NCBI GenBank assembly: GCA_019912965.1
Contig: JAIOHM010000185.1
Span: forward strand, 1 to 64,000
Reading direction: 5' to 3'
Length of the DNA: 64,000 bases
From: Anaerolineae bacterium
Lineage (GTDB): Bacteria > Chloroflexota > Anaerolineae > Aggregatilineales > Phototrophicaceae
Shown: positions 1 through 64,000 of the stretch, piece by piece
Numbering within the stretch: the stretch's first letter is position 1
Layout of the letters: the number at the start of each line of letters is the position of its first letter
Notes under the pieces: generated by a model
Told to the model about the DNA's origin: nothing
What the model saw: the letters and a program-made list of their open reading frames with translations, nothing else
The model's database searches: none
Program-made: the position numbers and the translations under genes

Positions 1-56
1 TGATCTCAGTAATTCCAGGAAAATACTGCGAAAATCACGCAGCCCAAGTATTGATT

Positions 57-92
57 CCCTCCCTCGTTTACGGGGGAGGGTTAGGGTGGGGG
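57..92 (+). repeat. GC-rich hairpin repeat (CCCTCCCTCGTTTACGGGGGAGGGTTAGGGTGGGGG)
   Basis: Self-complementary CCCTC..GAGGG core; a related sequence occurs in opposite orientation at 48871-48910. Confidence 0.6.
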
Positions 93-131
93 TATCCGAT
101 AACTTTCTTGGAGCTACTTCTGTGGTTCAAA

Positions 132-318
132 TGTCATTGTCAGCGGTTCGCTCCCGCATATCCGCCCGACAATGACAATACCGACAAAGCGGCGGTATCC
201 TCCCATGTAGCCGCTGCACACTACGGCGCTTCCCGTCCCAACCGCCGACAATGACACTTGCGACATGCCTGTCTCCCGTGTTTCCGCCGACAACCCCTAC
301 GGCTAAATGTGCAAATTG
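132..318 (-). repeat. Intergenic repeat element, copy A, with 17-bp imperfect inverted ends (132-148 / 240-256)
   Basis: TGTCATTGTCAGCGGTT ... AACCGCCGACAATGACA; reverse complement aligns without obvious gaps to 48299-48470. Confidence 0.8.
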
Positions 319-387
319 TGCAAAAAGTGAATCAATTGAATCAAAAGGAGCGACCAATTGATCGCCCCTCTCACGGCCCATCATTCG

Positions 388-1032
388 TTACTTTGCTTCA
401 ACGACTCCAACCATCATCGTCCGCACCGCCGCCAACTCATCCTCATTAACCGTATGCCCCATATTGGGATACAAACGCGCCGTAACGTTACCCCCCAATT
501 GCTGAAGCACCTCTGCGCTGTGCTGTACCCGCTCTTTCGGAATGTGGAAATCAACATCACTGCATCCCAAAAACACAGGTGTCCCATCCAGCGAACCCGC
601 ATAATCGCGCGGTGTGCCATCCGGCCCAATCAACCCACCGCTTAACCCGACTACCCCGCCATATCGCTGTGCATTCCGGGCAGAAAATTCGGTCGCAAGG
701 CACGCCCCTTGCGAAAACCCAAGCAGGATAACCTTCTCAGAAGGAATGCCTGCTTCATTAACCGCCTTCAAAACACTGCCCACCGTCTCCAAAGCCGAAG
801 ATAACCACGGCTCGTTGCTCGGAATCGGCATGAGAAAGCTGTTCGGATACCATGTATAGTTAGCCGCCTGTGGGGCAAGATACGCAAACCCCGGTTGGTC
901 GATTTCAGGAACGAGCGAAAGAATGCTTTCAGCCGTCGCCCCGCGCCCATGCACCAAAATCATCGCTGCTTTCGCCTGTTCCAGTGGCGCTCCTGCATGT
1001 AAAACAGGCTGCCCTTGATGGTGTTTCGTCAT
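388..1032 (-). CDS. Phospholipase/carboxylesterase family alpha/beta hydrolase (MhqD-like)
   Basis: LVHGRGATAESIL, GFSQGACLATEFSAR nucleophile elbow, GMGHTV-type C-terminal His region; 4-nt overlap with upstream dioxygenase. Confidence 0.85.
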   Translation of the reverse strand: MTKHHQGQPVLHAGAPLEQAKAAMILVHGRGATAESILSLVPEIDQPGFAYLAPQAANYTWYPNSFLMPIPSNEPWLSSALETVGSVLKAVNEAGIPSEKVILLGFSQGACLATEFSARNAQRYGGVVGLSGGLIGPDGTPRDYAGSLDGTPVFLGCSDVDFHIPKERVQHSAEVLQQLGGNVTARLYPNMGHTVNEDELAAVRTMMVGVVEAK

Positions 1033-2126
1033 TCCTTATTTCCCTCTGCTCCAACCCCGGTTAATGGTCGTAGATATGCGCTAATCGCCTCGCGGTCTTT
1101 CTCCAGCCACGGCGGCAATTTGAGTGAATGCCCCAATTCAGCTATCGATTCATCGAATGGAAATCCGGGGCCAACCGTCGCCAGTTCCACAATATGTCCA
1201 TCAGGATCATTCGTGTAGATGCTTTTGAAGTACACCCGATCCATAATCGGAGACACCCGATAGCCAGCCGCCATCAAACGTTCACGCCATGCTTGCTGTT
1301 CAGCCTCATCAGCCACCGCGAATGCAAAATGATGAGTCTGACCTGCCCCCATTTGAGTACGTCTTGTCTTAGTAGGGTCGCGTTCAAAATACGTGATTAA
1401 TGTTCCCGGTCGCCCATCATCCACACCCCAATACCAGTGTGCCGAATTGGGATCGTCAAAATTCGAGGTCATCTTCACTCGCCGCAGTCCCAATACCGTG
1501 CTGTAAAACGAGTGTGTCCGGTTGATGTCCGAACTAATGGCGGAGATATGGTGCATCCCATCCATCAAACCCATATCACCCGTGATGGTCGCAAGAGGCT
1601 CAGGCCACATTTCAGCCTTGATGCGTCCCTCATCCCGATTGTTTATCAACATTTCCGCTGGCGGGTCACGATGCTCAGTTCCGATGCGGCCAGCTTCTTC
1701 ATCCACCGCCCACCCCGGCCCAACCGTCGCAATCTCTACGATTGTTCCATCTGGGTCACGAAAGTAAATCGACTTGAAATAGTGACGGTCAAATGGCCCA
1801 TCCACCTGAACCCCATGATCGACCAACCACCGCTTCCACTTCAGCAGGCTATCATAATCCTTCACCTGAAGCGCGAAATGATGCGTTCCCCCTACTCCCG
1901 GATACCCTTTACGCGCCCCCGGCCATTCAAAGAACGTAACCGCTGTTCCCGGTCGCCCTGTCTCATCTCCAAAATACAGATGATAACTGCTCGGATCATC
2001 AAAGTTCACGGTCTGCTTGACCAGCCGTAAACCCAGAATTTGCGTATAGAAATCGACAGTACGTTGGGCATTGGAAGCCACAATCGTGATGTGGTGCAGC
2101 CCAAGTATTTTCATGGTCTCCCTCAT
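1029..2126 (-). CDS. Ring-cleaving dioxygenase, two VOC domains (MhqO/MhqE/LinE-like)
   Basis: Duplicated glyoxalase/VOC modules: LGLHHITIVASNAQRTVDFYTQILGLRLVKQTVNFDDPSSYHLYFGDETGRPGT and MDGMHHISAISSDINRTHSFYSTVLGLRRVKMTSNFDDPNSAHWYWG. Confidence 0.88.
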   Translation of the reverse strand: MRETMKILGLHHITIVASNAQRTVDFYTQILGLRLVKQTVNFDDPSSYHLYFGDETGRPGTAVTFFEWPGARKGYPGVGGTHHFALQVKDYDSLLKWKRWLVDHGVQVDGPFDRHYFKSIYFRDPDGTIVEIATVGPGWAVDEEAGRIGTEHRDPPAEMLINNRDEGRIKAEMWPEPLATITGDMGLMDGMHHISAISSDINRTHSFYSTVLGLRRVKMTSNFDDPNSAHWYWGVDDGRPGTLITYFERDPTKTRRTQMGAGQTHHFAFAVADEAEQQAWRERLMAAGYRVSPIMDRVYFKSIYTNDPDGHIVELATVGPGFPFDESIAELGHSLKLPPWLEKDREAISAYLRPLTGVGAEGNKE

Positions 2127-2181
2127 TTGTTTATTGACTATAGGAAGTTATATACATTAGACCAACACCATGCTCTAATTC

Positions 2182-2931
2182 TTACGAGGCAAAAACCATC
2201 ACCGCACCAATCGAATACACAATCAACATTTGTGCTGGCCCATACAACCCCCACACCACATCCCCAATCAAACGAAAGTGCAGCCCGTTAAATAACTGAG
2301 CCGCCAGCAGCAGATCACTCAACAAAAATAACGCCGCCCCAAGTGCCAGTCCGATAAACCCATTGGCCTGTAACGCCAAACCTAACGCCAAACCCGCCGT
2401 GCTGGACAAAAGCAGTGCGTAAGGCAGCGCGGCATAATGCAGTGGAGTGGCCTTCTGGCCTCGGAAAACAACCACATACCATCCCACGAACCCAACCAGT
2501 AGCCACCCGATCAAAGCTCCCCAACGAATATTGGCTGCATTCAATCCGAATTGATCGCCAAACCATACAAAAGCCACGATATACGCGATATGTCCCAATC
2601 CAAAACTCCCAATTCCACCAAGAACGTGTTCTTTCATCGGAATAAGCCGCGCCATGAACAAATCCCCCACCCATCCTAGCGTCATCCCGATAGCCACCAA
2701 CAGTGCATAAGATTCCGACGGTGTTCCGCGCGAGAACACATACCAACTCCACCCCGCCACTACCAGCGTGAATGACGAGAACATGCGCGCCCACGTAGGA
2801 GTTCGATGTGTTCCCTCGCGGTTTAATCGTCCAAATGCCATGCCGCCAAACAGCAATGCCGCCCACATAACCAGCAGCAGAATCATCCATATGCGCTGGC
2901 TATCACTCGAGAGTTCGGTAAACATATCCAA
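2182..2931 (-). CDS. Lysoplasmalogenase-like YhhN family membrane protein
   Basis: Multi-TM ORF with LGWVGDLFMARLIPMKEHVLGGIGSFGLGHIAYI and LFLLSDLLLAAQLFN, typical of YhhN/TMEM86. Confidence 0.8.
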   Translation of the reverse strand: MDMFTELSSDSQRIWMILLLVMWAALLFGGMAFGRLNREGTHRTPTWARMFSSFTLVVAGWSWYVFSRGTPSESYALLVAIGMTLGWVGDLFMARLIPMKEHVLGGIGSFGLGHIAYIVAFVWFGDQFGLNAANIRWGALIGWLLVGFVGWYVVVFRGQKATPLHYAALPYALLLSSTAGLALGLALQANGFIGLALGAALFLLSDLLLAAQLFNGLHFRLIGDVVWGLYGPAQMLIVYSIGAVMVFAS

Positions 2932-3004
2932 ATTCCTTACTGCATTAAAAAGAGCAGGTTATACTCAACCTAAATTTTGAGTGTCAAATTGCTTAAAGGT
3001 TATC

Positions 3005-4207
3005 ATGAATACACAAGATTACATCGCCCTCGAAGAACAATACAATGCCCATAATTACCACCCGCTGAACGTTGTTTTAGATCGAGGGCAGGGTATCTGG
3101 GTTTGGGATATAGAAGGCAATCGCTACTTGGATTTTCTCAGTGCGTATTCAGCCATTAATCAGGGGCATACCCACCCCCGCATCCTCCAAGCCCTGATCG
3201 ATCAGGCCAGCAAACTCACCCTCGTATCCCGCGCTTTTCGTAATGATCAGATTGCCCTGTTAGCCAAAGAACTTTGTGAATTGACCGGCTTCGATACCAT
3301 GCTGCCTATGAACAGTGGTGCAGAAGCCGTTGAAACCGCCCTCAAAGCCGCCCGTAAATGGGGGTATAAAGTTAAAGGTGTTCCAGAAAATCAGGCGCAA
3401 ATCATCACCTGTGAGGGTAACTTTCAAGGGCGCACCATTAGCATTGTCAGTTTCTCAACCGAAGCACAGTACAGGGATGGTTTCGGCCCATTTACGCCCG
3501 GTTTTGTCACAGTTCCCTATGGTGATGCCGCCGCACTGGAAGCCGCCATCACGCCCAACACAGTTGCCTTCTCCTTAGAACCAATTCAGGGAGAAGCCGG
3601 CGTCATCATTCCGCCCGATGGCTATCTTCAGCAAGTACGCGAAATCTGTACACGCCACAATGTCCTCATGATGGCAGATGAAATCCAAACAGGTCTGGGA
3701 CGCACAGGCAAACTTTTTGCTTGCGATTGGGAAGGCGTAAAGCCTGATGTTGTTACCATTGGCAAAGCCCTGTCAGGAGGGTTCTACCCTGTTTCGGCTG
3801 TTCTTGCCCGTCAGGATGTTTTAGGGGTTTTTAAACCCGGCGATCACGGCTCAACCTTTGGAGGTAACCCGCTTGGCGCAGCCGTCGCCCGTGAAGCCCT
3901 CAAAGTCATCGTTGATGAAAATCTGATCGAGAATGCTGTCCAGCAGGGAGAATATTTAAAAGGTCGGCTCGAACGCATCGAAAGCGAACACATCGCCGAA
4001 GTGCGTGGACGGGGATTGCTTATCGGCGTCGAACTAAAGCCTGAAGCAGGCGGCGCACGTCGCTTCTGCGAGATGCTCAAGGACGAGGGATTGCTCTGCA
4101 AAGAAACCCACGACAATGTAATTCGTTTTGCTCCACCCTTGATTATTCAGCGTGAAGACTTGGATTGGGCGCTGGAACGGATTGAAAAAGTGCTGATGAC
4201 TGCATAA
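3005..4207 (+). CDS. rocD: Ornithine--oxo-acid aminotransferase
   Basis: [89 protein letters not shown] at 3005 preferred over upstream GTG at 2981. Confidence 0.92.
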
Positions 4208-4227
4208 CCATTTTGAAAGTCAATTTG

Positions 4228-4256
4228 TTGTCAACGCTGTGTGAGTGTATTACAAT
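4228..4256 (+). promoter_or_regulatory. Sigma70-like promoter TTGTCA-N17-TACAAT upstream of the peptide SBP gene
   Basis: Hexamers with exact 17-nt spacing in the intergenic region. Confidence 0.5.
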
Positions 4257-4367
4257 CTGGCGTCAAACCTGAACCTATTGACCGCAAAATAGCTACATAT
4301 ACTGTGGACTTGTCTTCAATAGTGTCTCTGCGTTTGTCTTCTTTAGTCCATAATGAGGAGCATTTTT

Positions 4368-5999
4368 ATGAAACGTGTTTTTCGTGTTTTGCCGCTCATC
4401 CTCCTGACGGCAATTATTCTTGGCTTGGTGATTCCAACCACCGCCCAGGATTTGCCTTCCGTTTCCGCTGAGAGCTGCGATTACGGCGGTGAACTTCTGG
4501 CGGTTGAAGCAGTAGATGCACTGACCGTGAAGTTTACCCTCTGCTATCCTGACCCGGCGCTGCCCTCAAAGGTGGCATTCTCGGCCTTCGCCATTCACTC
4601 GGCTGATCATCTGAATGCGACCGGTGGCGGTGGCGAAGCAATGATCAACAACCCGATTGGTACTGGCCCCTACAAATTGGAAAGCTGGGATCGTGGTAAT
4701 GAAATGGTTTTCACTGCCAACGAACTCTACTGGGGTGAACCGCCAATCGAATCCACTGCGATTTTGAAGTGGAACTCAGAAGCAGCCGCCCGCTGGACAG
4801 AACTTCAGGCTGGCACCGTTGACGGCATCGACAATATTGGCCCAGCCGACTTCGCCGCAGTTGAAGCCAACCCGGATTTCAAACTCTATCCGCGTATTCC
4901 CAACAACATCTTCTATCTCGGCATCAACAACACGGTTGCGCCCTTCGATAATCAGTTGGTACGGCAGGCGCTGGCCTATGGCATCGACAAACAGCGCATT
5001 GTCGATAACTTCTATCCACCTGCCTCGACCGTCGCCAATCAGTTCATGCCTGCCAGCATCTTCGGTTATACCCCCGATGCCAATGTCATTCCTTACGACG
5101 TAGAAATGGCGAAGCAACTGTTGGCCGAATCCGGTGTACCCCTGCCTATTGAAACAACCATCAGCTACCGCGATGTGGTACGTGGATACTTGCCCCAACC
5201 GGCGGTGGTTGCAACCGATCTTCAGGCACAGCTTGCCGAAATCGGCATCAACGCCACCATTACCCCTATGGAATCAGGTGCGTTCCTAGACGCTGCTGAT
5301 GCTGGCGAACTCTCGCTCCACCTGCTTGGTTGGGGTGCAGACTATCCAGATGCCACCAATTTCTTGGACTATCACTTTGGTGCAGGCTCAAGCGACCAGT
5401 TCGGTGACAAAGATCCGGTTCTGACCGATCTGCTCACACAGGCTGGGCAGCTTTCCGATCCCGCCGCCCGTCTGGAGCTTTACCTCCAGGCCAACAACGA
5501 AATCGCCAACTTCGTTCCAATGGTGCCGATTGCCAATGGCGGTAACGCTGTTGCCTTCGCCGCCCGTATCGCAGGAGCATACTCCGGCCCATTCGCGGGT
5601 GAACAGTTCCGCGTGATGGAAGACCCCAATGACGATAACATCATCTTCATGCAGAACGGTGAACCAATCAGCCTCTTCTGCAATGACGAAAGCGATGGCG
5701 AAACCTTCCGTGCTTGCGAACAGATCAACGAATCCCTCCTCGGCTACGAGCTGGGTGGTGGGGCGGTTGTTCCAGCACTAGCGACCGAATGGTCAGCCAA
5801 TGAAGACCTGACCGAATGGACGTTCACACTGCGCGAAGGCGTTAAGTTCTCGGATGGTTCAGACTTTGATTCTGCTGATGTGGTTGCCTCATGGGCTGCC
5901 ATGTGGGATGCTGCCGACCCCAATCATAAAGGGCGCGATGGCAACTTCACCTACTTCAACGCGTTCTTCGGTGCATTCTTGAACGCGCCACCAGCGTAA
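4368..5999 (+). CDS. Family 5 (oligopeptide) extracellular solute-binding protein, apparently circularly permuted
   Basis: Signal peptide MKRVFRVLPLILLTAIILGLVIPTTAQ, then canonical internal segment (VEAVDALTVKFTL...GTGPYKLESWDRGNEMVF...), with the canonical N-lobe (EPISLFCNDESDGETFRACEQINESLLGYELGGGAVVPALATEWSANEDLTEWTFTLREGVKFSDGSDFDSADVVASW) at the C-terminus; ATG 4368 preceded by GAGGAG. Confidence 0.88.
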   Translation: MKRVFRVLPLILLTAIILGLVIPTTAQDLPSVSAESCDYGGELLAVEAVDALTVKFTLCYPDPALPSKVAFSAFAIHSADHLNATGGGGEAMINNPIGTGPYKLESWDRGNEMVFTANELYWGEPPIESTAILKWNSEAAARWTELQAGTVDGIDNIGPADFAAVEANPDFKLYPRIPNNIFYLGINNTVAPFDNQLVRQALAYGIDKQRIVDNFYPPASTVANQFMPASIFGYTPDANVIPYDVEMAKQLLAESGVPLPIETTISYRDVVRGYLPQPAVVATDLQAQLAEIGINATITPMESGAFLDAADAGELSLHLLGWGADYPDATNFLDYHFGAGSSDQFGDKDPVLTDLLTQAGQLSDPAARLELYLQANNEIANFVPMVPIANGGNAVAFAARIAGAYSGPFAGEQFRVMEDPNDDNIIFMQNGEPISLFCNDESDGETFRACEQINESLLGYELGGGAVVPALATEWSANEDLTEWTFTLREGVKFSDGSDFDSADVVASWAAMWDAADPNHKGRDGNFTYFNAFFGAFLNAPPA

Positions 6000-6015
6000 T
6001 CTTCTTTCACCAGTA

Positions 6016-6052
6016 ATCGAGGGGTGTGGGGTACCCGCCCCTCGATTTTTCA
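6016..6052 (+). terminator. Hairpin with T-run between SBP and permease genes
   Basis: AATCGAGGGG ... CCCCTCGATT followed by TTT. Confidence 0.75.
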
Positions 6053-6067
6053 TGAGTACAATACGTT

Positions 6068-7144
6068 ATGTCGAATTTCATCCTCCGTCGCTTGGTCTTG
6101 ACTATTCCCGTTCTCTTCGGCATCCTCTTCGCGACTTTTATGCTGGGAAGATTAATTCCCGGTGACCCCTGTCGAGCTATCCTCGGCGAAAAAGCCACTG
6201 ACGAGGTATGCGATGCCTTTATCAAACGTAATGGTCTCGATCAACCATTGCCAATTCAATTCGGTGTTTATGTACGTAACGTAATGAGTGGTGATCTTGG
6301 GGATTCTATTCGCTTCGGTCGCCCTGTCACAACTTTACTGGTAGAACGGCTTCCCGTCACATTTGAACTTGCTGTATTCGCGCTGCTGTTCGCCATTACA
6401 TTAGGCATACCGCTGGGTATCATATCGGCCTATCGTCACAATTCTGCTGTGGATGTAGGCACCATGATTGGGGCAAACATAGGGGTTTCAATGCCCGTCT
6501 TCTGGCTAGGCTTAATGCTAGCCTATTTCTTTGGCGTCATCCTAAAAGACACACCTTTTGCCCTCCCCCCGTCAGGTCGATTAACGGCTGGCGCAAGTTA
6601 TGATCCCTTTTATACCGTCTGGGGATTGGCAGCAGCAGAAGAGGCCGCGAGTGGGCTGATGATTTTTCTCTCTCGCCTCAACATTCTCAATGCAGTGTTG
6701 ACCTTGAATGGGGCGCAATTCGTCGATTCCTTGCGACACATTATCTTGCCTGCCGCCGCTGTTGGAACTATCCCACTTTCCATCATTGCGCGGATGACCC
6801 GTTCCAGTGTACTTGAAGTGCTGAATCAGGATTATGTACGAACCGCACGAGCCAAAGGATTGTCCGAATACAAAGTAGTGATGCGACACGCTGTTCGGAA
6901 TGCTTTACTCCCCGTTGTAACCATTATCGGCCTCAGTTTTGGTGGTCTGGTCGCTGGGGCAGTCCTGACTGAAACCATCTTTGGGTTCTCCGGCATCGGT
7001 AAAACATTATCGGATGGCATCACAGCCCGCGACTATTCACTCGTACAAGGTGTAACCCTGATTACAGCCATAGGCTTTCTGTTCATCAACTTGGTGGTTG
7101 ACGTACTCTATAGCTATCTGGATCCGCGAATCCGGTTGACATAA
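6068..7144 (+). CDS. Peptide ABC transporter permease (DppB-like)
   Basis: MSNFILRRLVLTIPVLFGILFATFMLGRLIPGDP; EAA motif DYVRTARAKGLSEYKVVMRHAVRNALLPVVT. Confidence 0.9.
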   Translation: MSNFILRRLVLTIPVLFGILFATFMLGRLIPGDPCRAILGEKATDEVCDAFIKRNGLDQPLPIQFGVYVRNVMSGDLGDSIRFGRPVTTLLVERLPVTFELAVFALLFAITLGIPLGIISAYRHNSAVDVGTMIGANIGVSMPVFWLGLMLAYFFGVILKDTPFALPPSGRLTAGASYDPFYTVWGLAAAEEAASGLMIFLSRLNILNAVLTLNGAQFVDSLRHIILPAAAVGTIPLSIIARMTRSSVLEVLNQDYVRTARAKGLSEYKVVMRHAVRNALLPVVTIIGLSFGGLVAGAVLTETIFGFSGIGKTLSDGITARDYSLVQGVTLITAIGFLFINLVVDVLYSYLDPRIRLT

Positions 7145-7159
7145 CAGAGAGGCACACTC

Positions 7160-8320
7160 ATGCAGCGCGTTGAAACCACAATAAATCTTCGCAAAGAAGC
7201 ACAAACGGTCAAGCGAATCCCCCTCACTCGGGCAATAACCATTGTCATCTTTTCAACTTTTCTAATTCGCGGGCTGTTAATTGGGCTTGCTTCGCTGGCC
7301 GATCTTCTATCTGGTTTTATCCCATTATTAGGGCTGCCAGCTCAGGCCATCATATTCATCAACAATCTCAATTATTTAGTGGCCCTGCCGCTAGGGATCA
7401 TTATCTATTATCTGGGGCAAGGCAAAGAACAGAATACCCCCTTCCTCGAACTGATCACCAATATTCTCCGCAACCGTTCTGCCATATTCGGTACGGTCAT
7501 CATCAGTCTGTTCATCTTCGCAGCCGATTTTGCACCTCTGATTGCGACCCACGATCCTATTCTGTCCATGATCGGTCAACCCGGCGAAGTTGGCAGACTG
7601 CCATCAAAACCACCTTGCCTTACCCTCACTGGTTGCCCCGATCCACAACACATTATGGGGTTGGACTTAAATGCGCGTGATCTCTTTAGCCGTGTGATTT
7701 ACGGCGCACGCGCTTCGTTGACGGTTGGTATCGCCAGTGTTTTATTCGCCATTGTGATCGGCACATCGCTCGGTCTGGTTTCCGGTTATGCAGGCGGGTG
7801 GGTAGATAACATCATTATGCGCTTTATGGATGTATTGCTGGCTTTTCCATCGCTCTTGCTGGCAATCGCCATCGTCACCATTCAGGGTCCCGGTTTGGAA
7901 AACGCACTCTTGGCTATCGCCATCGTCTCTATCCCGGTTTATGCCCGCCTGACCAGAGCCAGCGTACTTTCAGCCAAAGAACTGGAATTCGTTACTGCTG
8001 CCAGATCGTTGGGCACGCCATCCCTACGCATACTCATCTTTCAAATATTCCCGAACACCTTAACCCCCATCATTGTACAAGGAACACTTGGCATTGGCGG
8101 CGCTGTATTAGAAGCCGCTGCCCTATCATTCTTGGGTCTAGGGGCGCAACCGCCAACACCTGAATGGGGGCAGATGTTAAGCGAGGCACGCAATTACATT
8201 TTTAGCGCGCCCCACATGGTATTCTTCCCCGGCATAGCGATAATGTTCACCGTGTTAGGGTTTAATCTGCTGGGTGATGGCCTGCGCGATGCAATGGATC
8301 CGCGCCTAAATCGCAACTAG
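7160..8320 (+). CDS. Peptide ABC transporter permease (DppC-like) with ~100-aa N-terminal membrane extension
   Basis: C-terminal MGLDLNARDLFSRVIYGARASLTVGIASV...ELEFVTAARSLGTPSLRILIFQIFPN; hydrophobic N-terminal extension. Confidence 0.88.
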   Translation: MQRVETTINLRKEAQTVKRIPLTRAITIVIFSTFLIRGLLIGLASLADLLSGFIPLLGLPAQAIIFINNLNYLVALPLGIIIYYLGQGKEQNTPFLELITNILRNRSAIFGTVIISLFIFAADFAPLIATHDPILSMIGQPGEVGRLPSKPPCLTLTGCPDPQHIMGLDLNARDLFSRVIYGARASLTVGIASVLFAIVIGTSLGLVSGYAGGWVDNIIMRFMDVLLAFPSLLLAIAIVTIQGPGLENALLAIAIVSIPVYARLTRASVLSAKELEFVTAARSLGTPSLRILIFQIFPNTLTPIIVQGTLGIGGAVLEAAALSFLGLGAQPPTPEWGQMLSEARNYIFSAPHMVFFPGIAIMFTVLGFNLLGDGLRDAMDPRLNRN

Positions 8321-9093
8321 ATGTTTACCAATCGCATAACTTCATCAAACAGATTGCCATTGGTAGCAATGGATTCGCCCGCATAAATCGTGGGGGTGCC
8401 TTTCCAGTCGGTAAATGTACCCCTCGCCTCTTCCATCACCACTTGCAAAGGCCCGCAGTCCCATACGGCCATTTTGGGATCAACCATAATCTCTGCTCGT
8501 CCAGTCGCTACCAGCGCATACCCATATGCATCACCCCATGTTCGATGAATAGATGTGGCAGACAACAAACGCTCCCATCCTTGGGCTTTATCCTCAGCAT
8601 ATTTAGCTAGGGCGATTTCACTTCCCAGCAATGTGGCCTCTTTCATCTCACTCACATTGGAGACCTGTGTTCGCCGCCCATTCCAGAAACACCCGCCACC
8701 ACGAGTTGCATAAATAGTTTCATTGAGTGCCGGGAAATGCATAACCCCAACCAACGGCGCTTGCCCATCTGTTAAAGCCAGCAGCACTGCATACAGAGGC
8801 ACACCATGCACAAACGACTTCGTGCCATCAATCGGATCAATCGTCCAAGTCAGATTTCCCTTTCCGGGTTGCTGACCAAACTCCTCGCCAATAATCCCGT
8901 GTTCCGGCCAATAGCGTGTGATAAGCTCACGCAGTTTTTGCTCGGACTGTTTATCAGCAATAGTCACAGGAGAATCATCTGCCTTACGCTCAAAGCCAAT
9001 GCCCGTTTGAAAGTAGCCCAATGTAATCCGGCCAGCTTGCCAGGCAGCATCCAACGCAAAATCCAGCACTGATGAAAGCGGCGGTAAGCTCAT
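8317..9093 (-). CDS. Inositol monophosphatase family protein, likely histidinol-phosphatase (HisN type)
   Basis: GIIGEEFG, WTIDPIDGTKSFVHGVPLYAVLLAL, WDCGPLQVVMEEARG; start trimmed to MSLPPL. Confidence 0.8.
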   Translation of the reverse strand: MSLPPLSSVLDFALDAAWQAGRITLGYFQTGIGFERKADDSPVTIADKQSEQKLRELITRYWPEHGIIGEEFGQQPGKGNLTWTIDPIDGTKSFVHGVPLYAVLLALTDGQAPLVGVMHFPALNETIYATRGGGCFWNGRRTQVSNVSEMKEATLLGSEIALAKYAEDKAQGWERLLSATSIHRTWGDAYGYALVATGRAEIMVDPKMAVWDCGPLQVVMEEARGTFTDWKGTPTIYAGESIATNGNLFDEVMRLVNI

Positions 9094-9198
9094 GAAAACG
9101 CATCTCCTGTCAAATCGGTTATCGCGGTTATGATACCGTTCAGCCGGGATTGGGTACAATAGGTGGTCTAAACCTTAATCTTATGCGGGGAATTTAAT

Positions 9199-10302
9199 AT
9201 GAAAATACAGGCCGCGCTTTTGTTGGGCGCACATCAGCCTTTCCGTGTCGAAGAACTCGAACTGGAAGAACCGCGCACAAGCGAAGTGCTGGTAAAAATC
9301 GCTGCCAGCGGCGTCTGCCATAGCGATTATCATCTCGTCTCCGGCGCAACCAACCACCCGATGCCTGTTGTTCCCGGTCACGAAGGCGCTGGTGTGGTCG
9401 AAGCCGTCGGCGAAGGGGTAACCCGCGTCCAGCCGGGTGATCATGTAACCCTGAATTGGGCACCGGATTGCGGCCAATGCTTTTACTGTCTGCGCGGAAA
9501 ACCCAGCCTTTGCGAAACCTATGTAGAACCCATCTGGGCAGGCACAATGTTGGATGGAACGACCCGCCTCCGTTGGAATGGGCAGCCTGTTTATCATTTT
9601 TCTGGGCTTGCCAGCTTTGCCGAATATGCGGTCGTCCCCCAGGAAAGCTGCGTTCGCATCCGCAAAGATGTGCCGTTAGCCGTCGCCGCATTGGTCGGCT
9701 GTGCTGTAGCTACAGGGGTTGGTGCAGCCATGTACACCGCCAATGTCCACCCCGGCGAAAGCGTAGTTGTGTTCGGATGCGGTGGCGTTGGATTAAATAT
9801 CTTGCAGGGCGCAGCTTTGTGTGGTGCGGAAACCATTATTGCAGTAGATACCAACCCCACCAAAATGGAAATTGCCCGCCAGTTTGGTGCAACCCATACC
9901 GTACTGTCGGACGATAATTCGCTCAAAGCCATCCGCGATTTAACAGGTGGTCGTGGTGCGGAACATGCCTTTGAAGCCGTCGGTATCCCCGCCCTGCAAG
10001 AACTGGCTTTTAAAGCCATTCGTCCCGGCGGAACGCTCACCTTAGCTGGCCTGTCGCCAATGGGAACCGGAACAAATCTGCCGGGTGCAGTCATTACCCG
10101 GCAGGAAAAAGTCATCAAAGGGAGTTACTACGGCACGATCAACGCCAGTCGGGACTTCCCCCTGCTGCTCGATCTCTACATGGCGGGCAAACTCAAACTG
10201 GATGAACTCATCACCCACCAATACCCACTGACGCAGATTAACGAAGCCTACGAAGCCATGTTGAGCGGTGCGGTTGCGCGCGGCGTCGTGGTTTTCCAAT
10301 AA
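9199..10302 (+). CDS. Zn-dependent alcohol dehydrogenase (MDR family)
   Basis: GVCHSDYHLVSGATNHPMPVVPGHEGAGVVEAVGEGVTRVQPGDHV; CGQCFYCLRGKPSLC structural Zn; VFGCGGVGLN. Confidence 0.9.
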   Translation: MKIQAALLLGAHQPFRVEELELEEPRTSEVLVKIAASGVCHSDYHLVSGATNHPMPVVPGHEGAGVVEAVGEGVTRVQPGDHVTLNWAPDCGQCFYCLRGKPSLCETYVEPIWAGTMLDGTTRLRWNGQPVYHFSGLASFAEYAVVPQESCVRIRKDVPLAVAALVGCAVATGVGAAMYTANVHPGESVVVFGCGGVGLNILQGAALCGAETIIAVDTNPTKMEIARQFGATHTVLSDDNSLKAIRDLTGGRGAEHAFEAVGIPALQELAFKAIRPGGTLTLAGLSPMGTGTNLPGAVITRQEKVIKGSYYGTINASRDFPLLLDLYMAGKLKLDELITHQYPLTQINEAYEAMLSGAVARGVVVFQ

Positions 10303-10303
10303 G

Positions 10304-11098
10304 TCATTCACCCTTGAACTGAGGGGGGCGCTTTTGCAAGAAAGCTGCTACCCCTTCAGCATGGTCAGATGTCTTGCCAGCCAACTCTTGCAGAGCAGCC
10401 TCTTTAAAAAGCGCCTGCTCTAAAGTGCTGTGCAGCGCGAATTCAACCGCTCGCTTAATGTAGCCAACAGTTTTAGTGGGCGCAGCAGCAAACTCAGCCG
10501 CTACTTTCCCGATGGTTTCCATCAACTGGTCACCAGACACAACTTGATTGACGAGTCCGATTTCCAAAGCCTCCTGAGCGCCGATTTTGCGCCCACTCAG
10601 CATCAAATCCATTGCGCGGGTCATACCCACCAAACGGGGCAGCATCCACGTTGAACCACTGTCAGGCACAAGCCCGATTTTGACGAACGCCTGTAAAAAC
10701 GAGGCATTATCCGCCGCAATCCGCATATCACATGCCAGCGCCAAACTCATACCCGCGCCAGCAGCCACCCCATTAATCGCCCCAATAATTGGCTTAGGCA
10801 GATTCCGCATCCTCAAAATAAGCGGATTGTAATTATTGATGAGGTGTTCCCGATAAGGAAAATTTCCATTTTCCACCCCGGTTTCCACCACACCCGCCAA
10901 ATCTGCCCCGGCACAGAAACCCCGCCCTGCCCCCGTTAGCACAACCACTCGCACCGATGGATCATCCCCTGCACACTGAAACGCATCCCCCAATTCATGC
11001 AGCAGAGTATCTGTCATCGCATTCAGCTTATCAGGACGATTCATGGTAATCTTCAAAATCGCCCCATCCTGCTCATAAAGCACTGTCTCATAACTCAT
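10304..11098 (-). CDS. paaG: Enoyl-CoA hydratase/isomerase, probable PaaG
   Basis: Crotonase motifs VVLTGAGRGFCAGADL, KPIIGAINGVAAGAGMSLALACDMRIAADNASFLQAFVKIGLVPDSGSTWMLPRLVG; last gene of the paa cluster. Confidence 0.8.
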   Translation of the reverse strand: MSYETVLYEQDGAILKITMNRPDKLNAMTDTLLHELGDAFQCAGDDPSVRVVVLTGAGRGFCAGADLAGVVETGVENGNFPYREHLINNYNPLILRMRNLPKPIIGAINGVAAGAGMSLALACDMRIAADNASFLQAFVKIGLVPDSGSTWMLPRLVGMTRAMDLMLSGRKIGAQEALEIGLVNQVVSGDQLMETIGKVAAEFAAAPTKTVGYIKRAVEFALHSTLEQALFKEAALQELAGKTSDHAEGVAAFLQKRPPQFKGE

Positions 11099-11116
11099 CA
11101 GAATAGTTTCCTTTGC

Positions 11117-11599
11117 TCATAAAGGCTTAAATTGTTCAAAAGGCTGCTGGCAAGCGTTGCAGTAGAAAATCATGCGGCACGGCGTTGGGCCAAAGCTATT
11201 GCGGATTGTCGTATTCTCCAAACCGCAGTACGGACACGCTACAACATCCAGCAGAGTAATCTCAAACTGTCCACCATGATGCGGTGCAGGGGCAACCCCA
11301 AAAGCCCGTAATTTTTCTTGCGCCGCCTCCGTAATCCAATCACTCGTCCACGGCGGACTAAACGTTGTTTCGATCTGTACAGCTTCAATACCACAAGCCT
11401 GCAAATGTGTGACAATATCAGCTTTCATCGTATGCAGTGCGGGGCAGCCTGAAAATGTCGGCGTGATCGTCACAATCACTTTTCCATCTGGCAGTACATC
11501 AACCTGACGGATAATTCCCATCTCGACCAACGAAACAACCGGCAGTTCCGGGTCTTTCACCGCTTCGAGTACTTTCCAGATTGCATCAACCGTCACCAT
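11117..11599 (-). CDS. paaD: 1,2-phenylacetyl-CoA epoxidase subunit PaaD
   Basis: MIP18-type VKDPELPVVSLVEMGIIRQV...TPTFSGCPALHTMKADI and C-terminal zinc-ribbon CPYCGLENTTIRNSFGPTPCRMIFYCNACQQPFEQFKP. Confidence 0.9.
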   Translation of the reverse strand: MVTVDAIWKVLEAVKDPELPVVSLVEMGIIRQVDVLPDGKVIVTITPTFSGCPALHTMKADIVTHLQACGIEAVQIETTFSPPWTSDWITEAAQEKLRAFGVAPAPHHGGQFEITLLDVVACPYCGLENTTIRNSFGPTPCRMIFYCNACQQPFEQFKPL

Positions 11600-11602
11600 T
11601 GC

Positions 11603-12370
11603 TCACCACTTCGCATTCGGATACAGATGCGCCACCTGCTGCATAGAACCCAGCAGTTCGCTCAAATGCTCCGTATGCCCTTCACGATCATAATCTAACG
11701 GCTTCACACCATCAGGGATTTTTAACCCCGATTCACGCAAATAGGATACAGCCGCATCCAGCCATTCCTGTCGCAGCACACGTGATTCAGGGATATATCC
11801 AGCTTCGACTAAAAGCGGTTCATGCTTTAAGGGTTCAAACAGCGCCCATGCATACGACCATAATTCATCCAGCGTATTCTGCATCCGCTGGTTACTTTCA
11901 TCTGTTCCCAATCCCAACCGCTTAACCCATGCCGATGTGTGCCGCAGGTGATAAATTTCCTCCGCCCGCATCTTAGCAGCCGCCTCCGCCAGCGGTTTAT
12001 AAGCACTTTTCAATAGATGCTCCAACTGGATTTTCTCCGCCAGATCAAACAGATACTGCCGCAGCATCGTGAATGCCCAATCACCTTTTGGTAGCTCAAC
12101 CAGCGAAGCACATCGGTATGCATTCGCCTCACGCCAGTAAACCAGTTTATCGGGGTAAATCTCTCGATCTTCACCCGTGAGATCTGCTAAAAGCCCGTAC
12201 CAAACCTGAGCATGACCGATCTCATCCAACGCAATATTGGCAAAAGCAATATCTTCTTCCAAAATCGGCGCATGACCACACCATTCTGAGTTCCGATGAC
12301 CGAGGATAAGCTCATCATCAGCCAGCGCCATCAATTGTTGAACGAGAGCATCTTGTAGTTCATGATTCAT
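11603..12370 (-). CDS. paaC: 1,2-phenylacetyl-CoA epoxidase subunit PaaC
   Basis: LADDELILGHRNSEWCGHAPILEEDIAFANIALDEIGHAQVWYGLLADL; start trimmed to MNHELQ. Confidence 0.92.
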   Translation of the reverse strand: MNHELQDALVQQLMALADDELILGHRNSEWCGHAPILEEDIAFANIALDEIGHAQVWYGLLADLTGEDREIYPDKLVYWREANAYRCASLVELPKGDWAFTMLRQYLFDLAEKIQLEHLLKSAYKPLAEAAAKMRAEEIYHLRHTSAWVKRLGLGTDESNQRMQNTLDELWSYAWALFEPLKHEPLLVEAGYIPESRVLRQEWLDAAVSYLRESGLKIPDGVKPLDYDREGHTEHLSELLGSMQQVAHLYPNAKW

Positions 12371-12899
12371 CAATAACGATTTCCTGTGTTCGGGTCTTAA
12401 TCTTTTGCAGCGCTGATACAGTATGAAAGATAGCCTGATCGCGGTAGGTTTTCGTCTGTGCAGGCGCAAACAACACTTCAATATCCTCAGGTGTCGAACG
12501 GGTTACACGCCGCGCAGGACAAACCCACCATACCTTACCGCTAGGGAACTGAACTTGTGCCGATGCTAATGCCAAAATACCACTCGCAGCTTCAACATCT
12601 CCCGCATAAAATAGTGTTCCCTGATGAGTGGTCTTCTGAAAGATGTGATACATTTCTACCATCGGATTTGGTGGATCAATAGATTGCGTGTCCAAATGTC
12701 CTTCTTCAGCCGTGCGCGTCAACACCGCATTCGCCGGAACTACCCATAAACTGACACACTTGGGTCGCCGTACGAACACATCCCGTGCGTTCATCAACGC
12801 CATTTGAGCATCCGCCGCATGTACAGAACCCGCATATTGGTGCAGAGCATCAATTTTTTCTTGATGAAAGACGATATAACGCGGCCACTGTGTATCCAT
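12360..12899 (-). CDS. paaB: 1,2-phenylacetyl-CoA epoxidase subunit PaaB, two tandem PaaB-like domains
   Basis: First domain YAGSVHAADAQMALMNARDVFVRRPKCVSLWVVPANAV; second diverged copy YAGDVEAASGILALASAQVQFPSGKVWWVCPARRV; ATGA overlap with paaA. Confidence 0.85.
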   Translation of the reverse strand: MDTQWPRYIVFHQEKIDALHQYAGSVHAADAQMALMNARDVFVRRPKCVSLWVVPANAVLTRTAEEGHLDTQSIDPPNPMVEMYHIFQKTTHQGTLFYAGDVEAASGILALASAQVQFPSGKVWWVCPARRVTRSTPEDIEVLFAPAQTKTYRDQAIFHTVSALQKIKTRTQEIVIDES

Positions 12900-13861
12900 C
12901 AAACACCGTATTTTTCTGCATAAGCCGCTGCTGCTTCCCGAACCCATTGACCATCTTCATGAGCTTTGCGCCGCGTTGCTAATCGTTCCGCGTTGCACGG
13001 CCCATCGCCCTTGACGACCTGCCAGAATTCATCCCAATTGATTTTGCCGATCACCCAGTTGCCTGTAGTTTCGTCATAATGCAGATCGGGGTCAGGAATT
13101 TGCAAACCAAGCGCCTGTAAATCCGGCACAAGCTGATTGATAAACATCTGTCGCAGTTCATCATTGGTCTTGGTTTTGATGCCCCAACGCATCAAAACGC
13201 CGCTGTTAGGCGAATCGCTGTCGGGCGGCCCAAACATCATCAAAGTCGGCCACCACCAACGATTGAGCGAATCCTGCATCATCGCCTTTTGCTCAGGTGC
13301 ACCCGTTGCCAGCGTAATGACAATATCCTGCCCCTGCCGCTTGTGGAAATTTTCTTCGGCGCAAATCCGCAGCATCGCTCTGGCATATGGTCCGTACGAA
13401 CACTTCGCCAGCATCGTCTGATTTAAGATCGCCGCGCCGTCCACCAGCCAACCAATCGCGCCCATATCCGCCCAACTCAGCGTCGGATAATTGAAAATGC
13501 TTGAATACTTGGCTTTACCTGTGAGCAGAGCGTCAAGCATTTCCTCGCGCGTCGCACCAAGTGTTTCGGCAGCATGATACAAATATTGCCCATGCCCAGC
13601 CTCATCCTGAACCTTCGCCAGCAGAATCAATTTACGTCGCAATGTTGGTGCGCGCGTGATAAATCCCCCTTCAGGCAGCATCCCAACAACTTCACTGTGA
13701 GCATGTTGCGAAATCATGCGGATCAGTTGGCGTCGATATTCATCCGGCATCCAGTCGCCCGGTTCTATTTTCTCACCCTGCTTGATCCGCATTTCAAATG
13801 CTTGGAGTTTTTCATCCTGTGCCTGCGTATCTTCAACAGGATCGACGGTTGCACCGTACAT
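12899..13861 (-). CDS. paaA: 1,2-phenylacetyl-CoA epoxidase subunit PaaA
   Basis: [58 protein letters not shown]. Confidence 0.95.
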
Positions 13862-13870
13862 AACGCCCTC

Positions 13871-15376
13871 CTACCCCAGATTAACCCACACCGTTTTCAC
13901 TTGGGTATAAAGTTCAATCGCATCCTTGCCCATCTCGCGTCCAAAGCCGCTTTCCTTATAACCGCCAAAAGGTGCAGCCGCGTCAATCAATCCATACTGA
14001 TTAACCCATACTGTGCCAGCCTTCACTGCCGCTGCAAACCGATGAGCGCGGCTGATGTCCCGCGTCCAAACACCCGCCGCTAATCCATATTGAGTGGCAT
14101 TAGCACGGGCAACCAATTCATCCCAATCATCAAAAGCGCTTACCGCCACTACGGGCCCAAAAATCTCCTCTTGAACCACTTGAAGTGAGTCATCATGATG
14201 GGCAAATACCGTCGGAGGCAAAAAGTACCCATCCGCCAATTCACCGCCCAAACGTTCCCCACCAGTAACCACTTCAGCGCCGCCGGATTTACCGCTGGCG
14301 ATATATCCCAAAATGCGTTCAAGTTGTTCTTCCGAAACCACTGGCCCAAGATGCGCCCCGCTAAATCCGTTACCAATACGAATTTTCTGGGAATCCGCCG
14401 CCAACCCTTCCAAAACCTGATCGTATACTGGGCGCTCAACAAATAAACGTGTGCCTGCAACACATTCCTGTCCGGTATTGCTGAACACCGCCCATGTAGC
14501 ACCCCGAATGGCTCTGCTCATATCAGCATCAGCAAACACCACATTGGGCGACTTGCCTCCCAATTCAAGGCTGACACGTTTCAGATTGCTTCCCGCCGCA
14601 GCGGACATAATTTTGCGCCCAACTTCGGTTGATCCTGTAAAAGCCACCTTGTCAATACCGGGATGCGCGGTGATCGCCGCCCCAGTCGGCACGCCATATC
14701 CAGTTAGGATGTTGACGACTCCAGCCGGAACGCCAGCCTCAATCAAAATTTCACCCAACCGAATAGCCGTTAAAGGAGTTTGTTCAGCAGGTTTGAGGAT
14801 CACCGTATTGCCACAGGCTAACGCGGGTGCAAGTTTCCAGGCCGCCATCAACAGCGGAAAATTCCACGGGATGATAAGTCCCACCACCCCCATCGGCTCA
14901 CGAACCGTATAAACCAGTTGATTGGGAAACGACACCGGGATAGTCGAACCTTCAATCTTGCTTGCCCACCCCGCATAGTAGCGAAAATGTTTAGCAGCTT
15001 GTGGAACATCTACCCGTGACGAAACACGTAGTGGTTTGCCGTTATCCAGCGTTTCCAGTTCGGATAATTCATCGGTATAACGTTCAATCAGGTCAGCAAT
15101 TTTCCACAGCAGATTACCGCGATCAGCGCCGCTCATCCTGTTCCATGATGCGTTCTCGAATGCCCCACGCGCCGCTTGCACAGCCCGATCTACATCTGCT
15201 GAACTAGCCGCCGCAACTTGAACTAATCCCTTTCCATTCGCAGGATTGATAGACTCAAATACTGCCCCATCAGCCGAATCCAACCATTCGCCGCCAAGTA
15301 ACAATTTTTTAGGGCCAGACTCCAAAAATTGAATAGTTCCCGGTTTCAATTCAACATTCGGCGGCGCAATCGACAT
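13871..15376 (-). CDS. Aldehyde dehydrogenase (candidate phenylacetaldehyde dehydrogenase)
   Basis: PWNFPLLMAAWKLAPALACGNTVILKPAEQTP, FTGSTEVG, VSLELGGKSPNVVF, NTGQECVAGTR; same strand, 9 nt upstream of paaA. Confidence 0.9.
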   Translation of the reverse strand: MSIAPPNVELKPGTIQFLESGPKKLLLGGEWLDSADGAVFESINPANGKGLVQVAAASSADVDRAVQAARGAFENASWNRMSGADRGNLLWKIADLIERYTDELSELETLDNGKPLRVSSRVDVPQAAKHFRYYAGWASKIEGSTIPVSFPNQLVYTVREPMGVVGLIIPWNFPLLMAAWKLAPALACGNTVILKPAEQTPLTAIRLGEILIEAGVPAGVVNILTGYGVPTGAAITAHPGIDKVAFTGSTEVGRKIMSAAAGSNLKRVSLELGGKSPNVVFADADMSRAIRGATWAVFSNTGQECVAGTRLFVERPVYDQVLEGLAADSQKIRIGNGFSGAHLGPVVSEEQLERILGYIASGKSGGAEVVTGGERLGGELADGYFLPPTVFAHHDDSLQVVQEEIFGPVVAVSAFDDWDELVARANATQYGLAAGVWTRDISRAHRFAAAVKAGTVWVNQYGLIDAAAPFGGYKESGFGREMGKDAIELYTQVKTVWVNLG

Positions 15377-15563
15377 AATCAACCTTCTTCCTTTGCAAAT
15401 GCATTCTTTTGAATTATGAGCAGCATTATATCGCCACTCAGCAAATTTTTTCTACAAGGTCTATGTGTTAAATCATCCAAATCTGGGGACAAATTTCGTA
15501 GTCACATCAAATTAAAAGGAGTACCATAGTGTACGGTAAGAATGATTTGGACGGGAGATCGTT

Positions 15564-16535
15564 ATGAAACGCATTGCAGTCCTGACCAGCGGCGGGGATG
15601 CCCCCGGCATGAATGCTGCTATCCGTGCAGTAGTACGCACCGGACTCTCCAGAGGTTGGGAAGTTTTTGGTGTTCAGCATGGCTATGCAGGACTCATGTC
15701 TGGAAATATTCGCTCAATGGGTCTGCGCGATGTTGGCGGCATTATTCAACAGGGCGGCACTGTACTGGGTAGTGCCCGCGCCCCCGAGTTTAAAACATTG
15801 GAAGGCCGGACAAAAGCCTTGCGAGAATTGCGCCAGCGAGAAATCGAAGGCTTGGTTGTCATCGGCGGAAATGGCTCACAAACGGGTGCTAATGCCATTT
15901 TTGAGATGGATTTTCCTGTTGTTGGGGTCGCCTCCACCATCGACAACGATCTCTATGGTTCGGAGATCACCATCGGTGTCGATACGGCGCTCAACATTGC
16001 ATTGGAAGCTATTGATCGTCTAAAAATCACAGCCTCATCTCACCAACGGGCTTTCTTGATCGAAGTCATGGGGCGTGATTGTGGTTATCTCGCGCTGATG
16101 AGTGGTATTGCTGGTGGGGCAGAATCGATTGTCATACCCGAAGTCCCCACTGAACCAGAAGCGATTGCTGAAGAACTACATGCTGCTTACGAACGCGGCA
16201 AAGCTCATGCCATCATCGTTGTAGCTGAAGGTGCAAAGTACAATGCAGAAGCACTGATAAAGTATTTCAAAGAGCATCAGGCTACATTGGGCTTTGAAAT
16301 CCGTGCATCAATTCTGGGTCACATTCAGCGGGGTGGAATGCCCGGCGCATTCGACCGTTTACTGGCAACCCGTTTTGGTGCAGCGGCGGTTGCGTGTCTA
16401 GAGCGAGGCGAACATGGTGTTTTGGTTGGTTTGAATAAAAATGAAATCACCACCACACCGCTTTCAGTGGTTGTATCCAGCAAAAAGAATCTGAATCTGG
16501 ACTTGCTTCAACTGGCTAAAGAACTCGCGCAATGA
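15564..16535 (+). CDS. pfkA: ATP-dependent 6-phosphofructokinase
   Basis: MKRIAVLTSGGDAPGMNAAIRAVVRTG, STIDNDLYGSEITIGVDTALN, VMGRDCGYLALMSGIAGGAE, GHIQRGGMPGAFDRLLATRFG. Confidence 0.93.
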   Translation: MKRIAVLTSGGDAPGMNAAIRAVVRTGLSRGWEVFGVQHGYAGLMSGNIRSMGLRDVGGIIQQGGTVLGSARAPEFKTLEGRTKALRELRQREIEGLVVIGGNGSQTGANAIFEMDFPVVGVASTIDNDLYGSEITIGVDTALNIALEAIDRLKITASSHQRAFLIEVMGRDCGYLALMSGIAGGAESIVIPEVPTEPEAIAEELHAAYERGKAHAIIVVAEGAKYNAEALIKYFKEHQATLGFEIRASILGHIQRGGMPGAFDRLLATRFGAAAVACLERGEHGVLVGLNKNEITTTPLSVVVSSKKNLNLDLLQLAKELAQ

Positions 16536-16544
16536 CCAAGTCAA

Positions 16545-16572
16545 AAGCCCCTCGTAGCTGAGGGGCTTACTT
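16545..16572 (+). terminator. Rho-independent terminator between convergent pfkA and amylase
   Basis: AAGCCCCTC GTAGCT GAGGGGCTT perfect stem, then ACTTTT. Confidence 0.75.
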
Positions 16573-16579
16573 TTAATCT

Positions 16580-18190
16580 TTAGCCAGTCGCTTCTAACGC
16601 GATAATAGTTGTGCTGTACGGCTCAAGTTTTGCCAGAGGCAGGTATCCACTAATCTCACCTGCCCCTACTACCTCCAACACCCCCGGCTCACCTTCTCCA
16701 TAAAGCAAAGTTGGATTGAACGCGCCACTCAAAGCACTTTCCGCAGCACTCAAACCATAATCAGTTACAACTTCATCGGATAGATTAATGACCACCAGCA
16801 GCGTTTCATCAGCATGATAACGAATGAAACTGTAAACAAAGGGCGAATCGCTGCTTAACACCTGCATATCGCCAACCCGCAGTGCCACATGTGCATTCCG
16901 CAGTTGAACCAGATCACGATAATGACTCAACAGTGAGTTAGGATCATCCGTTTCATCAGCCACATTTGCCACATCAGGATTCATTTTGCAGTTTTTACCA
17001 GCCATAAATGCTCCATCACGCGGCTCAGAATCCCACTGCATCGGAGTACGGATACATTCGTCCGGTTTTATCCCAATCATGCCAATCTCTTCACCATAAT
17101 AAATAAACGGCACGCCGGGATTGGTCAACATCATAGATGCCGCCACTTTATTCTCGTCAATATTTTGGTTCACCTCGTTCATGACCCGGTTTTGATCATG
17201 ATTGGTCAAGAAGGTTGCATACTGCCCTGCCGGATATAACCGCAGCGCCCGTTCCTGAATAGGTGTTACACTCCCCGCAGTACCACTTTTAGCCGAATTC
17301 AGCATCGCCGTCGCCAGATCGAACTCAAATGCAATATCTACCCCACCCGGCACATAAGGAGCAACTTCGAAACTGCTCGTCCATATTTCACCGACTGTTA
17401 ATGCCTCTGGATTGATGGAGTTAATCTGCTGCTGCCATAGGTCAAGCCAAGTCAGTGTTCCCGGCGCACTTGCCAATTGATTCCCATCTTCCACCAGATA
17501 GCGCACCCCATCCATGCGGAAGCCATCTGCTCCCATATCCTCCAGCCAAAAGCGGGCAATATCATAAACCGATTGCGTAACTGCCGGATTGCGTAAATTT
17601 AAATCCGGCATTCCATCCCAGAAAACACCATAAAAATAACGATTACCCAGCCCATGCCACACTTGCTGCCCCCATGGGCCAATCTGTGCAGGATTGGTCA
17701 CGCTCCACCGATACCACGAATCGTGGCCTGAACCCGGCGCTTGTGCATCCTGGAACCACGGATGCTCCCGCGAAGTATGGTTAATCACCATATCAATAAT
17801 GACAGCGATCCCGCGTTCATGTGCCGCAGCGACCAGCGCCCTAAAATCATCGTTCGTCCCATAATCCGATTCGACAGTCATGTAATCGATGACATCATAA
17901 CCGTGATAACTGGGCGACTGAAAAATCGGCATCAACCAGATTCCGGTTATGCCCAAATCACTCGTTGTATTCGGGTCGCCATCATTTAGATAATCCAGTT
18001 TATTGATGACGCCCTGTAAATCCCCGATACCATCCCCATCACTATCCTCAAAACTGCGGACAAATATCTGGTAAAACACCCGGTCATTCCACCATGACAT
18101 TTCACTGGTGGCCTCAGTTTCCTGAGCACCCGCAGGGAAAGAAACAACTAAAAATAGAGTCGCTATAAAAATACAAACGAACTTTTTCAT
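16580..18190 (-). CDS. Secreted alpha-amylase family glycosyl hydrolase (GH13)
   Basis: Signal peptide MKKFVCIFIATLFLVVSFPAGAQE; WWNDRVFYQIFVRSFEDSDGDGIGDLQG, VIIDMVINHTSREHPWF, GFRMDGVRYL, VGEIW, LTNHDQNR. Confidence 0.92.
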   Translation of the reverse strand: MKKFVCIFIATLFLVVSFPAGAQETEATSEMSWWNDRVFYQIFVRSFEDSDGDGIGDLQGVINKLDYLNDGDPNTTSDLGITGIWLMPIFQSPSYHGYDVIDYMTVESDYGTNDDFRALVAAAHERGIAVIIDMVINHTSREHPWFQDAQAPGSGHDSWYRWSVTNPAQIGPWGQQVWHGLGNRYFYGVFWDGMPDLNLRNPAVTQSVYDIARFWLEDMGADGFRMDGVRYLVEDGNQLASAPGTLTWLDLWQQQINSINPEALTVGEIWTSSFEVAPYVPGGVDIAFEFDLATAMLNSAKSGTAGSVTPIQERALRLYPAGQYATFLTNHDQNRVMNEVNQNIDENKVAASMMLTNPGVPFIYYGEEIGMIGIKPDECIRTPMQWDSEPRDGAFMAGKNCKMNPDVANVADETDDPNSLLSHYRDLVQLRNAHVALRVGDMQVLSSDSPFVYSFIRYHADETLLVVINLSDEVVTDYGLSAAESALSGAFNPTLLYGEGEPGVLEVVGAGEISGYLPLAKLEPYSTTIIALEATG

Positions 18191-18217
18191 CTTGTAGACC
18201 TCTTGCGATAAACACAA

Positions 18218-18244
18218 CTGGCAGGGGAATAATCGCCCTGCCAG
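18218..18244 (-). terminator. Hairpin downstream of the cysteine desulfurase gene
   Basis: CTGGCAGGG ... CCCTGCCAG, T-rich tract on minus strand. Confidence 0.5.
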
Positions 18245-18280
18245 CCTATTCTAAATCAACCAAATCGCTTTGACGATAAC

Positions 18281-19462
18281 TTACGACGAAACACTCATAT
18301 CCGGCACCATCGCCCGATGCCGTTCCACCAATGCCCGCAGATGATAAATCAGATGGTCGATTTCCGCTGCCGTGCTGTGTTTGCCCAGCACAAACCGCAT
18401 CTGCCCGATCAGCCGGTCAGGATCAACCCCCATCGCCAACAGCACATGACTCGGTTCTTGCTGACCAGTCGTACACGCACTCCCGCCGCTTGCCCCGATG
18501 CCAACCTCGTTCAAGTCCAGCAGAATTGAATCCCCATTTAAGCCCTTCATCGTAAAGCTCGAATGACCGGGAAGCCGTTCGGTTGGATGCCCTGTCAATT
18601 CCGCTTCAGGGATCGTTTCAATAATTCCAGCGATCATTTTATTGCGTAGAGAAAGCAACCGTTGAACCGTTTCTTCACGTTCCGCCTCAGCCAATCGCAG
18701 CGCTTCCGCTAAACCAACAATTAGAGCCACTGGTTCAGTTCCACCTCGACGATGATTTTGCTGTCCGCCTCCAATCGTCTGCGGAGTAAGTGCAACAGCG
18801 CGGCGAGCATAAAGTGCCCCAATACCCTTTGCACCATAAAACTTATGCCCGGAAATGCTCAACAAATCCACATTCAGCGCTTTCACATCCAATGGCAGCA
18901 AACCCGGCGCTTGCACCGCATCCACATGAAACGGAATCCGTTTACCCTTCACCGCCGCACCGATTTCTGCAATCGGATTGATTGTTCCAACTTCATTATT
19001 GGCATAAATCACGCTGACCAATACCGTATCATCCCGCACGGCGTCCATAACCTGCTGTGCCGTCACCCGCCCATACTGGTCAACAGGCAGAAACGTGACT
19101 TCAAAGCCCTCGTCAGCCAATTCTTTCGCCACATCCAGCACAGCATGATGCTCAACCGCCGTTGTGATGATATGGCTGCCCCGCCCTCGAACGCGCATCC
19201 CCTTTGCCACACCCCGCAGCGCAAGGTTATCGCTCTCCGTGCCGCCGCTGGTAAAGACAATTTCCACTGGATTGCAGTTCAGAATTCCAGCAATTGTCTC
19301 TCTGGATTGAGCCAAAGCCGCTTTTGCCGATTTACCCGCTGCGTGCAAACTGGATGCATTACCGAAAACACCTGTCCAGTAAGGCATCATCGCTTCCACA
19401 ACCCGCGGATCAGTCGGCGTTGTCGCGCTGTGATCCAGATAAATAAATGTATCAGCCATCAT
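18281..19462 (-). CDS. Cysteine desulfurase (NifS/IscS-like), nad-operon associated
   Basis: FIYLDHSATTPTDPRVVEAMMPYW, EIVFTSGGTESDNLALRG, SISGHKFYGAKGIGALYAR, GGSACTTGQQEPSHVL. Confidence 0.9.
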   Translation of the reverse strand: MMADTFIYLDHSATTPTDPRVVEAMMPYWTGVFGNASSLHAAGKSAKAALAQSRETIAGILNCNPVEIVFTSGGTESDNLALRGVAKGMRVRGRGSHIITTAVEHHAVLDVAKELADEGFEVTFLPVDQYGRVTAQQVMDAVRDDTVLVSVIYANNEVGTINPIAEIGAAVKGKRIPFHVDAVQAPGLLPLDVKALNVDLLSISGHKFYGAKGIGALYARRAVALTPQTIGGGQQNHRRGGTEPVALIVGLAEALRLAEAEREETVQRLLSLRNKMIAGIIETIPEAELTGHPTERLPGHSSFTMKGLNGDSILLDLNEVGIGASGGSACTTGQQEPSHVLLAMGVDPDRLIGQMRFVLGKHSTAAEIDHLIYHLRALVERHRAMVPDMSVSS

Positions 19463-19470
19463 TCACCCTT

Positions 19471-21090
19471 TCAACGACTCATGCGGCTGGCAGGCATTTC
19501 GGTAAGCTGTGTTTCCGAAGACGGAGAATCCGCCCGATAATGCGCTCCCCGGCTGACCTGATTGCGCTGTGCCGAAAATGTCACAATCCGCGCCACCTGT
19601 ACCGCATTTCGCAAACCAATCAGCGCATCATTCAACCGTTGGCTGCGATAAAACTCCTCAATCTCGTGCCACAAATGCCGCAGTTCACGTTCCGCCCGTG
19701 CCATACGTTCAGCCGTGCGAACCAGACCCACATAGTGCCACATCACATTTTTAATCGTCGTCATATCGACTTCAATCAACGCCGGATCAGGTTCGGTATC
19801 GCCTCGGTAAACCCACCCCGGAACCCGCGCATCTTCAATCGGGTCGCGCGGATTTTGCTCAATGTGAATTGCCGCCCGATGTCCCCAAACCAAGCCTTCC
19901 AATAAACTTGTACTGGCAAGTCGGTTTGCGCCGTGCAATCCAGTGCAGCTTACTTCACCCACAGCATATAAATCCGTCAGGCTTGTCCTGCCCCACTCAT
20001 CCACCAGTACCCCGCCACAGAAATAATGTGCCGCCGGAACAACCGGAACCAGATCAGTGGTCGCATCAATCCCATAATGGGCGCATGTTTCAACCATTTG
20101 TGGAAAGTGTTGGCGGATAAAATCGGCTGGTCGTTTATGAGCAATATCGAGGTATACATGCTCATACCCATGTTCCAGCATTTCCGTGTGGATAGCCCGT
20201 GCCACCACATCGCGCGGTGCAAGGTCTTTCCACTCTGGCGAATACCGTTCCATAAATGGATCGCCATCCGGCGTCAGCAAAACCGCCCCTTCACCCCGCA
20301 CCGCTTCGCTGATCAGCACATTCGGCGCGCCACGCACACTCAAAGTCGTAGGATGAAATTGAATGTATTCCGAATTCACTACCCGCGCCCCGGCCCGCCA
20401 CGACATTGCCAGACCGTCACCCCGCGCCCCGCGTGGATTGCTGGTGTTCCGGAAAATCTGTCCTAGCCCGCCCGTTGCCAGCACGGTATGAGAAGCCAAC
20501 AACCGGATGATCTCTCCAGTTTCGCGGTTAAGTACATATGCCCCATGACACGTAATCGGGTCATAAACCGCTACCGGGTCAAGGGCATGGTGTGGAAACG
20601 TAATCAGATCAACCGCTGTGTGGCTGTTCAGCAGTGTCACATTCGGACGTGCCGCCAGCGTATCCAGCATCCCTTTGACGATTGCGCCGCCCGTTTTATC
20701 GCCAACATGGATAATGCGCCGGACGCTGTGTGCCCCTTCCAGCCCATAAACCAGTTCGCCTCGTTCATCCCGGTCAAACCGTACACCGCAGCGTTCCATT
20801 AAGATCGAACGCACCAACTCTGGCCCTTCTTCTGCCAGAATACGGGCAGCACTTGGCGAACTCAGCCCTGCCCCCGCTTCTAAAATGTCATGCACCAGCA
20901 AATCCGGCGAGTCATCCAGACTGCGGGTCACAATCCCGCCCTGCGCCCAAGTGGAATTGGTATCGGCAGGGTCAGACGCCCGCGTAATAATCGTGACCTG
21001 ATGATTCGGGTTATCGCTTAATCGCAGTGCCGTTGCCGCGCCTGCAATCCCACAGCCAATAATGAGTGTATGCGTACGTATATCATCCAT
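19471..21090 (-). CDS. nadB: L-aspartate oxidase
   Basis: TLIIGCGIAGAATALRL, STWAQGGIV, ATGGLGQIFRNTSNPRGARGDGLAMSWRAGARVVNSEYIQFHPTTL, PAAHYFCGGVLVDEWGRTSLTDLYAVGEVSCTGLHGANRLASTSLLEGLVWG. Confidence 0.94.
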   Translation of the reverse strand: MDDIRTHTLIIGCGIAGAATALRLSDNPNHQVTIITRASDPADTNSTWAQGGIVTRSLDDSPDLLVHDILEAGAGLSSPSAARILAEEGPELVRSILMERCGVRFDRDERGELVYGLEGAHSVRRIIHVGDKTGGAIVKGMLDTLAARPNVTLLNSHTAVDLITFPHHALDPVAVYDPITCHGAYVLNRETGEIIRLLASHTVLATGGLGQIFRNTSNPRGARGDGLAMSWRAGARVVNSEYIQFHPTTLSVRGAPNVLISEAVRGEGAVLLTPDGDPFMERYSPEWKDLAPRDVVARAIHTEMLEHGYEHVYLDIAHKRPADFIRQHFPQMVETCAHYGIDATTDLVPVVPAAHYFCGGVLVDEWGRTSLTDLYAVGEVSCTGLHGANRLASTSLLEGLVWGHRAAIHIEQNPRDPIEDARVPGWVYRGDTEPDPALIEVDMTTIKNVMWHYVGLVRTAERMARAERELRHLWHEIEEFYRSQRLNDALIGLRNAVQVARIVTFSAQRNQVSRGAHYRADSPSSETQLTEMPASRMSR

Positions 21091-21096
21091 GTTTGG

Positions 21097-22209
21097 CTAC
21101 TTAGGGATCGTCAGCATGCGGTCAAGTGCCAGCTTCGCATTCCGCTTCACGTCTTCTGGCACAAAAATCTGGTTAATCACCCGTCCCTCGGTCAGATTTT
21201 CCAGAACGTTAGCCAGATCAAGCGGACTAATGCGGTACATCGTGCTGCACAGGCACGAAAACGGCGAGAGCAGCTCTACCATCTTGTCCGGATGTTGATT
21301 CTTCAGACGGTTGACCAGATGCATTTCCGTTCCAACCGCCCATTTGCTGCCTGCGGGTGCATTCTCGATCATCTTCACGATGTAAGACGTTGAACCGACG
21401 TAATCTGCCTTATCCACCACTTCCATCATGCATTCGGGGTGTACAACCACGTTCACATCAGGGTGGTGCCGCTTCCACAAATCAATATGCTCAGGCCGGA
21501 ATTGCTGGTGAACGCTGCAATGCCCGCGCCACAGGATGATTCGCGCGTTGCGGATTTCGTCGTCTGTCAAACCGCCATATGGCTTGAACGGATTCCACAG
21601 CACCATTTGCTCCAGCGGAATGCCCATTTTCTTGCCCGTATTACGTCCCAGATGTTGGTCAGGGAAAAAGAACACCTTCTGCCGCTGGGCAAATGACCAT
21701 TCCAGAACACCTTGAGCGTTGGACGATGTACAAACCGCGCCGCCGTGTTCCCCCACGAAAGCCTTCAAATCAGCCGCGCTGTTCATATAGGTGATTGGCA
21801 TGACCTGATTTTCCGGGTCATCCATCAGCACATCTTCCAGTTCAGACCATGCGGTTAAAACCTGTTCCAGATTCGCCATATCCGCCATACTGCATCCCGC
21901 CTGCATATTCGGCAGGATAACAGCCTGATCGTCACGGCCTAATACAACCGCGCTCTCCGCCATAAAATGGACGCCAGCGAATACGATGTACTTGGCATCA
22001 ACTTTCGCGCCTTCTCTGCTCAACTGGTAGCTGTCACCCTGAAAATCAGCGAATTGCACCACCTCATCCCGTTGGTAATGATGCCCCAGAATAACCACAT
22101 CATCACCTAACAATGGTCGAATCTGTTTGATTCGTTCGATTGCTGTTGCTTCCTGCTCAATCAGGGTTTCATTCTCCGCCATTTCCAGCGGCATAACCAT
22201 CTCTGCCAT
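21097..22209 (-). CDS. nadA: Quinolinate synthase A
   Basis: ILGHHYQRDEVVQFADFQGDSYQLSREG, AGCSMADMAN, CSVHQQF, HPECMMEVV, SPFSCLCSTMYRI. Confidence 0.94.
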   Translation of the reverse strand: MAEMVMPLEMAENETLIEQEATAIERIKQIRPLLGDDVVILGHHYQRDEVVQFADFQGDSYQLSREGAKVDAKYIVFAGVHFMAESAVVLGRDDQAVILPNMQAGCSMADMANLEQVLTAWSELEDVLMDDPENQVMPITYMNSAADLKAFVGEHGGAVCTSSNAQGVLEWSFAQRQKVFFFPDQHLGRNTGKKMGIPLEQMVLWNPFKPYGGLTDDEIRNARIILWRGHCSVHQQFRPEHIDLWKRHHPDVNVVVHPECMMEVVDKADYVGSTSYIVKMIENAPAGSKWAVGTEMHLVNRLKNQHPDKMVELLSPFSCLCSTMYRISPLDLANVLENLTEGRVINQIFVPEDVKRNAKLALDRMLTIPK

Positions 22210-22220
22210 TAAACCTCCCT

Positions 22221-23066
22221 TTACAGTCGAACAATCCGCATCGACAAATCCAGCGCCGCCGCCGAATGGGTCAGTGCTCCAACACTGATGAAATCAACGC
22301 CGGTCGCCGCTACTGCTGGAACCCGCTCCAGACTCATATTCCCGGATGCTTCTAGCGGAACTTGTCCTTGAGTGATTTCGACAGCTTCCCGCATTTGTTC
22401 CAGTGTCATGTTGTCCAGCAGCACACGGTCAACCTTCAATGGCAGCACTTCCCGCAATTCATCCAGACTGCGGACTTCAACCTCAATCGGTATTATCCCA
22501 TCTTTCAGGTGGTCACGAACCCCCTGTACTGCGGGTGTAATGCCACCTGCCCCATCTATGTGATTGTCTTTAATCATCACCATATCATACAAACCCATCC
22601 GATGATTCTGCGCGCCGCCCATCCGCACCGCATATTTTTCCAGTGACCGCCAGCCTGGGGTGGTCTTGCGGGTATCCAGAATAATCGCCTTTGTGCCAGC
22701 GGCAGCGGCCACAAATTGCGCCGCCAGCGAAGCAATGCCGCTTAAGCGCTGTAAAAAATTCAGCGCAATCCGTTCGCCGCTTAAAATAGATTGTCCAGAA
22801 CCACGCACTTCACAAACCAATTTCCCCGGTTGTACCCTGTGCCCATCCTGAATGCTCAAGCGAACTTCAACTGCTGGATCAATCCGTTGATAAACTTTTC
22901 CGACGAGGGACAGCCCAGCAATGATGCCTTCCGCCTTTGCTACAATCTGCCCACAAAGCTGTGTCTCAGGAATCAGGGTTGCCTGCGAAGTCACATCACC
23001 GCGTTCGCCTAAATCTTCACGCAGCGCCATCTCGATCAACATTTCAGCAGCAGATTCATCAAACAT
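22221..23066 (-). CDS. nadC: Nicotinate-nucleotide diphosphorylase (carboxylating)
   Basis: EDLGERGDVTSQATLIPE, ERIALNFLQRLSGIASLA, DTRKTTPGWRSLEKYAVRMGGAQNHRMGLYDMVMIKDNHI. Confidence 0.94.
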   Translation of the reverse strand: MFDESAAEMLIEMALREDLGERGDVTSQATLIPETQLCGQIVAKAEGIIAGLSLVGKVYQRIDPAVEVRLSIQDGHRVQPGKLVCEVRGSGQSILSGERIALNFLQRLSGIASLAAQFVAAAAGTKAIILDTRKTTPGWRSLEKYAVRMGGAQNHRMGLYDMVMIKDNHIDGAGGITPAVQGVRDHLKDGIIPIEVEVRSLDELREVLPLKVDRVLLDNMTLEQMREAVEITQGQVPLEASGNMSLERVPAVAATGVDFISVGALTHSAAALDLSMRIVRL

Positions 23067-23103
23067 TTTGATCTCACAAAAAATCAGTAAACCTATAAAT
23101 TAA

Positions 23104-23134
23104 ACTCTGTGCGCCCACGCCGAGCGCACAGTCA
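23104..23134 (-). terminator. Hairpin between the ThuA-like gene and nadC
   Basis: CTGTGCGC ... GCGCACAG, T-rich on minus strand. Confidence 0.5.
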
Positions 23135-23166
23135 TTATCAGTTTGACGATTCACAAACAGCAGGCA

Positions 23167-23892
23167 TTACCCAAGCGGTTCCAATGGCTGAGGACGATGC
23201 CCAAAGGTCACACTTTCGATACCGCTTGGCGCTGCCCAACGAACCCCATTTGCAATGACCCGCTGCACCTCTGCTTGGTAGTAAGTCGGGTAGGTTTCAT
23301 GGCCGGGACGGAAATAGAAAACTTTACCCTTGCCACGATGATAGCAGCACCCGCTTCTAAACACTTCCCCGCCCTTAAACCAGCTCAACAGCACCAGAGT
23401 ATCGGGGGCAGGAATATCGAACCGTTCCCCATACATTTCTTCATGTTCAATCTCAAAATACTCGTCCAGACCTTCTGCAATCGGGTGTCCCGGCTCAACC
23501 ACCCAGATACGTTCTTTTTCGCCAGCTTCGCGCCATTTCAGGTCGCAGGTTGTACCCATCAGTTTCTTGAATATTTTCGAGAAGTGCCCGGAATGCAAAA
23601 CCACCAAGCCCATCCCTTCCAGAACGCGCTGATGAACCCGTTCAACAACCTCATCCTTCACATCCCCGTGTGCCACATGTCCCCACCATGTAAGCACATC
23701 CGTCTGCGCCAGCACATCAGCAGTCAACCCATGTTCGGGTTCATCCAGTGTAGCCGTGCCAACCGTAAAACCCTGTTCAGCTAAGGATTTGGCAATAACG
23801 CTGTGCATCCCCTCTGGATAAACCTTCTGCACAGCAGCATTCGTCTTTTCATGTCGGTTTTCGTTCCAGACCGTTACGCGGAGCGGTGTCAT
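23167..23892 (-). CDS. ThuA-like (trehalose utilisation) domain protein
   Basis: [81 protein letters not shown]. Confidence 0.85.
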
Positions 23893-24062
23893 AATTTTCT
23901 CCTGATTGCACTGAAATACTTCTCAAAAGCGAAGCCACGATATTAAGCAGCGCCCATTCTACCCCGACTATCCATACCGTGTCAGGCAAAAATAGAACCA
24001 AATGTGAATGAAACAAGTAATAACCATGAAGCAATGCAAAGCATGTGCTTTACTCCCCAGTT

Positions 24063-24096
24063 CCCCTCTGATAACACACTATCAGAGGGGTTTTTC
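24063..24096 (+). terminator. Orphan strong intrinsic terminator on + strand
   Basis: CCCCTCTGATA ACACAC TATCAGAGGGG TTTTTC; no + strand gene upstream. Confidence 0.7.
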
Positions 24097-24252
24097 TGTC
24101 AATAGGGTTTTAATGCGAGGCAGTTTTTCGCTGGACAGTCGGAGTGCATAACCATTGTCAACCGTTGGAAGAAAGGCAAAATCAGGTTAAATAATGGTTC
24201 GTAATACAACCTGATATCGCCTGTTTATCAGGCTTTAAAAGTGAACACAAAA

Positions 24253-25134
24253 TTAAGTGGTTAGGCTACGCGCTTCTTGAGCCAACAAAATATAAGCATC
24301 CTCTAGGCTTGGCTCAATCGGCGTTGCTTGATAAGCCGAATCGGGAACACCAAGTACGCGATATTGCACCCCATTTTGCATTTGCAGCGTAGAAACCACC
24401 AAAAGCCCACCGTTCGGTTGTGCTCCATCTGTGGTAATTGACCATACTTTACCACGCGCTTTCAACACCAGTTCGCTTGGTGCACCCCGGAAAATCACTT
24501 TCCCTTTGTTGATCACAGCCAGATCGTTACAGCTATGGCTGATGTCCTCAACAATATGGGTAGACAGAATCACCGTACACCGTGCTGCCATTGAAGACAG
24601 CAAATTACGGAAGCGCACCCGTTCTTCTGGATCAAGCCCAACCGTTGGCTCATCAACAATCAGAAGCTTCGGATTACCCAGAAGCGATTGCGCTACCCCG
24701 ATACGCCGTTTCATACCACCAGAATACGTCTTTAAACGACGATCAGCAGCATCGGTTAAGCGAACTTCTTCCAGCAATTCATCAATCTGGCGTTTTCGCG
24801 TTTGCCGGTCTGTTACACCCTTTAGGATGGCGATGTAATCCAGAAACTCGCGTCCAGTCAAATTGGGGTAAAGGCCAAGCTCCTGTGGCAAATAGCCCAG
24901 CACAGCCTTCGCCGCGAATTTGCCTTCCATCGTACTCATATCGTGCCCCAAAACCCGCACATTGCCGGTACTGGGGCGAATGAGTCCCGCCAATATACGC
25001 ATCAACGAGGTTTTGCCCGCACCATTTGGCCCGACCAACCCAAACATGCCGCTTCCGATATTCAGATCAATCCCGTCCAATGCGCGTACATTGCCGGGGT
25101 AAACTTTCGTCAAACTGTTTATTTCGATCATCAT
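24253..25134 (-). CDS. ABC transporter ATP-binding protein (ABC-2 exporter type)
   Basis: GLVGPNGAGKTSLMRILAGLIRPS Walker A, YSGGMKRRIGVAQSLLGNPKLLIVDEPTVGLDP. Confidence 0.93.
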   Translation of the reverse strand: MMIEINSLTKVYPGNVRALDGIDLNIGSGMFGLVGPNGAGKTSLMRILAGLIRPSTGNVRVLGHDMSTMEGKFAAKAVLGYLPQELGLYPNLTGREFLDYIAILKGVTDRQTRKRQIDELLEEVRLTDAADRRLKTYSGGMKRRIGVAQSLLGNPKLLIVDEPTVGLDPEERVRFRNLLSSMAARCTVILSTHIVEDISHSCNDLAVINKGKVIFRGAPSELVLKARGKVWSITTDGAQPNGGLLVVSTLQMQNGVQYRVLGVPDSAYQATPIEPSLEDAYILLAQEARSLTT

Positions 25135-25156
25135 CTAATCTCCACACCAAAACATA

Positions 25157-25187
25157 TCCCTGTTACGACCAATGAGCCATTTCGTTC
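25157..25187 (-). promoter_or_regulatory. ECF-sigma-type promoter motif, copy 2 (GAAC-N16-CGTAACAGGGA) upstream of the ABC ATPase
   Basis: + strand TCCCTGTTACG-N16-GTTC; same motif and spacing at 29216-29246. Confidence 0.65.
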
Positions 25188-25193
25188 ATTGCA

Positions 25194-25997
25194 CTATCGT
25201 TTTACATCCTGTGTACGCAGCCAGTTCCATGCCCATCCCCCTGCTATAAGCAGCACGAGCAAACACCCAAGCACCATAGAAACCACAAATTCCAGCGTAA
25301 TTCCCACCACGCCAATTATTGCGCCGCTGTCGTTTTGAATTAAAGCGCTCTCAGGTGTCACAGACGCCATTAAAAATTGCATCAAGGGCGATGTGGAAAA
25401 TAGATGTACAAAAATCGGAATGCACGCGAAAACGGTCATCACAGCTAAACGTCGCGTCGCATAGCCTGCTGGAAACAATAACCCTACGCCCGATGTAATG
25501 AGTGTCATTGGTGCCACGCCAACCACCCACAACAAAGCCCAAACACGCAGACTGAAAGGGCCATGCATGAAACGGAAGACAATTCCCAAGCCGACAGCCG
25601 CAACCACAAGCGTCAGGAGTAATCCACACCACACCCCCAACACCTTACCCAATAGATAAACCCTACGCTCCAATGCCAACGTATCCAACAAATCCCGTAC
25701 ACCAAAATGTCGATCCAGCGGAAGACTGTCTGCAACCAATATGGGCAAAGCAATAAAAACCAGCGGAGCAAGGGGCAGAACCATTAAAATAGCCATTGAT
25801 GTAAACCGGAACTCCGCACTGTAGGCATCTGACCACTGGGTTGCAGACAGATCAAGTTGCTGTGTGGAAGCCAGTATCAAGAACATCGCTAAAAGTGGGG
25901 CAAGCACAAACATCACGAGAATGAGACGAAGTGCACCCCGCCGCCATTGCATCAAAAATTCATAATGTGCCATTCCAAGTAGCTGTGTGATACGCAT
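25194..25997 (-). CDS. ABC-2 type permease
   Basis: MRITQLLGMAHYEFLMQWRRGALRLILVMFVLAPLLAMFL; DLLDTLALERRVYLLGKVLGVW; multi-TM. Confidence 0.8.
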   Translation of the reverse strand: MRITQLLGMAHYEFLMQWRRGALRLILVMFVLAPLLAMFLILASTQQLDLSATQWSDAYSAEFRFTSMAILMVLPLAPLVFIALPILVADSLPLDRHFGVRDLLDTLALERRVYLLGKVLGVWCGLLLTLVVAAVGLGIVFRFMHGPFSLRVWALLWVVGVAPMTLITSGVGLLFPAGYATRRLAVMTVFACIPIFVHLFSTSPLMQFLMASVTPESALIQNDSGAIIGVVGITLEFVVSMVLGCLLVLLIAGGWAWNWLRTQDVKR

Positions 25998-26005
25998 AAG
26001 ATTAC

Positions 26006-26797
26006 TTAGCTCCGCTGATCTCGCAGCCGCAGCCATCCCCACACACCTATTGCAAGCACGGCAACTTGAATCAAGCCAAAAGTGATCGTCCCTATAAGAT
26101 CAGACGAACTGATTGCTACAGAACCACCGGGCATAAAAAATCGCATAATAGCGGGGCGTGATACGCTCAAAAGATCAAGCAAAGTCATTGGGGTATTCAC
26201 AATAATCCCACGTGCACTGCTTGCAAATGCTACTAAGCATAATAAAGCTAGCAGAGAACCAATAACGATCGCTCGACGGCGTGTAGGTTGTCCAGCAGCC
26301 AATAAAAGTCCCAATGTTGAGTTCAAAAAGGCAATAGGAAGTGCCCCAACAAGCCACACACGCAAAAATAGCATCAACGCATATGGCCCCAGTACGATCC
26401 ATGTCCCAACTCCAATAATCACCATACTTAAGAACAGACTCACCAAAATACTGAGGAACACACCAGCAATCTTGCCAAGCAGATAAGCTTTATGAGTCAA
26501 AGGAAGACTATCCAGCAGTTCAGCTACTCCAACTTGGCGATCAATAGGAATGCTATCTGCGGTCATCGGCCCAATGAAAGACAAAGCAACCATGTAAACA
26601 GCGACCCAAAAAAGAGGGACGATATCGGGTAAAACAGAATCAGAAGACAAAAATCGCCCCCCCGAAAAAGTATCCCGGCTGAAAACAATCATGAGCAAGC
26701 TCAAAACCACCATACTCAAGGTGGCGACTATCAAGGCACGCCGTCGCCAATGCATCCGAAACTCATAGAACATCATCGCGCCAATTTGTGTGAGCAT
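26006..26797 (-). CDS. ABC-2 type permease
   Basis: MLTQIGAMMFYEFRMHWRRRALIVATLSM; ELLDSLPLTHKAYLLGKIAGVF; paralogous to adjacent ORF. Confidence 0.8.
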   Translation of the reverse strand: MLTQIGAMMFYEFRMHWRRRALIVATLSMVVLSLLMIVFSRDTFSGGRFLSSDSVLPDIVPLFWVAVYMVALSFIGPMTADSIPIDRQVGVAELLDSLPLTHKAYLLGKIAGVFLSILVSLFLSMVIIGVGTWIVLGPYALMLFLRVWLVGALPIAFLNSTLGLLLAAGQPTRRRAIVIGSLLALLCLVAFASSARGIIVNTPMTLLDLLSVSRPAIMRFFMPGGSVAISSSDLIGTITFGLIQVAVLAIGVWGWLRLRDQRS

Positions 26798-26801
26798 AAA
26801 T

Positions 26802-27770
26802 TTATCCTGTTTCGCTTTTTGTATGCTGCTTTGATTTACCGACACTAAATAACACCCATTCTTCATCCCTTAGCTGCAATACACTCATAAGAAGCAACAC
26901 TACCCCCACACTACCAACAGCAATGCGGTTCAACCAATAATCATCAATTGCCAGCATATTGGGCTGTAAATAAGCATGGATTGCCCATAAAAATGGCTGA
27001 AATAGACTTAACGGCCACGTAGTTGGAACACCCGGCAGCAAGGCTGTGCCTAGAAAAGCAAATGTAAACCACGCTATTCCAGTAACAGATGCCCCGAATG
27101 CCGGGTTACGGGAACGAAGTGTGGTATATACCGCGATCCCACTCAAGAAGAGGGATGGAGAAAGCCACCGCACAACAACAATCGCCCAGTTCTGAACACC
27201 ATCTGTTCCCTGACTAACAAGAATTCCGATCAATGCGACTATTGTTTGAACCAGAAATAGAAGAAAAAATCGCTCCATCAGTAGCCAGGAAATCTGCCTG
27301 GGGCAGGCTAGTAATACTTCTAAGCCCGGTTCATCATCTGGCGAAAACAAGAATGCTGCTTGAAGACCTATCACTAACGGCACAATTGATTCCACTGCTC
27401 GTACAGCACCAGCAATAGGTATATTTTCCGGATTGCTAATCGTCATTAAAAGAATCCCGATCAGGCTCCCCAAAATCCCAAACCAGCCAATAGAACACAA
27501 CGCCATCCTCCAGGCAATTTGGGTATAGCCTCGAAAGCCAGCCCTTACTGCCATTCCAAGGCCCCACAATCCAACAGCAGCAATAATAAGAGTTGCGCCC
27601 GTTACCACTGGGCGTGTCTGTGATAGTTTCAACTGTGTATCGCGGGGAATTTGTGTAATCACTAGCAGCAGCACCCCAACAACAACGACTCTACTTAGCC
27701 AACTTAACCGCCAGTCGAAACGCAAGAACCCCATATTGCCCATCGTCTTCGATTCTCCAGATAAATTCAT
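26802..27770 (-). CDS. Multi-TM membrane protein of the sigma/ABC locus
   Basis: Hydrophobic ORF with PGLEVLLACPRQISWLLMERFFLLF; ATGA overlap with upstream gene. Confidence 0.65.
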   Translation of the reverse strand: MNLSGESKTMGNMGFLRFDWRLSWLSRVVVVGVLLLVITQIPRDTQLKLSQTRPVVTGATLIIAAVGLWGLGMAVRAGFRGYTQIAWRMALCSIGWFGILGSLIGILLMTISNPENIPIAGAVRAVESIVPLVIGLQAAFLFSPDDEPGLEVLLACPRQISWLLMERFFLLFLVQTIVALIGILVSQGTDGVQNWAIVVVRWLSPSLFLSGIAVYTTLRSRNPAFGASVTGIAWFTFAFLGTALLPGVPTTWPLSLFQPFLWAIHAYLQPNMLAIDDYWLNRIAVGSVGVVLLLMSVLQLRDEEWVLFSVGKSKQHTKSETG

Positions 27771-28627
27771 AATGTCTCCCCAAGATGGCGTGAGCTGCTT
27801 CCCCCAATCCAGAGTGCCAGCAACACCAACAAACCCGCTAAAACAAACAATACAGGGCGGCTTTCTGGCGCAGAAAGCCCCGGCCAGGATAGGAGATGCA
27901 GAATAAGATTGCGGTCAGGTACATAACGGATAAAAATATGCATTCCCCATAGGAACATTCCGGCTATCGATCCAAAAGTAGCATCTCTGGCTACAACGCT
28001 AGAGAAAAAGGCCAGCGCTGAAAGAAATGACATTGGTACAAGCCATGACATAATCAGAGGCAATAACAAAACATCTGCATACACGAGAGACAGCAGCAAA
28101 CTCGCCGTCATTCCTAAGGCTAAATTGAAACCAAAAACCAGTGTTAGACGAGCCAGCAACAGCATCCGAACCGAGGCTGGGGTCGAATTTTCCAATTCCA
28201 TCATCTGTTCCGAGTCATTGTCATAAAGAAAGGCCACCCCTATAGCAGCAACCACAGGGGCAAGAATGACAATAGGAAGCGTTTGCTCAGATGTGCCAGT
28301 ATAAGTTCCCAAAGTAACCAGAATACCCAAGAGCATCGTCAGTAAAGTTGCAGCCCAAATTTCTCGTCGCACAACCCGGATTTGTGAACGCAGGAGCAAC
28401 AACGGCCATACATCAAACCAATGCTTTTTATGAACCGATGGCATTTCCCTAACTAAAACATCCACAAGAGAAAGTGTTGCTTTTTTGTCCGGTTTTGGTG
28501 CTTGCCAGCGATTCAATAGCAGAGCAACATCTAACAGTGATTTAACATCTTCAGGGGACTCTACATCTTCCTGCAAAATCGCTTCCAAACGTTCACGGTC
28601 ATTCAAATACTTATTTTGCTCATCCAT
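27767..28627 (-). CDS. Membrane protein with ~100-aa soluble N-terminus following the ECF sigma gene (possible anti-sigma or ABC-2 component)
   Basis: MDEQNKYLNDRERLEAILQEDVESPEDVKSLLDVALLLNRW... then ~6 TM segments; starts 3 nt after the sigma gene. Confidence 0.55.
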   Translation of the reverse strand: MDEQNKYLNDRERLEAILQEDVESPEDVKSLLDVALLLNRWQAPKPDKKATLSLVDVLVREMPSVHKKHWFDVWPLLLLRSQIRVVRREIWAATLLTMLLGILVTLGTYTGTSEQTLPIVILAPVVAAIGVAFLYDNDSEQMMELENSTPASVRMLLLARLTLVFGFNLALGMTASLLLSLVYADVLLLPLIMSWLVPMSFLSALAFFSSVVARDATFGSIAGMFLWGMHIFIRYVPDRNLILHLLSWPGLSAPESRPVLFVLAGLLVLLALWIGGSSSRHLGETL

Positions 28628-28630
28628 CGC

Positions 28631-29209
28631 CTACTTCTCCTGTTCAATCAGCATTTTCCGTAAACGTCCTAAACCCAAACTCACCCGCGATTTTACAGTT
28701 CCAACGGGAATGGCTAGTGCCTCGGAAATCTCAGCCAACGACAGTTCTTGGCAGTACCGCAAAACGATCACTTCTCGCTGATGTGCTGGCAGCATGTGCA
28801 GCGCCGTCACCACTGCTGCAACCTCAGCATCTAACAAAAGTGCATCTTCCGGCCTCAGTTCAATCTCGCCAATGAGTTGTACTTCGTCTTCGGAACTCCC
28901 CATGACGTACCGGGTCTCCGCACGTTTGTAGTAATCACGCGCTAAGTTGGTCGCGATCATGTACAACCACGGTTTAAACAGACGAGGATATTGATATTGA
29001 TGAACTGACCGCAACACCCGTAAAAATGTTTCCTGAACTAAATCTTCCGCCAAAGAACGGTCTCCACCTGTCATTCGATATAAAAATCCCACCAATGGAC
29101 TGTGATGGCGTTCAACCAACGTCGCAAGGTCAGCCTTGTTGCCTCGTTGAATACCCAATGCCAATTCCTCATCATTCCGCAAGTGTTGCGCTCCAACCTT
29201 TGGTTGCAT
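28631..29209 (-). CDS. RNA polymerase ECF-type sigma factor
   Basis: FLYRMTGGDRSLAEDLVQETFLRVLRSVHQY, RLFKPWLYMIATNLARDYYKR, LPAHQREVIVLRYCQELSLAEISEALAIPVGTVKSRVSLGLGRLRKML. Confidence 0.92.
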   Translation of the reverse strand: MQPKVGAQHLRNDEELALGIQRGNKADLATLVERHHSPLVGFLYRMTGGDRSLAEDLVQETFLRVLRSVHQYQYPRLFKPWLYMIATNLARDYYKRAETRYVMGSSEDEVQLIGEIELRPEDALLLDAEVAAVVTALHMLPAHQREVIVLRYCQELSLAEISEALAIPVGTVKSRVSLGLGRLRKMLIEQEK

Positions 29210-29215
29210 AATGTG

Positions 29216-29246
29216 TCCCTGTTACGATGTAATACCAAGAAGGTTC
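29216..29246 (-). promoter_or_regulatory. ECF-sigma-type promoter motif, copy 1 (GAAC-N16-CGTAACAGGGA) upstream of the sigma gene
   Basis: + strand TCCCTGTTACG-N16-GTTC. Confidence 0.65.
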
Positions 29247-29318
29247 ACTGGTTGATGGATTAGGATATAATGGCGGTCAATTTGATTGTCCCCAAGACCG
29301 CATAAAAGGATTTAAAAG

Positions 29319-31355
29319 TTGGAAAAGCAGCACATTACTGCTGAAGACCTATACAAGATTATCCATATTGAAGACCCTCGCATCAGCCCCGACGGTCGGT
29401 GGATTGCCTATGTTCAGGTCACAGTGGACAAAATGGATAATGGCTATAAACGGAATATTTGGCTCATCGACCCTAATGATGGCACACCTATCCAGATTAC
29501 CCGTAATGGCAAAGACACTCAGCCACGCTGGAGTCCAGATGGAAAGACACTGGCCTTTACATCCGGACGAGATGAAAAGCCACAGGTTTATTTGATGCGG
29601 ATTGGTGAACCGGGTGGCGAAGCCCGTGCCCTCACTAATATGCCCAACGGCGCAAACAGTCCAGCATGGTCGCCAGACGGAACCTTGATTGCCTTTTTAG
29701 CTGGAATGAATGCGGACGGACGCGGCAAAGAAGACCGGGGCGAAGCAGACCCTAAACCAGTCGATAAACTCGATGCCAAGCAGCGTAAGGAACGGCGCGA
29801 ATTTGATGAAACTCAACGTTGGGATCCTCGAGTCGCTTGGCGAATCCCTTACCGAACTGGCACTAGCTACTTGAGTGATCATTTTGCACAGATTTATGTG
29901 ATGCCTGCTGCTGAAGGAATTGATAAAGAGGCTGCCAAGCCACAGCGCTTGACCAATGCTAATGCAGATCACAATCCACCTGCATGGACTCCTGATGGTG
30001 AATACATTTTAACAGCCCGAATGGGCGATCCAGATGGAGATGAACCTTGGAGATGGAGCAATCTGTATCGCATCAAGGTAGCAGATGGCACACACGAGCA
30101 GATCACTGACGAAACTCACAGCAGCCAAAATCCCGTTGCCTCGCCGGATGGTCAATGGATTACGTTCACTCGTTTCCCACGTGAACACCTGAGCCAGCGC
30201 ATTGCTCGCCTGGCAATTATGCCCATATCAGGTGGCGAAATCCGAGACCTAAACGACGCATTTGATCGTTCTGTCGGCGAATTTAAATGGATACCTGATA
30301 GCAGTGGATTGTTATTCACAGCACTCAGTGATGGCAACATAGAACTTTACACCCTCCGACTATCTGATGGTAAGGTTGAACCTGCTATCACAGGCAATCT
30401 GCACATTGAGAACTTCGACGTGCATCCCGAAACAGGTGTTACCTATACACTCAGTGCCTCAGCTAATCCTTCCGAACTTTTTTGGCAATTGTCCAGCGTA
30501 GATTCACCAATCCAGATCACTCATGTGAACCAGAAATTTCTGGACAGTGTTTTTGTGCAAGAAACCCACGAGATTCGCTGGCATTCCCCCAGTGGAGTGG
30601 AAATTCAGGGCTGGTACATGCTTCCCGTAGATTATGAGGAAGGCAAAACCTATCCTCTTGCGCTCAATATTCATGGCGGGCCGCATGTCATGTGGGGGCC
30701 AAGCATGAAATCCATGTGGCATGAATGGCAGTTTCATGCGGCGCGGGGATATGTGGTCTTCTACTGTAATCCTCGTGGAGCAGAAGGCTATGGGGAAACT
30801 TTCCAAAGAGCACTACATGGTGCTTGGGGCCCAGTAGCAATGGACGACATTATGGCGGGTGTCGATACAATTCTGGAAAAAAGATTTATCGACCCCAAAC
30901 GTATGGCAATCACGGGTGGTTCATACGGTGGCTTTATGACTGCTTGGATCACGGGACACAGTGACCGTTTCATCGCTGCTGTAGCCCAGCGGGGCGTTTA
31001 TAGCCTGTTGAGTTTCACTGGGACTACCGATATAGCCAGCTTTATTCCCACCGAATTCGGCGTTGAACCGTGGGAAAATCCAACTTTCCTGTGGGAAAAT
31101 TCGCCGCTGGCACATGCCCACAAAATCAAAACCCCGCTCTTGCTAATCCATAGTGAAAATGATTTCCGTGTACCAATCGCGGAAGCGGAACAGTTATTTA
31201 CTTATGTGCGACGCAGCGGCGGAACAGTACAGCTTGTCCGATTCCCGCGCGAAGGCCATGAGATGACACGCTCTGGAGAACCAGAACATCGGGTCAGCAG
31301 CTTAACCCATATGGTGAATTGGTTCGACAAATACTGCTTCCCATCTGCACCATAA
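29319..31355 (+). CDS. S9 family peptidase (acylaminoacyl-peptidase/DPP type), TTG start
   Basis: TolB-like propeller repeats (PRWSPDGKTLAFTSGRD), GGSYGGFMTAWITGHSDRF nucleophile, HSENDFRVPIAEAEQLF, FPREGHEM; AAAGGA upstream of TTG. Confidence 0.92.
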   Translation: MEKQHITAEDLYKIIHIEDPRISPDGRWIAYVQVTVDKMDNGYKRNIWLIDPNDGTPIQITRNGKDTQPRWSPDGKTLAFTSGRDEKPQVYLMRIGEPGGEARALTNMPNGANSPAWSPDGTLIAFLAGMNADGRGKEDRGEADPKPVDKLDAKQRKERREFDETQRWDPRVAWRIPYRTGTSYLSDHFAQIYVMPAAEGIDKEAAKPQRLTNANADHNPPAWTPDGEYILTARMGDPDGDEPWRWSNLYRIKVADGTHEQITDETHSSQNPVASPDGQWITFTRFPREHLSQRIARLAIMPISGGEIRDLNDAFDRSVGEFKWIPDSSGLLFTALSDGNIELYTLRLSDGKVEPAITGNLHIENFDVHPETGVTYTLSASANPSELFWQLSSVDSPIQITHVNQKFLDSVFVQETHEIRWHSPSGVEIQGWYMLPVDYEEGKTYPLALNIHGGPHVMWGPSMKSMWHEWQFHAARGYVVFYCNPRGAEGYGETFQRALHGAWGPVAMDDIMAGVDTILEKRFIDPKRMAITGGSYGGFMTAWITGHSDRFIAAVAQRGVYSLLSFTGTTDIASFIPTEFGVEPWENPTFLWENSPLAHAHKIKTPLLLIHSENDFRVPIAEAEQLFTYVRRSGGTVQLVRFPREGHEMTRSGEPEHRVSSLTHMVNWFDKYCFPSAP

Positions 31356-31366
31356 AAAATCAATTT

Positions 31367-31404
31367 AATAACCCCTCTCGAAGTTGTCATCGAGAGGGGT
31401 TATT
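31367..31404. terminator. Bidirectional terminator between convergent genes
   Basis: Perfect 15-bp stem AATAACCCCTCTCGA / TCGAGAGGGGTTATT. Confidence 0.8.
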
Positions 31405-31435
31405 GTAGTTACAGCTTATTGATATCCACCAACAA

Positions 31436-32890
31436 TTACAGACGTCGCCCGCGTAGACCGTTTCCCCACAATGGCGGAAGTGTCGTCATGAAGCTGGCAA
31501 CCTCACGTAAATCTTCTTCCCATGCTGATTCAGCAGGCAGCACTACATAAATGCGCAGATTCTGTTCCCGAACCCGATCCACCAGATTATTCCATGGAAT
31601 ACCTGTTGCACCATCAGTCAATAGCAAAGCCTTGTGAATACTTGGTGCTACATCCAAGGCATGTTCCAACACACAGTTGATATCTGTACCACCCGTTGTC
31701 CTCAACTGTCCATTTTGAAGCCGGGCGACGGGCAGTGGCTCAACAATCGTCGAAAACTGAAAAATATCCACCTGCCCTGTCAGAACATAAGGCAGGATTA
31801 AACCCAGCAGATGAGGCAGCACCTCAGCCATCGAACCCGATACATCCAGATATACGTGTGCCTTGCTTGGCACTTCTGGTACGCGCGCTTTTACTGTTCC
31901 CGGTTGTGCCCAGATGGTATTAGGAATACCGAGTTGGCGACGGGCAGTAGCGAGGCGGTCGCGGGGGTTTGGCAGGACACTCGTTCCGCTAATGGCAGGC
32001 ACGGGCGTCTTTTGGCGACGTCGCTGCCCTCCTTGTCGCGGCCCTAAACAACGACGCAAAACATGTGAGAAGGCTCGACGCGTATTCTCAATAGGCGGCG
32101 CGAGATTACTCATCCAATCACCACGCGTTCCACCACGTCCCGGCTTTTGCCCACCGAATTGTGACGGCATCTTGCTGGCGATTCGCTTCATAGTTTCACC
32201 AAGAATTGGATCGACAAACACCTGCCCTTCCGCATCTGATTCGCTATGATCGCCAAGCAAAAACGGTTCACCATCAACCCAAACCCACCCATTTTGCTCG
32301 GCATGTTGCCGCAAAAGCTGCAAAATCTCCTCATAAAAAGGCATTGATGCCTGCTTAGCGTTACCCGGAGGGTATAAGCGCTCCAAAATCTGGCGCGTTC
32401 CTGCTGGCCCGACATCTGGGTACTCTGGCTTATTCGGCCAGCCTACAGGTGGTCGTAGAAGAACACTGGGAAATTTATCGGCTGGATTCAAAGCCTCAAA
32501 GAATCCGCGATACTCTGGTTTGTCATAATACTGCCGCGACAGCCCAGCATTGATGATGGCGTCAAATGCTACATTATGTGCTGGGGTAACGCGCGGATAC
32601 AAACGTGTATGAGCCAGGATAATGTGCCAGAGTTCGTGCATCACCAGCAGGAAAAGATGTTCATCCCGCTGGCAATACTTGGTCACAAAATCCGGGTTAA
32701 TTAGCAATCGTGGACGGCGGACACATTCGACTGCTGCCGTTGGTATATTCTGGCTAACTTTAATTCCAGCCATGCGGCACAATGTTTCCATCTCAACTGT
32801 TGCCGCTGGAACGCACCCAACCAACCGAGAGGCCAAGCGGGTACTATCATCTGAATTACCCAACCGCATTTTTCGAGAGCGGCCATTCAT
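31436..32890 (-). CDS. DUF2201-type protein: putative metallopeptidase domain + VWA-like domain
   Basis: MHELWHIILAHTRLYPRVTPAHNVAFDAIINAGL (HExxH) and C-terminal HVYLDVSGSMAEVLPHLLGLI...LLTDGATG. Confidence 0.82.
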   Translation of the reverse strand: MNGRSRKMRLGNSDDSTRLASRLVGCVPAATVEMETLCRMAGIKVSQNIPTAAVECVRRPRLLINPDFVTKYCQRDEHLFLLVMHELWHIILAHTRLYPRVTPAHNVAFDAIINAGLSRQYYDKPEYRGFFEALNPADKFPSVLLRPPVGWPNKPEYPDVGPAGTRQILERLYPPGNAKQASMPFYEEILQLLRQHAEQNGWVWVDGEPFLLGDHSESDAEGQVFVDPILGETMKRIASKMPSQFGGQKPGRGGTRGDWMSNLAPPIENTRRAFSHVLRRCLGPRQGGQRRRQKTPVPAISGTSVLPNPRDRLATARRQLGIPNTIWAQPGTVKARVPEVPSKAHVYLDVSGSMAEVLPHLLGLILPYVLTGQVDIFQFSTIVEPLPVARLQNGQLRTTGGTDINCVLEHALDVAPSIHKALLLTDGATGIPWNNLVDRVREQNLRIYVVLPAESAWEEDLREVASFMTTLPPLWGNGLRGRRL

Positions 32891-33639
32891 TTCAGTGGCT
32901 CCTCAATCCATCCAGTTGCCTGCGTCAGAGTCAACAAACGCGGATCATCAGTGTAAAGTGACTGTCCAAGATACTGCTGTTCCAACGCCAGTGGAGAATC
33001 GGGCAGCAAAATATTTGATCGCGTTCGCGCCAGCACGTTCAATACTAACCACAAATCCAGCGACCGCAGCACCTTTGGCGGCGTCCGTTTATCATCATCA
33101 AAATATTCAACTTGTGGTAATTCTTCGTCATCATCAGTTTCATTGATGACTTGCCCGATTAAAGTTAAGCGCAAATCTTTGCGCCAGGGATAGAACAACA
33201 TTGCTCCCTTGAAATCGTAACCGCCCCATGCGGCATCCAGTTTATCAACCATTTCTGTGACTTCGGGAGTATTTACTTCGAGCGCCTTAATGACAGCCTC
33301 CTGGTCACCGAAATCAATCGACAAAGGCTTACCCAACAAACGGTAAAATGGATCCCCTAAACCCTGCAAATCAAAACGGACTAAATAGGTAGACAATGGG
33401 ACTGTTCGCCAATTCATTTTGGTTGGCCCAATACGAGCAGCCAAACCGGTCGGTCGTGGTGGGGCAGGAGGTGGTGTTGCGGGTTGAGTAGCCGCTGGGG
33501 CAGCTTGTGGTGCGCTGCCAAATCGACTGACAGGTGCTGGAGTTCCAGAAGGCGGTGGTGCAGCACTTCCAGGACGATTACCAACTGAAGCAAAAGGATT
33601 TGATGTTGGGCGAGATGGCTGGTTAGGTGTCTGAGTCAT
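32887..33639 (-). CDS. Conserved-looking hypothetical protein with Pro/Ala-rich N-terminus
   Basis: Overlaps neighbours on both sides (ATGA / TAATG), implying translational coupling; no family recognised. Confidence 0.7.
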   Translation of the reverse strand: MTQTPNQPSRPTSNPFASVGNRPGSAAPPPSGTPAPVSRFGSAPQAAPAATQPATPPPAPPRPTGLAARIGPTKMNWRTVPLSTYLVRFDLQGLGDPFYRLLGKPLSIDFGDQEAVIKALEVNTPEVTEMVDKLDAAWGGYDFKGAMLFYPWRKDLRLTLIGQVINETDDDEELPQVEYFDDDKRTPPKVLRSLDLWLVLNVLARTRSNILLPDSPLALEQQYLGQSLYTDDPRLLTLTQATGWIEEPLK

Positions 33640-35102
33640 TATTTTATGCCTTCCTCGATGTTGAACACTATCAAATCAGCACGAAAACGTTCCAATGCCT
33701 CCCGCCAATTCTCACGACGCCACATTTCTGGAAATCCATTTAAGACAAAATTTCGTTCCAGACGAACAAGCGTTCCCTCTTCCTTATCCTGATTCATCAT
33801 CCAGTCTTTAATCTCCTGCCAGGTTGTCATGTCCGCCCCAGGACGCACAAAAGTTGTCATCGCTCGCGCTTCCATCAATCGCGCCGAGAATTGCGCCAGA
33901 GGCTCCCAAGCAGCAGGTGTCAGATTACGCCGTTCACGATAAGCAAGGAACATCACTGCACCCAATCCAACCCGTCTTGCCTCTGAATTTTGCGCGCCTA
34001 GTGCCTGTGTAATCAAACGAGAGATATCGCTGTCATTAAATTCCAGTTCATCGGCTAAAATCACACGCTGCACCTGATCTGGTTCTTCAAGAATCTGACG
34101 CCAGGTATTGTCCTCCATCAAAGATGCTATTTCCCAAGCCTGCTTATGCACTGCTACTACAGTTGCTTGGGAAGGGGGAACATCTGCCGCTGTCTGTGGT
34201 AAACCAAAACCTAATGCAATTTCGGCACTGTCTTCGAGTTCAGACTGTTCTCCCTCCAAGACCAAACGAGCCGCATGAACAGCGACCACCGACTGTGCCA
34301 GCATTCGTGCTCGTCGCGGACTTTGTGGAAGTTGCGCCTTTTCCAGCAAATCCACAACCAGAACTATGTAATCGGAAAGCCACTCATCCAATTTATCTTG
34401 TAGGTCGGGGATAAGTTCCGCGCATCGATCTACCAGTTCTGGGAGAAATGTCGCATCGTCGGGTGGCATATGAGAATGTTCACCATTCGGTTCTTTCCAT
34501 GACACCAAACGACGGCGATCTTCCTTGCTTAACTGTTTCCAATCGGGAACACCCACAACAAATGGGAAACGATCGGCCAACGCTGGATCAAGCGGTTCAG
34601 AGCCAAGATAATAAGTCACCTGCTGATTGCCACTATTTGTATCAAGATCATCTGGTGCGGGAGGATTCATGGCTGACCAACGATGCTGCAATTTCTCCAA
34701 TGCAATTCCTGCAATACGTCGCTCATGAATAATCGGGAACATCTTATTTTGCAAATCCGGGCGGCAACGAGAAATTTCGTCAAAGAACACAAACTCTGCC
34801 CCCCAAATTGAGCTGGGAGTTGTGATAAACCGCAAGCTGTCATTGTCCTCTTCAGGGACAGGGATGCCTACCAGATCGTCATAATTAAGCAATGAAGCAT
34901 TGTAGTGCCGCATTGATAAACCCAACGCACCTGCAATCCGTTCGATTAACAGCGACTTTGCTGTACCATGCGGCCCAACCAACAGCACAGGTGAACGGGT
35001 TGCCAACGCCGCTAACAATACGGGGTCGAGATGACCCCACCCTTGTATCCCAAGTGAACGGGTGATTTCCAGTCTCACAGACTGATCCTGTTTTATCTTC
35101 AT
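33639..35102 (-). CDS. MoxR-like AAA ATPase
   Basis: VLLVGPHGTAKSLLIERIAGAL Walker A; EFVFFDEISRCRPDLQNKMFPIIHERRIAG Walker B region; start trimmed to MKIKQD. Confidence 0.9.
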   Translation of the reverse strand: MKIKQDQSVRLEITRSLGIQGWGHLDPVLLAALATRSPVLLVGPHGTAKSLLIERIAGALGLSMRHYNASLLNYDDLVGIPVPEEDNDSLRFITTPSSIWGAEFVFFDEISRCRPDLQNKMFPIIHERRIAGIALEKLQHRWSAMNPPAPDDLDTNSGNQQVTYYLGSEPLDPALADRFPFVVGVPDWKQLSKEDRRRLVSWKEPNGEHSHMPPDDATFLPELVDRCAELIPDLQDKLDEWLSDYIVLVVDLLEKAQLPQSPRRARMLAQSVVAVHAARLVLEGEQSELEDSAEIALGFGLPQTAADVPPSQATVVAVHKQAWEIASLMEDNTWRQILEEPDQVQRVILADELEFNDSDISRLITQALGAQNSEARRVGLGAVMFLAYRERRNLTPAAWEPLAQFSARLMEARAMTTFVRPGADMTTWQEIKDWMMNQDKEEGTLVRLERNFVLNGFPEMWRRENWREALERFRADLIVFNIEEGIK

Positions 35103-35411
35103 ATTGTTAATTTTCCGGGGATAACGACTTCGCTGTAATTTGCGAAATCTTTTGCGATGGGGGTGTGGTGTGTAGAATCTCATTATACCCTAACCGTGTG
35201 TCTGGGGTTATTAGAGCCTATTAGAGATCAGTTTTTGAAAACAAACGATTGCCGCATACCTTTTCCACTTATTGTGTTGCGCTTTAAGTTAGCACATTCC
35301 ACATTGGAAATAACACCCCACTAAGTGGGGGAAGGATTTATGAGTCCGCTTAATATAGGAATACGAGAAGATTTGTTATACTCCTCTCATCAAACTGTTA
35401 AGGAGTAAAAA

Positions 35412-36587
35412 ATGATCCCCATGTTGGAACAAGCCCAAGAAATGCAACCTCAAATCACCGCTTGGCGGCGCGATATTCACATCCACCCGGAATTGAGTTT
35501 TCAGGAATTCCGCACTGCTCGACTAGTCGTTGACACGCTAAATGCGATGGGCATTGAAGTCACTGCTGGTGTCGGAAAAACAGGCGTGGTTGCCCGTATT
35601 GGTGAAGGTCATCCAGTAATTGGCATCCGGGCTGACATGGATGCGCTGCCCATTCAGGAAGCAAATGATGTTCCTTATGCCTCGCAAACACCCGGTGTCA
35701 TGCACGCCTGCGGTCATGATGCACATACAGCCATGTTGTTGGCAGTTGCCCGCTTGTTAAATGAGAAAAAAGACCGTCCAGCGGGTGAAATTCGCTTACT
35801 ATTTCAGCCCTCAGAAGAAGACGAAGATACCGAACATAAAAGTGGTGCGGTTCGTATGATTGAAGATGGCGCAATGGAAGGCGTTGATGCTGTTATCGCG
35901 CTCCATGTCGCCAGCGGTATTCCGACTGGGCAGATTCGTATCGCAAGTGGTTATAATTCAGCATCAGTGGATTCATTTGCTGCAACAATTATTGGCGAAG
36001 GTGGACACGGAGCATATCCACACCAAACGATTGATCCCATTCATATTTTGGCGCAGGTCATTAACGCGATTCACGGTATCCGAGCGCGACGCATCAATCC
36101 AGTACGTTCAGCGGTCATCTCGATTGGTTCGGTTCATGCGGGTGAAGCCAATAATGTCATACCGAATGAAGTCAAAATGACTGGCACAATCCGCAGCTAT
36201 GATGATGAAACACGGCATCAGTTGTGGGCAGAATTAGAGCGTGCATTTAGTGTCTCTCGCGCGCTCGGCGGTGACTATAAACTAGAGATCAGTAAAGGGT
36301 ATCCGTCTCAGTATAACGACCCGGAAGTCGCAGCACTTATTCGGGATATAAGCAAGGAAGCATTGGGCGAGGAAGGGTTGTATCCAGATGAACCGGGTAT
36401 GGGCGCAGAAGATTTCAGCTACATGACTAAACTTGCGCCGGGAGCAATGTTCAGCCTCGGCGCACAGTACGATAACATGAGGCGTCCGCATCACAGCCCT
36501 ATCTTCGACCTAGATGAAAATGCTTTCCCGATTGGGGCAGCAATTTTGGCAGAAACTGCTTGCCGTCTCCTCAAACTTAAAGCCTAA
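35412..36587 (+). CDS. M20D amidohydrolase (IAA-amino acid hydrolase/N-acyl amino acid amidohydrolase)
   Basis: WRRDIHIHPELSFQEFRTA, IRADMDALPIQE, GVMHACGHDAHTAMLLAVARLL, FQPSEE, MGAEDFSYM. Confidence 0.92.
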   Translation: MIPMLEQAQEMQPQITAWRRDIHIHPELSFQEFRTARLVVDTLNAMGIEVTAGVGKTGVVARIGEGHPVIGIRADMDALPIQEANDVPYASQTPGVMHACGHDAHTAMLLAVARLLNEKKDRPAGEIRLLFQPSEEDEDTEHKSGAVRMIEDGAMEGVDAVIALHVASGIPTGQIRIASGYNSASVDSFAATIIGEGGHGAYPHQTIDPIHILAQVINAIHGIRARRINPVRSAVISIGSVHAGEANNVIPNEVKMTGTIRSYDDETRHQLWAELERAFSVSRALGGDYKLEISKGYPSQYNDPEVAALIRDISKEALGEEGLYPDEPGMGAEDFSYMTKLAPGAMFSLGAQYDNMRRPHHSPIFDLDENAFPIGAAILAETACRLLKLKA

Positions 36588-36600
36588 TATGCATTTTTAT

Positions 36601-36622
36601 GGGCGTCTTTTGTGAGACGCCC
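36601..36622 (+). terminator. Hairpin downstream of the amidohydrolase gene
   Basis: GGGCGTCT ... AGACGCCC, weak T tract. Confidence 0.45.
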
Positions 36623-36651
36623 TGTTGTATCATCAATTTTCATAATTGCGC

Positions 36652-37449
36652 CTAATTCTCTTTCTGTTCCACAAAATCCAGAGAAGGTGCTGGACTAATG
36701 GCTGACCACCCTCCATCTACAACCAGTGTTTGGCCCGTAATCTGAGATGCAGCAGGTGAAAGCAAAAACAGTACAGCCTGAGCAATATCAAACGGAAAAG
36801 CTGGGCGGCCTGTTGGTGTAATTTTCCCCCAAACCATTTCATAGTTTGGATCATCCGCCAAATTACGAGGAGTCACAGTGGCTCCCGGCGCGACACAATT
36901 TACAGTAATGCCATAAGGTGAAAGCTCAACAACAAGATTTCGCGCCAGCATTTCAAGGGCCGCTTTGGACATCCCATACGCAGAAAGATACCGAATAGCC
37001 TGATGCCCGGTCACCGATGACATAAATATAATACGTCCACCCGTTCCTTGTAGCCGCATCTGTCGGGATGCCGCCTGTGCTAAAAAATACGAACCTTTGA
37101 GATTAACACTCACGACACGATCAAACATTTCAGGAGTGTATTCAAAAAAATCGCCCCACGCTGTTAGCCCAGCATTAGCTACTACATAATCCAGTTTTCC
37201 AAATAATGCGACTGCATGACCAACCAGTTCACGTAACAAATTCATATCGGCTATATCACCTGCAAAAGGATGGCAAATACCCCCTGATTCTGTAATTCCC
37301 TGTGCAGCTTTGGATGCAAGCTCCGCATCAACATCATTCAAAAGGACACGCGCACCTTGCAATGCCAATTGACGAGCAATTTCGTAACCAATACCAACAC
37401 CTGCTCCGGTTACGATTGCAACTTGTTCACCAAAAGGCTTATCCCCCAT
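36652..37449 (-). CDS. SDR family oxidoreductase
   Basis: VAIVTGAGVGIGYEIARQLALQGARVLL, VVANAGLTAWG, SAYGMSKAALEMLARNLVVELSPYGITVNCVAPGA; start trimmed. Confidence 0.9.
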   Translation of the reverse strand: MGDKPFGEQVAIVTGAGVGIGYEIARQLALQGARVLLNDVDAELASKAAQGITESGGICHPFAGDIADMNLLRELVGHAVALFGKLDYVVANAGLTAWGDFFEYTPEMFDRVVSVNLKGSYFLAQAASRQMRLQGTGGRIIFMSSVTGHQAIRYLSAYGMSKAALEMLARNLVVELSPYGITVNCVAPGATVTPRNLADDPNYEMVWGKITPTGRPAFPFDIAQAVLFLLSPAASQITGQTLVVDGGWSAISPAPSLDFVEQKEN

Positions 37450-37521
37450 ATCCAGAATTGCTCCTATCCCATCAGTCACGTTATCATCATTGAATGTTGA
37501 TGATAAACGAAAGCCAAGCGT

Positions 37522-39546
37522 ATGCAAAATACACCGTTGATGCCATCCCTGGAAGAAATTTTAGATAGCCGTGATTGGAAAACCCGAACGAAAGGCATTC
37601 CCCCAACAGGAAGACTCCCCCTCACAGAAAACATGTTGTTGAATGAACCCAGTGGCAATCTTTTTGGCCTTACCCAGAATGTAGCTATGGGTTGGAATCC
37701 TGAAGAAGTTGGTCGAGAACAGTTTTTAATTCTCAGCACACATGGTGGTTTGCGCGCTTCAGACGGCCATCCGATTGCATTGGGGTATCATACGGGACAC
37801 TGGGAAGTCAATCTTCTCGTACAGGCTGCTGCCGAAACATTCCGCAAACAAGGTACAGTTCCGTTCGCAGCATACTGTACCGATCCTTGTGATGGGCGTT
37901 CGCAAGGGACGGAAGGCATGATGGATAGTCTCCCCTATCGCAATGATGCAGCAATGGTTATGCGGCGCTTGATACGGTCTTTACCTACCCGCGATGGGGT
38001 GATGGGAATCGGAACCTGTGACAAGGGCTTACCAGCAATGATGCTTGCGCTGGCTGGATGCACCAATTTACCGGGCATTATTGTACCCGGTGGGGTTACA
38101 CTGCCAGCAGAAGATTCCGAAGATGCTGGGCAAATTCAGACGATTGGGGCACGTTTCGCACAAGGGGTTATCACGCTAGATTATGCTGCCGAGATGGGCT
38201 GCCGTGCCTGCGGTTCAAGCGGCGGCGGATGTCAATTTTTAGGAACGGCTGCTACCTCTCAAGTCGTGGCAGAAGGATTCGGATTAACGCTCCCACACAG
38301 CGCGCTTGCACCTTCTGGCGAACCCATCTGGTTAGATATGGCAAATCGATCTGCATTAGCTTTATTGCGATTAACGGCCAATAACCTTCCGCTTTCATCT
38401 ATTCTGACACAGGCAGCTTTAGAAAACGCAATGTTGGTTCATGCCGCATTTGGTGGTTCGACGAACCTCTTGCTCCACATTCCAGCGATTGCTCATGCTG
38501 CCGGATTAAAACCACCAACAGTGGAAGATTGGCGGCGTATCAACCGCAGCACCCCAAGATTGGTCGATGCTCTACCTAATGGCCCACGCTTTCATCCAAC
38601 TGTGCAAGTTTTCATGGCAGGTGGAGTCCCAGAGGTGATGCTGCACTTAAGGAATATGGACTTGCTGAATCTGGATGTAGTTACTGTAACAGGTGAAAAA
38701 CTAGGGGATGTACTTGACTGGTGGGAAAGCAGCGAACGCCGCCAACACCTTCGCGCCCAGCTCATTGAAACAGATCATGTAGACCCCAATGTAGTTATTA
38801 TGGACGCCGACTCAGCACGACGAGAGGGACTCACCAGTACGGTGATATTTCCCGGCGGCAATCTCGCACCACAGGGTTCAGTCATTAAAGCTACAGCGAT
38901 TGACCCAACGATGGTAGACGAAAATCAAATCTATCGGCATCGTGGCCCCGCACGGGTTTTCACCTCAGAGAAAGCTGCTATCCGAGCCATTAAAGGGCAA
39001 TCGGATAATCCTGTCAAACCCGGTGATGTGGTCGTTCTTATTGGTATTGGCCCTTTGGGAACAGGTATGGTGGAAACAGCCCAAATCACCTCGGCACTTA
39101 AATATTTGGATTGGGGCAAGCACGTTGCCTTGCTGACTGATGGGCGTTTCTCCGGCTTTTCAACCGGAGCGTGTATCGGTCATATTGGCCCGGAAGCGTT
39201 GGCAAATGGGCCAATAGGAAAAGTACAGGATGGTGATATCATCGACATCGTCCTTGACCGCAACATACTTCAAGGCTCAATTAATTTAGTTGGGGCGCAG
39301 GGCAAAGCAATAACACCCGATGAAGCTGAAATTCTGCTTACTACTCGTCCATCACACTCTGAACTCGCCCCGCACTCACGCTTACCAGATGACACTCGGC
39401 TCTGGGCAGCACTGCAAGAAGCCAGCGGTGGCACATGGGCGGGCTGCATATACGACACTGATCGAATCATTGAAGTTCTAAAAGCTGGCATCAACGCTCT
39501 GCAATCTGAAACAAATGACCCGCTACTTATGACCAAAGACCAATAA
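37522..39546 (+). CDS. IlvD/Edd family dehydratase, YjhG/YagF (D-xylonate dehydratase-like) subgroup
   Basis: Cluster cysteines in [66 protein letters not shown]. Confidence 0.87.
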
Positions 39547-39558
39547 CAAGGAGTTCCA

Positions 39559-41190
39559 ATGTACATACTTGGAGGCGAACTCGTCGCCCGCGCTTTGGCT
39601 GCTCAGGGCGTTTCAACTATTTACACCCTTTGTGGTGGTCATGTGATGAACATCTATGATGGCTGCGCTAACAATGGCATCAAAGTCATTGATTTTCGCC
39701 ATGAACAAGCAGCAGCCCATGCCGCCGATGCACATGCGCGATTAACACGAAATATCGGTGTAGCAGTGGTCACGGCGGGACCTGGCGTTACTGACGCCCT
39801 GACGGGTGTTGCCAATGCATATGAAGCGCGCAGCCCAATGATACTGATCGGCGGAGCAGCGCCACTCAAAACAAAAGGTATGGGGGCACTCCAAGAAATC
39901 CCTCAGATAGGAATGTTCCAAGATATCACCAAAGCGAGTTTCACCATCATGAGTACGGAAGAAATTCCGGCTAAGATGCACGAAGCATTTCAGATTGCCC
40001 TCAGCGGACGCCCCGGCCCGGTTTTTATCGAGATTCCATTCGATGTGCTGTTCAATGCTATAGAGCCGCCCGAAATATTCCCCAAAGTTAGCATACAACC
40101 TGCACCACCAGAAGTCAGCGATGTGGCGCGGATGTTTGAAATTCTACGCACAGCGCAAAAGCCGATCATCATTGCAGGGACGCAGGTTTATTGGGATGGG
40201 GCGCACAGCGCGTTACAAGAACTAACCGACCAAACAGGGATTCCTGTGTTCACAAATGGTGCAGGGCGCGGCACACTGCCCATGAACCATCCAAACTGCT
40301 TTAAATCTGCCCGGAGTGCTGCCCTACGCGAAGCCGATGCAGTTATTTTGTTGGGCACACCTTTGGATTTTCGGCTGAAATATGGGCAAGAAGGCTGGAA
40401 TCCAAATGCTAAACTCATTCAGATTGAAAGCGATCCTAAAGAGCTTAACCGCAACCGTCAGGCTGATGTGGCGCTTTCTGCCGACTCGCGGCTAGTACTA
40501 GAAGCACTCTCCGAAGGTCTTCAAGGTTTCCGGTTTGATGAATGGCTCAAGCGTATTCAAGACATCGAAACCAAGAAAGAAAATGAACAACAGCAATGGG
40601 AAATTTTAGATGATTCACCGGTCAATCATTTCCGCTTTGGAGCAGAACTCAACCAATTCATTGATGAAAATACGATTGTTATTGGAGATGGCGGGGATAT
40701 TGTTACAGCCTGTGCGCGCGTAATTGATATAACGCTACCCGGTCAGTGGCTTGACCCCGGCCCACTGGGGTGTTTGGGCGTGGGTGCGCCATTTGCCATC
40801 GCAGCCAAACATTTATATCCAGAGAAAAAAGTTCTGCTCATCAATGGGGATGGCGCTTTCGGATTAAACGGTTTCGAGTTTGATACGGCTGTGCGGTTCA
40901 ATTTGCCGATTGTGAGTATTGTTGGAAATGATGCCGGGTGGGGTAATATCCGTGTGATTCAAAAAAGTATGCTGGGACCAGAACGCGCTTTTGCCACCTC
41001 ACTCGCCCCCACCCGTTATGACAAAATTGTGGAAGCGATGGGCGGTCATGGCGAGTATGTGGAGAATCCAGCAGATATTCGCCCTGCACTTGAACGGGCA
41101 TTCGCCAGCGGCAAACCATCCTGTGTAAACGTAACACTTGACCCAGAGGGATTGGCTAAAACAGCCCCCAACATGGCCTACATTATGTAA
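39559..41190 (+). CDS. Thiamine pyrophosphate-dependent enzyme (acetolactate synthase/2-hydroxyacyl-CoA lyase-like)
   Basis: DFRHEQAAAHAADAHARLT (catalytic Glu), GPGVTDALTGVANAYEARSPMILIGG, INGDGAFGLNGFEFDTAVRFNLPIVSIVGNDAGWG ThDP motif. Confidence 0.9.
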   Translation: MYILGGELVARALAAQGVSTIYTLCGGHVMNIYDGCANNGIKVIDFRHEQAAAHAADAHARLTRNIGVAVVTAGPGVTDALTGVANAYEARSPMILIGGAAPLKTKGMGALQEIPQIGMFQDITKASFTIMSTEEIPAKMHEAFQIALSGRPGPVFIEIPFDVLFNAIEPPEIFPKVSIQPAPPEVSDVARMFEILRTAQKPIIIAGTQVYWDGAHSALQELTDQTGIPVFTNGAGRGTLPMNHPNCFKSARSAALREADAVILLGTPLDFRLKYGQEGWNPNAKLIQIESDPKELNRNRQADVALSADSRLVLEALSEGLQGFRFDEWLKRIQDIETKKENEQQQWEILDDSPVNHFRFGAELNQFIDENTIVIGDGGDIVTACARVIDITLPGQWLDPGPLGCLGVGAPFAIAAKHLYPEKKVLLINGDGAFGLNGFEFDTAVRFNLPIVSIVGNDAGWGNIRVIQKSMLGPERAFATSLAPTRYDKIVEAMGGHGEYVENPADIRPALERAFASGKPSCVNVTLDPEGLAKTAPNMAYIM

Positions 41191-41200
41191 CATTTTCAAG

Positions 41201-41226
41201 ATGGGCAGGTAGTTTCACCTGCCCAT
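41201..41226. terminator. Hairpin between convergent genes
   Basis: ATGGGCAGGT AGTTTC ACCTGCCCAT. Confidence 0.65.
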
Positions 41227-41243
41227 AAATACACTTGGTTTTA

Positions 41244-41522
41244 CTATTCGGAGTGTATATTCCCCTTCAAAACGCCTTCAAGTTGTTCTTCTGATATACC
41301 GTTGCAAACAACGCCTTCCGGGTAGATAACCAAATTAGGTCCTGCCCCGCACATGCTCAAACAGTTGGCTGTCTCCAGTTTTATAGGCTTGGGATACTGA
41401 TCACCATTGATTGCATCAACCAGTATTTCCAATTTCTTGTAGAGTTTATCTGCGCGTCGCCCCATGTTGCAGTATTGGCCACGACAGAGGACGATGCGGT
41501 GCTTTTTCATCTCGGCATTCAT
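41244..41522 (-). CDS. (2Fe-2S) thioredoxin-like ferredoxin domain protein
   Basis: VLCRGQYCNMGRRADKLYKKLE ... TANCLSMCGAGPNLVIYPEGVVCNGI four-Cys pattern. Confidence 0.8.
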   Translation of the reverse strand: MNAEMKKHRIVLCRGQYCNMGRRADKLYKKLEILVDAINGDQYPKPIKLETANCLSMCGAGPNLVIYPEGVVCNGISEEQLEGVLKGNIHSE

Positions 41523-41574
41523 TATTGGTTTACAACCCATGCACAGATGGAATGCATTGTATCAGACACAGAAA

Positions 41575-43194
41575 CTAAAAGGCTGCCACTTGTCCATCTT
41601 TGCGTGGATCACTTCCACCGAATAACACACCCGTTTCTGAGTTGCGTCGAATGATTTGCCCATCGCCAAATACACCGCGCGCACGACCGGAGACTGGACG
41701 AATCTGATGTCCCAACTCCGCTAAACGTGCCATCGTTCCTACGGGGATACCTTCTTCCAATGCCAATAAACTATCGCCTGTACCTTCTTCCAAGCAAAAA
41801 CGTGGACGGTTTAATGCTTCCTGTGGATTTAGCTCATCATCAACCATCGCGCTGATCACTTGAAAATGTCCCTGCGGCTGCATGAATCCGCCCATGACAC
41901 CGAAGCTTGCCCAGAGTTCGCCATCTTTCAAAGCCATTCCGGGGATGATTGTATGATATGGGCGCTTGCCACCTGCCAGCGCATTTGGATGATTGGGGTC
42001 AAGGCTGAATCCTGCACCGCGATTTTGTAGAAATACCCCTGTGCCTTTGGCTACAATCCCTGTGCCCCAACCCATATACAAGCTGTTGATGAATGAGCAA
42101 GCATTTCCATCACCATCGACCACGCTTAGGTACACTGTGTTCGAACCGCCGAAGGGTTTACCAAAGGAAGGCGGTTGCATGGCTTTATCGGGCGAAATCA
42201 ACATTCGGCGTTGAGCGGCATAATCCATATTTAATAAGCCATTGGTGGGGACAGGTGACTTTTCCGGGTCAGCGATATATTGCCGCGCATCGGCAAAGGC
42301 TAACCGCATCGCCTCAACCATCAAATGCAGACGCTCAGGTGAATCCCATGCCATCGCACCGAGTTCCCAAGCAGAAGCAATATTCATAGCGATGAGGGCA
42401 GTCATCCCCTGTCCATTCGGGGGATGCTCATACACAATCACGCCCCGATAATTGGTTGAGATCGGTTCTCCCCAAGTTGAAGTATGATTCTTTAAATCCT
42501 CATGGGTCATTTTACTGCCCAATGATTGGAGCGTGGAAACAATCGCATCGGCAGTCAGCCCGGTGTAAAAGGCTTCCGGCCCGCCTTCAGATACCATCTC
42601 AAAGGTTCGCGCCAAATTAGGTAACTTCATAATTTGACCAATTTTGGGTGCGGCCCCACCGGGCAAATAATCTTCGGTATTGTGACTCTGACGCAGAAAG
42701 CCTTCGGATGCCTCCCATGCTGCCCCAAACACAGGATGTACGGGATAACCTTCGCGGGCATAGTAGATTGCATCTGCCAGCACCTCTTTCAAGCTCATTC
42801 GACCGTGACGCTTGAGTAAATCATACCAGCCCATGGCTGCCCCCGGCACGGTTGCGGCGTGTGGGCTGCGATCAGGAATTGCATTTAAGCCTTGTGCGCG
42901 CAAATCTTCCAGTTTCAAAGCAGCGGGTGCCCGTCCGCTACCATTTAGCGCGGTTACTTGTTTGGTTTTGGCGTCAAAAAATAGAGCAAAACAATCCCCA
43001 CCTATCCCAGTTGAAGCGGGTTCAGTGACATTCAGCATAGCGGCTGTAGCTATAGCGGCATCTGCGGCGTTGCCACCCTGACGCAAAATGTTTAGACCAG
43101 CCTGCGAAGCCAATGGATTACTCGAAGCGACCATCCCACGCCGCGCCGTCACCATCGAACGACGGGAATGAAAATTAAAGGACATTGTTTTCAT
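41575..43194 (-). CDS. ggt: Gamma-glutamyltransferase family protein
   Basis: GMVASSNPLASQAGLNILRQGGNAADAAIATAAMLNVTEPASTGIGGDCFALFFD; GGSNTVYLSVVDGDGNACSFINSLYMGWG. Confidence 0.92.
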   Translation of the reverse strand: MKTMSFNFHSRRSMVTARRGMVASSNPLASQAGLNILRQGGNAADAAIATAAMLNVTEPASTGIGGDCFALFFDAKTKQVTALNGSGRAPAALKLEDLRAQGLNAIPDRSPHAATVPGAAMGWYDLLKRHGRMSLKEVLADAIYYAREGYPVHPVFGAAWEASEGFLRQSHNTEDYLPGGAAPKIGQIMKLPNLARTFEMVSEGGPEAFYTGLTADAIVSTLQSLGSKMTHEDLKNHTSTWGEPISTNYRGVIVYEHPPNGQGMTALIAMNIASAWELGAMAWDSPERLHLMVEAMRLAFADARQYIADPEKSPVPTNGLLNMDYAAQRRMLISPDKAMQPPSFGKPFGGSNTVYLSVVDGDGNACSFINSLYMGWGTGIVAKGTGVFLQNRGAGFSLDPNHPNALAGGKRPYHTIIPGMALKDGELWASFGVMGGFMQPQGHFQVISAMVDDELNPQEALNRPRFCLEEGTGDSLLALEEGIPVGTMARLAELGHQIRPVSGRARGVFGDGQIIRRNSETGVLFGGSDPRKDGQVAAF

Positions 43195-43374
43195 TAATCA
43201 AAGACCTTCCCAGTATGTTTTCGCCCACTATACCCAACCACTTTGAATTATTCAGCAATCCAATTCTTTGGCTCTATTCGACTGAATGGATTTCAGCAGG
43301 AATGAGGCATTATTTTATTATCTTTTGAGTTACCGTTAAAATGCCGCACACAACTTGACACATGAGGGGCAAAC

Positions 43375-43851
43375 ATGAAATATTCTTCAGAAATGATTGA
43401 TGACATTGATCGGGTAATTTTGCGCGAAATCCAGCAAGACAGCGCGATCAGCCAAGTGGAATTGGCACGGCGGGTTTCTCTCTCGCCACCAGCCGTCCAT
43501 GCCCGGATGCGACGGTTGGAAGAACTGGGCATCATCCGGCAGTATGTTGCCCTGCTCGACCGGGAAAAAGCAGGTTACGACATGTTGTGTCTGGTCAATG
43601 TGACCTTGCAGCGGCACCAGCTAGAGCAAGTTAACAATTTCCGCGCGGCTGTACAGCAGATGCCAGAAGTGCTTGAGTGTTTTTTCGTCACCGGGGATCA
43701 TGATTACTTGCTAAAGATCATTGTCCGCAACCGGAAAGAACTTGAGCAATTTCTCATGGACAGGCTCACCCCCATACCGGGCGTCGCCCGAATCTCGACC
43801 AGCCTCGTCCTGAGCGAAGTGAAAAATACAACCGCTATTCTTATCGAGTGA
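43375..43851 (+). CDS. Lrp/AsnC family transcriptional regulator
   Basis: IDDIDRVILREIQQDSAISQVELARRVSLSPPAVHARMRRLEELGIIRQY; RAM-domain C-terminus. Confidence 0.93.
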   Translation: MKYSSEMIDDIDRVILREIQQDSAISQVELARRVSLSPPAVHARMRRLEELGIIRQYVALLDREKAGYDMLCLVNVTLQRHQLEQVNNFRAAVQQMPEVLECFFVTGDHDYLLKIIVRNRKELEQFLMDRLTPIPGVARISTSLVLSEVKNTTAILIE

Positions 43852-45044
43852 GCAAAAAAATGGTTACGCTACACCTCAGCCACGAATCCGCAAACTTAAA
43901 ACGTTCGGTCATCCGCGATCTTTTAAGTGTGGCTTCTGCACCGGATATTATTTCATTGGCAGGAGGTCTGCCTGCCAGCGAGTATTTACCTATCGAACAG
44001 TATCAAGAATGCCTCGATACCGTTCTAAAACGTGAAGGCAGCCGAATCCTTCAGTACAGTCCGCAGTATGCTCCCTTACGTGCATGGATTGCCGAGTATA
44101 TGGTCAAACGGGGTGTGACCTGTACACCCAGTGAAGTCATCATCACCAACGGGGCGCAGCAGGGGTTAGCAATTCTTTCCCGGTTATTGCTCGACCCCGG
44201 TGATCCGGCGGTGATTGAACAAATTACGTTTACGGGCATTCAACAGGTGACGGTTGGACGCGGGGCAGCAGTTATCACCGTCCCCACTGATTTAGAAACG
44301 GGCGTTGATTTGGATGCGCTCGAAAAGGCTTTCCAACGGCAACCTCGTTTAGCTATCCTCATCCCGGATTTTCATAATCCATTGGGCGTCAGCCTGAGTC
44401 TGGAGAAAAGGCAGCGTATTGCCGAACTTTCCGCCCGATATGAAGTTCCAGTTATTGAGGACGATCCGTATTCGGCACTGCGCTTTGAGGGCACACCCCT
44501 ACCCCCGATTAAGTGCTATGATGAGGAAGGAACGATCTTCTATTTGGGATCGTTTTCCAAAATGCTCGCACCTGCCGTCCGCCTCGGTTGGATTGTAGCC
44601 CCCACTGATCTTATCCCACGGATCACCGCCTTACGTGAGTCGTTCGATCTGGAATCATCCATCCTCACACAAACGGCTGTTTATGAATTTCTAGCACACG
44701 GGTGGATGGATGAGCATTTACGGACTTTCAACGCAGCCAACCTTGTTCGCCGGAATGCCCTCATCAATGCCCTACAACAGCATTTCGGAGGTGAAGTCAG
44801 ATGGACAGAACCAGAAGGTGGTTTATTCATGTGGGTAACTTTCCCAGAAACGGTGAACACATGGGAAGTATTCGATCAAGCAGTCAAGCAAAAAGTGGTT
44901 TATGTGCCGGGTGGAGCATTCGCAGTCGAGGGCGGTTATACCAATACCATGCGACTGAACTTCAGCAATGCGCGACCAGAAATTATCCAAGAAGCGATTT
45001 CCCGACTGGCAACCGTTATCCAAGCTACGCCCGAACTGTTATAG
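43848..45044 (+). CDS. PLP-dependent aminotransferase, class I/II (candidate aromatic aminotransferase), GTG start
   Basis: SLAGGLPASEYLP, ITNGAQQGLAILSRLLLDPGD, PDFHNPLGVSLSLEKR, YLGSFSKMLAPAVRLGW; GTGA overlap with lrp-type gene. Confidence 0.9.
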   Translation: MSKKMVTLHLSHESANLKRSVIRDLLSVASAPDIISLAGGLPASEYLPIEQYQECLDTVLKREGSRILQYSPQYAPLRAWIAEYMVKRGVTCTPSEVIITNGAQQGLAILSRLLLDPGDPAVIEQITFTGIQQVTVGRGAAVITVPTDLETGVDLDALEKAFQRQPRLAILIPDFHNPLGVSLSLEKRQRIAELSARYEVPVIEDDPYSALRFEGTPLPPIKCYDEEGTIFYLGSFSKMLAPAVRLGWIVAPTDLIPRITALRESFDLESSILTQTAVYEFLAHGWMDEHLRTFNAANLVRRNALINALQQHFGGEVRWTEPEGGLFMWVTFPETVNTWEVFDQAVKQKVVYVPGGAFAVEGGYTNTMRLNFSNARPEIIQEAISRLATVIQATPELL

Positions 45045-45072
45045 AAAGCCGATTCCTTAAAGGAGCATTTTT

Positions 45073-46200
45073 ATGGTGACCGCAACTCCGGCCCGTTCTA
45101 TGACCGAAGAAGCCGATTTCCTAAAGATTAACTCGATTGACCATATCCACTGGTGGGTTGGGAACGCCAAACAAGCGATGTATTACTGGTGGAAGGGATT
45201 TGGCTTTCAACCTGTAGCATATTCCGGTTTGGAGACTGGCAATCGACAGTTCGCATCCTATGTGCTGGAATCTGGCAAAATCCGATTTGTGATTTCTGCC
45301 CCATATAAGCCCAGCAGTGAGATGTCTGCCCACCAGATGCTACATGGTGATGGGGTAAAGTATGTAACGCTGGGCGTGGATGATGTGGAAGCGGCCTACC
45401 GGGAAACTACGGCACGCGGCGCGGTTGGGGTATGGACAGCACGAGAAGAACGCGATGAATACGGCGTCATTCGCACTTCGGCCATTCGCACTTATGGCGA
45501 AGTAATCCATATTTTTGTTGACCGCAGTGAGTATGATGGCGCATTCATGCCGGGTTATAAACCGCTGGAATTACCCCATGAGCCAGCGGGATTAGCGGCT
45601 GTTGACCATATTGTTGGGAATGTTGAACTGGGGAAGATGAATTACTGGGTCAACTTTTATCATCAGGTGATGGGCTTCCGGCAACTGCTTTCGTTCGATG
45701 ACAAGGACATCAGCACCGAGTATTCCGCTTTGATGTCCAAGGTAATGCAGAACGGGAATGGGCGGGTGAAGTTACCAATCAATGAACCTGCCGAAGGAAA
45801 GAAAAAGAGCCAGATTGAGGAATATCTGGATTACTACATGACTCCCGGCGTCCAGCATATTGCTATGGCCTGTAAGGATATTCTGTTCACTGTGCGCGAG
45901 TTGAAAGCACGCGGCATTGAATTCCTACGTGTGCCGGAAAGCTATTATGATGTACTGCCAGAACGGTTACAAAACATCCACATCAAGGAAGATTTGGAAG
46001 AGATCAAGGAACTGGGCATTCTGGTGGATTACGATGATGAAGGTTATCTGCTTCAGATTTTTAGCCGTCCCCTGCAAGATCGGCCTACAGCATTTATTGA
46101 AGTGATTGAACGGCATGGCAGTCAGGGCTTTGGGAAGGGGAATTTCAAAGCTTTGTTCGAGGCGTTGGAATTAGAGCAAGAAAAACGGGGCAATCTATAG
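45073..46200 (+). CDS. hppD: 4-hydroxyphenylpyruvate dioxygenase
   Basis: INSIDHIHWWVGNAKQAMYYWWKGFGFQPVAY, AAVDHIVGNVELGKMNYWVNFYHQVMGFRQL, GVQHIAMACKDI, YLLQIFSRPLQDRPTAFIEVIERHGSQGFGKGNFKALFEALE. Confidence 0.95.
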   Translation: MVTATPARSMTEEADFLKINSIDHIHWWVGNAKQAMYYWWKGFGFQPVAYSGLETGNRQFASYVLESGKIRFVISAPYKPSSEMSAHQMLHGDGVKYVTLGVDDVEAAYRETTARGAVGVWTAREERDEYGVIRTSAIRTYGEVIHIFVDRSEYDGAFMPGYKPLELPHEPAGLAAVDHIVGNVELGKMNYWVNFYHQVMGFRQLLSFDDKDISTEYSALMSKVMQNGNGRVKLPINEPAEGKKKSQIEEYLDYYMTPGVQHIAMACKDILFTVRELKARGIEFLRVPESYYDVLPERLQNIHIKEDLEEIKELGILVDYDDEGYLLQIFSRPLQDRPTAFIEVIERHGSQGFGKGNFKALFEALELEQEKRGNL

Positions 46201-46203
46201 GCT

Positions 46204-46920
46204 ATGGCAAGAGCCCAATTACCAACCATCAGAAGCCTGCGGGATTTCTATGCTTTTGAACAGCATGTTAAAACGGCGAACCAAAACCGGGGGCGAGAGG
46301 TACCGAAAGAATGGTACGCATTCCCGGTGTTTTACTTCGCCAATCACAACGCGATTTTTGGACATGAGGATGTTATCCCCTACCCCTCTTATACAGAAGC
46401 GCTGGATTATGAACTAGAAGTGGCGTGTGTGATCGGCAAGGGCGGAATCAATATTCCAGCGGATAAGGCCGAGGAACACATCTACGGCTACACGATTTTT
46501 AACGATTGGTCGGCGCGGGATGTGCAGCGGAGAGAGATGGCGGTTGGGCTTGGGCCAGCGAAGGGAAAAGACTTCGCCAATTCGTTTAGTTCGTATCTGG
46601 TGACACCCGACGAACTGGCTGATCGTCATACTGGGCGACCGGGGGTTTATGATCTGGAAATGGTGGCGCGGGTGAACGGCAAGGAATTCTCACGCGGGAA
46701 CTGGAAAGATTTGTACTGGTCGTTCGGGCAGATGATTGAACGGGCTTCGCAGGATGTGATGCTTTATGAGGGGGACGTGATTGGTTCAGGGACGGTAGGT
46801 ACAGGCTGTTTGCTGGAACTGACCAAAGGGCAAGGTTCGTGGTTACAGCCGGGGGATGTGGTGGAACTAGAAATCGAACGGTTGGGCATTCTGCGAAACA
46901 CTATTGGAGAGAAGAAATAA
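46204..46920 (+). CDS. Fumarylacetoacetate hydrolase family protein
   Basis: ALDYELEVACVIGKGG, IYGYTIFNDWSARDVQRREM, GPAKGKDFANSFSSYLVTPDEL, IGSGTVGTGC. Confidence 0.93.
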   Translation: MARAQLPTIRSLRDFYAFEQHVKTANQNRGREVPKEWYAFPVFYFANHNAIFGHEDVIPYPSYTEALDYELEVACVIGKGGINIPADKAEEHIYGYTIFNDWSARDVQRREMAVGLGPAKGKDFANSFSSYLVTPDELADRHTGRPGVYDLEMVARVNGKEFSRGNWKDLYWSFGQMIERASQDVMLYEGDVIGSGTVGTGCLLELTKGQGSWLQPGDVVELEIERLGILRNTIGEKK

Positions 46921-46929
46921 GAAAAGATT

Positions 46930-46960
46930 GAACCACAGAGAACACAGAGAACACAGAGAA
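46930..46960 (+). repeat. ACACAGAGA-type short tandem repeat
   Basis: AACCACAGAGAACACAGAGAACACAGAGAA, period ~10 nt. Confidence 0.8.
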
Positions 46961-47006
46961 ATATTTAATGTGGTATCTGAGACTGTGGTGAAAAGGAGTT
47001 TTTAAA

Positions 47007-48173
47007 GTGCCTTTTTATCATAAACTTGGTCAAGTACCTCATAAACGGCATACGCAGTTTCGTAAGCCAGATGGGGGTTTGTATCGGGAAGAAGTGATGG
47101 GATTGGAAGGGTTTCACGGCATTGAGTCGATTCTGTATCATCAGTTCCTCCCACCGCGCGTCCTGAAGGTTGAAGATTTAGGCGCGGCCTGCGTCGAATA
47201 TACGGATTATGGGCCACTGCGTCACCGGGCATTTAAGACGGCGGATGTGCCTGCCGGGGGTAATCCGGTATCGGCACGGCGATTTCTGCTGGGCAATTCG
47301 GATGTGACGTTGAGCGTGAGCCGACCGACACAGAGCATGGATTACTTTTACCGGAACGCACAGGCTTATGAAGTGTGGTTCGTGCATGAAGGGAATGGCA
47401 GCCTGCGGACACAGTTCGGCACGATGGGATTTGTGCCGGGGGATTACATTGTGATTCCATTCGGGACAACGTGGCAGATGGTGTTGGATACGGCTGAAGC
47501 CCGGTTTTTGATAATCGAGTCACCTTCACAAATTGAGCCTCCCAAACGCTACCGGAATGAGTGGGGACAACTGCTGGAACATTCCCCCTACTGTGAGCGG
47601 GATATTCGGCTGCCTGATACGCTGGAAACATACACTGAGCGCGGGGAGTTCGAGGTGCGGGTGAAGGTGCGCGACCGGATCACACGCCATATCCTCGATC
47701 ATCATCCGCTGGATGTGGTGGGATGGGATGGGTATCTGTATCCCTGGATTTTGAGCATCCATGATTTTGAGCCGATTACGGGACGAGTTCATCAACCGCC
47801 TCCGGTTCACCAGACGTTCGCGGGGCACAATTTTGTGGTGTGTTCGTTCGTACCCCGTTTGTTTGATTATCATCCGCAAGGGATTCCAGCTCCGTACAAT
47901 CACTCGAATGTGAACTCGGACGAGGTGATTTACTACTGTGATGGAAATTTCATGTCTCGGAAGGGCATTAAACAGTACGATATTTCTTTACATCCGAGTG
48001 GGTTACCGCACGGGCCGCAACCGGGAACTACTGAGGCATCTATCGGAAAAGAACGGACGGAAGAACTAGCGGTGATGGTGGATACTTTTCATCCCCTGAA
48101 TATTGCTGTTCCGGCGTTGGAGTTGGAGAAGCCAGAGTATATGGACTCGTGGTTAGAAGGTGACGGAACGTAA
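47007..48173 (+). CDS. hmgA: Homogentisate 1,2-dioxygenase, GTG start
   Basis: MPFYHKLGQVPHKRHTQFRKPDGGLYREEVMGLEGFHGIESILYH, EVWFVHEGNGSLRTQFG, DEVIYYCDGNFMSRKGIKQYDISLHPSGLPHGPQPG; AAAAGGAG RBS. Confidence 0.93.
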   Translation: MPFYHKLGQVPHKRHTQFRKPDGGLYREEVMGLEGFHGIESILYHQFLPPRVLKVEDLGAACVEYTDYGPLRHRAFKTADVPAGGNPVSARRFLLGNSDVTLSVSRPTQSMDYFYRNAQAYEVWFVHEGNGSLRTQFGTMGFVPGDYIVIPFGTTWQMVLDTAEARFLIIESPSQIEPPKRYRNEWGQLLEHSPYCERDIRLPDTLETYTERGEFEVRVKVRDRITRHILDHHPLDVVGWDGYLYPWILSIHDFEPITGRVHQPPPVHQTFAGHNFVVCSFVPRLFDYHPQGIPAPYNHSNVNSDEVIYYCDGNFMSRKGIKQYDISLHPSGLPHGPQPGTTEASIGKERTEELAVMVDTFHPLNIAVPALELEKPEYMDSWLEGDGT

Positions 48174-48179
48174 ATACAA

Positions 48180-48263
48180 AGTACTGAGAAAAGAAGGTAT
48201 GAGGTACGAGGGATGAGGGATGAGTAAAAACAATACTGAGTACCGAGTACTAGGTACTGAGTA
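48180..48263 (+). repeat. Low-complexity TACTGAG/GTACCGAG/GATGAGG repeats
   Basis: ACTGAGTACCGAGTACTAGGTACTGAGTA and GAGGGATGAGGGATGAG. Confidence 0.75.
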
Positions 48264-48298
48264 AAAAACATAAAAGTGCAAAAGATTCGCAAAATGCA

Positions 48299-48470
48299 AA
48301 ATTTGCACATTTTGCCGTAGGGGTTGTCGGCGGGAATGAGGGAGGGAGGCATGTCGCAAATGTCATTGTCAGCGGTTGAGATGGGGAGCGCCGTAGTGTG
48401 CAGCGGCTGTGGGGGAGTGTGCCGCCGCGTTGTCAGTATTGTCATTGTGCAGCGGCTATGAGGGAGGTTG
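48299..48470 (+). repeat. Intergenic repeat element, copy B (inverted relative to copy A at 132-318)
   Basis: AATTTGCACATTTTGCCGTAGGGGTTGTCGGCGGG...GGCATGTCGCAAATGTCATTGTCAGCGGTTG...AGCGCCGTAGTGTGCAGCGGCT...TATTGTCATTGT. Confidence 0.85.
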
Positions 48471-48490
48471 GCGCTGTCAGGTGGCGGCGA

Positions 48491-48540
48491 AGTGCCAGGT
48501 GCCAGGTTCATCGTTACCAGTTGCCAGTTACGAGTTTCCA
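48491..48540 (+). repeat. GTGCCAGGTGCCAGG/TTACCAGTTGCCAGTT short repeats
   Basis: Iterated CCAG units visible in sequence. Confidence 0.65.
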
Positions 48541-48870
48541 GAAAATTTACCTCACCCTTAGCGACTCTCCGTACCTGAGCGGGGAACAAAACTGTTTGCG
48601 GCGATTGCGATTGCGGAAAGATTTTGCGCGCAAATGATTCGCAAATTTCTGCAATTTCGTCAAATTCTGCAATTTCAAAATGAGATTTGTGAATCTTAAG
48701 CAATCGATAGTCATTAGTCGGAAAAATGCGGAAGCACGGCGGAGCGGTTGGCGTGTGGGTGTAAATCACCTCATTTTTAGGTCATTATTATTTTAAACCA
48801 GAACAAATATTCGGTCAAGTTCGGATTTACCAACATAGGTAGACTGCAATAAGTGGTGGAGATCAATTTA

Positions 48871-48910
48871 CCCCACCCCCAAACCCCCTCCCCGCACGCG
48901 AGGAGGGGGC
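48871..48910 (-). repeat. GC-rich hairpin repeat, inverted relative to 57-92
   Basis: CCCCACCCCCAAACCCCCTCCCCGCACGCGAGGAGGGGGC. Confidence 0.6.
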
Positions 48911-49056
48911 TTTAAAGACCGCTACAGATCATATTGTCACCCTGTTTAACCCAAAATGCGTTTCCACCGTTTAGTGTGGTGCTACCCCAACATATACAAA
49001 TTTTGTGCGGAAATAAAAGGGACACTCGATATTGTGTCCCTTCGGGTTTTGAGGGA

Positions 49057-49773
49057 TTAGCTTTCGCCCAAGTAGACTTTCTTGACCATTTCGTTGTTCA
49101 TGAGGGCTTTGGCAGAATCGCTCAGTGCAATTGTTCCGGTTTGGAGTACATAACCCCGTTGCGCTACTTCCAAAGCCATGAGGGCGTTTTGCTCTACCAG
49201 CAGAATAGTTGTGCCTTCGCTGTTAATGTGTTTAATGATGTCGAATATACCTTCGACCAATACAGGAGCGAGACCCATTGAGGGTTCGTCCAACAGCAAC
49301 ACACGCGGGGCGGACATAAGCGCGCGGGCAATCGCCAGCATTTGCTGCTCACCGCCGGAAAGCGTGCCACCTTTTTGAGCAACGCGCTCCCGCAAGCGGG
49401 GGAATAACACAAACATCTGCTCCATACGGTCACTAATGACTGACCGGTTAGTCACATTCCACGCGCCAATTTCGATATTCTCGCGCACCGTGAGCAACGG
49501 AAAAATACGACGCCCTTCGGGAACATGTCCAATACCCAAAGCAGCGATTTCATGCGGTTTGACGGCGGTGATGTCCCGCCCTTCCAAAAGCACACGACCC
49601 TGCTTGGCACGTACCATTCCGCTGATGGTACGCAGCGAGGTGCTTTTGCCTGCACCATTAGAACCAACCAATGTTACAATCTCGCCCTCGTCAACCTTGA
49701 GGCTGACTCCCTTCAGAGCGTGAATATGTCCGTAGTAAGTATGGACGTTTTCGAGTTCAAGCAACGTCGCCAT
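49057..49773 (-). CDS. livF: Branched-chain amino acid ABC transporter ATPase
   Basis: LVGSNGAGKSTSLRTISGM, GHVPEGRRIFPLLTVRENIEIGAW, LSGGEQQMLAIARALMSAPRVLLLDEPSMGLAP. Confidence 0.94.
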   Translation of the reverse strand: MATLLELENVHTYYGHIHALKGVSLKVDEGEIVTLVGSNGAGKSTSLRTISGMVRAKQGRVLLEGRDITAVKPHEIAALGIGHVPEGRRIFPLLTVRENIEIGAWNVTNRSVISDRMEQMFVLFPRLRERVAQKGGTLSGGEQQMLAIARALMSAPRVLLLDEPSMGLAPVLVEGIFDIIKHINSEGTTILLVEQNALMALEVAQRGYVLQTGTIALSDSAKALMNNEMVKKVYLGES

Positions 49774-50596
49774 TGAGATGTTCCTCGCCATTCATATCCG
49801 CAGTACCCGCCGCATGGCGGCCCAAATAGGCTTCGATCACGCGCGGGTTGGCGCGAATGTCTGCCGGAGAACCTTCCGCAATTTTCTGACCATAATCCAG
49901 CACGGTGATGGCTTCGCTGATGCCCATCACTACGCGCATATCGTGTTCAATCAATACAACTGTGATTCCTAATTCATCCCGGATGCGCCGGAACAAAGCC
50001 ATTGCCTCGACACTTTCGTTGGGGTTCATCCCCGCTGTTGGTTCGTCAAGGAGGATGAGTTGGGGATCACTGGCTAAGGCGCGGGCAATTTCGACACGAC
50101 GCTGATCGCCGTAGGGAAGGTTACGGCTGATTTCATCACCCTTCCCTGCCAAACCCACAAAACGCAGCAGGTCGCTGGACTTCTCGCGCACATGTTTTTC
50201 CTGAGCGTTAAATCCACCCAGACGGGTGAGTGATTCTACCAGCATCCGCAGTTCTGTTCCCGGCTTATCGCGCAGCCGGGAGTGCATACCAACCATCACA
50301 TTTTCCAACACGGTCATACCGGGGAACATGCGAATGCTCTGGAAAGTCCGTGCCATACCAGCCGCATTAACCTGATCGGGACGCAGACCAATCAAGGAAC
50401 GACCATTAAAAACGATGCTGCCCTCATCGGGTTTATAAATGCCCGTCAGCAAGTTGAAGAAAGTGGTTTTGCCCGCACCATTCGGCCCAATAATGGCACT
50501 GATGCTGCGTTCTTCGATACCAATGGTTACATCGTTTACAGCAGTCAAACCACCGAAGCGTTTGACCACATTACGAACATCTAAAAGTAGAGCCAT
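49757..50596 (-). CDS. livG: Branched-chain amino acid ABC transporter ATPase
   Basis: IIGPNGAGKTTFFNLLTGIYKPDEG, ARTFQSIRMFPGMTVLENVMVGMH, LPYGDQRRVEIARALASDPQLILLDEPTAGMNPNE. Confidence 0.94.
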   Translation of the reverse strand: MALLLDVRNVVKRFGGLTAVNDVTIGIEERSISAIIGPNGAGKTTFFNLLTGIYKPDEGSIVFNGRSLIGLRPDQVNAAGMARTFQSIRMFPGMTVLENVMVGMHSRLRDKPGTELRMLVESLTRLGGFNAQEKHVREKSSDLLRFVGLAGKGDEISRNLPYGDQRRVEIARALASDPQLILLDEPTAGMNPNESVEAMALFRRIRDELGITVVLIEHDMRVVMGISEAITVLDYGQKIAEGSPADIRANPRVIEAYLGRHAAGTADMNGEEHLNGDVA

Positions 50597-50600
50597 AAGT

Positions 50601-52193
50601 CTATTCCTTCCCGTCCGCTTCGGGCAGTTCTTCGGCAACGGAGGCTTTCTCCTGCTGCAACTCCATACTGCGGCGCGGTTCTGGCAACAATCCCGCAGGC
50701 CGGAAGATCATCATTACAATAAGCAGAAAACCGAAAACCAAGCGCTCATATTTGGCAAGCTCCAACTGGGCAGGCCATCTATCAAAAGCAAATTCGGTGG
50801 GTTGGGCGAGGATTAACACGCCAACAATTCCCAACAACGGGATAAACAGCGCCAAACGCATCCTAGCCGGAGTCATATTGGTTTTTACGAACCGGGTCAC
50901 CAGCGGAACAAGCAGTTTTGCCAACCACCACAACACCAGCGCAGCTACGACAATCAGAATAATGGCTACCAACCAAGATGGCAAAACCACATCGCCGTTT
51001 TTCCAGTTGGTGATTTGCAGTGACATATTTTTGAGCATTTGCAGGTTAAGCAAGGTAACGATACAAGCACCCAACAATGCCCCGCGTATACCGCCGATGC
51101 CGCCCACAATTACCATCGCCAAGATGCTAATGGATTGATTCAGACTGAAACTTTCCGGGCTGACGAAAGACTGTTTAGCAGCATACAAGACACCGATTGC
51201 CCCGGCGAAGGAAGCACCCATCGCAAAAGCCATCAATTTCAACCGTACCAGCGGCACGCCCATCGCTATTGCCGCAACTTCATCTTCGCGGATAGCCGTC
51301 CAAGCGCGACCAATTGGTGAGTTATCCAAACGGCGGGCAATTACGATAATGATGGCAATAATCACGATGGCAATGAAATAGAACAACATTTGCTGAGCGA
51401 GGGATTGAGCATTGTTGATAGGTATGCCCAAGCCCGACTCGACCCGTGTGATTATTTCGGTGATGAACGGCGGAACAGGCGGCTTTAGCACTCCATCCAA
51501 ACCCTGTGAGCCATTAGTAAAATTGGTGGGGCTATTGGCATTCACCGCCAAAACCCGAATCACCTCGCCAAAACCGAGCGTCACAATCGCCAGATAATCA
51601 CCGCGCAGACGAAGGACGGGCAAACCCAGCAAAATGCCACCGATACCGGCGACGCCAACCCCGATGATAACGAACAGGTAAAAAGAAGTGGCAGGAACCA
51701 GTAAATTGTTAATCTTGAAGTAGGTATCCACATTGGATGTGAACATCGCCCAGAGATAAGCCCCGACCGCAAAGAAAGCCACGTAACCCAAGTCGAGCAA
51801 TCCCGCAAAACCGACGACAATATTCAGCCCCAGCGCCAACCCAGCAAAGATACATATCTGGATAACCAACTCGAAGTAAGAACTGTCGTACATGCCAATC
51901 AGCGGCAGCAAGATAAACAGTACAACCAAAACGAGCAGACTTTTATACCGCCAATCAACATTCGCTCCCAGAATGAGAAACGGCGAGAGTATCAGCGGCG
52001 GAAAAGCCAGTGTACTTTTAATTGGGAACAATGGATCCTGGCGACTCAGACTGCGTAAAATGAAGTATGCGCCTAGCAGATAGATAATCAGCACCGCACC
52101 TGCAATCCAAGGATTGCGGAGGGCTGTTCGAATACTTTGGATAAACTGACGCACAGGTGAACCCGAATTTGGAGAAATTGTTTGTGTTGCCAT
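50601..52193 (-). CDS. livM: Branched-chain amino acid ABC transporter permease, enlarged (530 aa)
   Basis: LGLNIVVGFAGLLDLGYVAFFAVGAYLWA, LRLRGDYLAIVTLGFGEVIRVL, PIGRAWTAIREDEVAAIAMGVPLVRLKLMAFAMGASFAGAIGVLYA; unusual extra segment before the terminal FRPAGLLP. Confidence 0.92.
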   Translation of the reverse strand: MATQTISPNSGSPVRQFIQSIRTALRNPWIAGAVLIIYLLGAYFILRSLSRQDPLFPIKSTLAFPPLILSPFLILGANVDWRYKSLLVLVVLFILLPLIGMYDSSYFELVIQICIFAGLALGLNIVVGFAGLLDLGYVAFFAVGAYLWAMFTSNVDTYFKINNLLVPATSFYLFVIIGVGVAGIGGILLGLPVLRLRGDYLAIVTLGFGEVIRVLAVNANSPTNFTNGSQGLDGVLKPPVPPFITEIITRVESGLGIPINNAQSLAQQMLFYFIAIVIIAIIIVIARRLDNSPIGRAWTAIREDEVAAIAMGVPLVRLKLMAFAMGASFAGAIGVLYAAKQSFVSPESFSLNQSISILAMVIVGGIGGIRGALLGACIVTLLNLQMLKNMSLQITNWKNGDVVLPSWLVAIILIVVAALVLWWLAKLLVPLVTRFVKTNMTPARMRLALFIPLLGIVGVLILAQPTEFAFDRWPAQLELAKYERLVFGFLLIVMMIFRPAGLLPEPRRSMELQQEKASVAEELPEADGKE

Positions 52194-52195
52194 GC

Positions 52196-53329
52196 TTATA
52201 CCTTTTCGTCCACCCGTTCGCCAATCAGACCACTTGGACGGAAGATCAGAATAAGTATCAGAATCGAGAAAGCGAAAATATCGGTATAACGCTGTCCGAA
52301 GGTCGGAAAATAGACCAAGATACCGTTCAAGAAGGATTCAATCATGCCTAGCGCCAGACCACCCAGAAGTGCGCCCGTTACATTACCAATACCGCCAAGC
52401 ACCGCAGCCGTAAAAGCTTTGATGCCGGGGATAAAGCCCACATAAGGTGTGACAGTACCCACGTTCATCCCAAAAAGCGCGCCCGCTGCACCACCGAACG
52501 ACCCACCAACGAAGAATGTGAGCGAAATCATCAGGTTGACGTTAATCCCCATGAGGGCTGCTGTGCCCATATCCTGAGAAACCGCCCGAATACCACGCCC
52601 TAGCTTCGTGCCATTTACGAAGTAGTTCAACGCAACCAGCATCAACACCGCGCCGATAACCACAATAATTGAGGTGACCCGAACATTGACCGTGGTTTCG
52701 CCAAATACAACGGGAATGGGATTTTTCATCCAGACAAGATCGCTGGTTGGATATGTCAAATTGAATTCGCCACGAATGGCTGCTTCAATGGCACGTACCA
52801 GATCGGTCAGCAAGAGCGAAACACCGATTGCAGAGATCAGGGGGACAAGCCGAGGCGCACCCCGTAATGGACGGTAAGCAATACGCTCGATCAAAACCGC
52901 GAGCAACCCGCTAAACACCATCGCAATAACCACCACGAAAATCACCAGCAGTGGCGGACTCCAAGCCTGCAATGCCCCGGCATCACCCAGACGGCGCATC
53001 ACTTCAAACCCGATGACCGAGCCAAACATAAAAATCTCGCTATGGGCGAAGTTGATGAACTTCAAAACGCCATAGACCAGCGTATAACCCAACGCAATCA
53101 TCGCATACACAAATCCCAAGCTAATGCCCGCAATGAGCATACCCGGCAATTGACGGTTAATCTGGTCGATCAGGATGATGTTGGGACGGGGTTCGGGAAA
53201 GAGAATTGCCAGGATATAAGCAAGAACAGTTACAACAACTCCTGCCCCGATGATAAATACCAGCATTTGGCCTACCGGGTACAGGATGAAACGATAGAGC
53301 CAGTCAGTAGCACTTCGAGCTGACAGCAT
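52196..53329 (-). CDS. livH: Branched-chain amino acid ABC transporter permease
   Basis: AGISLGFVYAMIALGYTLVYGVLKFINFAHSEIFMFGSVIGF, IRAVSQDMGTAALMGINVNLMISLTFFVGGSFGGAAGALFG. Confidence 0.93.
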   Translation of the reverse strand: MLSARSATDWLYRFILYPVGQMLVFIIGAGVVVTVLAYILAILFPEPRPNIILIDQINRQLPGMLIAGISLGFVYAMIALGYTLVYGVLKFINFAHSEIFMFGSVIGFEVMRRLGDAGALQAWSPPLLVIFVVVIAMVFSGLLAVLIERIAYRPLRGAPRLVPLISAIGVSLLLTDLVRAIEAAIRGEFNLTYPTSDLVWMKNPIPVVFGETTVNVRVTSIIVVIGAVLMLVALNYFVNGTKLGRGIRAVSQDMGTAALMGINVNLMISLTFFVGGSFGGAAGALFGMNVGTVTPYVGFIPGIKAFTAAVLGGIGNVTGALLGGLALGMIESFLNGILVYFPTFGQRYTDIFAFSILILILIFRPSGLIGERVDEKV

Positions 53330-53351
53330 AAATATGCTCCAATGAATACGC

Positions 53352-53400
53352 TTTAAAAAAAAGCGGCGGGCTGCGTTTTTGGGCGCAGCACCACCGCTTC
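53352..53400 (-). terminator. Strong hairpin with T-run between livK and livH (partial terminator/attenuator candidate)
   Basis: Minus strand GAAGCGGTGGTGCTGCGCCCAAAAACGCAGCCCGCCGCTTTTTTTT. Confidence 0.8.
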
Positions 53401-53415
53401 CAACTTCTAACTTAT

Positions 53416-54633
53416 CTACATACCTGCCATCATGGCATCTTCAAGAGCCTTGAAGGGCGAGGGAATTTCCAGCGTCTCCAGAAGGGTGTTTGAACCCCAT
53501 GCCGCCGGGTCACTCGAACCAACCTGAATGACATAGTACAGACCGATTTCAGGATCACCATACGCATCGAAGGTGATATTGCCGGTCAGCCCTGCGTAAT
53601 CGTGGGTGCCACGAGCAACCGAAGCGACTGCTGCACGTGAGGGAACATCACCAGCGAGTTCTGCGGCAACCTGAATGGCCTGCAGAGCAATGGCGGTCGC
53701 ATCATAGGACTGAGCCGCAAATGGCTGTGGGTCTTCGCCAAACTTCGCCTGGTAATCTGCGACGAACTGGGCAGCATTCGGGTAAATTGAAGCTGGGCCA
53801 GCGACAGAGGTGTAGAAGGTGCCAACACCTGCCTCACCAGCAAGCTGGGCGAATTCCGACGAGTCAAAACCATCCGGGCCGACGAACAGGCCAGTGTAGC
53901 CAGCGGCGCGTGCCTGATTGATGAAGATACCCGTCTGTGAGTAGATACCACCGAAGTAGATGGCATCCGGTGCCAGCGCCAGAATTGGCTGGATAACGCC
54001 TTCAAAGTTGGAGGCTTCGGTTGTGCCTTCGAAACCGAGGACGGTCAGCCCCAAATTGGCGGCTTCCACCTGGAAGAATTCAGCAACACCCTGTCCATAA
54101 GCGGTGGTGTCGTGCAGAACATAAACCGAGGCAGCACCCTGGCTGGCAACGAAGCGCGCACCCGTCGGGCCTTGCAGATCGTCACGTCCGCAGACACGGT
54201 TAATGGTGGTCAAACCACGATCCGTCACACGGGGGTTGGTATTGGCCGGGGAAACCATGAGCAGATTGAACTGATCATAAACTTCCGACGACGGGATGGC
54301 GACACCGCTGTTCAGGTGACCGACGACTGCCAGAATGGCCGGGTCATTCACCAGATTGTTGGCATTCGAAACGCCAACATCCGGGGTAGCCTGATCGTCG
54401 AAGGGCACGTATTCAACCGTGTAACCCATCTCGGTCAGTGGGCCGGAAAGCTGCTCAACCGCCAGCGCAACCGCGTTGCTCATGCTGCTGCCGAGAGCCG
54501 ACTGTGGGCCGGAAAGCGGAGTCTGCGAAGCAATCTTGATGACCTTCGCATCCTGAGCACCGACGACGGTTGCACTGAGCGCCAGCGCGACCACCATCAG
54601 CAGGAGAAACAGACTAAATCGTTTGACCTTCAT
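53416..54633 (-). CDS. livK: Branched-chain amino acid-type periplasmic binding protein
   Basis: Signal peptide MKVKRFSLFLLLMVVALALSATVVGAQ; IKIASQTPLSGPQSALGSSMSNAVALAVEQL; ILAVVGHLNSGVAIPSSEVY. Confidence 0.93.
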   Translation of the reverse strand: MKVKRFSLFLLLMVVALALSATVVGAQDAKVIKIASQTPLSGPQSALGSSMSNAVALAVEQLSGPLTEMGYTVEYVPFDDQATPDVGVSNANNLVNDPAILAVVGHLNSGVAIPSSEVYDQFNLLMVSPANTNPRVTDRGLTTINRVCGRDDLQGPTGARFVASQGAASVYVLHDTTAYGQGVAEFFQVEAANLGLTVLGFEGTTEASNFEGVIQPILALAPDAIYFGGIYSQTGIFINQARAAGYTGLFVGPDGFDSSEFAQLAGEAGVGTFYTSVAGPASIYPNAAQFVADYQAKFGEDPQPFAAQSYDATAIALQAIQVAAELAGDVPSRAAVASVARGTHDYAGLTGNITFDAYGDPEIGLYYVIQVGSSDPAAWGSNTLLETLEIPSPFKALEDAMMAGM

Positions 54634-54822
54634 ATACTCTCCCCATAATTGGTAATAAGTGGGTCAATGCAGATATTCTATGCGGCGCTGTACGATAATT
54701 AACCCCAATAGATAGACGAGAATTCACGTTACTATTTGGTAACTTCGTACAGACCGCCAGTTCGCAAGAGAATACCATGCATTACAGAAACCTACAAGAT
54801 ATTCAAATGAGAGGACGAATTG

Positions 54823-55749
54823 ATGTCTAATATGTTGAAAGGTGCTATATACGGACTAAGTGCGGCTGCCATATGGGGCGGCATGTATGTGGTATCCGAT
54901 GTGGTGTTAAAGATCATTCCACCTTTTACCCTGCTCACGATTCGGCTGCTGCTGGCGCTGCTGGTGATGGGTATTATTGTTTATTGGCGGCGGGAGAAAC
55001 TGCGGATGCCAAATCGGCGTGAAGCCATCCGGTTGATGGGTGTTGGATTGCTGGGATTCGGCGTAAGCGTAGGGGCGCAGTTCGTCGGCACCGATTTATC
55101 CAATGCTATTAACGGGGCGCTTGTGACCAGTGCTTCGCCAGCATTTATTCTCATCTTCGCGGCGATAATTCTACGGGAAAAGCTCACCATGCAGCGTATC
55201 GCCGCAGTTACGCTGGCAACGATCGGTGTTGTGGTCATTCTGGATTTGAGCAAGGCGGATTTCAGTTCGGCGGCTTTTGTCGGCAATCTGGCGCTGGCAG
55301 TGGCAGCACTAACATGGGGCTTATTTTCTGTGCTGCTCAAAAAAGTGAGTGCGGCAATGGATACGATGGTCGTCACACTATTCGGGTTTGCAGGCGGGCT
55401 GTTCCTGACTATTCCAGCAGCAGCAATTGAACTCACACAACGGCCAATTGGCACAATTGATGGTGGGCTGATTCTAGGCATTCTGTATCTGGGTGTCGTC
55501 TCAACTGCCGGGGCAATGTGGTTCTGGAATCAAGCATTTACGCTGGTAGACGCTTCGGTGGCATCGTTGTTCTTCTTCGCCCAGCCTCTAGTGGGCGCAG
55601 TGCTGGGAGTGATTTTGCTGGGTCAGGAGATGACATCGAATCTGCTGATGGGAGGGTTATTGATCGGAATTGGTGTTCTGCTTTCGATTTATCCGTTGGA
55701 AAAAATCGTAGATCGGTGGGCAGTTAAAGCGCCCGAAAAAGCAGGTTGA
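54823..55749 (+). CDS. EamA/DMT family transporter
   Basis: Ten-TM ORF, two EamA-like halves: AAIWGGMYVVSDVVLKIIPPFTLLTIRLLLALLVM; LTWGLFSVLLKKVSAAMDTMVVTLFG. Confidence 0.88.
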   Translation: MSNMLKGAIYGLSAAAIWGGMYVVSDVVLKIIPPFTLLTIRLLLALLVMGIIVYWRREKLRMPNRREAIRLMGVGLLGFGVSVGAQFVGTDLSNAINGALVTSASPAFILIFAAIILREKLTMQRIAAVTLATIGVVVILDLSKADFSSAAFVGNLALAVAALTWGLFSVLLKKVSAAMDTMVVTLFGFAGGLFLTIPAAAIELTQRPIGTIDGGLILGILYLGVVSTAGAMWFWNQAFTLVDASVASLFFFAQPLVGAVLGVILLGQEMTSNLLMGGLLIGIGVLLSIYPLEKIVDRWAVKAPEKAG

Positions 55750-55791
55750 AAATGTTCAATCCTAAAAATCGCAGATTAGCGGCGAAGTCGC

Positions 55792-55820
55792 TTGCGAACT
55801 ACCGGCAATAGGTCTATCAT
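55792..55820 (+). promoter_or_regulatory. Sigma70-like promoter TTGCGA-N17-TATCAT upstream of the peptide SBP gene
   Basis: Hexamer pair with 17-nt spacing, ~45 nt before ATG. Confidence 0.45.
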
Positions 55821-55862
55821 CGCCCATAATATAACGTTCATTACATCGACAGACGAGGTACC

Positions 55863-57470
55863 ATGAACATTCGCCTGCCCTACTCTCTCAAGTTTGCCTG
55901 TTTGCTACTGTTGGTTTTAGTTCCCTTTACTATTACCCAAGCACAGGATACCCCGACGACTTTAACCATTGGGACAAGCTACATCATCGATACGCTGAAT
56001 CCGACGGTCGGCTATTACGGGTACAACATTCGCGGCCTGCTCTACGACACACTGGTTGAACAAGCAGATGGCAGCAATGTTGAAGCGGGGTTGGCGGAAA
56101 GCTGGAGCGTTTCTGATGATGGCTTAGTCTGGACATTCAAAATCCGTGATGGGGTCACTTTTAGTGATGGAACACCCCTGACAGCGGTTGAAGCGGCATG
56201 GACACTCAACTGGGTTATCGAAAACGAAATCCCAACCATGTCGTCATATCTGAGCAACATTATCGAGGTTGAGGCACCTGACGCGACTACGCTGAAAGTC
56301 ACGCTGGATACCCCGGTTTCCAATATGATTAGTTCCAAGCTGCTGTTTGTTTTCATTCTGCCGCCGCACATTTGGCAAGATAAAACGATTGATGAAATCA
56401 TGGAATATGATGACCCAACAGCGGTAAGCATTGGTGCAGGGCCGTACACGGTACGAGAATTCCAGCCTGATGAGTTCCTGATTCTGGATGCAAACCCGAA
56501 TTACTGGCGCGGCAAATCACCCGTAGACGAGATTATCTACCGCCACTATGCAAATGATGATGCATTGATTCAGGCGATGCTGGCTGGCGAAGTCGATCTG
56601 ATTACATCACTGCCCAGTTCCGGTGTTGTGCCGCTTCAGGGGAACAGCAACATTACTGTAGCAACCGGGAATATCGGCTACTTTGCTGATCTGGCGGTCA
56701 ATTCGTATGAAACTGGTACACACCCTGCCAGTCTGAATGATCCGGTTATTCGCATGGCGATGGATTATGCGATTGATCGCCAGCAGATTACCACGATTGC
56801 GTATCAAGGTTATGCACAACCGGCCACAACCTTCATTCCGCCTTCAATGGGCATTTATCACAATACGGACATTGCCGGACTGCCTTATGATGTTGCAGAA
56901 GCCAACCGCATTCTAGATGAAGCAGGCTATCTCGATAACGATGAGGATGGCGTCCGCGAATATTCAGATGGCACCCCGTTGGAATATCGTTTGTGGGGGG
57001 ATGACTGCTGTGCATATTATGTTCGAATGCTGGAAATTATCGCGGATGGGTTCGCCCAAATTGGCATCTCGGTTGTGCCTGTGACCCAATCGACCGATAC
57101 ACTGATCGCCGCGCAGATTGATTATGATTTCGATCTCGTCCTTTGGGAGTGGGCGCCGGATACCGATCCTCACTTTTTGACCAGCGTCTTCACCTGTGCA
57201 GAAACACAGGATGGTGGCTGGAATGACAGCGGTTATTGCAACGCGGAGTACGATGCATTGTTCGATGTACAGGCTACAGCACTTGACCAGCAGGCAAGGA
57301 AAGATGCTATCTGGACATTGCAGCAAATGATTTATGATGCACGGGCGTGGATTATGATCGCCTATACCGATTCTATCAGCGCGTATCGAAATGATCGGTT
57401 CAGTTTCCACCCGAATCTGGCTATCGCCGGTGTGAAATGGGCCTTGTTCAACGATTTCGCTGTGCTTTAA
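55863..57470 (+). CDS. Family 5 peptide ABC transporter substrate-binding protein (canonical order)
   Basis: Signal peptide; LTIGTSYIIDTLNPTVGYYGYNIRGLLYDTLVEQADGSNVEAGLAESWSVSDDGLVWTFKIRDGVTFSDGTPL; RMAMDYAIDRQQI. Confidence 0.93.
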   Translation: MNIRLPYSLKFACLLLLVLVPFTITQAQDTPTTLTIGTSYIIDTLNPTVGYYGYNIRGLLYDTLVEQADGSNVEAGLAESWSVSDDGLVWTFKIRDGVTFSDGTPLTAVEAAWTLNWVIENEIPTMSSYLSNIIEVEAPDATTLKVTLDTPVSNMISSKLLFVFILPPHIWQDKTIDEIMEYDDPTAVSIGAGPYTVREFQPDEFLILDANPNYWRGKSPVDEIIYRHYANDDALIQAMLAGEVDLITSLPSSGVVPLQGNSNITVATGNIGYFADLAVNSYETGTHPASLNDPVIRMAMDYAIDRQQITTIAYQGYAQPATTFIPPSMGIYHNTDIAGLPYDVAEANRILDEAGYLDNDEDGVREYSDGTPLEYRLWGDDCCAYYVRMLEIIADGFAQIGISVVPVTQSTDTLIAAQIDYDFDLVLWEWAPDTDPHFLTSVFTCAETQDGGWNDSGYCNAEYDALFDVQATALDQQARKDAIWTLQQMIYDARAWIMIAYTDSISAYRNDRFSFHPNLAIAGVKWALFNDFAVL

Positions 57471-57499
57471 TCTGGCGGCAAATCTGATAATCATTTACC

Positions 57500-57524
57500 A
57501 GGCGTCCTGTATGGACGCCTTTTG
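57500..57524 (+). terminator. Hairpin with T-run between SBP and permease genes
   Basis: AGGCGTCC TGTAT GGACGCCT TTT. Confidence 0.7.
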
Positions 57525-57547
57525 TGTACATTAGGATTGTTACATTC

Positions 57548-58558
57548 GTGATTCGGCTTGATTATTTATTCCGCAAAATTGCATTTGCGCTGATGACACT
57601 GGCTGTGGTTGTGGTCTTCAACTTCTTTCTATTTCGCATCCTGCCGGGAGACCCAATCAAACTGCTGTTTCGCAATCCGCGCCTTACCCGTGATGCACAG
57701 GAAACCATCCGCACCCAATTCGGTTTGGATAAACCTGTTTGGCTGGATGGAGTACGATTGCAAGCAGGTGATATTGGCGGCGCATTCGATACCCAGTTCA
57801 CCGCTTATGTACGCAATCTGTTTCAAGGTAATCTGGGGATTTCTTTTGCAACACGGCAAAACGTGAACGAATTGTTGAGCGAGCGGGTTGGACGAACTGT
57901 GCTGTTGGTTTTCACGGGGGAAATTTTTGCCATCGGCTTCGGAATCATCGTGGGGCTGATCGCTGCATGGCGACGGGGAACATGGATTGATGCATGGGCC
58001 TTGTTCGTTGGGTTGCTAACATGGGCACTGCCAACTTTTTTTCTGGGCATTATCTTGCTGATTCTTGCTAGAGGGATTCTGCCGATTGGGGGGATGGTCG
58101 AACCGGGATTAGCGGAAAACACAGCAGCTTACTGGCTGGATGTGGGACGCCATTTAATCCTGCCGACCATTACGCTGGCGGTGGGCAGTACCAGTGCCTA
58201 CATGCTCATTATGCGAAGCAGCGTGGTTGAAGTGCTAGCAGAAGATTACATCCTCACAGCGAAAGCCAAAGGGTTAAGCACCATCCAGATTTTGCGCGAT
58301 CATGCGCTGAAAAATGCTATGCTGCCGATGGTCACAATTATTGCTCTGAACTTAGGGTATGTGGTTGGCGGGGCGATTCAAGTTGAAACTGTGTTCTCGT
58401 GGCCGGGGATTGGACGGCTGATCTTTGAGTCTGTTTCCAAGCAAGATTATCCGGTGCTGCAAGGGGCATTTCTGCTGCTGGCGGTCAGCGTGATTCTGGC
58501 AAATTTGGTAACAGATGTTTTGTATTCGATTCTCGATCCACGCATTCAGGCTAGTTGA
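57548..58558 (+). CDS. Peptide ABC transporter permease (DppB-like)
   Basis: LDYLFRKIAFALMTLAVVVVFNFFLFRILPGDPIKLLFRNPRL; DYILTAKAKGLSTIQILRDHALKNAMLPMVT; GTG 57548 preferred because the ORF-track start falls in the hairpin. Confidence 0.9.
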   Translation: MIRLDYLFRKIAFALMTLAVVVVFNFFLFRILPGDPIKLLFRNPRLTRDAQETIRTQFGLDKPVWLDGVRLQAGDIGGAFDTQFTAYVRNLFQGNLGISFATRQNVNELLSERVGRTVLLVFTGEIFAIGFGIIVGLIAAWRRGTWIDAWALFVGLLTWALPTFFLGIILLILARGILPIGGMVEPGLAENTAAYWLDVGRHLILPTITLAVGSTSAYMLIMRSSVVEVLAEDYILTAKAKGLSTIQILRDHALKNAMLPMVTIIALNLGYVVGGAIQVETVFSWPGIGRLIFESVSKQDYPVLQGAFLLLAVSVILANLVTDVLYSILDPRIQAS

Positions 58559-58570
58559 AAGCGATTTAAT

Positions 58571-59491
58571 GTGACGCCATTCCAGCAATTTTGGCGCAAG
58601 CCTACAGGGGTGATTGGGGCGATTATGCTGCTGATCGTTGTGTTGGCAGCCATTTTTGCCCCCCAAATCGCGCCTTATGATCCTTATCAGCGAGTGCAAG
58701 TCGAAGCAGCAGATTTGTTCGCGCCGCCGGATGCTGCCCATTTATTGGGACGAGATGATGCTGGAAAAGATGTGTTCAGCCAACTGGTGCATGGAGCGCG
58801 CGTTTCGCTGATCGTGGGTTTTGCGGCATCATTCTTTTCGATGTTCATTGGTACATCGGTTGGATTAATCGCAGGATACTACGGCGGCAAAATCGGTGGA
58901 TTTCTGATGCGAATCGTGGATTTTCTGATGGTCATCCCGGATTTGCCGCTGATGCTAGTCATTATCGCTGTTTGGGGGCGTGGACTGGTGAACATCATTG
59001 TCGTCATCAGCCTGCTTGGATGGACATACACCGCGCGGTTGGTACGGTCACAGGTGCTTTCGCTAAAGGAGCGACAGTTCATCCTGCGCGCAAAAGCGAT
59101 TGGTGCGGGCAGCAGACGGATTATCCTGCGTCACATTCTGCCACAGGTGATACCTCTGATCGTCGCACAAGCAGTGCTGGATATTTCGGCATCGATTCTG
59201 GCTGAATCATCATTAAGTTTTCTGGGATTAGGCGATCCTCGGTTAGTGAGCTGGGGCAATATGCTCAATCTGGCGTTTGACCGGGGGGCAGTCAGCCGTC
59301 AAGCATGGTGGTTCTTGCTGCCGCCGGGATTCGCTATTTTGTGGGTGACGCTGGCGTTAGTTTTGATCGGCAACAGTCTGGAAGAAATCGTCAATCCGCG
59401 CGTGAAATCACACCATTTATTTGACGCACGAAGAATGGTATCGCTGGTGCTGCCGCTTCCCCCACCCCGCGATATACAGGAGCAGGCATGA
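58571..59491 (+). CDS. Peptide ABC transporter permease (DppC-like), GTG start
   Basis: LLGRDDAGKDVFSQLVHGARVSLIVGFAASFFSM; RQFILRAKAIGAGSRRIILRHILPQ. Confidence 0.92.
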   Translation: MTPFQQFWRKPTGVIGAIMLLIVVLAAIFAPQIAPYDPYQRVQVEAADLFAPPDAAHLLGRDDAGKDVFSQLVHGARVSLIVGFAASFFSMFIGTSVGLIAGYYGGKIGGFLMRIVDFLMVIPDLPLMLVIIAVWGRGLVNIIVVISLLGWTYTARLVRSQVLSLKERQFILRAKAIGAGSRRIILRHILPQVIPLIVAQAVLDISASILAESSLSFLGLGDPRLVSWGNMLNLAFDRGAVSRQAWWFLLPPGFAILWVTLALVLIGNSLEEIVNPRVKSHHLFDARRMVSLVLPLPPPRDIQEQA

Positions 59492-60453
59492 GCGTAGTGC
59501 TTGATGTACAAAATCTGTCGATTGATTATCAGGATAATGGGCATCCCCTACATGCCGTCGTTGATGTCAGTTTTCAGGTGCAAAAAGGGCGTTCACTGGG
59601 GCTGGTCGGGGAATCCGGGTGTGGCAAAACGACTACGATGCTTTCATTGATGCGCCTGCTGCCCGCCGAAGGGCGGATTGTGGGCGGAGCAATCCGGTAT
59701 CATGATACTGATCTGCTGCAACTTTCTGAAAAGGCTATGCAGCAGTATCGTTGGAAACATCTGGCAATTGTGTTTCAAGGAGCGATGAATGCGCTCAATC
59801 CAGTGCGGACGGTGGGCGACCAGATCGCGGAAGCCCTACAAAAGGATAAACACATTGACCGCCGCAAAGCCCGAATCCGCATTGGAGAACTGATGGAAAT
59901 GGTGGGCATCGCGCCAGAAAGAGCAGCACAATATCCCCATCAATTCAGTGGTGGGATGCGGCAGCGAGCGATGATTGCTATGGCATTGGCCTGCGAACCA
60001 GATGTGTTGATTGCCGATGAACCGACTACAGCATTGGATGTGATGATTCAGGCGCAAATTCTGGAACTGCTGAAACATCTACAGGAACAGCTTGGGCTTT
60101 CGGTGATTCTGGTGACACATGATCTGGGTGTAGTCGCGGAAGTTTGCGATGATGTGCTGGTGATGTATGGTGGAAAAACGGCTGAATATGGAAGTGTGGA
60201 TACCATTTTTAATGAGCCTGTCCATCCCTATACCCGACGGCTTCTAGAAGCCTTTCCAGATGTAGACCGGGCTGGTTCGGTTCTCACATCGATTCCGGGT
60301 CATCCACCACCATTAGATGCCCTGCCACTGGGATGCCGTTTTGAACCGCGTTGTCCAATCCGTAGTGATTTGTGTGCAAAAGCTTCCCCTATGCTGACAG
60401 AGCAACAACCAGATCATTTCGCGGCCTGTCATCACCCGGAGATTCAACTGTGA
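59488..60453 (+). CDS. Peptide ABC transporter ATPase (DppD-like)
   Basis: LGLVGESGCGKTTTMLSLMRLLP, QFSGGMRQRAMIAMALACEPDVLIADEPTTALDV, C-terminal CRFEPRCPIRSDLC. Confidence 0.94.
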   Translation: MSVVLDVQNLSIDYQDNGHPLHAVVDVSFQVQKGRSLGLVGESGCGKTTTMLSLMRLLPAEGRIVGGAIRYHDTDLLQLSEKAMQQYRWKHLAIVFQGAMNALNPVRTVGDQIAEALQKDKHIDRRKARIRIGELMEMVGIAPERAAQYPHQFSGGMRQRAMIAMALACEPDVLIADEPTTALDVMIQAQILELLKHLQEQLGLSVILVTHDLGVVAEVCDDVLVMYGGKTAEYGSVDTIFNEPVHPYTRRLLEAFPDVDRAGSVLTSIPGHPPPLDALPLGCRFEPRCPIRSDLCAKASPMLTEQQPDHFAACHHPEIQL

Positions 60454-61454
60454 GCGATGATTTCATATTGCAAGTGAATGATCTTCACAAGTTGTATCCA
60501 GTGGCGCGTGGATTGACCGGAATGCTGCGTGGAGCAGAACGTGAAATGGTTCATGCTGTGGATGGGGTGAGTTTTGCCATGCGGCGCGGGAAAATTCTGG
60601 GATTAGTGGGCGAATCGGGGTCGGGCAAAACTACAACAGCGATGAATATTCTGGGTTTGGTTGAGCCAAGTAAGGGGGAAATCCGGTTTAATGGGCAAGA
60701 TGTGCAGGATATGGTACGGGGTCGAAATCGGCTAGCACTGCGTCGGCAGATGCAAATGATCTTCCAAGACCCGTATGAAGCATTGAACCCGCGACAGACT
60801 ATTTTCCAGATTGTGGCTGAACCGCTGGAAGTGCATGGGCTGGTGCGGAACAAGGCAGAAAAATTGGAACGCGTTGAAACAGCGTTGAGTGATGCCGGGT
60901 TAAAACCGCCGGGGAATTTCCTGAATCGCTATCCCGAAGACCTTTCCGGTGGGCAGCGACAGCGGGTGGTTATTGCCGGGGCATTAGTGCTGCAACCACA
61001 ACTGCTGGTAGCGGACGAACCTGTGTCGATGCTGGATGTGTCTATCCGCGCGGAAATCTTAAATCTGTTACGACAATTACGGGATACGCATAACATCAGC
61101 ATTTTGTATATTACGCATGATCTAGCGACGGCAGGATTCTTTACTGATCGAATCGCAGTGATGTATCTAGGGCGGATTGTAGAAATTGGGCCGACAACCG
61201 ACGTTTTGAAGAATCCCAAACACCCTTACACCAAAGCACTGCTTTCGGTTGTTCCGGTCGCTAACCCACGCAAACGACGCCAGCGGGTAATTTTGCAGGG
61301 CGAAATTCCGAACCCAATTCATATTCCGCAAGGCTGCCGCTTTCATCCGCGCTGCCCTGCCGTAATTGAAACCTGCAAAACGATTGATCCAATGCTCCAA
61401 CCCACTCAAGAACATAGTGCTGCCTGTATATTGGTGAAAACTCAAGAGGGATAA
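60450..61454 (+). CDS. Peptide ABC transporter ATPase (DppF-like), GTG start overlapping previous stop
   Basis: LGLVGESGSGKTTTAMNILGLVEPSKGEI, LSGGQRQRVVIAGALVLQPQLLVADEPVSMLDVSIRAEILNLL, CRFHPRCPAVIETC. Confidence 0.94.
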   Translation: MSDDFILQVNDLHKLYPVARGLTGMLRGAEREMVHAVDGVSFAMRRGKILGLVGESGSGKTTTAMNILGLVEPSKGEIRFNGQDVQDMVRGRNRLALRRQMQMIFQDPYEALNPRQTIFQIVAEPLEVHGLVRNKAEKLERVETALSDAGLKPPGNFLNRYPEDLSGGQRQRVVIAGALVLQPQLLVADEPVSMLDVSIRAEILNLLRQLRDTHNISILYITHDLATAGFFTDRIAVMYLGRIVEIGPTTDVLKNPKHPYTKALLSVVPVANPRKRRQRVILQGEIPNPIHIPQGCRFHPRCPAVIETCKTIDPMLQPTQEHSAACILVKTQEG

Positions 61455-61456
61455 AA

Positions 61457-63304
61457 ATGTCGATGACGCCAGATGAATTTTTAGATGCGCTTTTGTCGCT
61501 GCCCCGGTTGTATGGTGGGAGCGTTTCGCCGGATAGCAAGTGGGCAGCATGGATGTGGCTCGGAACCAGCGCGGCGATGGATGTGTATGTCGCGCCAACA
61601 GATGGTTCATCCGCCCCTATTCAGCTTACGGATACAAACGAAAATACGGTTTTCGTTTCGTGGGTTCCGGGCAGTGAGGCCGTTATTGTCGCCCATGATG
61701 AGGGTGGAAACGAAAGATTGCAGCTTTTTCAGGTCAATTTGGTGCAACCGCGTGTGCTGCATCCGCTGACCGAGCCTTCGCCTAATTACTATATTCGTGG
61801 TGGGCAAATTCATCCGAACGGGAAATGGCTGGTTTACGGGGCGAATGTTGACCCCGAAAGCAAGCAAGAAATTGAGCCGAGCATTGTTTACCGCCATGAT
61901 CTGACAACCGATGAACGGAAGCCGCTGGCACGACCGAAAAAAGGCGGATGGTACAGTCCCCGGCTCAATTCAAGCGGGACGCATATTCTCTACAACCGTA
62001 AGGACAGACATCCATCCGGTTATCAGTTGTGGCTAGTGGATATTGAAGGGGAAAATGATCGGGAAATTGTCAATGTTGGGGATACAGCCAAAGTGTATGG
62101 AGCATGGTTCCCAGATGGAAAGCGGATTCTGATCAATGCAGAGAGCGAAACTCATAACAAAATCGGCGTGTGGAATCTGGATGATGGTGTGCTGCGATGG
62201 CTGATTGACGATCCCAAGCGGAATATTGAGCAGGCTTATGTGCCTTTCGGCAGCGAACAGGTCGTCATTTTGGAAGTGCAGCAAGCGCGTTTACAAGCGT
62301 CGCTCCTCAACGTTGAGACAGGTGAAGAAACCCAATTACCTGAAATTCCCGGCAACCTGAAACCAATTGCACCTTTGGGCGCAGGCGCATGGGTTGGGCA
62401 ATACTTCAGTTCAACACATATCACCGATCTCGTGCGGTTCTCACTGCTGGATTTTCAGCCCGAATCGTTCGTCAGTTTGACGCGGGTGAAAGAACGAACC
62501 GGATTAAGCGATAACGATTTGGCGGCAGCAGAAGATTTCCGATGGAAATCAGTTGATGGGTTGGAGATTCAGGGGTGGTTGTACAAACCTAAAGGCAAAG
62601 CAAAAGGCACCATTGTTTATGTACATGGTGGGCCGACCCACCACAGCAGTGATGCATTAGATGACCAGATTCAATTCTTCGTTTCACAAGGGTTCAATGT
62701 CCTCGATCCTAACTACCGGGGCAGCACAGGGTTTGGCCTCGCATTCCGTGAAGCAATCAAGGTTGAAGGCTGGGGAGGCAAAGAACAAGAAGATATTCGG
62801 GCAGGGATCGAAGCCCTAATTGCGGCAGGAATCGCTGAAAAAGGGAAAGTGGGCATCACCGGGACATCGTATGGTGGGTATTCATCATGGCACGCTATTA
62901 CCCATTTTGCCCCTGATGTTGTTGCGGCATCCGCGCCGATTTGCGGCATGACTGATCTGGTGGTGGATTACGACACGACACGCCCCGATTTACGTCCCTA
63001 CAGTGAGGAAATGATGGGTGGTCGGCCTGACCAAGTGCCTCAACGCTACCACGAGCGTTCACCAATCAATTTTGTGTCGAATATCAAGGGACGATTGTTG
63101 ATTGTGCAAGGGCTTAGAGACCCGAATGTGACGCCCGAAAATGTTCGCATGGTCAAAAAGGCACTCGATCAAGCAGGTATCGAACATCAATTATTGACTT
63201 TCGATAACGAGGGACATGGCATAGATCGACCTGAAAATCTGAAGGTGCTTTATACCCGTTTGGCAGAATTTTTTAGTGAGGCTTTCGCGGAAGCACAGGG
63301 GTAA
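61457..63304 (+). CDS. S9 family peptidase (prolyl oligopeptidase/acylpeptide hydrolase-like)
   Basis: GTSYGGYSSWHAITHFAPDVVAASAP, HGGPTHHSSDALDDQIQFFVSQGFNVLDPNYRGSTGFG, VQGLRDPNVTPENVRMV, FDNEGHGI. Confidence 0.92.
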   Translation: MSMTPDEFLDALLSLPRLYGGSVSPDSKWAAWMWLGTSAAMDVYVAPTDGSSAPIQLTDTNENTVFVSWVPGSEAVIVAHDEGGNERLQLFQVNLVQPRVLHPLTEPSPNYYIRGGQIHPNGKWLVYGANVDPESKQEIEPSIVYRHDLTTDERKPLARPKKGGWYSPRLNSSGTHILYNRKDRHPSGYQLWLVDIEGENDREIVNVGDTAKVYGAWFPDGKRILINAESETHNKIGVWNLDDGVLRWLIDDPKRNIEQAYVPFGSEQVVILEVQQARLQASLLNVETGEETQLPEIPGNLKPIAPLGAGAWVGQYFSSTHITDLVRFSLLDFQPESFVSLTRVKERTGLSDNDLAAAEDFRWKSVDGLEIQGWLYKPKGKAKGTIVYVHGGPTHHSSDALDDQIQFFVSQGFNVLDPNYRGSTGFGLAFREAIKVEGWGGKEQEDIRAGIEALIAAGIAEKGKVGITGTSYGGYSSWHAITHFAPDVVAASAPICGMTDLVVDYDTTRPDLRPYSEEMMGGRPDQVPQRYHERSPINFVSNIKGRLLIVQGLRDPNVTPENVRMVKKALDQAGIEHQLLTFDNEGHGIDRPENLKVLYTRLAEFFSEAFAEAQG

Positions 63305-63367
63305 GTTTTCCAAAGATCGTTCCGCGGTTGATTGCCAATATTCAGGCCAACCGCCAAGCGATATTTC

Positions 63368-64000
63368 CTAATCCTGAGGCGCTGAAGAAACTGACGGTTC
63401 AGAGGAACCCTCTCGAATAAACAATATCAGTAATACAAGACCAATAACGTTAAAAACCGCGCATAAAACTGTATTTGCTCCCAAGCCATAAACAAACAAT
63501 GCTGGCCCAAGCAGCGAACCAATCATGCGGCCTAATAAAGCAGCGGTAGAATTGGCAGCTAGCATGGTGGCACGGGCAGCGGGCACTAATTCAGTCGAAA
63601 GCGGAATAGCGCTGACAACGGTAAATTCAAAAGTGAGATAAAACAGAAATAGGCCAAGCCGAGCGCCATCCGGGGATGTGCCAAGCAAGGGCAGCAATAA
63701 AGCGGTTAGTGCGGAAGTCCCCAATCCCAAGCCAACTGCACGGCGCTTGCCGAGACGGTCAACCAATCCGGCGACCATCCCCTCCCCCAGCAATTCAGAA
63801 ATACCGATGATGGCGGCAGATAAACCGAGTGCTTCTATCTGAAAACGAAATGAGTCTTCCAGCCACTTGCCATAAACAATATTGACGGTTTCATTGCTGC
63901 TGGCGATTAGAAGACTAACAACAATACTTGCCAATGCGGGACGGCTGGCCAAAACAGTTCGTAAACCTTGCCGCAGCGATGGACGTGCAATGGTTCGTGC
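63368..64000 (-). CDS. MFS transporter, C-terminal part (truncated by window edge)
   Basis: GMVAGLVDRLGKRRAVGLGLGTSALTALLLPLLG and multi-TM content; frame appears open to the window end. Confidence 0.75.
   Translation of the reverse strand, partial: ARTIARPSLRQGLRTVLASRPALASIVVSLLIASSNETVNIVYGKWLEDSFRFQIEALGLSAAIIGISELLGEGMVAGLVDRLGKRRAVGLGLGTSALTALLLPLLGTSPDGARLGLFLFYLTFEFTVVSAIPLSTELVPAARATMLAANSTAALLGRMIGSLLGPALFVYGLGANTVLCAVFNVIGLVLLILFIREGSSEPSVSSAPQD

Follow-up and report, generated by a model that had tools for sequence, protein, structure and literature searches.

Near the start of a 64,000-nt stretch of DNA from an Anaerolineae bacterium (the window), one gene for a family-5 substrate-binding protein (SBP) seems to have its parts in the wrong order. 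A first-pass annotation, made from the letters alone, proposed that the protein is circularly permuted. Is the order truly swapped, is it a product of assembly, and what could such a protein do? We confirmed the open reading frame (543 codons, 4368-5999, + strand) and refer to its product as cpSBP.

Segment order and anatomy of cpSBP

In a Pfam scan, the only family that matched the 543-a.a. protein was SBP_bac_5 (PF00496), which matched in two stretches (1.1e-82; 278.6 bits, with a cut-off of 32.4 bits). When the two parts were scanned separately, residues 1-417 matched positions 63-365 of the profile (3.5e-65) and residues 418-543 matched positions 2-55 (8.2e-18). The pieces are in swapped order and there is no single collinear match. 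Single-pass profile searches report an ordinary SBP_bac_5 match, so this kind of rearrangement is easily missed in annotation. A paralog elsewhere in the window was named by the first-pass annotation as having the canonical order, and it does: it has one collinear match, to positions 2-361. Using phmmer against the PDB, we found that residues 43-410 are similar to residues 126-498 of HbpA/GbpA and that residues 443-533 are similar to residues 23-120. The matches to DppA show the same swap.

We also generated rotated versions of the mature protein, with a new start at each fourth residue, and scored them against a profile of 44 canonical relatives. The highest score came from a start at residues 420-424 (428 bits, with coverage of profile positions 2-490), as compared to 328 bits and coverage of 119-490 for the unrotated protein. 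Rotation thus gains 100 bits and gives a single full-length canonical match. As a control, canonical proteins that were rotated at the matching point lost a median of 196 bits. Both the swapped-order signal and the gain from rotation are far above chance, and they bear out the proposed permutation.

Other features of the gene are listed in Table 1. The N-terminus is hydrophobic by inspection, which suggests an export signal. The ribosome-binding site and the adjacent permease genes that had been reported are present, with the two permeases directly downstream. The promoter-like hexamers are there too, but they are weak: we found 3 matches in the region, with 1.3 expected by chance.

Table 1. 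Features of the cpSBP locus and of the canonical paralog, in window coordinates.
Feature	Position	Strand	Basis
Ribosome-binding site AGGAG (ATG 7 nt further on)	4356..4360	+	sequence
Circularly permuted SBP_bac_5 gene (cpSBP)	4368..5999	+	PF00496 scans, PDB matches, rotation test
Sec signal peptide (predicted), residues 1-27; the window copy has no lipobox	4368..4448	+	sequence
New N-terminal strand pair, with C37 and C59 at either side (predicted disulfide, permuted family only)	4476..4544	+	family alignment
Segment M, residues 43-411, which corresponds to the middle and the C-terminal part of canonical proteins (PF00496 63-365; HbpA 126-498)	4494..5600	+	
R272, in the alignment column of DppA R355 (R383 in the precursor), which binds the ligand carboxylate	5181..5183	+	
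D325, in the alignment column of DppA D408 (D436 in the precursor), which binds the ligand amino group	5340..5342	+	
Linker from old C-terminus to old N-terminus, residues 412-423	5601..5636	+	
Segment N, residues 424-536, which corresponds to the mature N-terminus of canonical proteins (PF00496 2-55; HbpA 23-120)	5637..5975	+	
Second pair of cysteines specific to the permuted family (C438 and C450), directly past the fused junction	5679..5717	+	
New C-terminal tail, residues 537-543 (FLNAPPA)	5976..5996	+	
Hairpin and U-run in the gap that separates the SBP gene from the permease genes (-26.5 kcal/mol, z -4.9)	6015..6050	+	
DppB-type permease PermB	6068..7144	+	profile matches
Scoop motif of PermB, PGDPC35...E41-K42...C48; contains the cysteine pair characteristic of cpSBP operons	6158..6211	+	
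DppC-type permease PermC	7160..8320	+	profile matches
Canonical SBP_bac_5 paralog (internal control, outside the cpSBP system)	55863..57470	+	Pfam scan

Across the permuted family (described below), the linker has 11-18 residues, most often 12 or 13. The site of the new termini corresponds to a loop of 2-37 residues in the closest canonical relatives, and this loop is longer in distant ones. The first-pass annotation placed both termini within lobe I; this holds, and we can refine it to a cut inside the N-lobe at a loop of variable length.

Two pairs of cysteines are conserved in the permuted proteins and are nearly absent from their canonical relatives. All 73 of the complete members have a cysteine near the new N-terminus (C37 or one slightly upstream) and all 73 have C59, where canonical relatives mostly have T, K, N, or E. 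C438 and C450 are both present in 71 of the 73, and the other two members have neither, so this pair was lost together. This pattern of conservation suggests that each site of rearrangement has its own disulfide. The putative ligand-binding residues are also conserved: R272 is found in 69/73 members and D325 in 70/73, and the equivalent residues are each found in 43/44 canonical proteins.

Two AlphaFold models of cpSBP had modest confidence (pLDDT of 67 and 64) because the alignments contained only 12-13 sequences. The lower value is from a second run, for which the signal peptide was removed and one row was added to the alignment. Confidence was lowest in the fused N segment and at the new C-terminus. 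The first model, with a pLDDT of only 67, resembles GbpA (3m8u) and DppA over about 373 columns. A two-lobed fold for cpSBP seems likely, and the case for it comes more from sequence than from structure.

Spread and origin of the permuted family

We scanned 84,980 species genomes and identified 11 loci with the same order as cpSBP, at 50-68% identity over the full length. The first-pass annotation suggested a search of Chloroflexota genomes, and the order is conserved there: 57 of 400 sampled genomes encode a permuted SBP (54 strong members and 3 remote ones). It is also found in 4 of 297 genomes from a second phylum and in 0 of 300 sampled genomes from the Bacillota, which is the phylum of the Planococcus locus discussed below. 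Because scoring in this survey was limited to the top three or four candidates from each genome, these counts are lower bounds. With separate profiles for the M and N segments, we classified 75 distinct ORFs as M-N, with a common cut site, and 66 as canonical (N-M). Among all of the ORFs of the fetched loci, none had the order N-M-N, which would be an intermediate with a duplicated segment.

The representative of the second phylum is locus L026, from a genome labelled Acidimicrobiales, which encodes a permuted SBP along with permeases and ATPases. L026 and the three other genomes from this phylum might reflect transfer or an ancient presence outside the Chloroflexota. The three most distant members of the family (L083-L085) score weakly. 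A scan of plasmid proteins gave weak two-piece matches, with eight at 30-32% identity among the matches listed. At two loci, the permuted SBP is fused behind another binding protein in a single ORF: SBP_bac_3 at L102:6088-8541 (- strand) and the LivJ-type Peripla_BP_6 at L049:1492-3825 (- strand), whose ORF reaches the end of the contig. Genome G104 has a second and divergent permuted copy (L075:6236-7996, - strand), without permeases and beside an ORF of 1,982 amino acids.

In trees of the M segment alone, of the N segment alone, and of the whole rotated protein, the permuted proteins lie on one side of a single branch (SH-aLRT support of 100, 99, and 100, respectively). The M and N segments also have one and the same top-scoring canonical group, L142/L143 from the Planococcus phylum (335 bits for M and 102 bits for N), so there is no need to invoke separate donors. 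We identified 48 positions that are typical of the permuted family. No canonical protein has more than 6 of these residues, which implies a deep split, and none of the canonical proteins that we compared qualifies as a canonical-order sister lineage. We did consider L092, a canonical operon whose PermB has the scoop cysteines and groups with those of the permuted loci (support of 98). We rejected it: the SBP from this operon is canonical and unremarkable, with only 6 of the 48 permuted-specific residues, and its relatives within its phylum belong to known canonical groups. The best reading is that the permuted family has a single ancient origin. Circular permutations usually arise by tandem duplication followed by the loss of both outer halves, and a tandem duplication with both ends trimmed is a plausible origin for cpSBP. 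As a separate observation, tandem permuted SBP genes precede a single pair of permeases in L031 (L031:3652-7518) and L080; L118 also has tandem permuted SBP genes, without permeases in the stretch that was read.

Could the swapped order have arisen in some other way? The C-terminal 120 residues of cpSBP do resemble the start of an SBP, and the first-pass annotation raised the concern that 5630-5999 is the beginning of a second canonical gene that was joined to a truncated first one by misassembly. We consider this to be extremely improbable. Independent assemblies, among them the single-contig genomes G005, G208, and G337, contain 75 distinct ORFs with the identical order and cut site. Also, dN/dS is far below 1 (0.01-0.13 in close permuted pairs), which rules out a pseudogene as well. 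We conclude that the gene is genuine and ancient and that purifying selection acts on it. A fusion is harder to dismiss but still unlikely: an SBP that lacked its N-terminal part might have later gained one at its C-terminus from a different SBP gene. This would yield an identical final order of segments, and as the rotated proteins are only about 35% identical to canonical ones, the donor is not closely traceable. But the two segments share their best canonical group, each of them gives one clade, and we did not find any truncated or intermediate forms among the ORFs of the fetched loci.

The operon and its permeases

In most of the permuted loci, the genes for cpSBP, PermB, and PermC are in that order on one strand. 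DppD/F-type ATPase genes adjoin in about a third of the loci. In the window, both of the BPD_transp_1 permeases are adjacent and there are no adjoining ATPase genes. The hairpin ahead of permB is likely to be a partial terminator that raises the expression of the SBP over that of the permease. The permease is not directly downstream in L063, L075, L079, L083, and L084; in L079, the permeases are adjacent but on the opposite strand. L083 and L084 also contain canonical SBPs besides the remote permuted one, and some of these have a neighboring PermB with two cysteines near the scoop.

The PermB proteins of the cpSBP operons form one clade (support of 100). The cysteine pair in the scoop is found in 58/59 of them, as compared to 2/58 PermB proteins from canonical operons, and 57/59 have the scoop's E41 followed by K or R at position 42. 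Since the scoop cysteines and the permutation are both clade-wide traits, they amount to one association and not to many independent events. PermC from the window has 129 residues before the conserved motif, or about 65 more N-terminal residues than most PermC proteins of the family. This extension is largely peculiar to the window and probably adds membrane helices.

Annotation models say little about the substrate. The NCBIfam models for DppB/DppC, GsiC/GsiD, and nickel Opp2B/C match the window's permeases at similar scores, all below the equivalog cut-offs, so the permease models do not name the ligand. The NCBIfam model for DppA gives cpSBP a score of 180.5 (cut-off of 1005).

Proposed function and comparison with known systems

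Putting these results together, cpSBP is very probably a natural circular permutant of the DppA/GbpA group, with a single ancient origin, that serves as the binding protein of a DppABC-type importer of short peptides. The old C-terminus would have been joined to the old mature N-terminus by the short linker, and new termini would have opened in the variable loop of the N-lobe. Most likely, the protein still folds into the usual two-lobed trap, R272 and D325 bind short peptides or peptide-like ligands, and the ligand is passed to the family's own DppB/DppC-type permease. As in DppABCDF, the scoop motif of this permease would reach into the cleft. Of the two cysteine pairs specific to the family, one probably forms a disulfide that holds the new N-terminus in place and the other a disulfide that does so for the fused junction; the cysteine pair of PermB probably stiffens the scoop. 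The permuted order, its conservation in a single clade under purifying selection, the retained ligand residues, and the association with the operon and its permeases are direct results, and from these we infer the fold, the disulfides, the ligand, and transport.

Other roles are conceivable. The ligands of family-5 proteins are diverse, the permease models are equivocal, and some permuted copies are orphans. So cpSBP might be involved mainly in sensing, or it might bind a non-peptide ligand such as an opine, haem, or a nickel complex, with the permutation being incidental to its function. We view this as a minority possibility, as permease genes adjoin in most loci, the Arg/Asp pair of DppA and GbpA is kept in about 95% of the permuted proteins, and the charged scoop residues are kept in nearly all of the PermB proteins. 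Somewhat more doubtful is the idea that the permutation and the permease co-evolved, so that the permuted SBP and a cysteine-locked DppB-type scoop form a distinct class of importer in which the scoop and the cleft engage differently and chain topology affects docking or release. Paired group-specific cysteines in the SBP and in PermB would mark such co-evolution. Less likely again, and slightly less so than a fusion, is that the permutation evolved to suit tethering to the membrane, as was proposed for Tp0684 (PMC4990184). We detected a lipobox in 61 of the 75 permuted ORFs, and it is usually separated from the new N-terminus by a long spacer. However, the lipobox is missing from the window's clade (L001, L021-L025, and L027) and from L079 and L108. 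Tethering is thus not required, and with several members lacking a lipobox it is unlikely to be the general reason for the permutation. Nor does tethering track segment order: canonical relatives such as L092 can have lipobox-like signals, and the window's canonical paralog does not have a lipobox.

Our preferred reading, a permuted DppA-like importer protein, invites comparison with DppA from E. coli (1dpp, 1dpe) and GbpA/HbpA from Haemophilus (3m8u, 3tpa). These share with cpSBP the PF00496 domain, the Arg/Asp pair, and DppB/DppC-type partners. They have the opposite order of segments; the cut in cpSBP corresponds to about residues 118-126 of DppA, and cpSBP has two additional cysteine pairs. 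In DppA, R383 and D436 (R355 and D408 in the mature protein) bind the ends of the dipeptide and, upon docking, E41 and R42 of the DppB scoop (PMC12136057). The DppABCDF operon (PMC12136057) is similar in composition to the cpSBP operons, about a third of which have adjoining ATPase genes, and E41/R42 of DppB correspond to E41-K42 in the window's PermB; the differences are that the scoop from cpSBP operons carries a conserved cysteine pair and that the SBP is permuted. Among the PDB matches listed, no chain reaches past position 390 of the permuted profile in one stretch, so none of these is a solved structure in the permuted order. What is new here is the two cysteine pairs at the sites of the rearrangement, the retention of the ligand residues, and the family's own permeases with a cysteine-paired DppB scoop.

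Natural circular permutants of the binding proteins of ABC importers are rare. A different kind of case is the relationship by circular permutation between glycine-betaine- and molybdate-binding proteins (CPSARST, PMC2395249). That one links different families with under 24% identity and is visible by structure only; the permutation of cpSBP separates members of a single family and can be recognized from sequence. In the open-access literature that we searched, we found no report of a permuted family-5 binding protein.

The one studied permuted SBP of an ABC importer that we found is Tp0684 (TpMglB-2) from Treponema, of "Cluster Bc," whose authors suggested tethering as the reason for the permutation (PMC4990184). 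Like cpSBP, it is a natural permutant in which segments of the N-lobe were moved to the C-terminus. Tp0684 still binds its ligand and changes conformation (PMC4990184). Unlike cpSBP, it is a sugar-binding protein of Type I/Cluster B, with another cut site and origin, and is found in treponemes and Gram-positive bacteria (PMC4990184). The Pfam scan of cpSBP matched PF00496 only, and not the MglB-like Cluster B. So cpSBP would work like the Tp0684-type proteins but is not a member of Cluster Bc. Also, the moved segment of Tp0684 has just 13% identity to its canonical counterpart (PMC4990184), while the moved segment of cpSBP is clearly homologous. Because the cpSBP family is large and clearly homologous across the cut, with canonical paralogs in the same genomes and a dedicated clade of permeases, it is a good natural experiment on chain topology, and could show whether topology affects folding, tethering, lobe closure, or docking.
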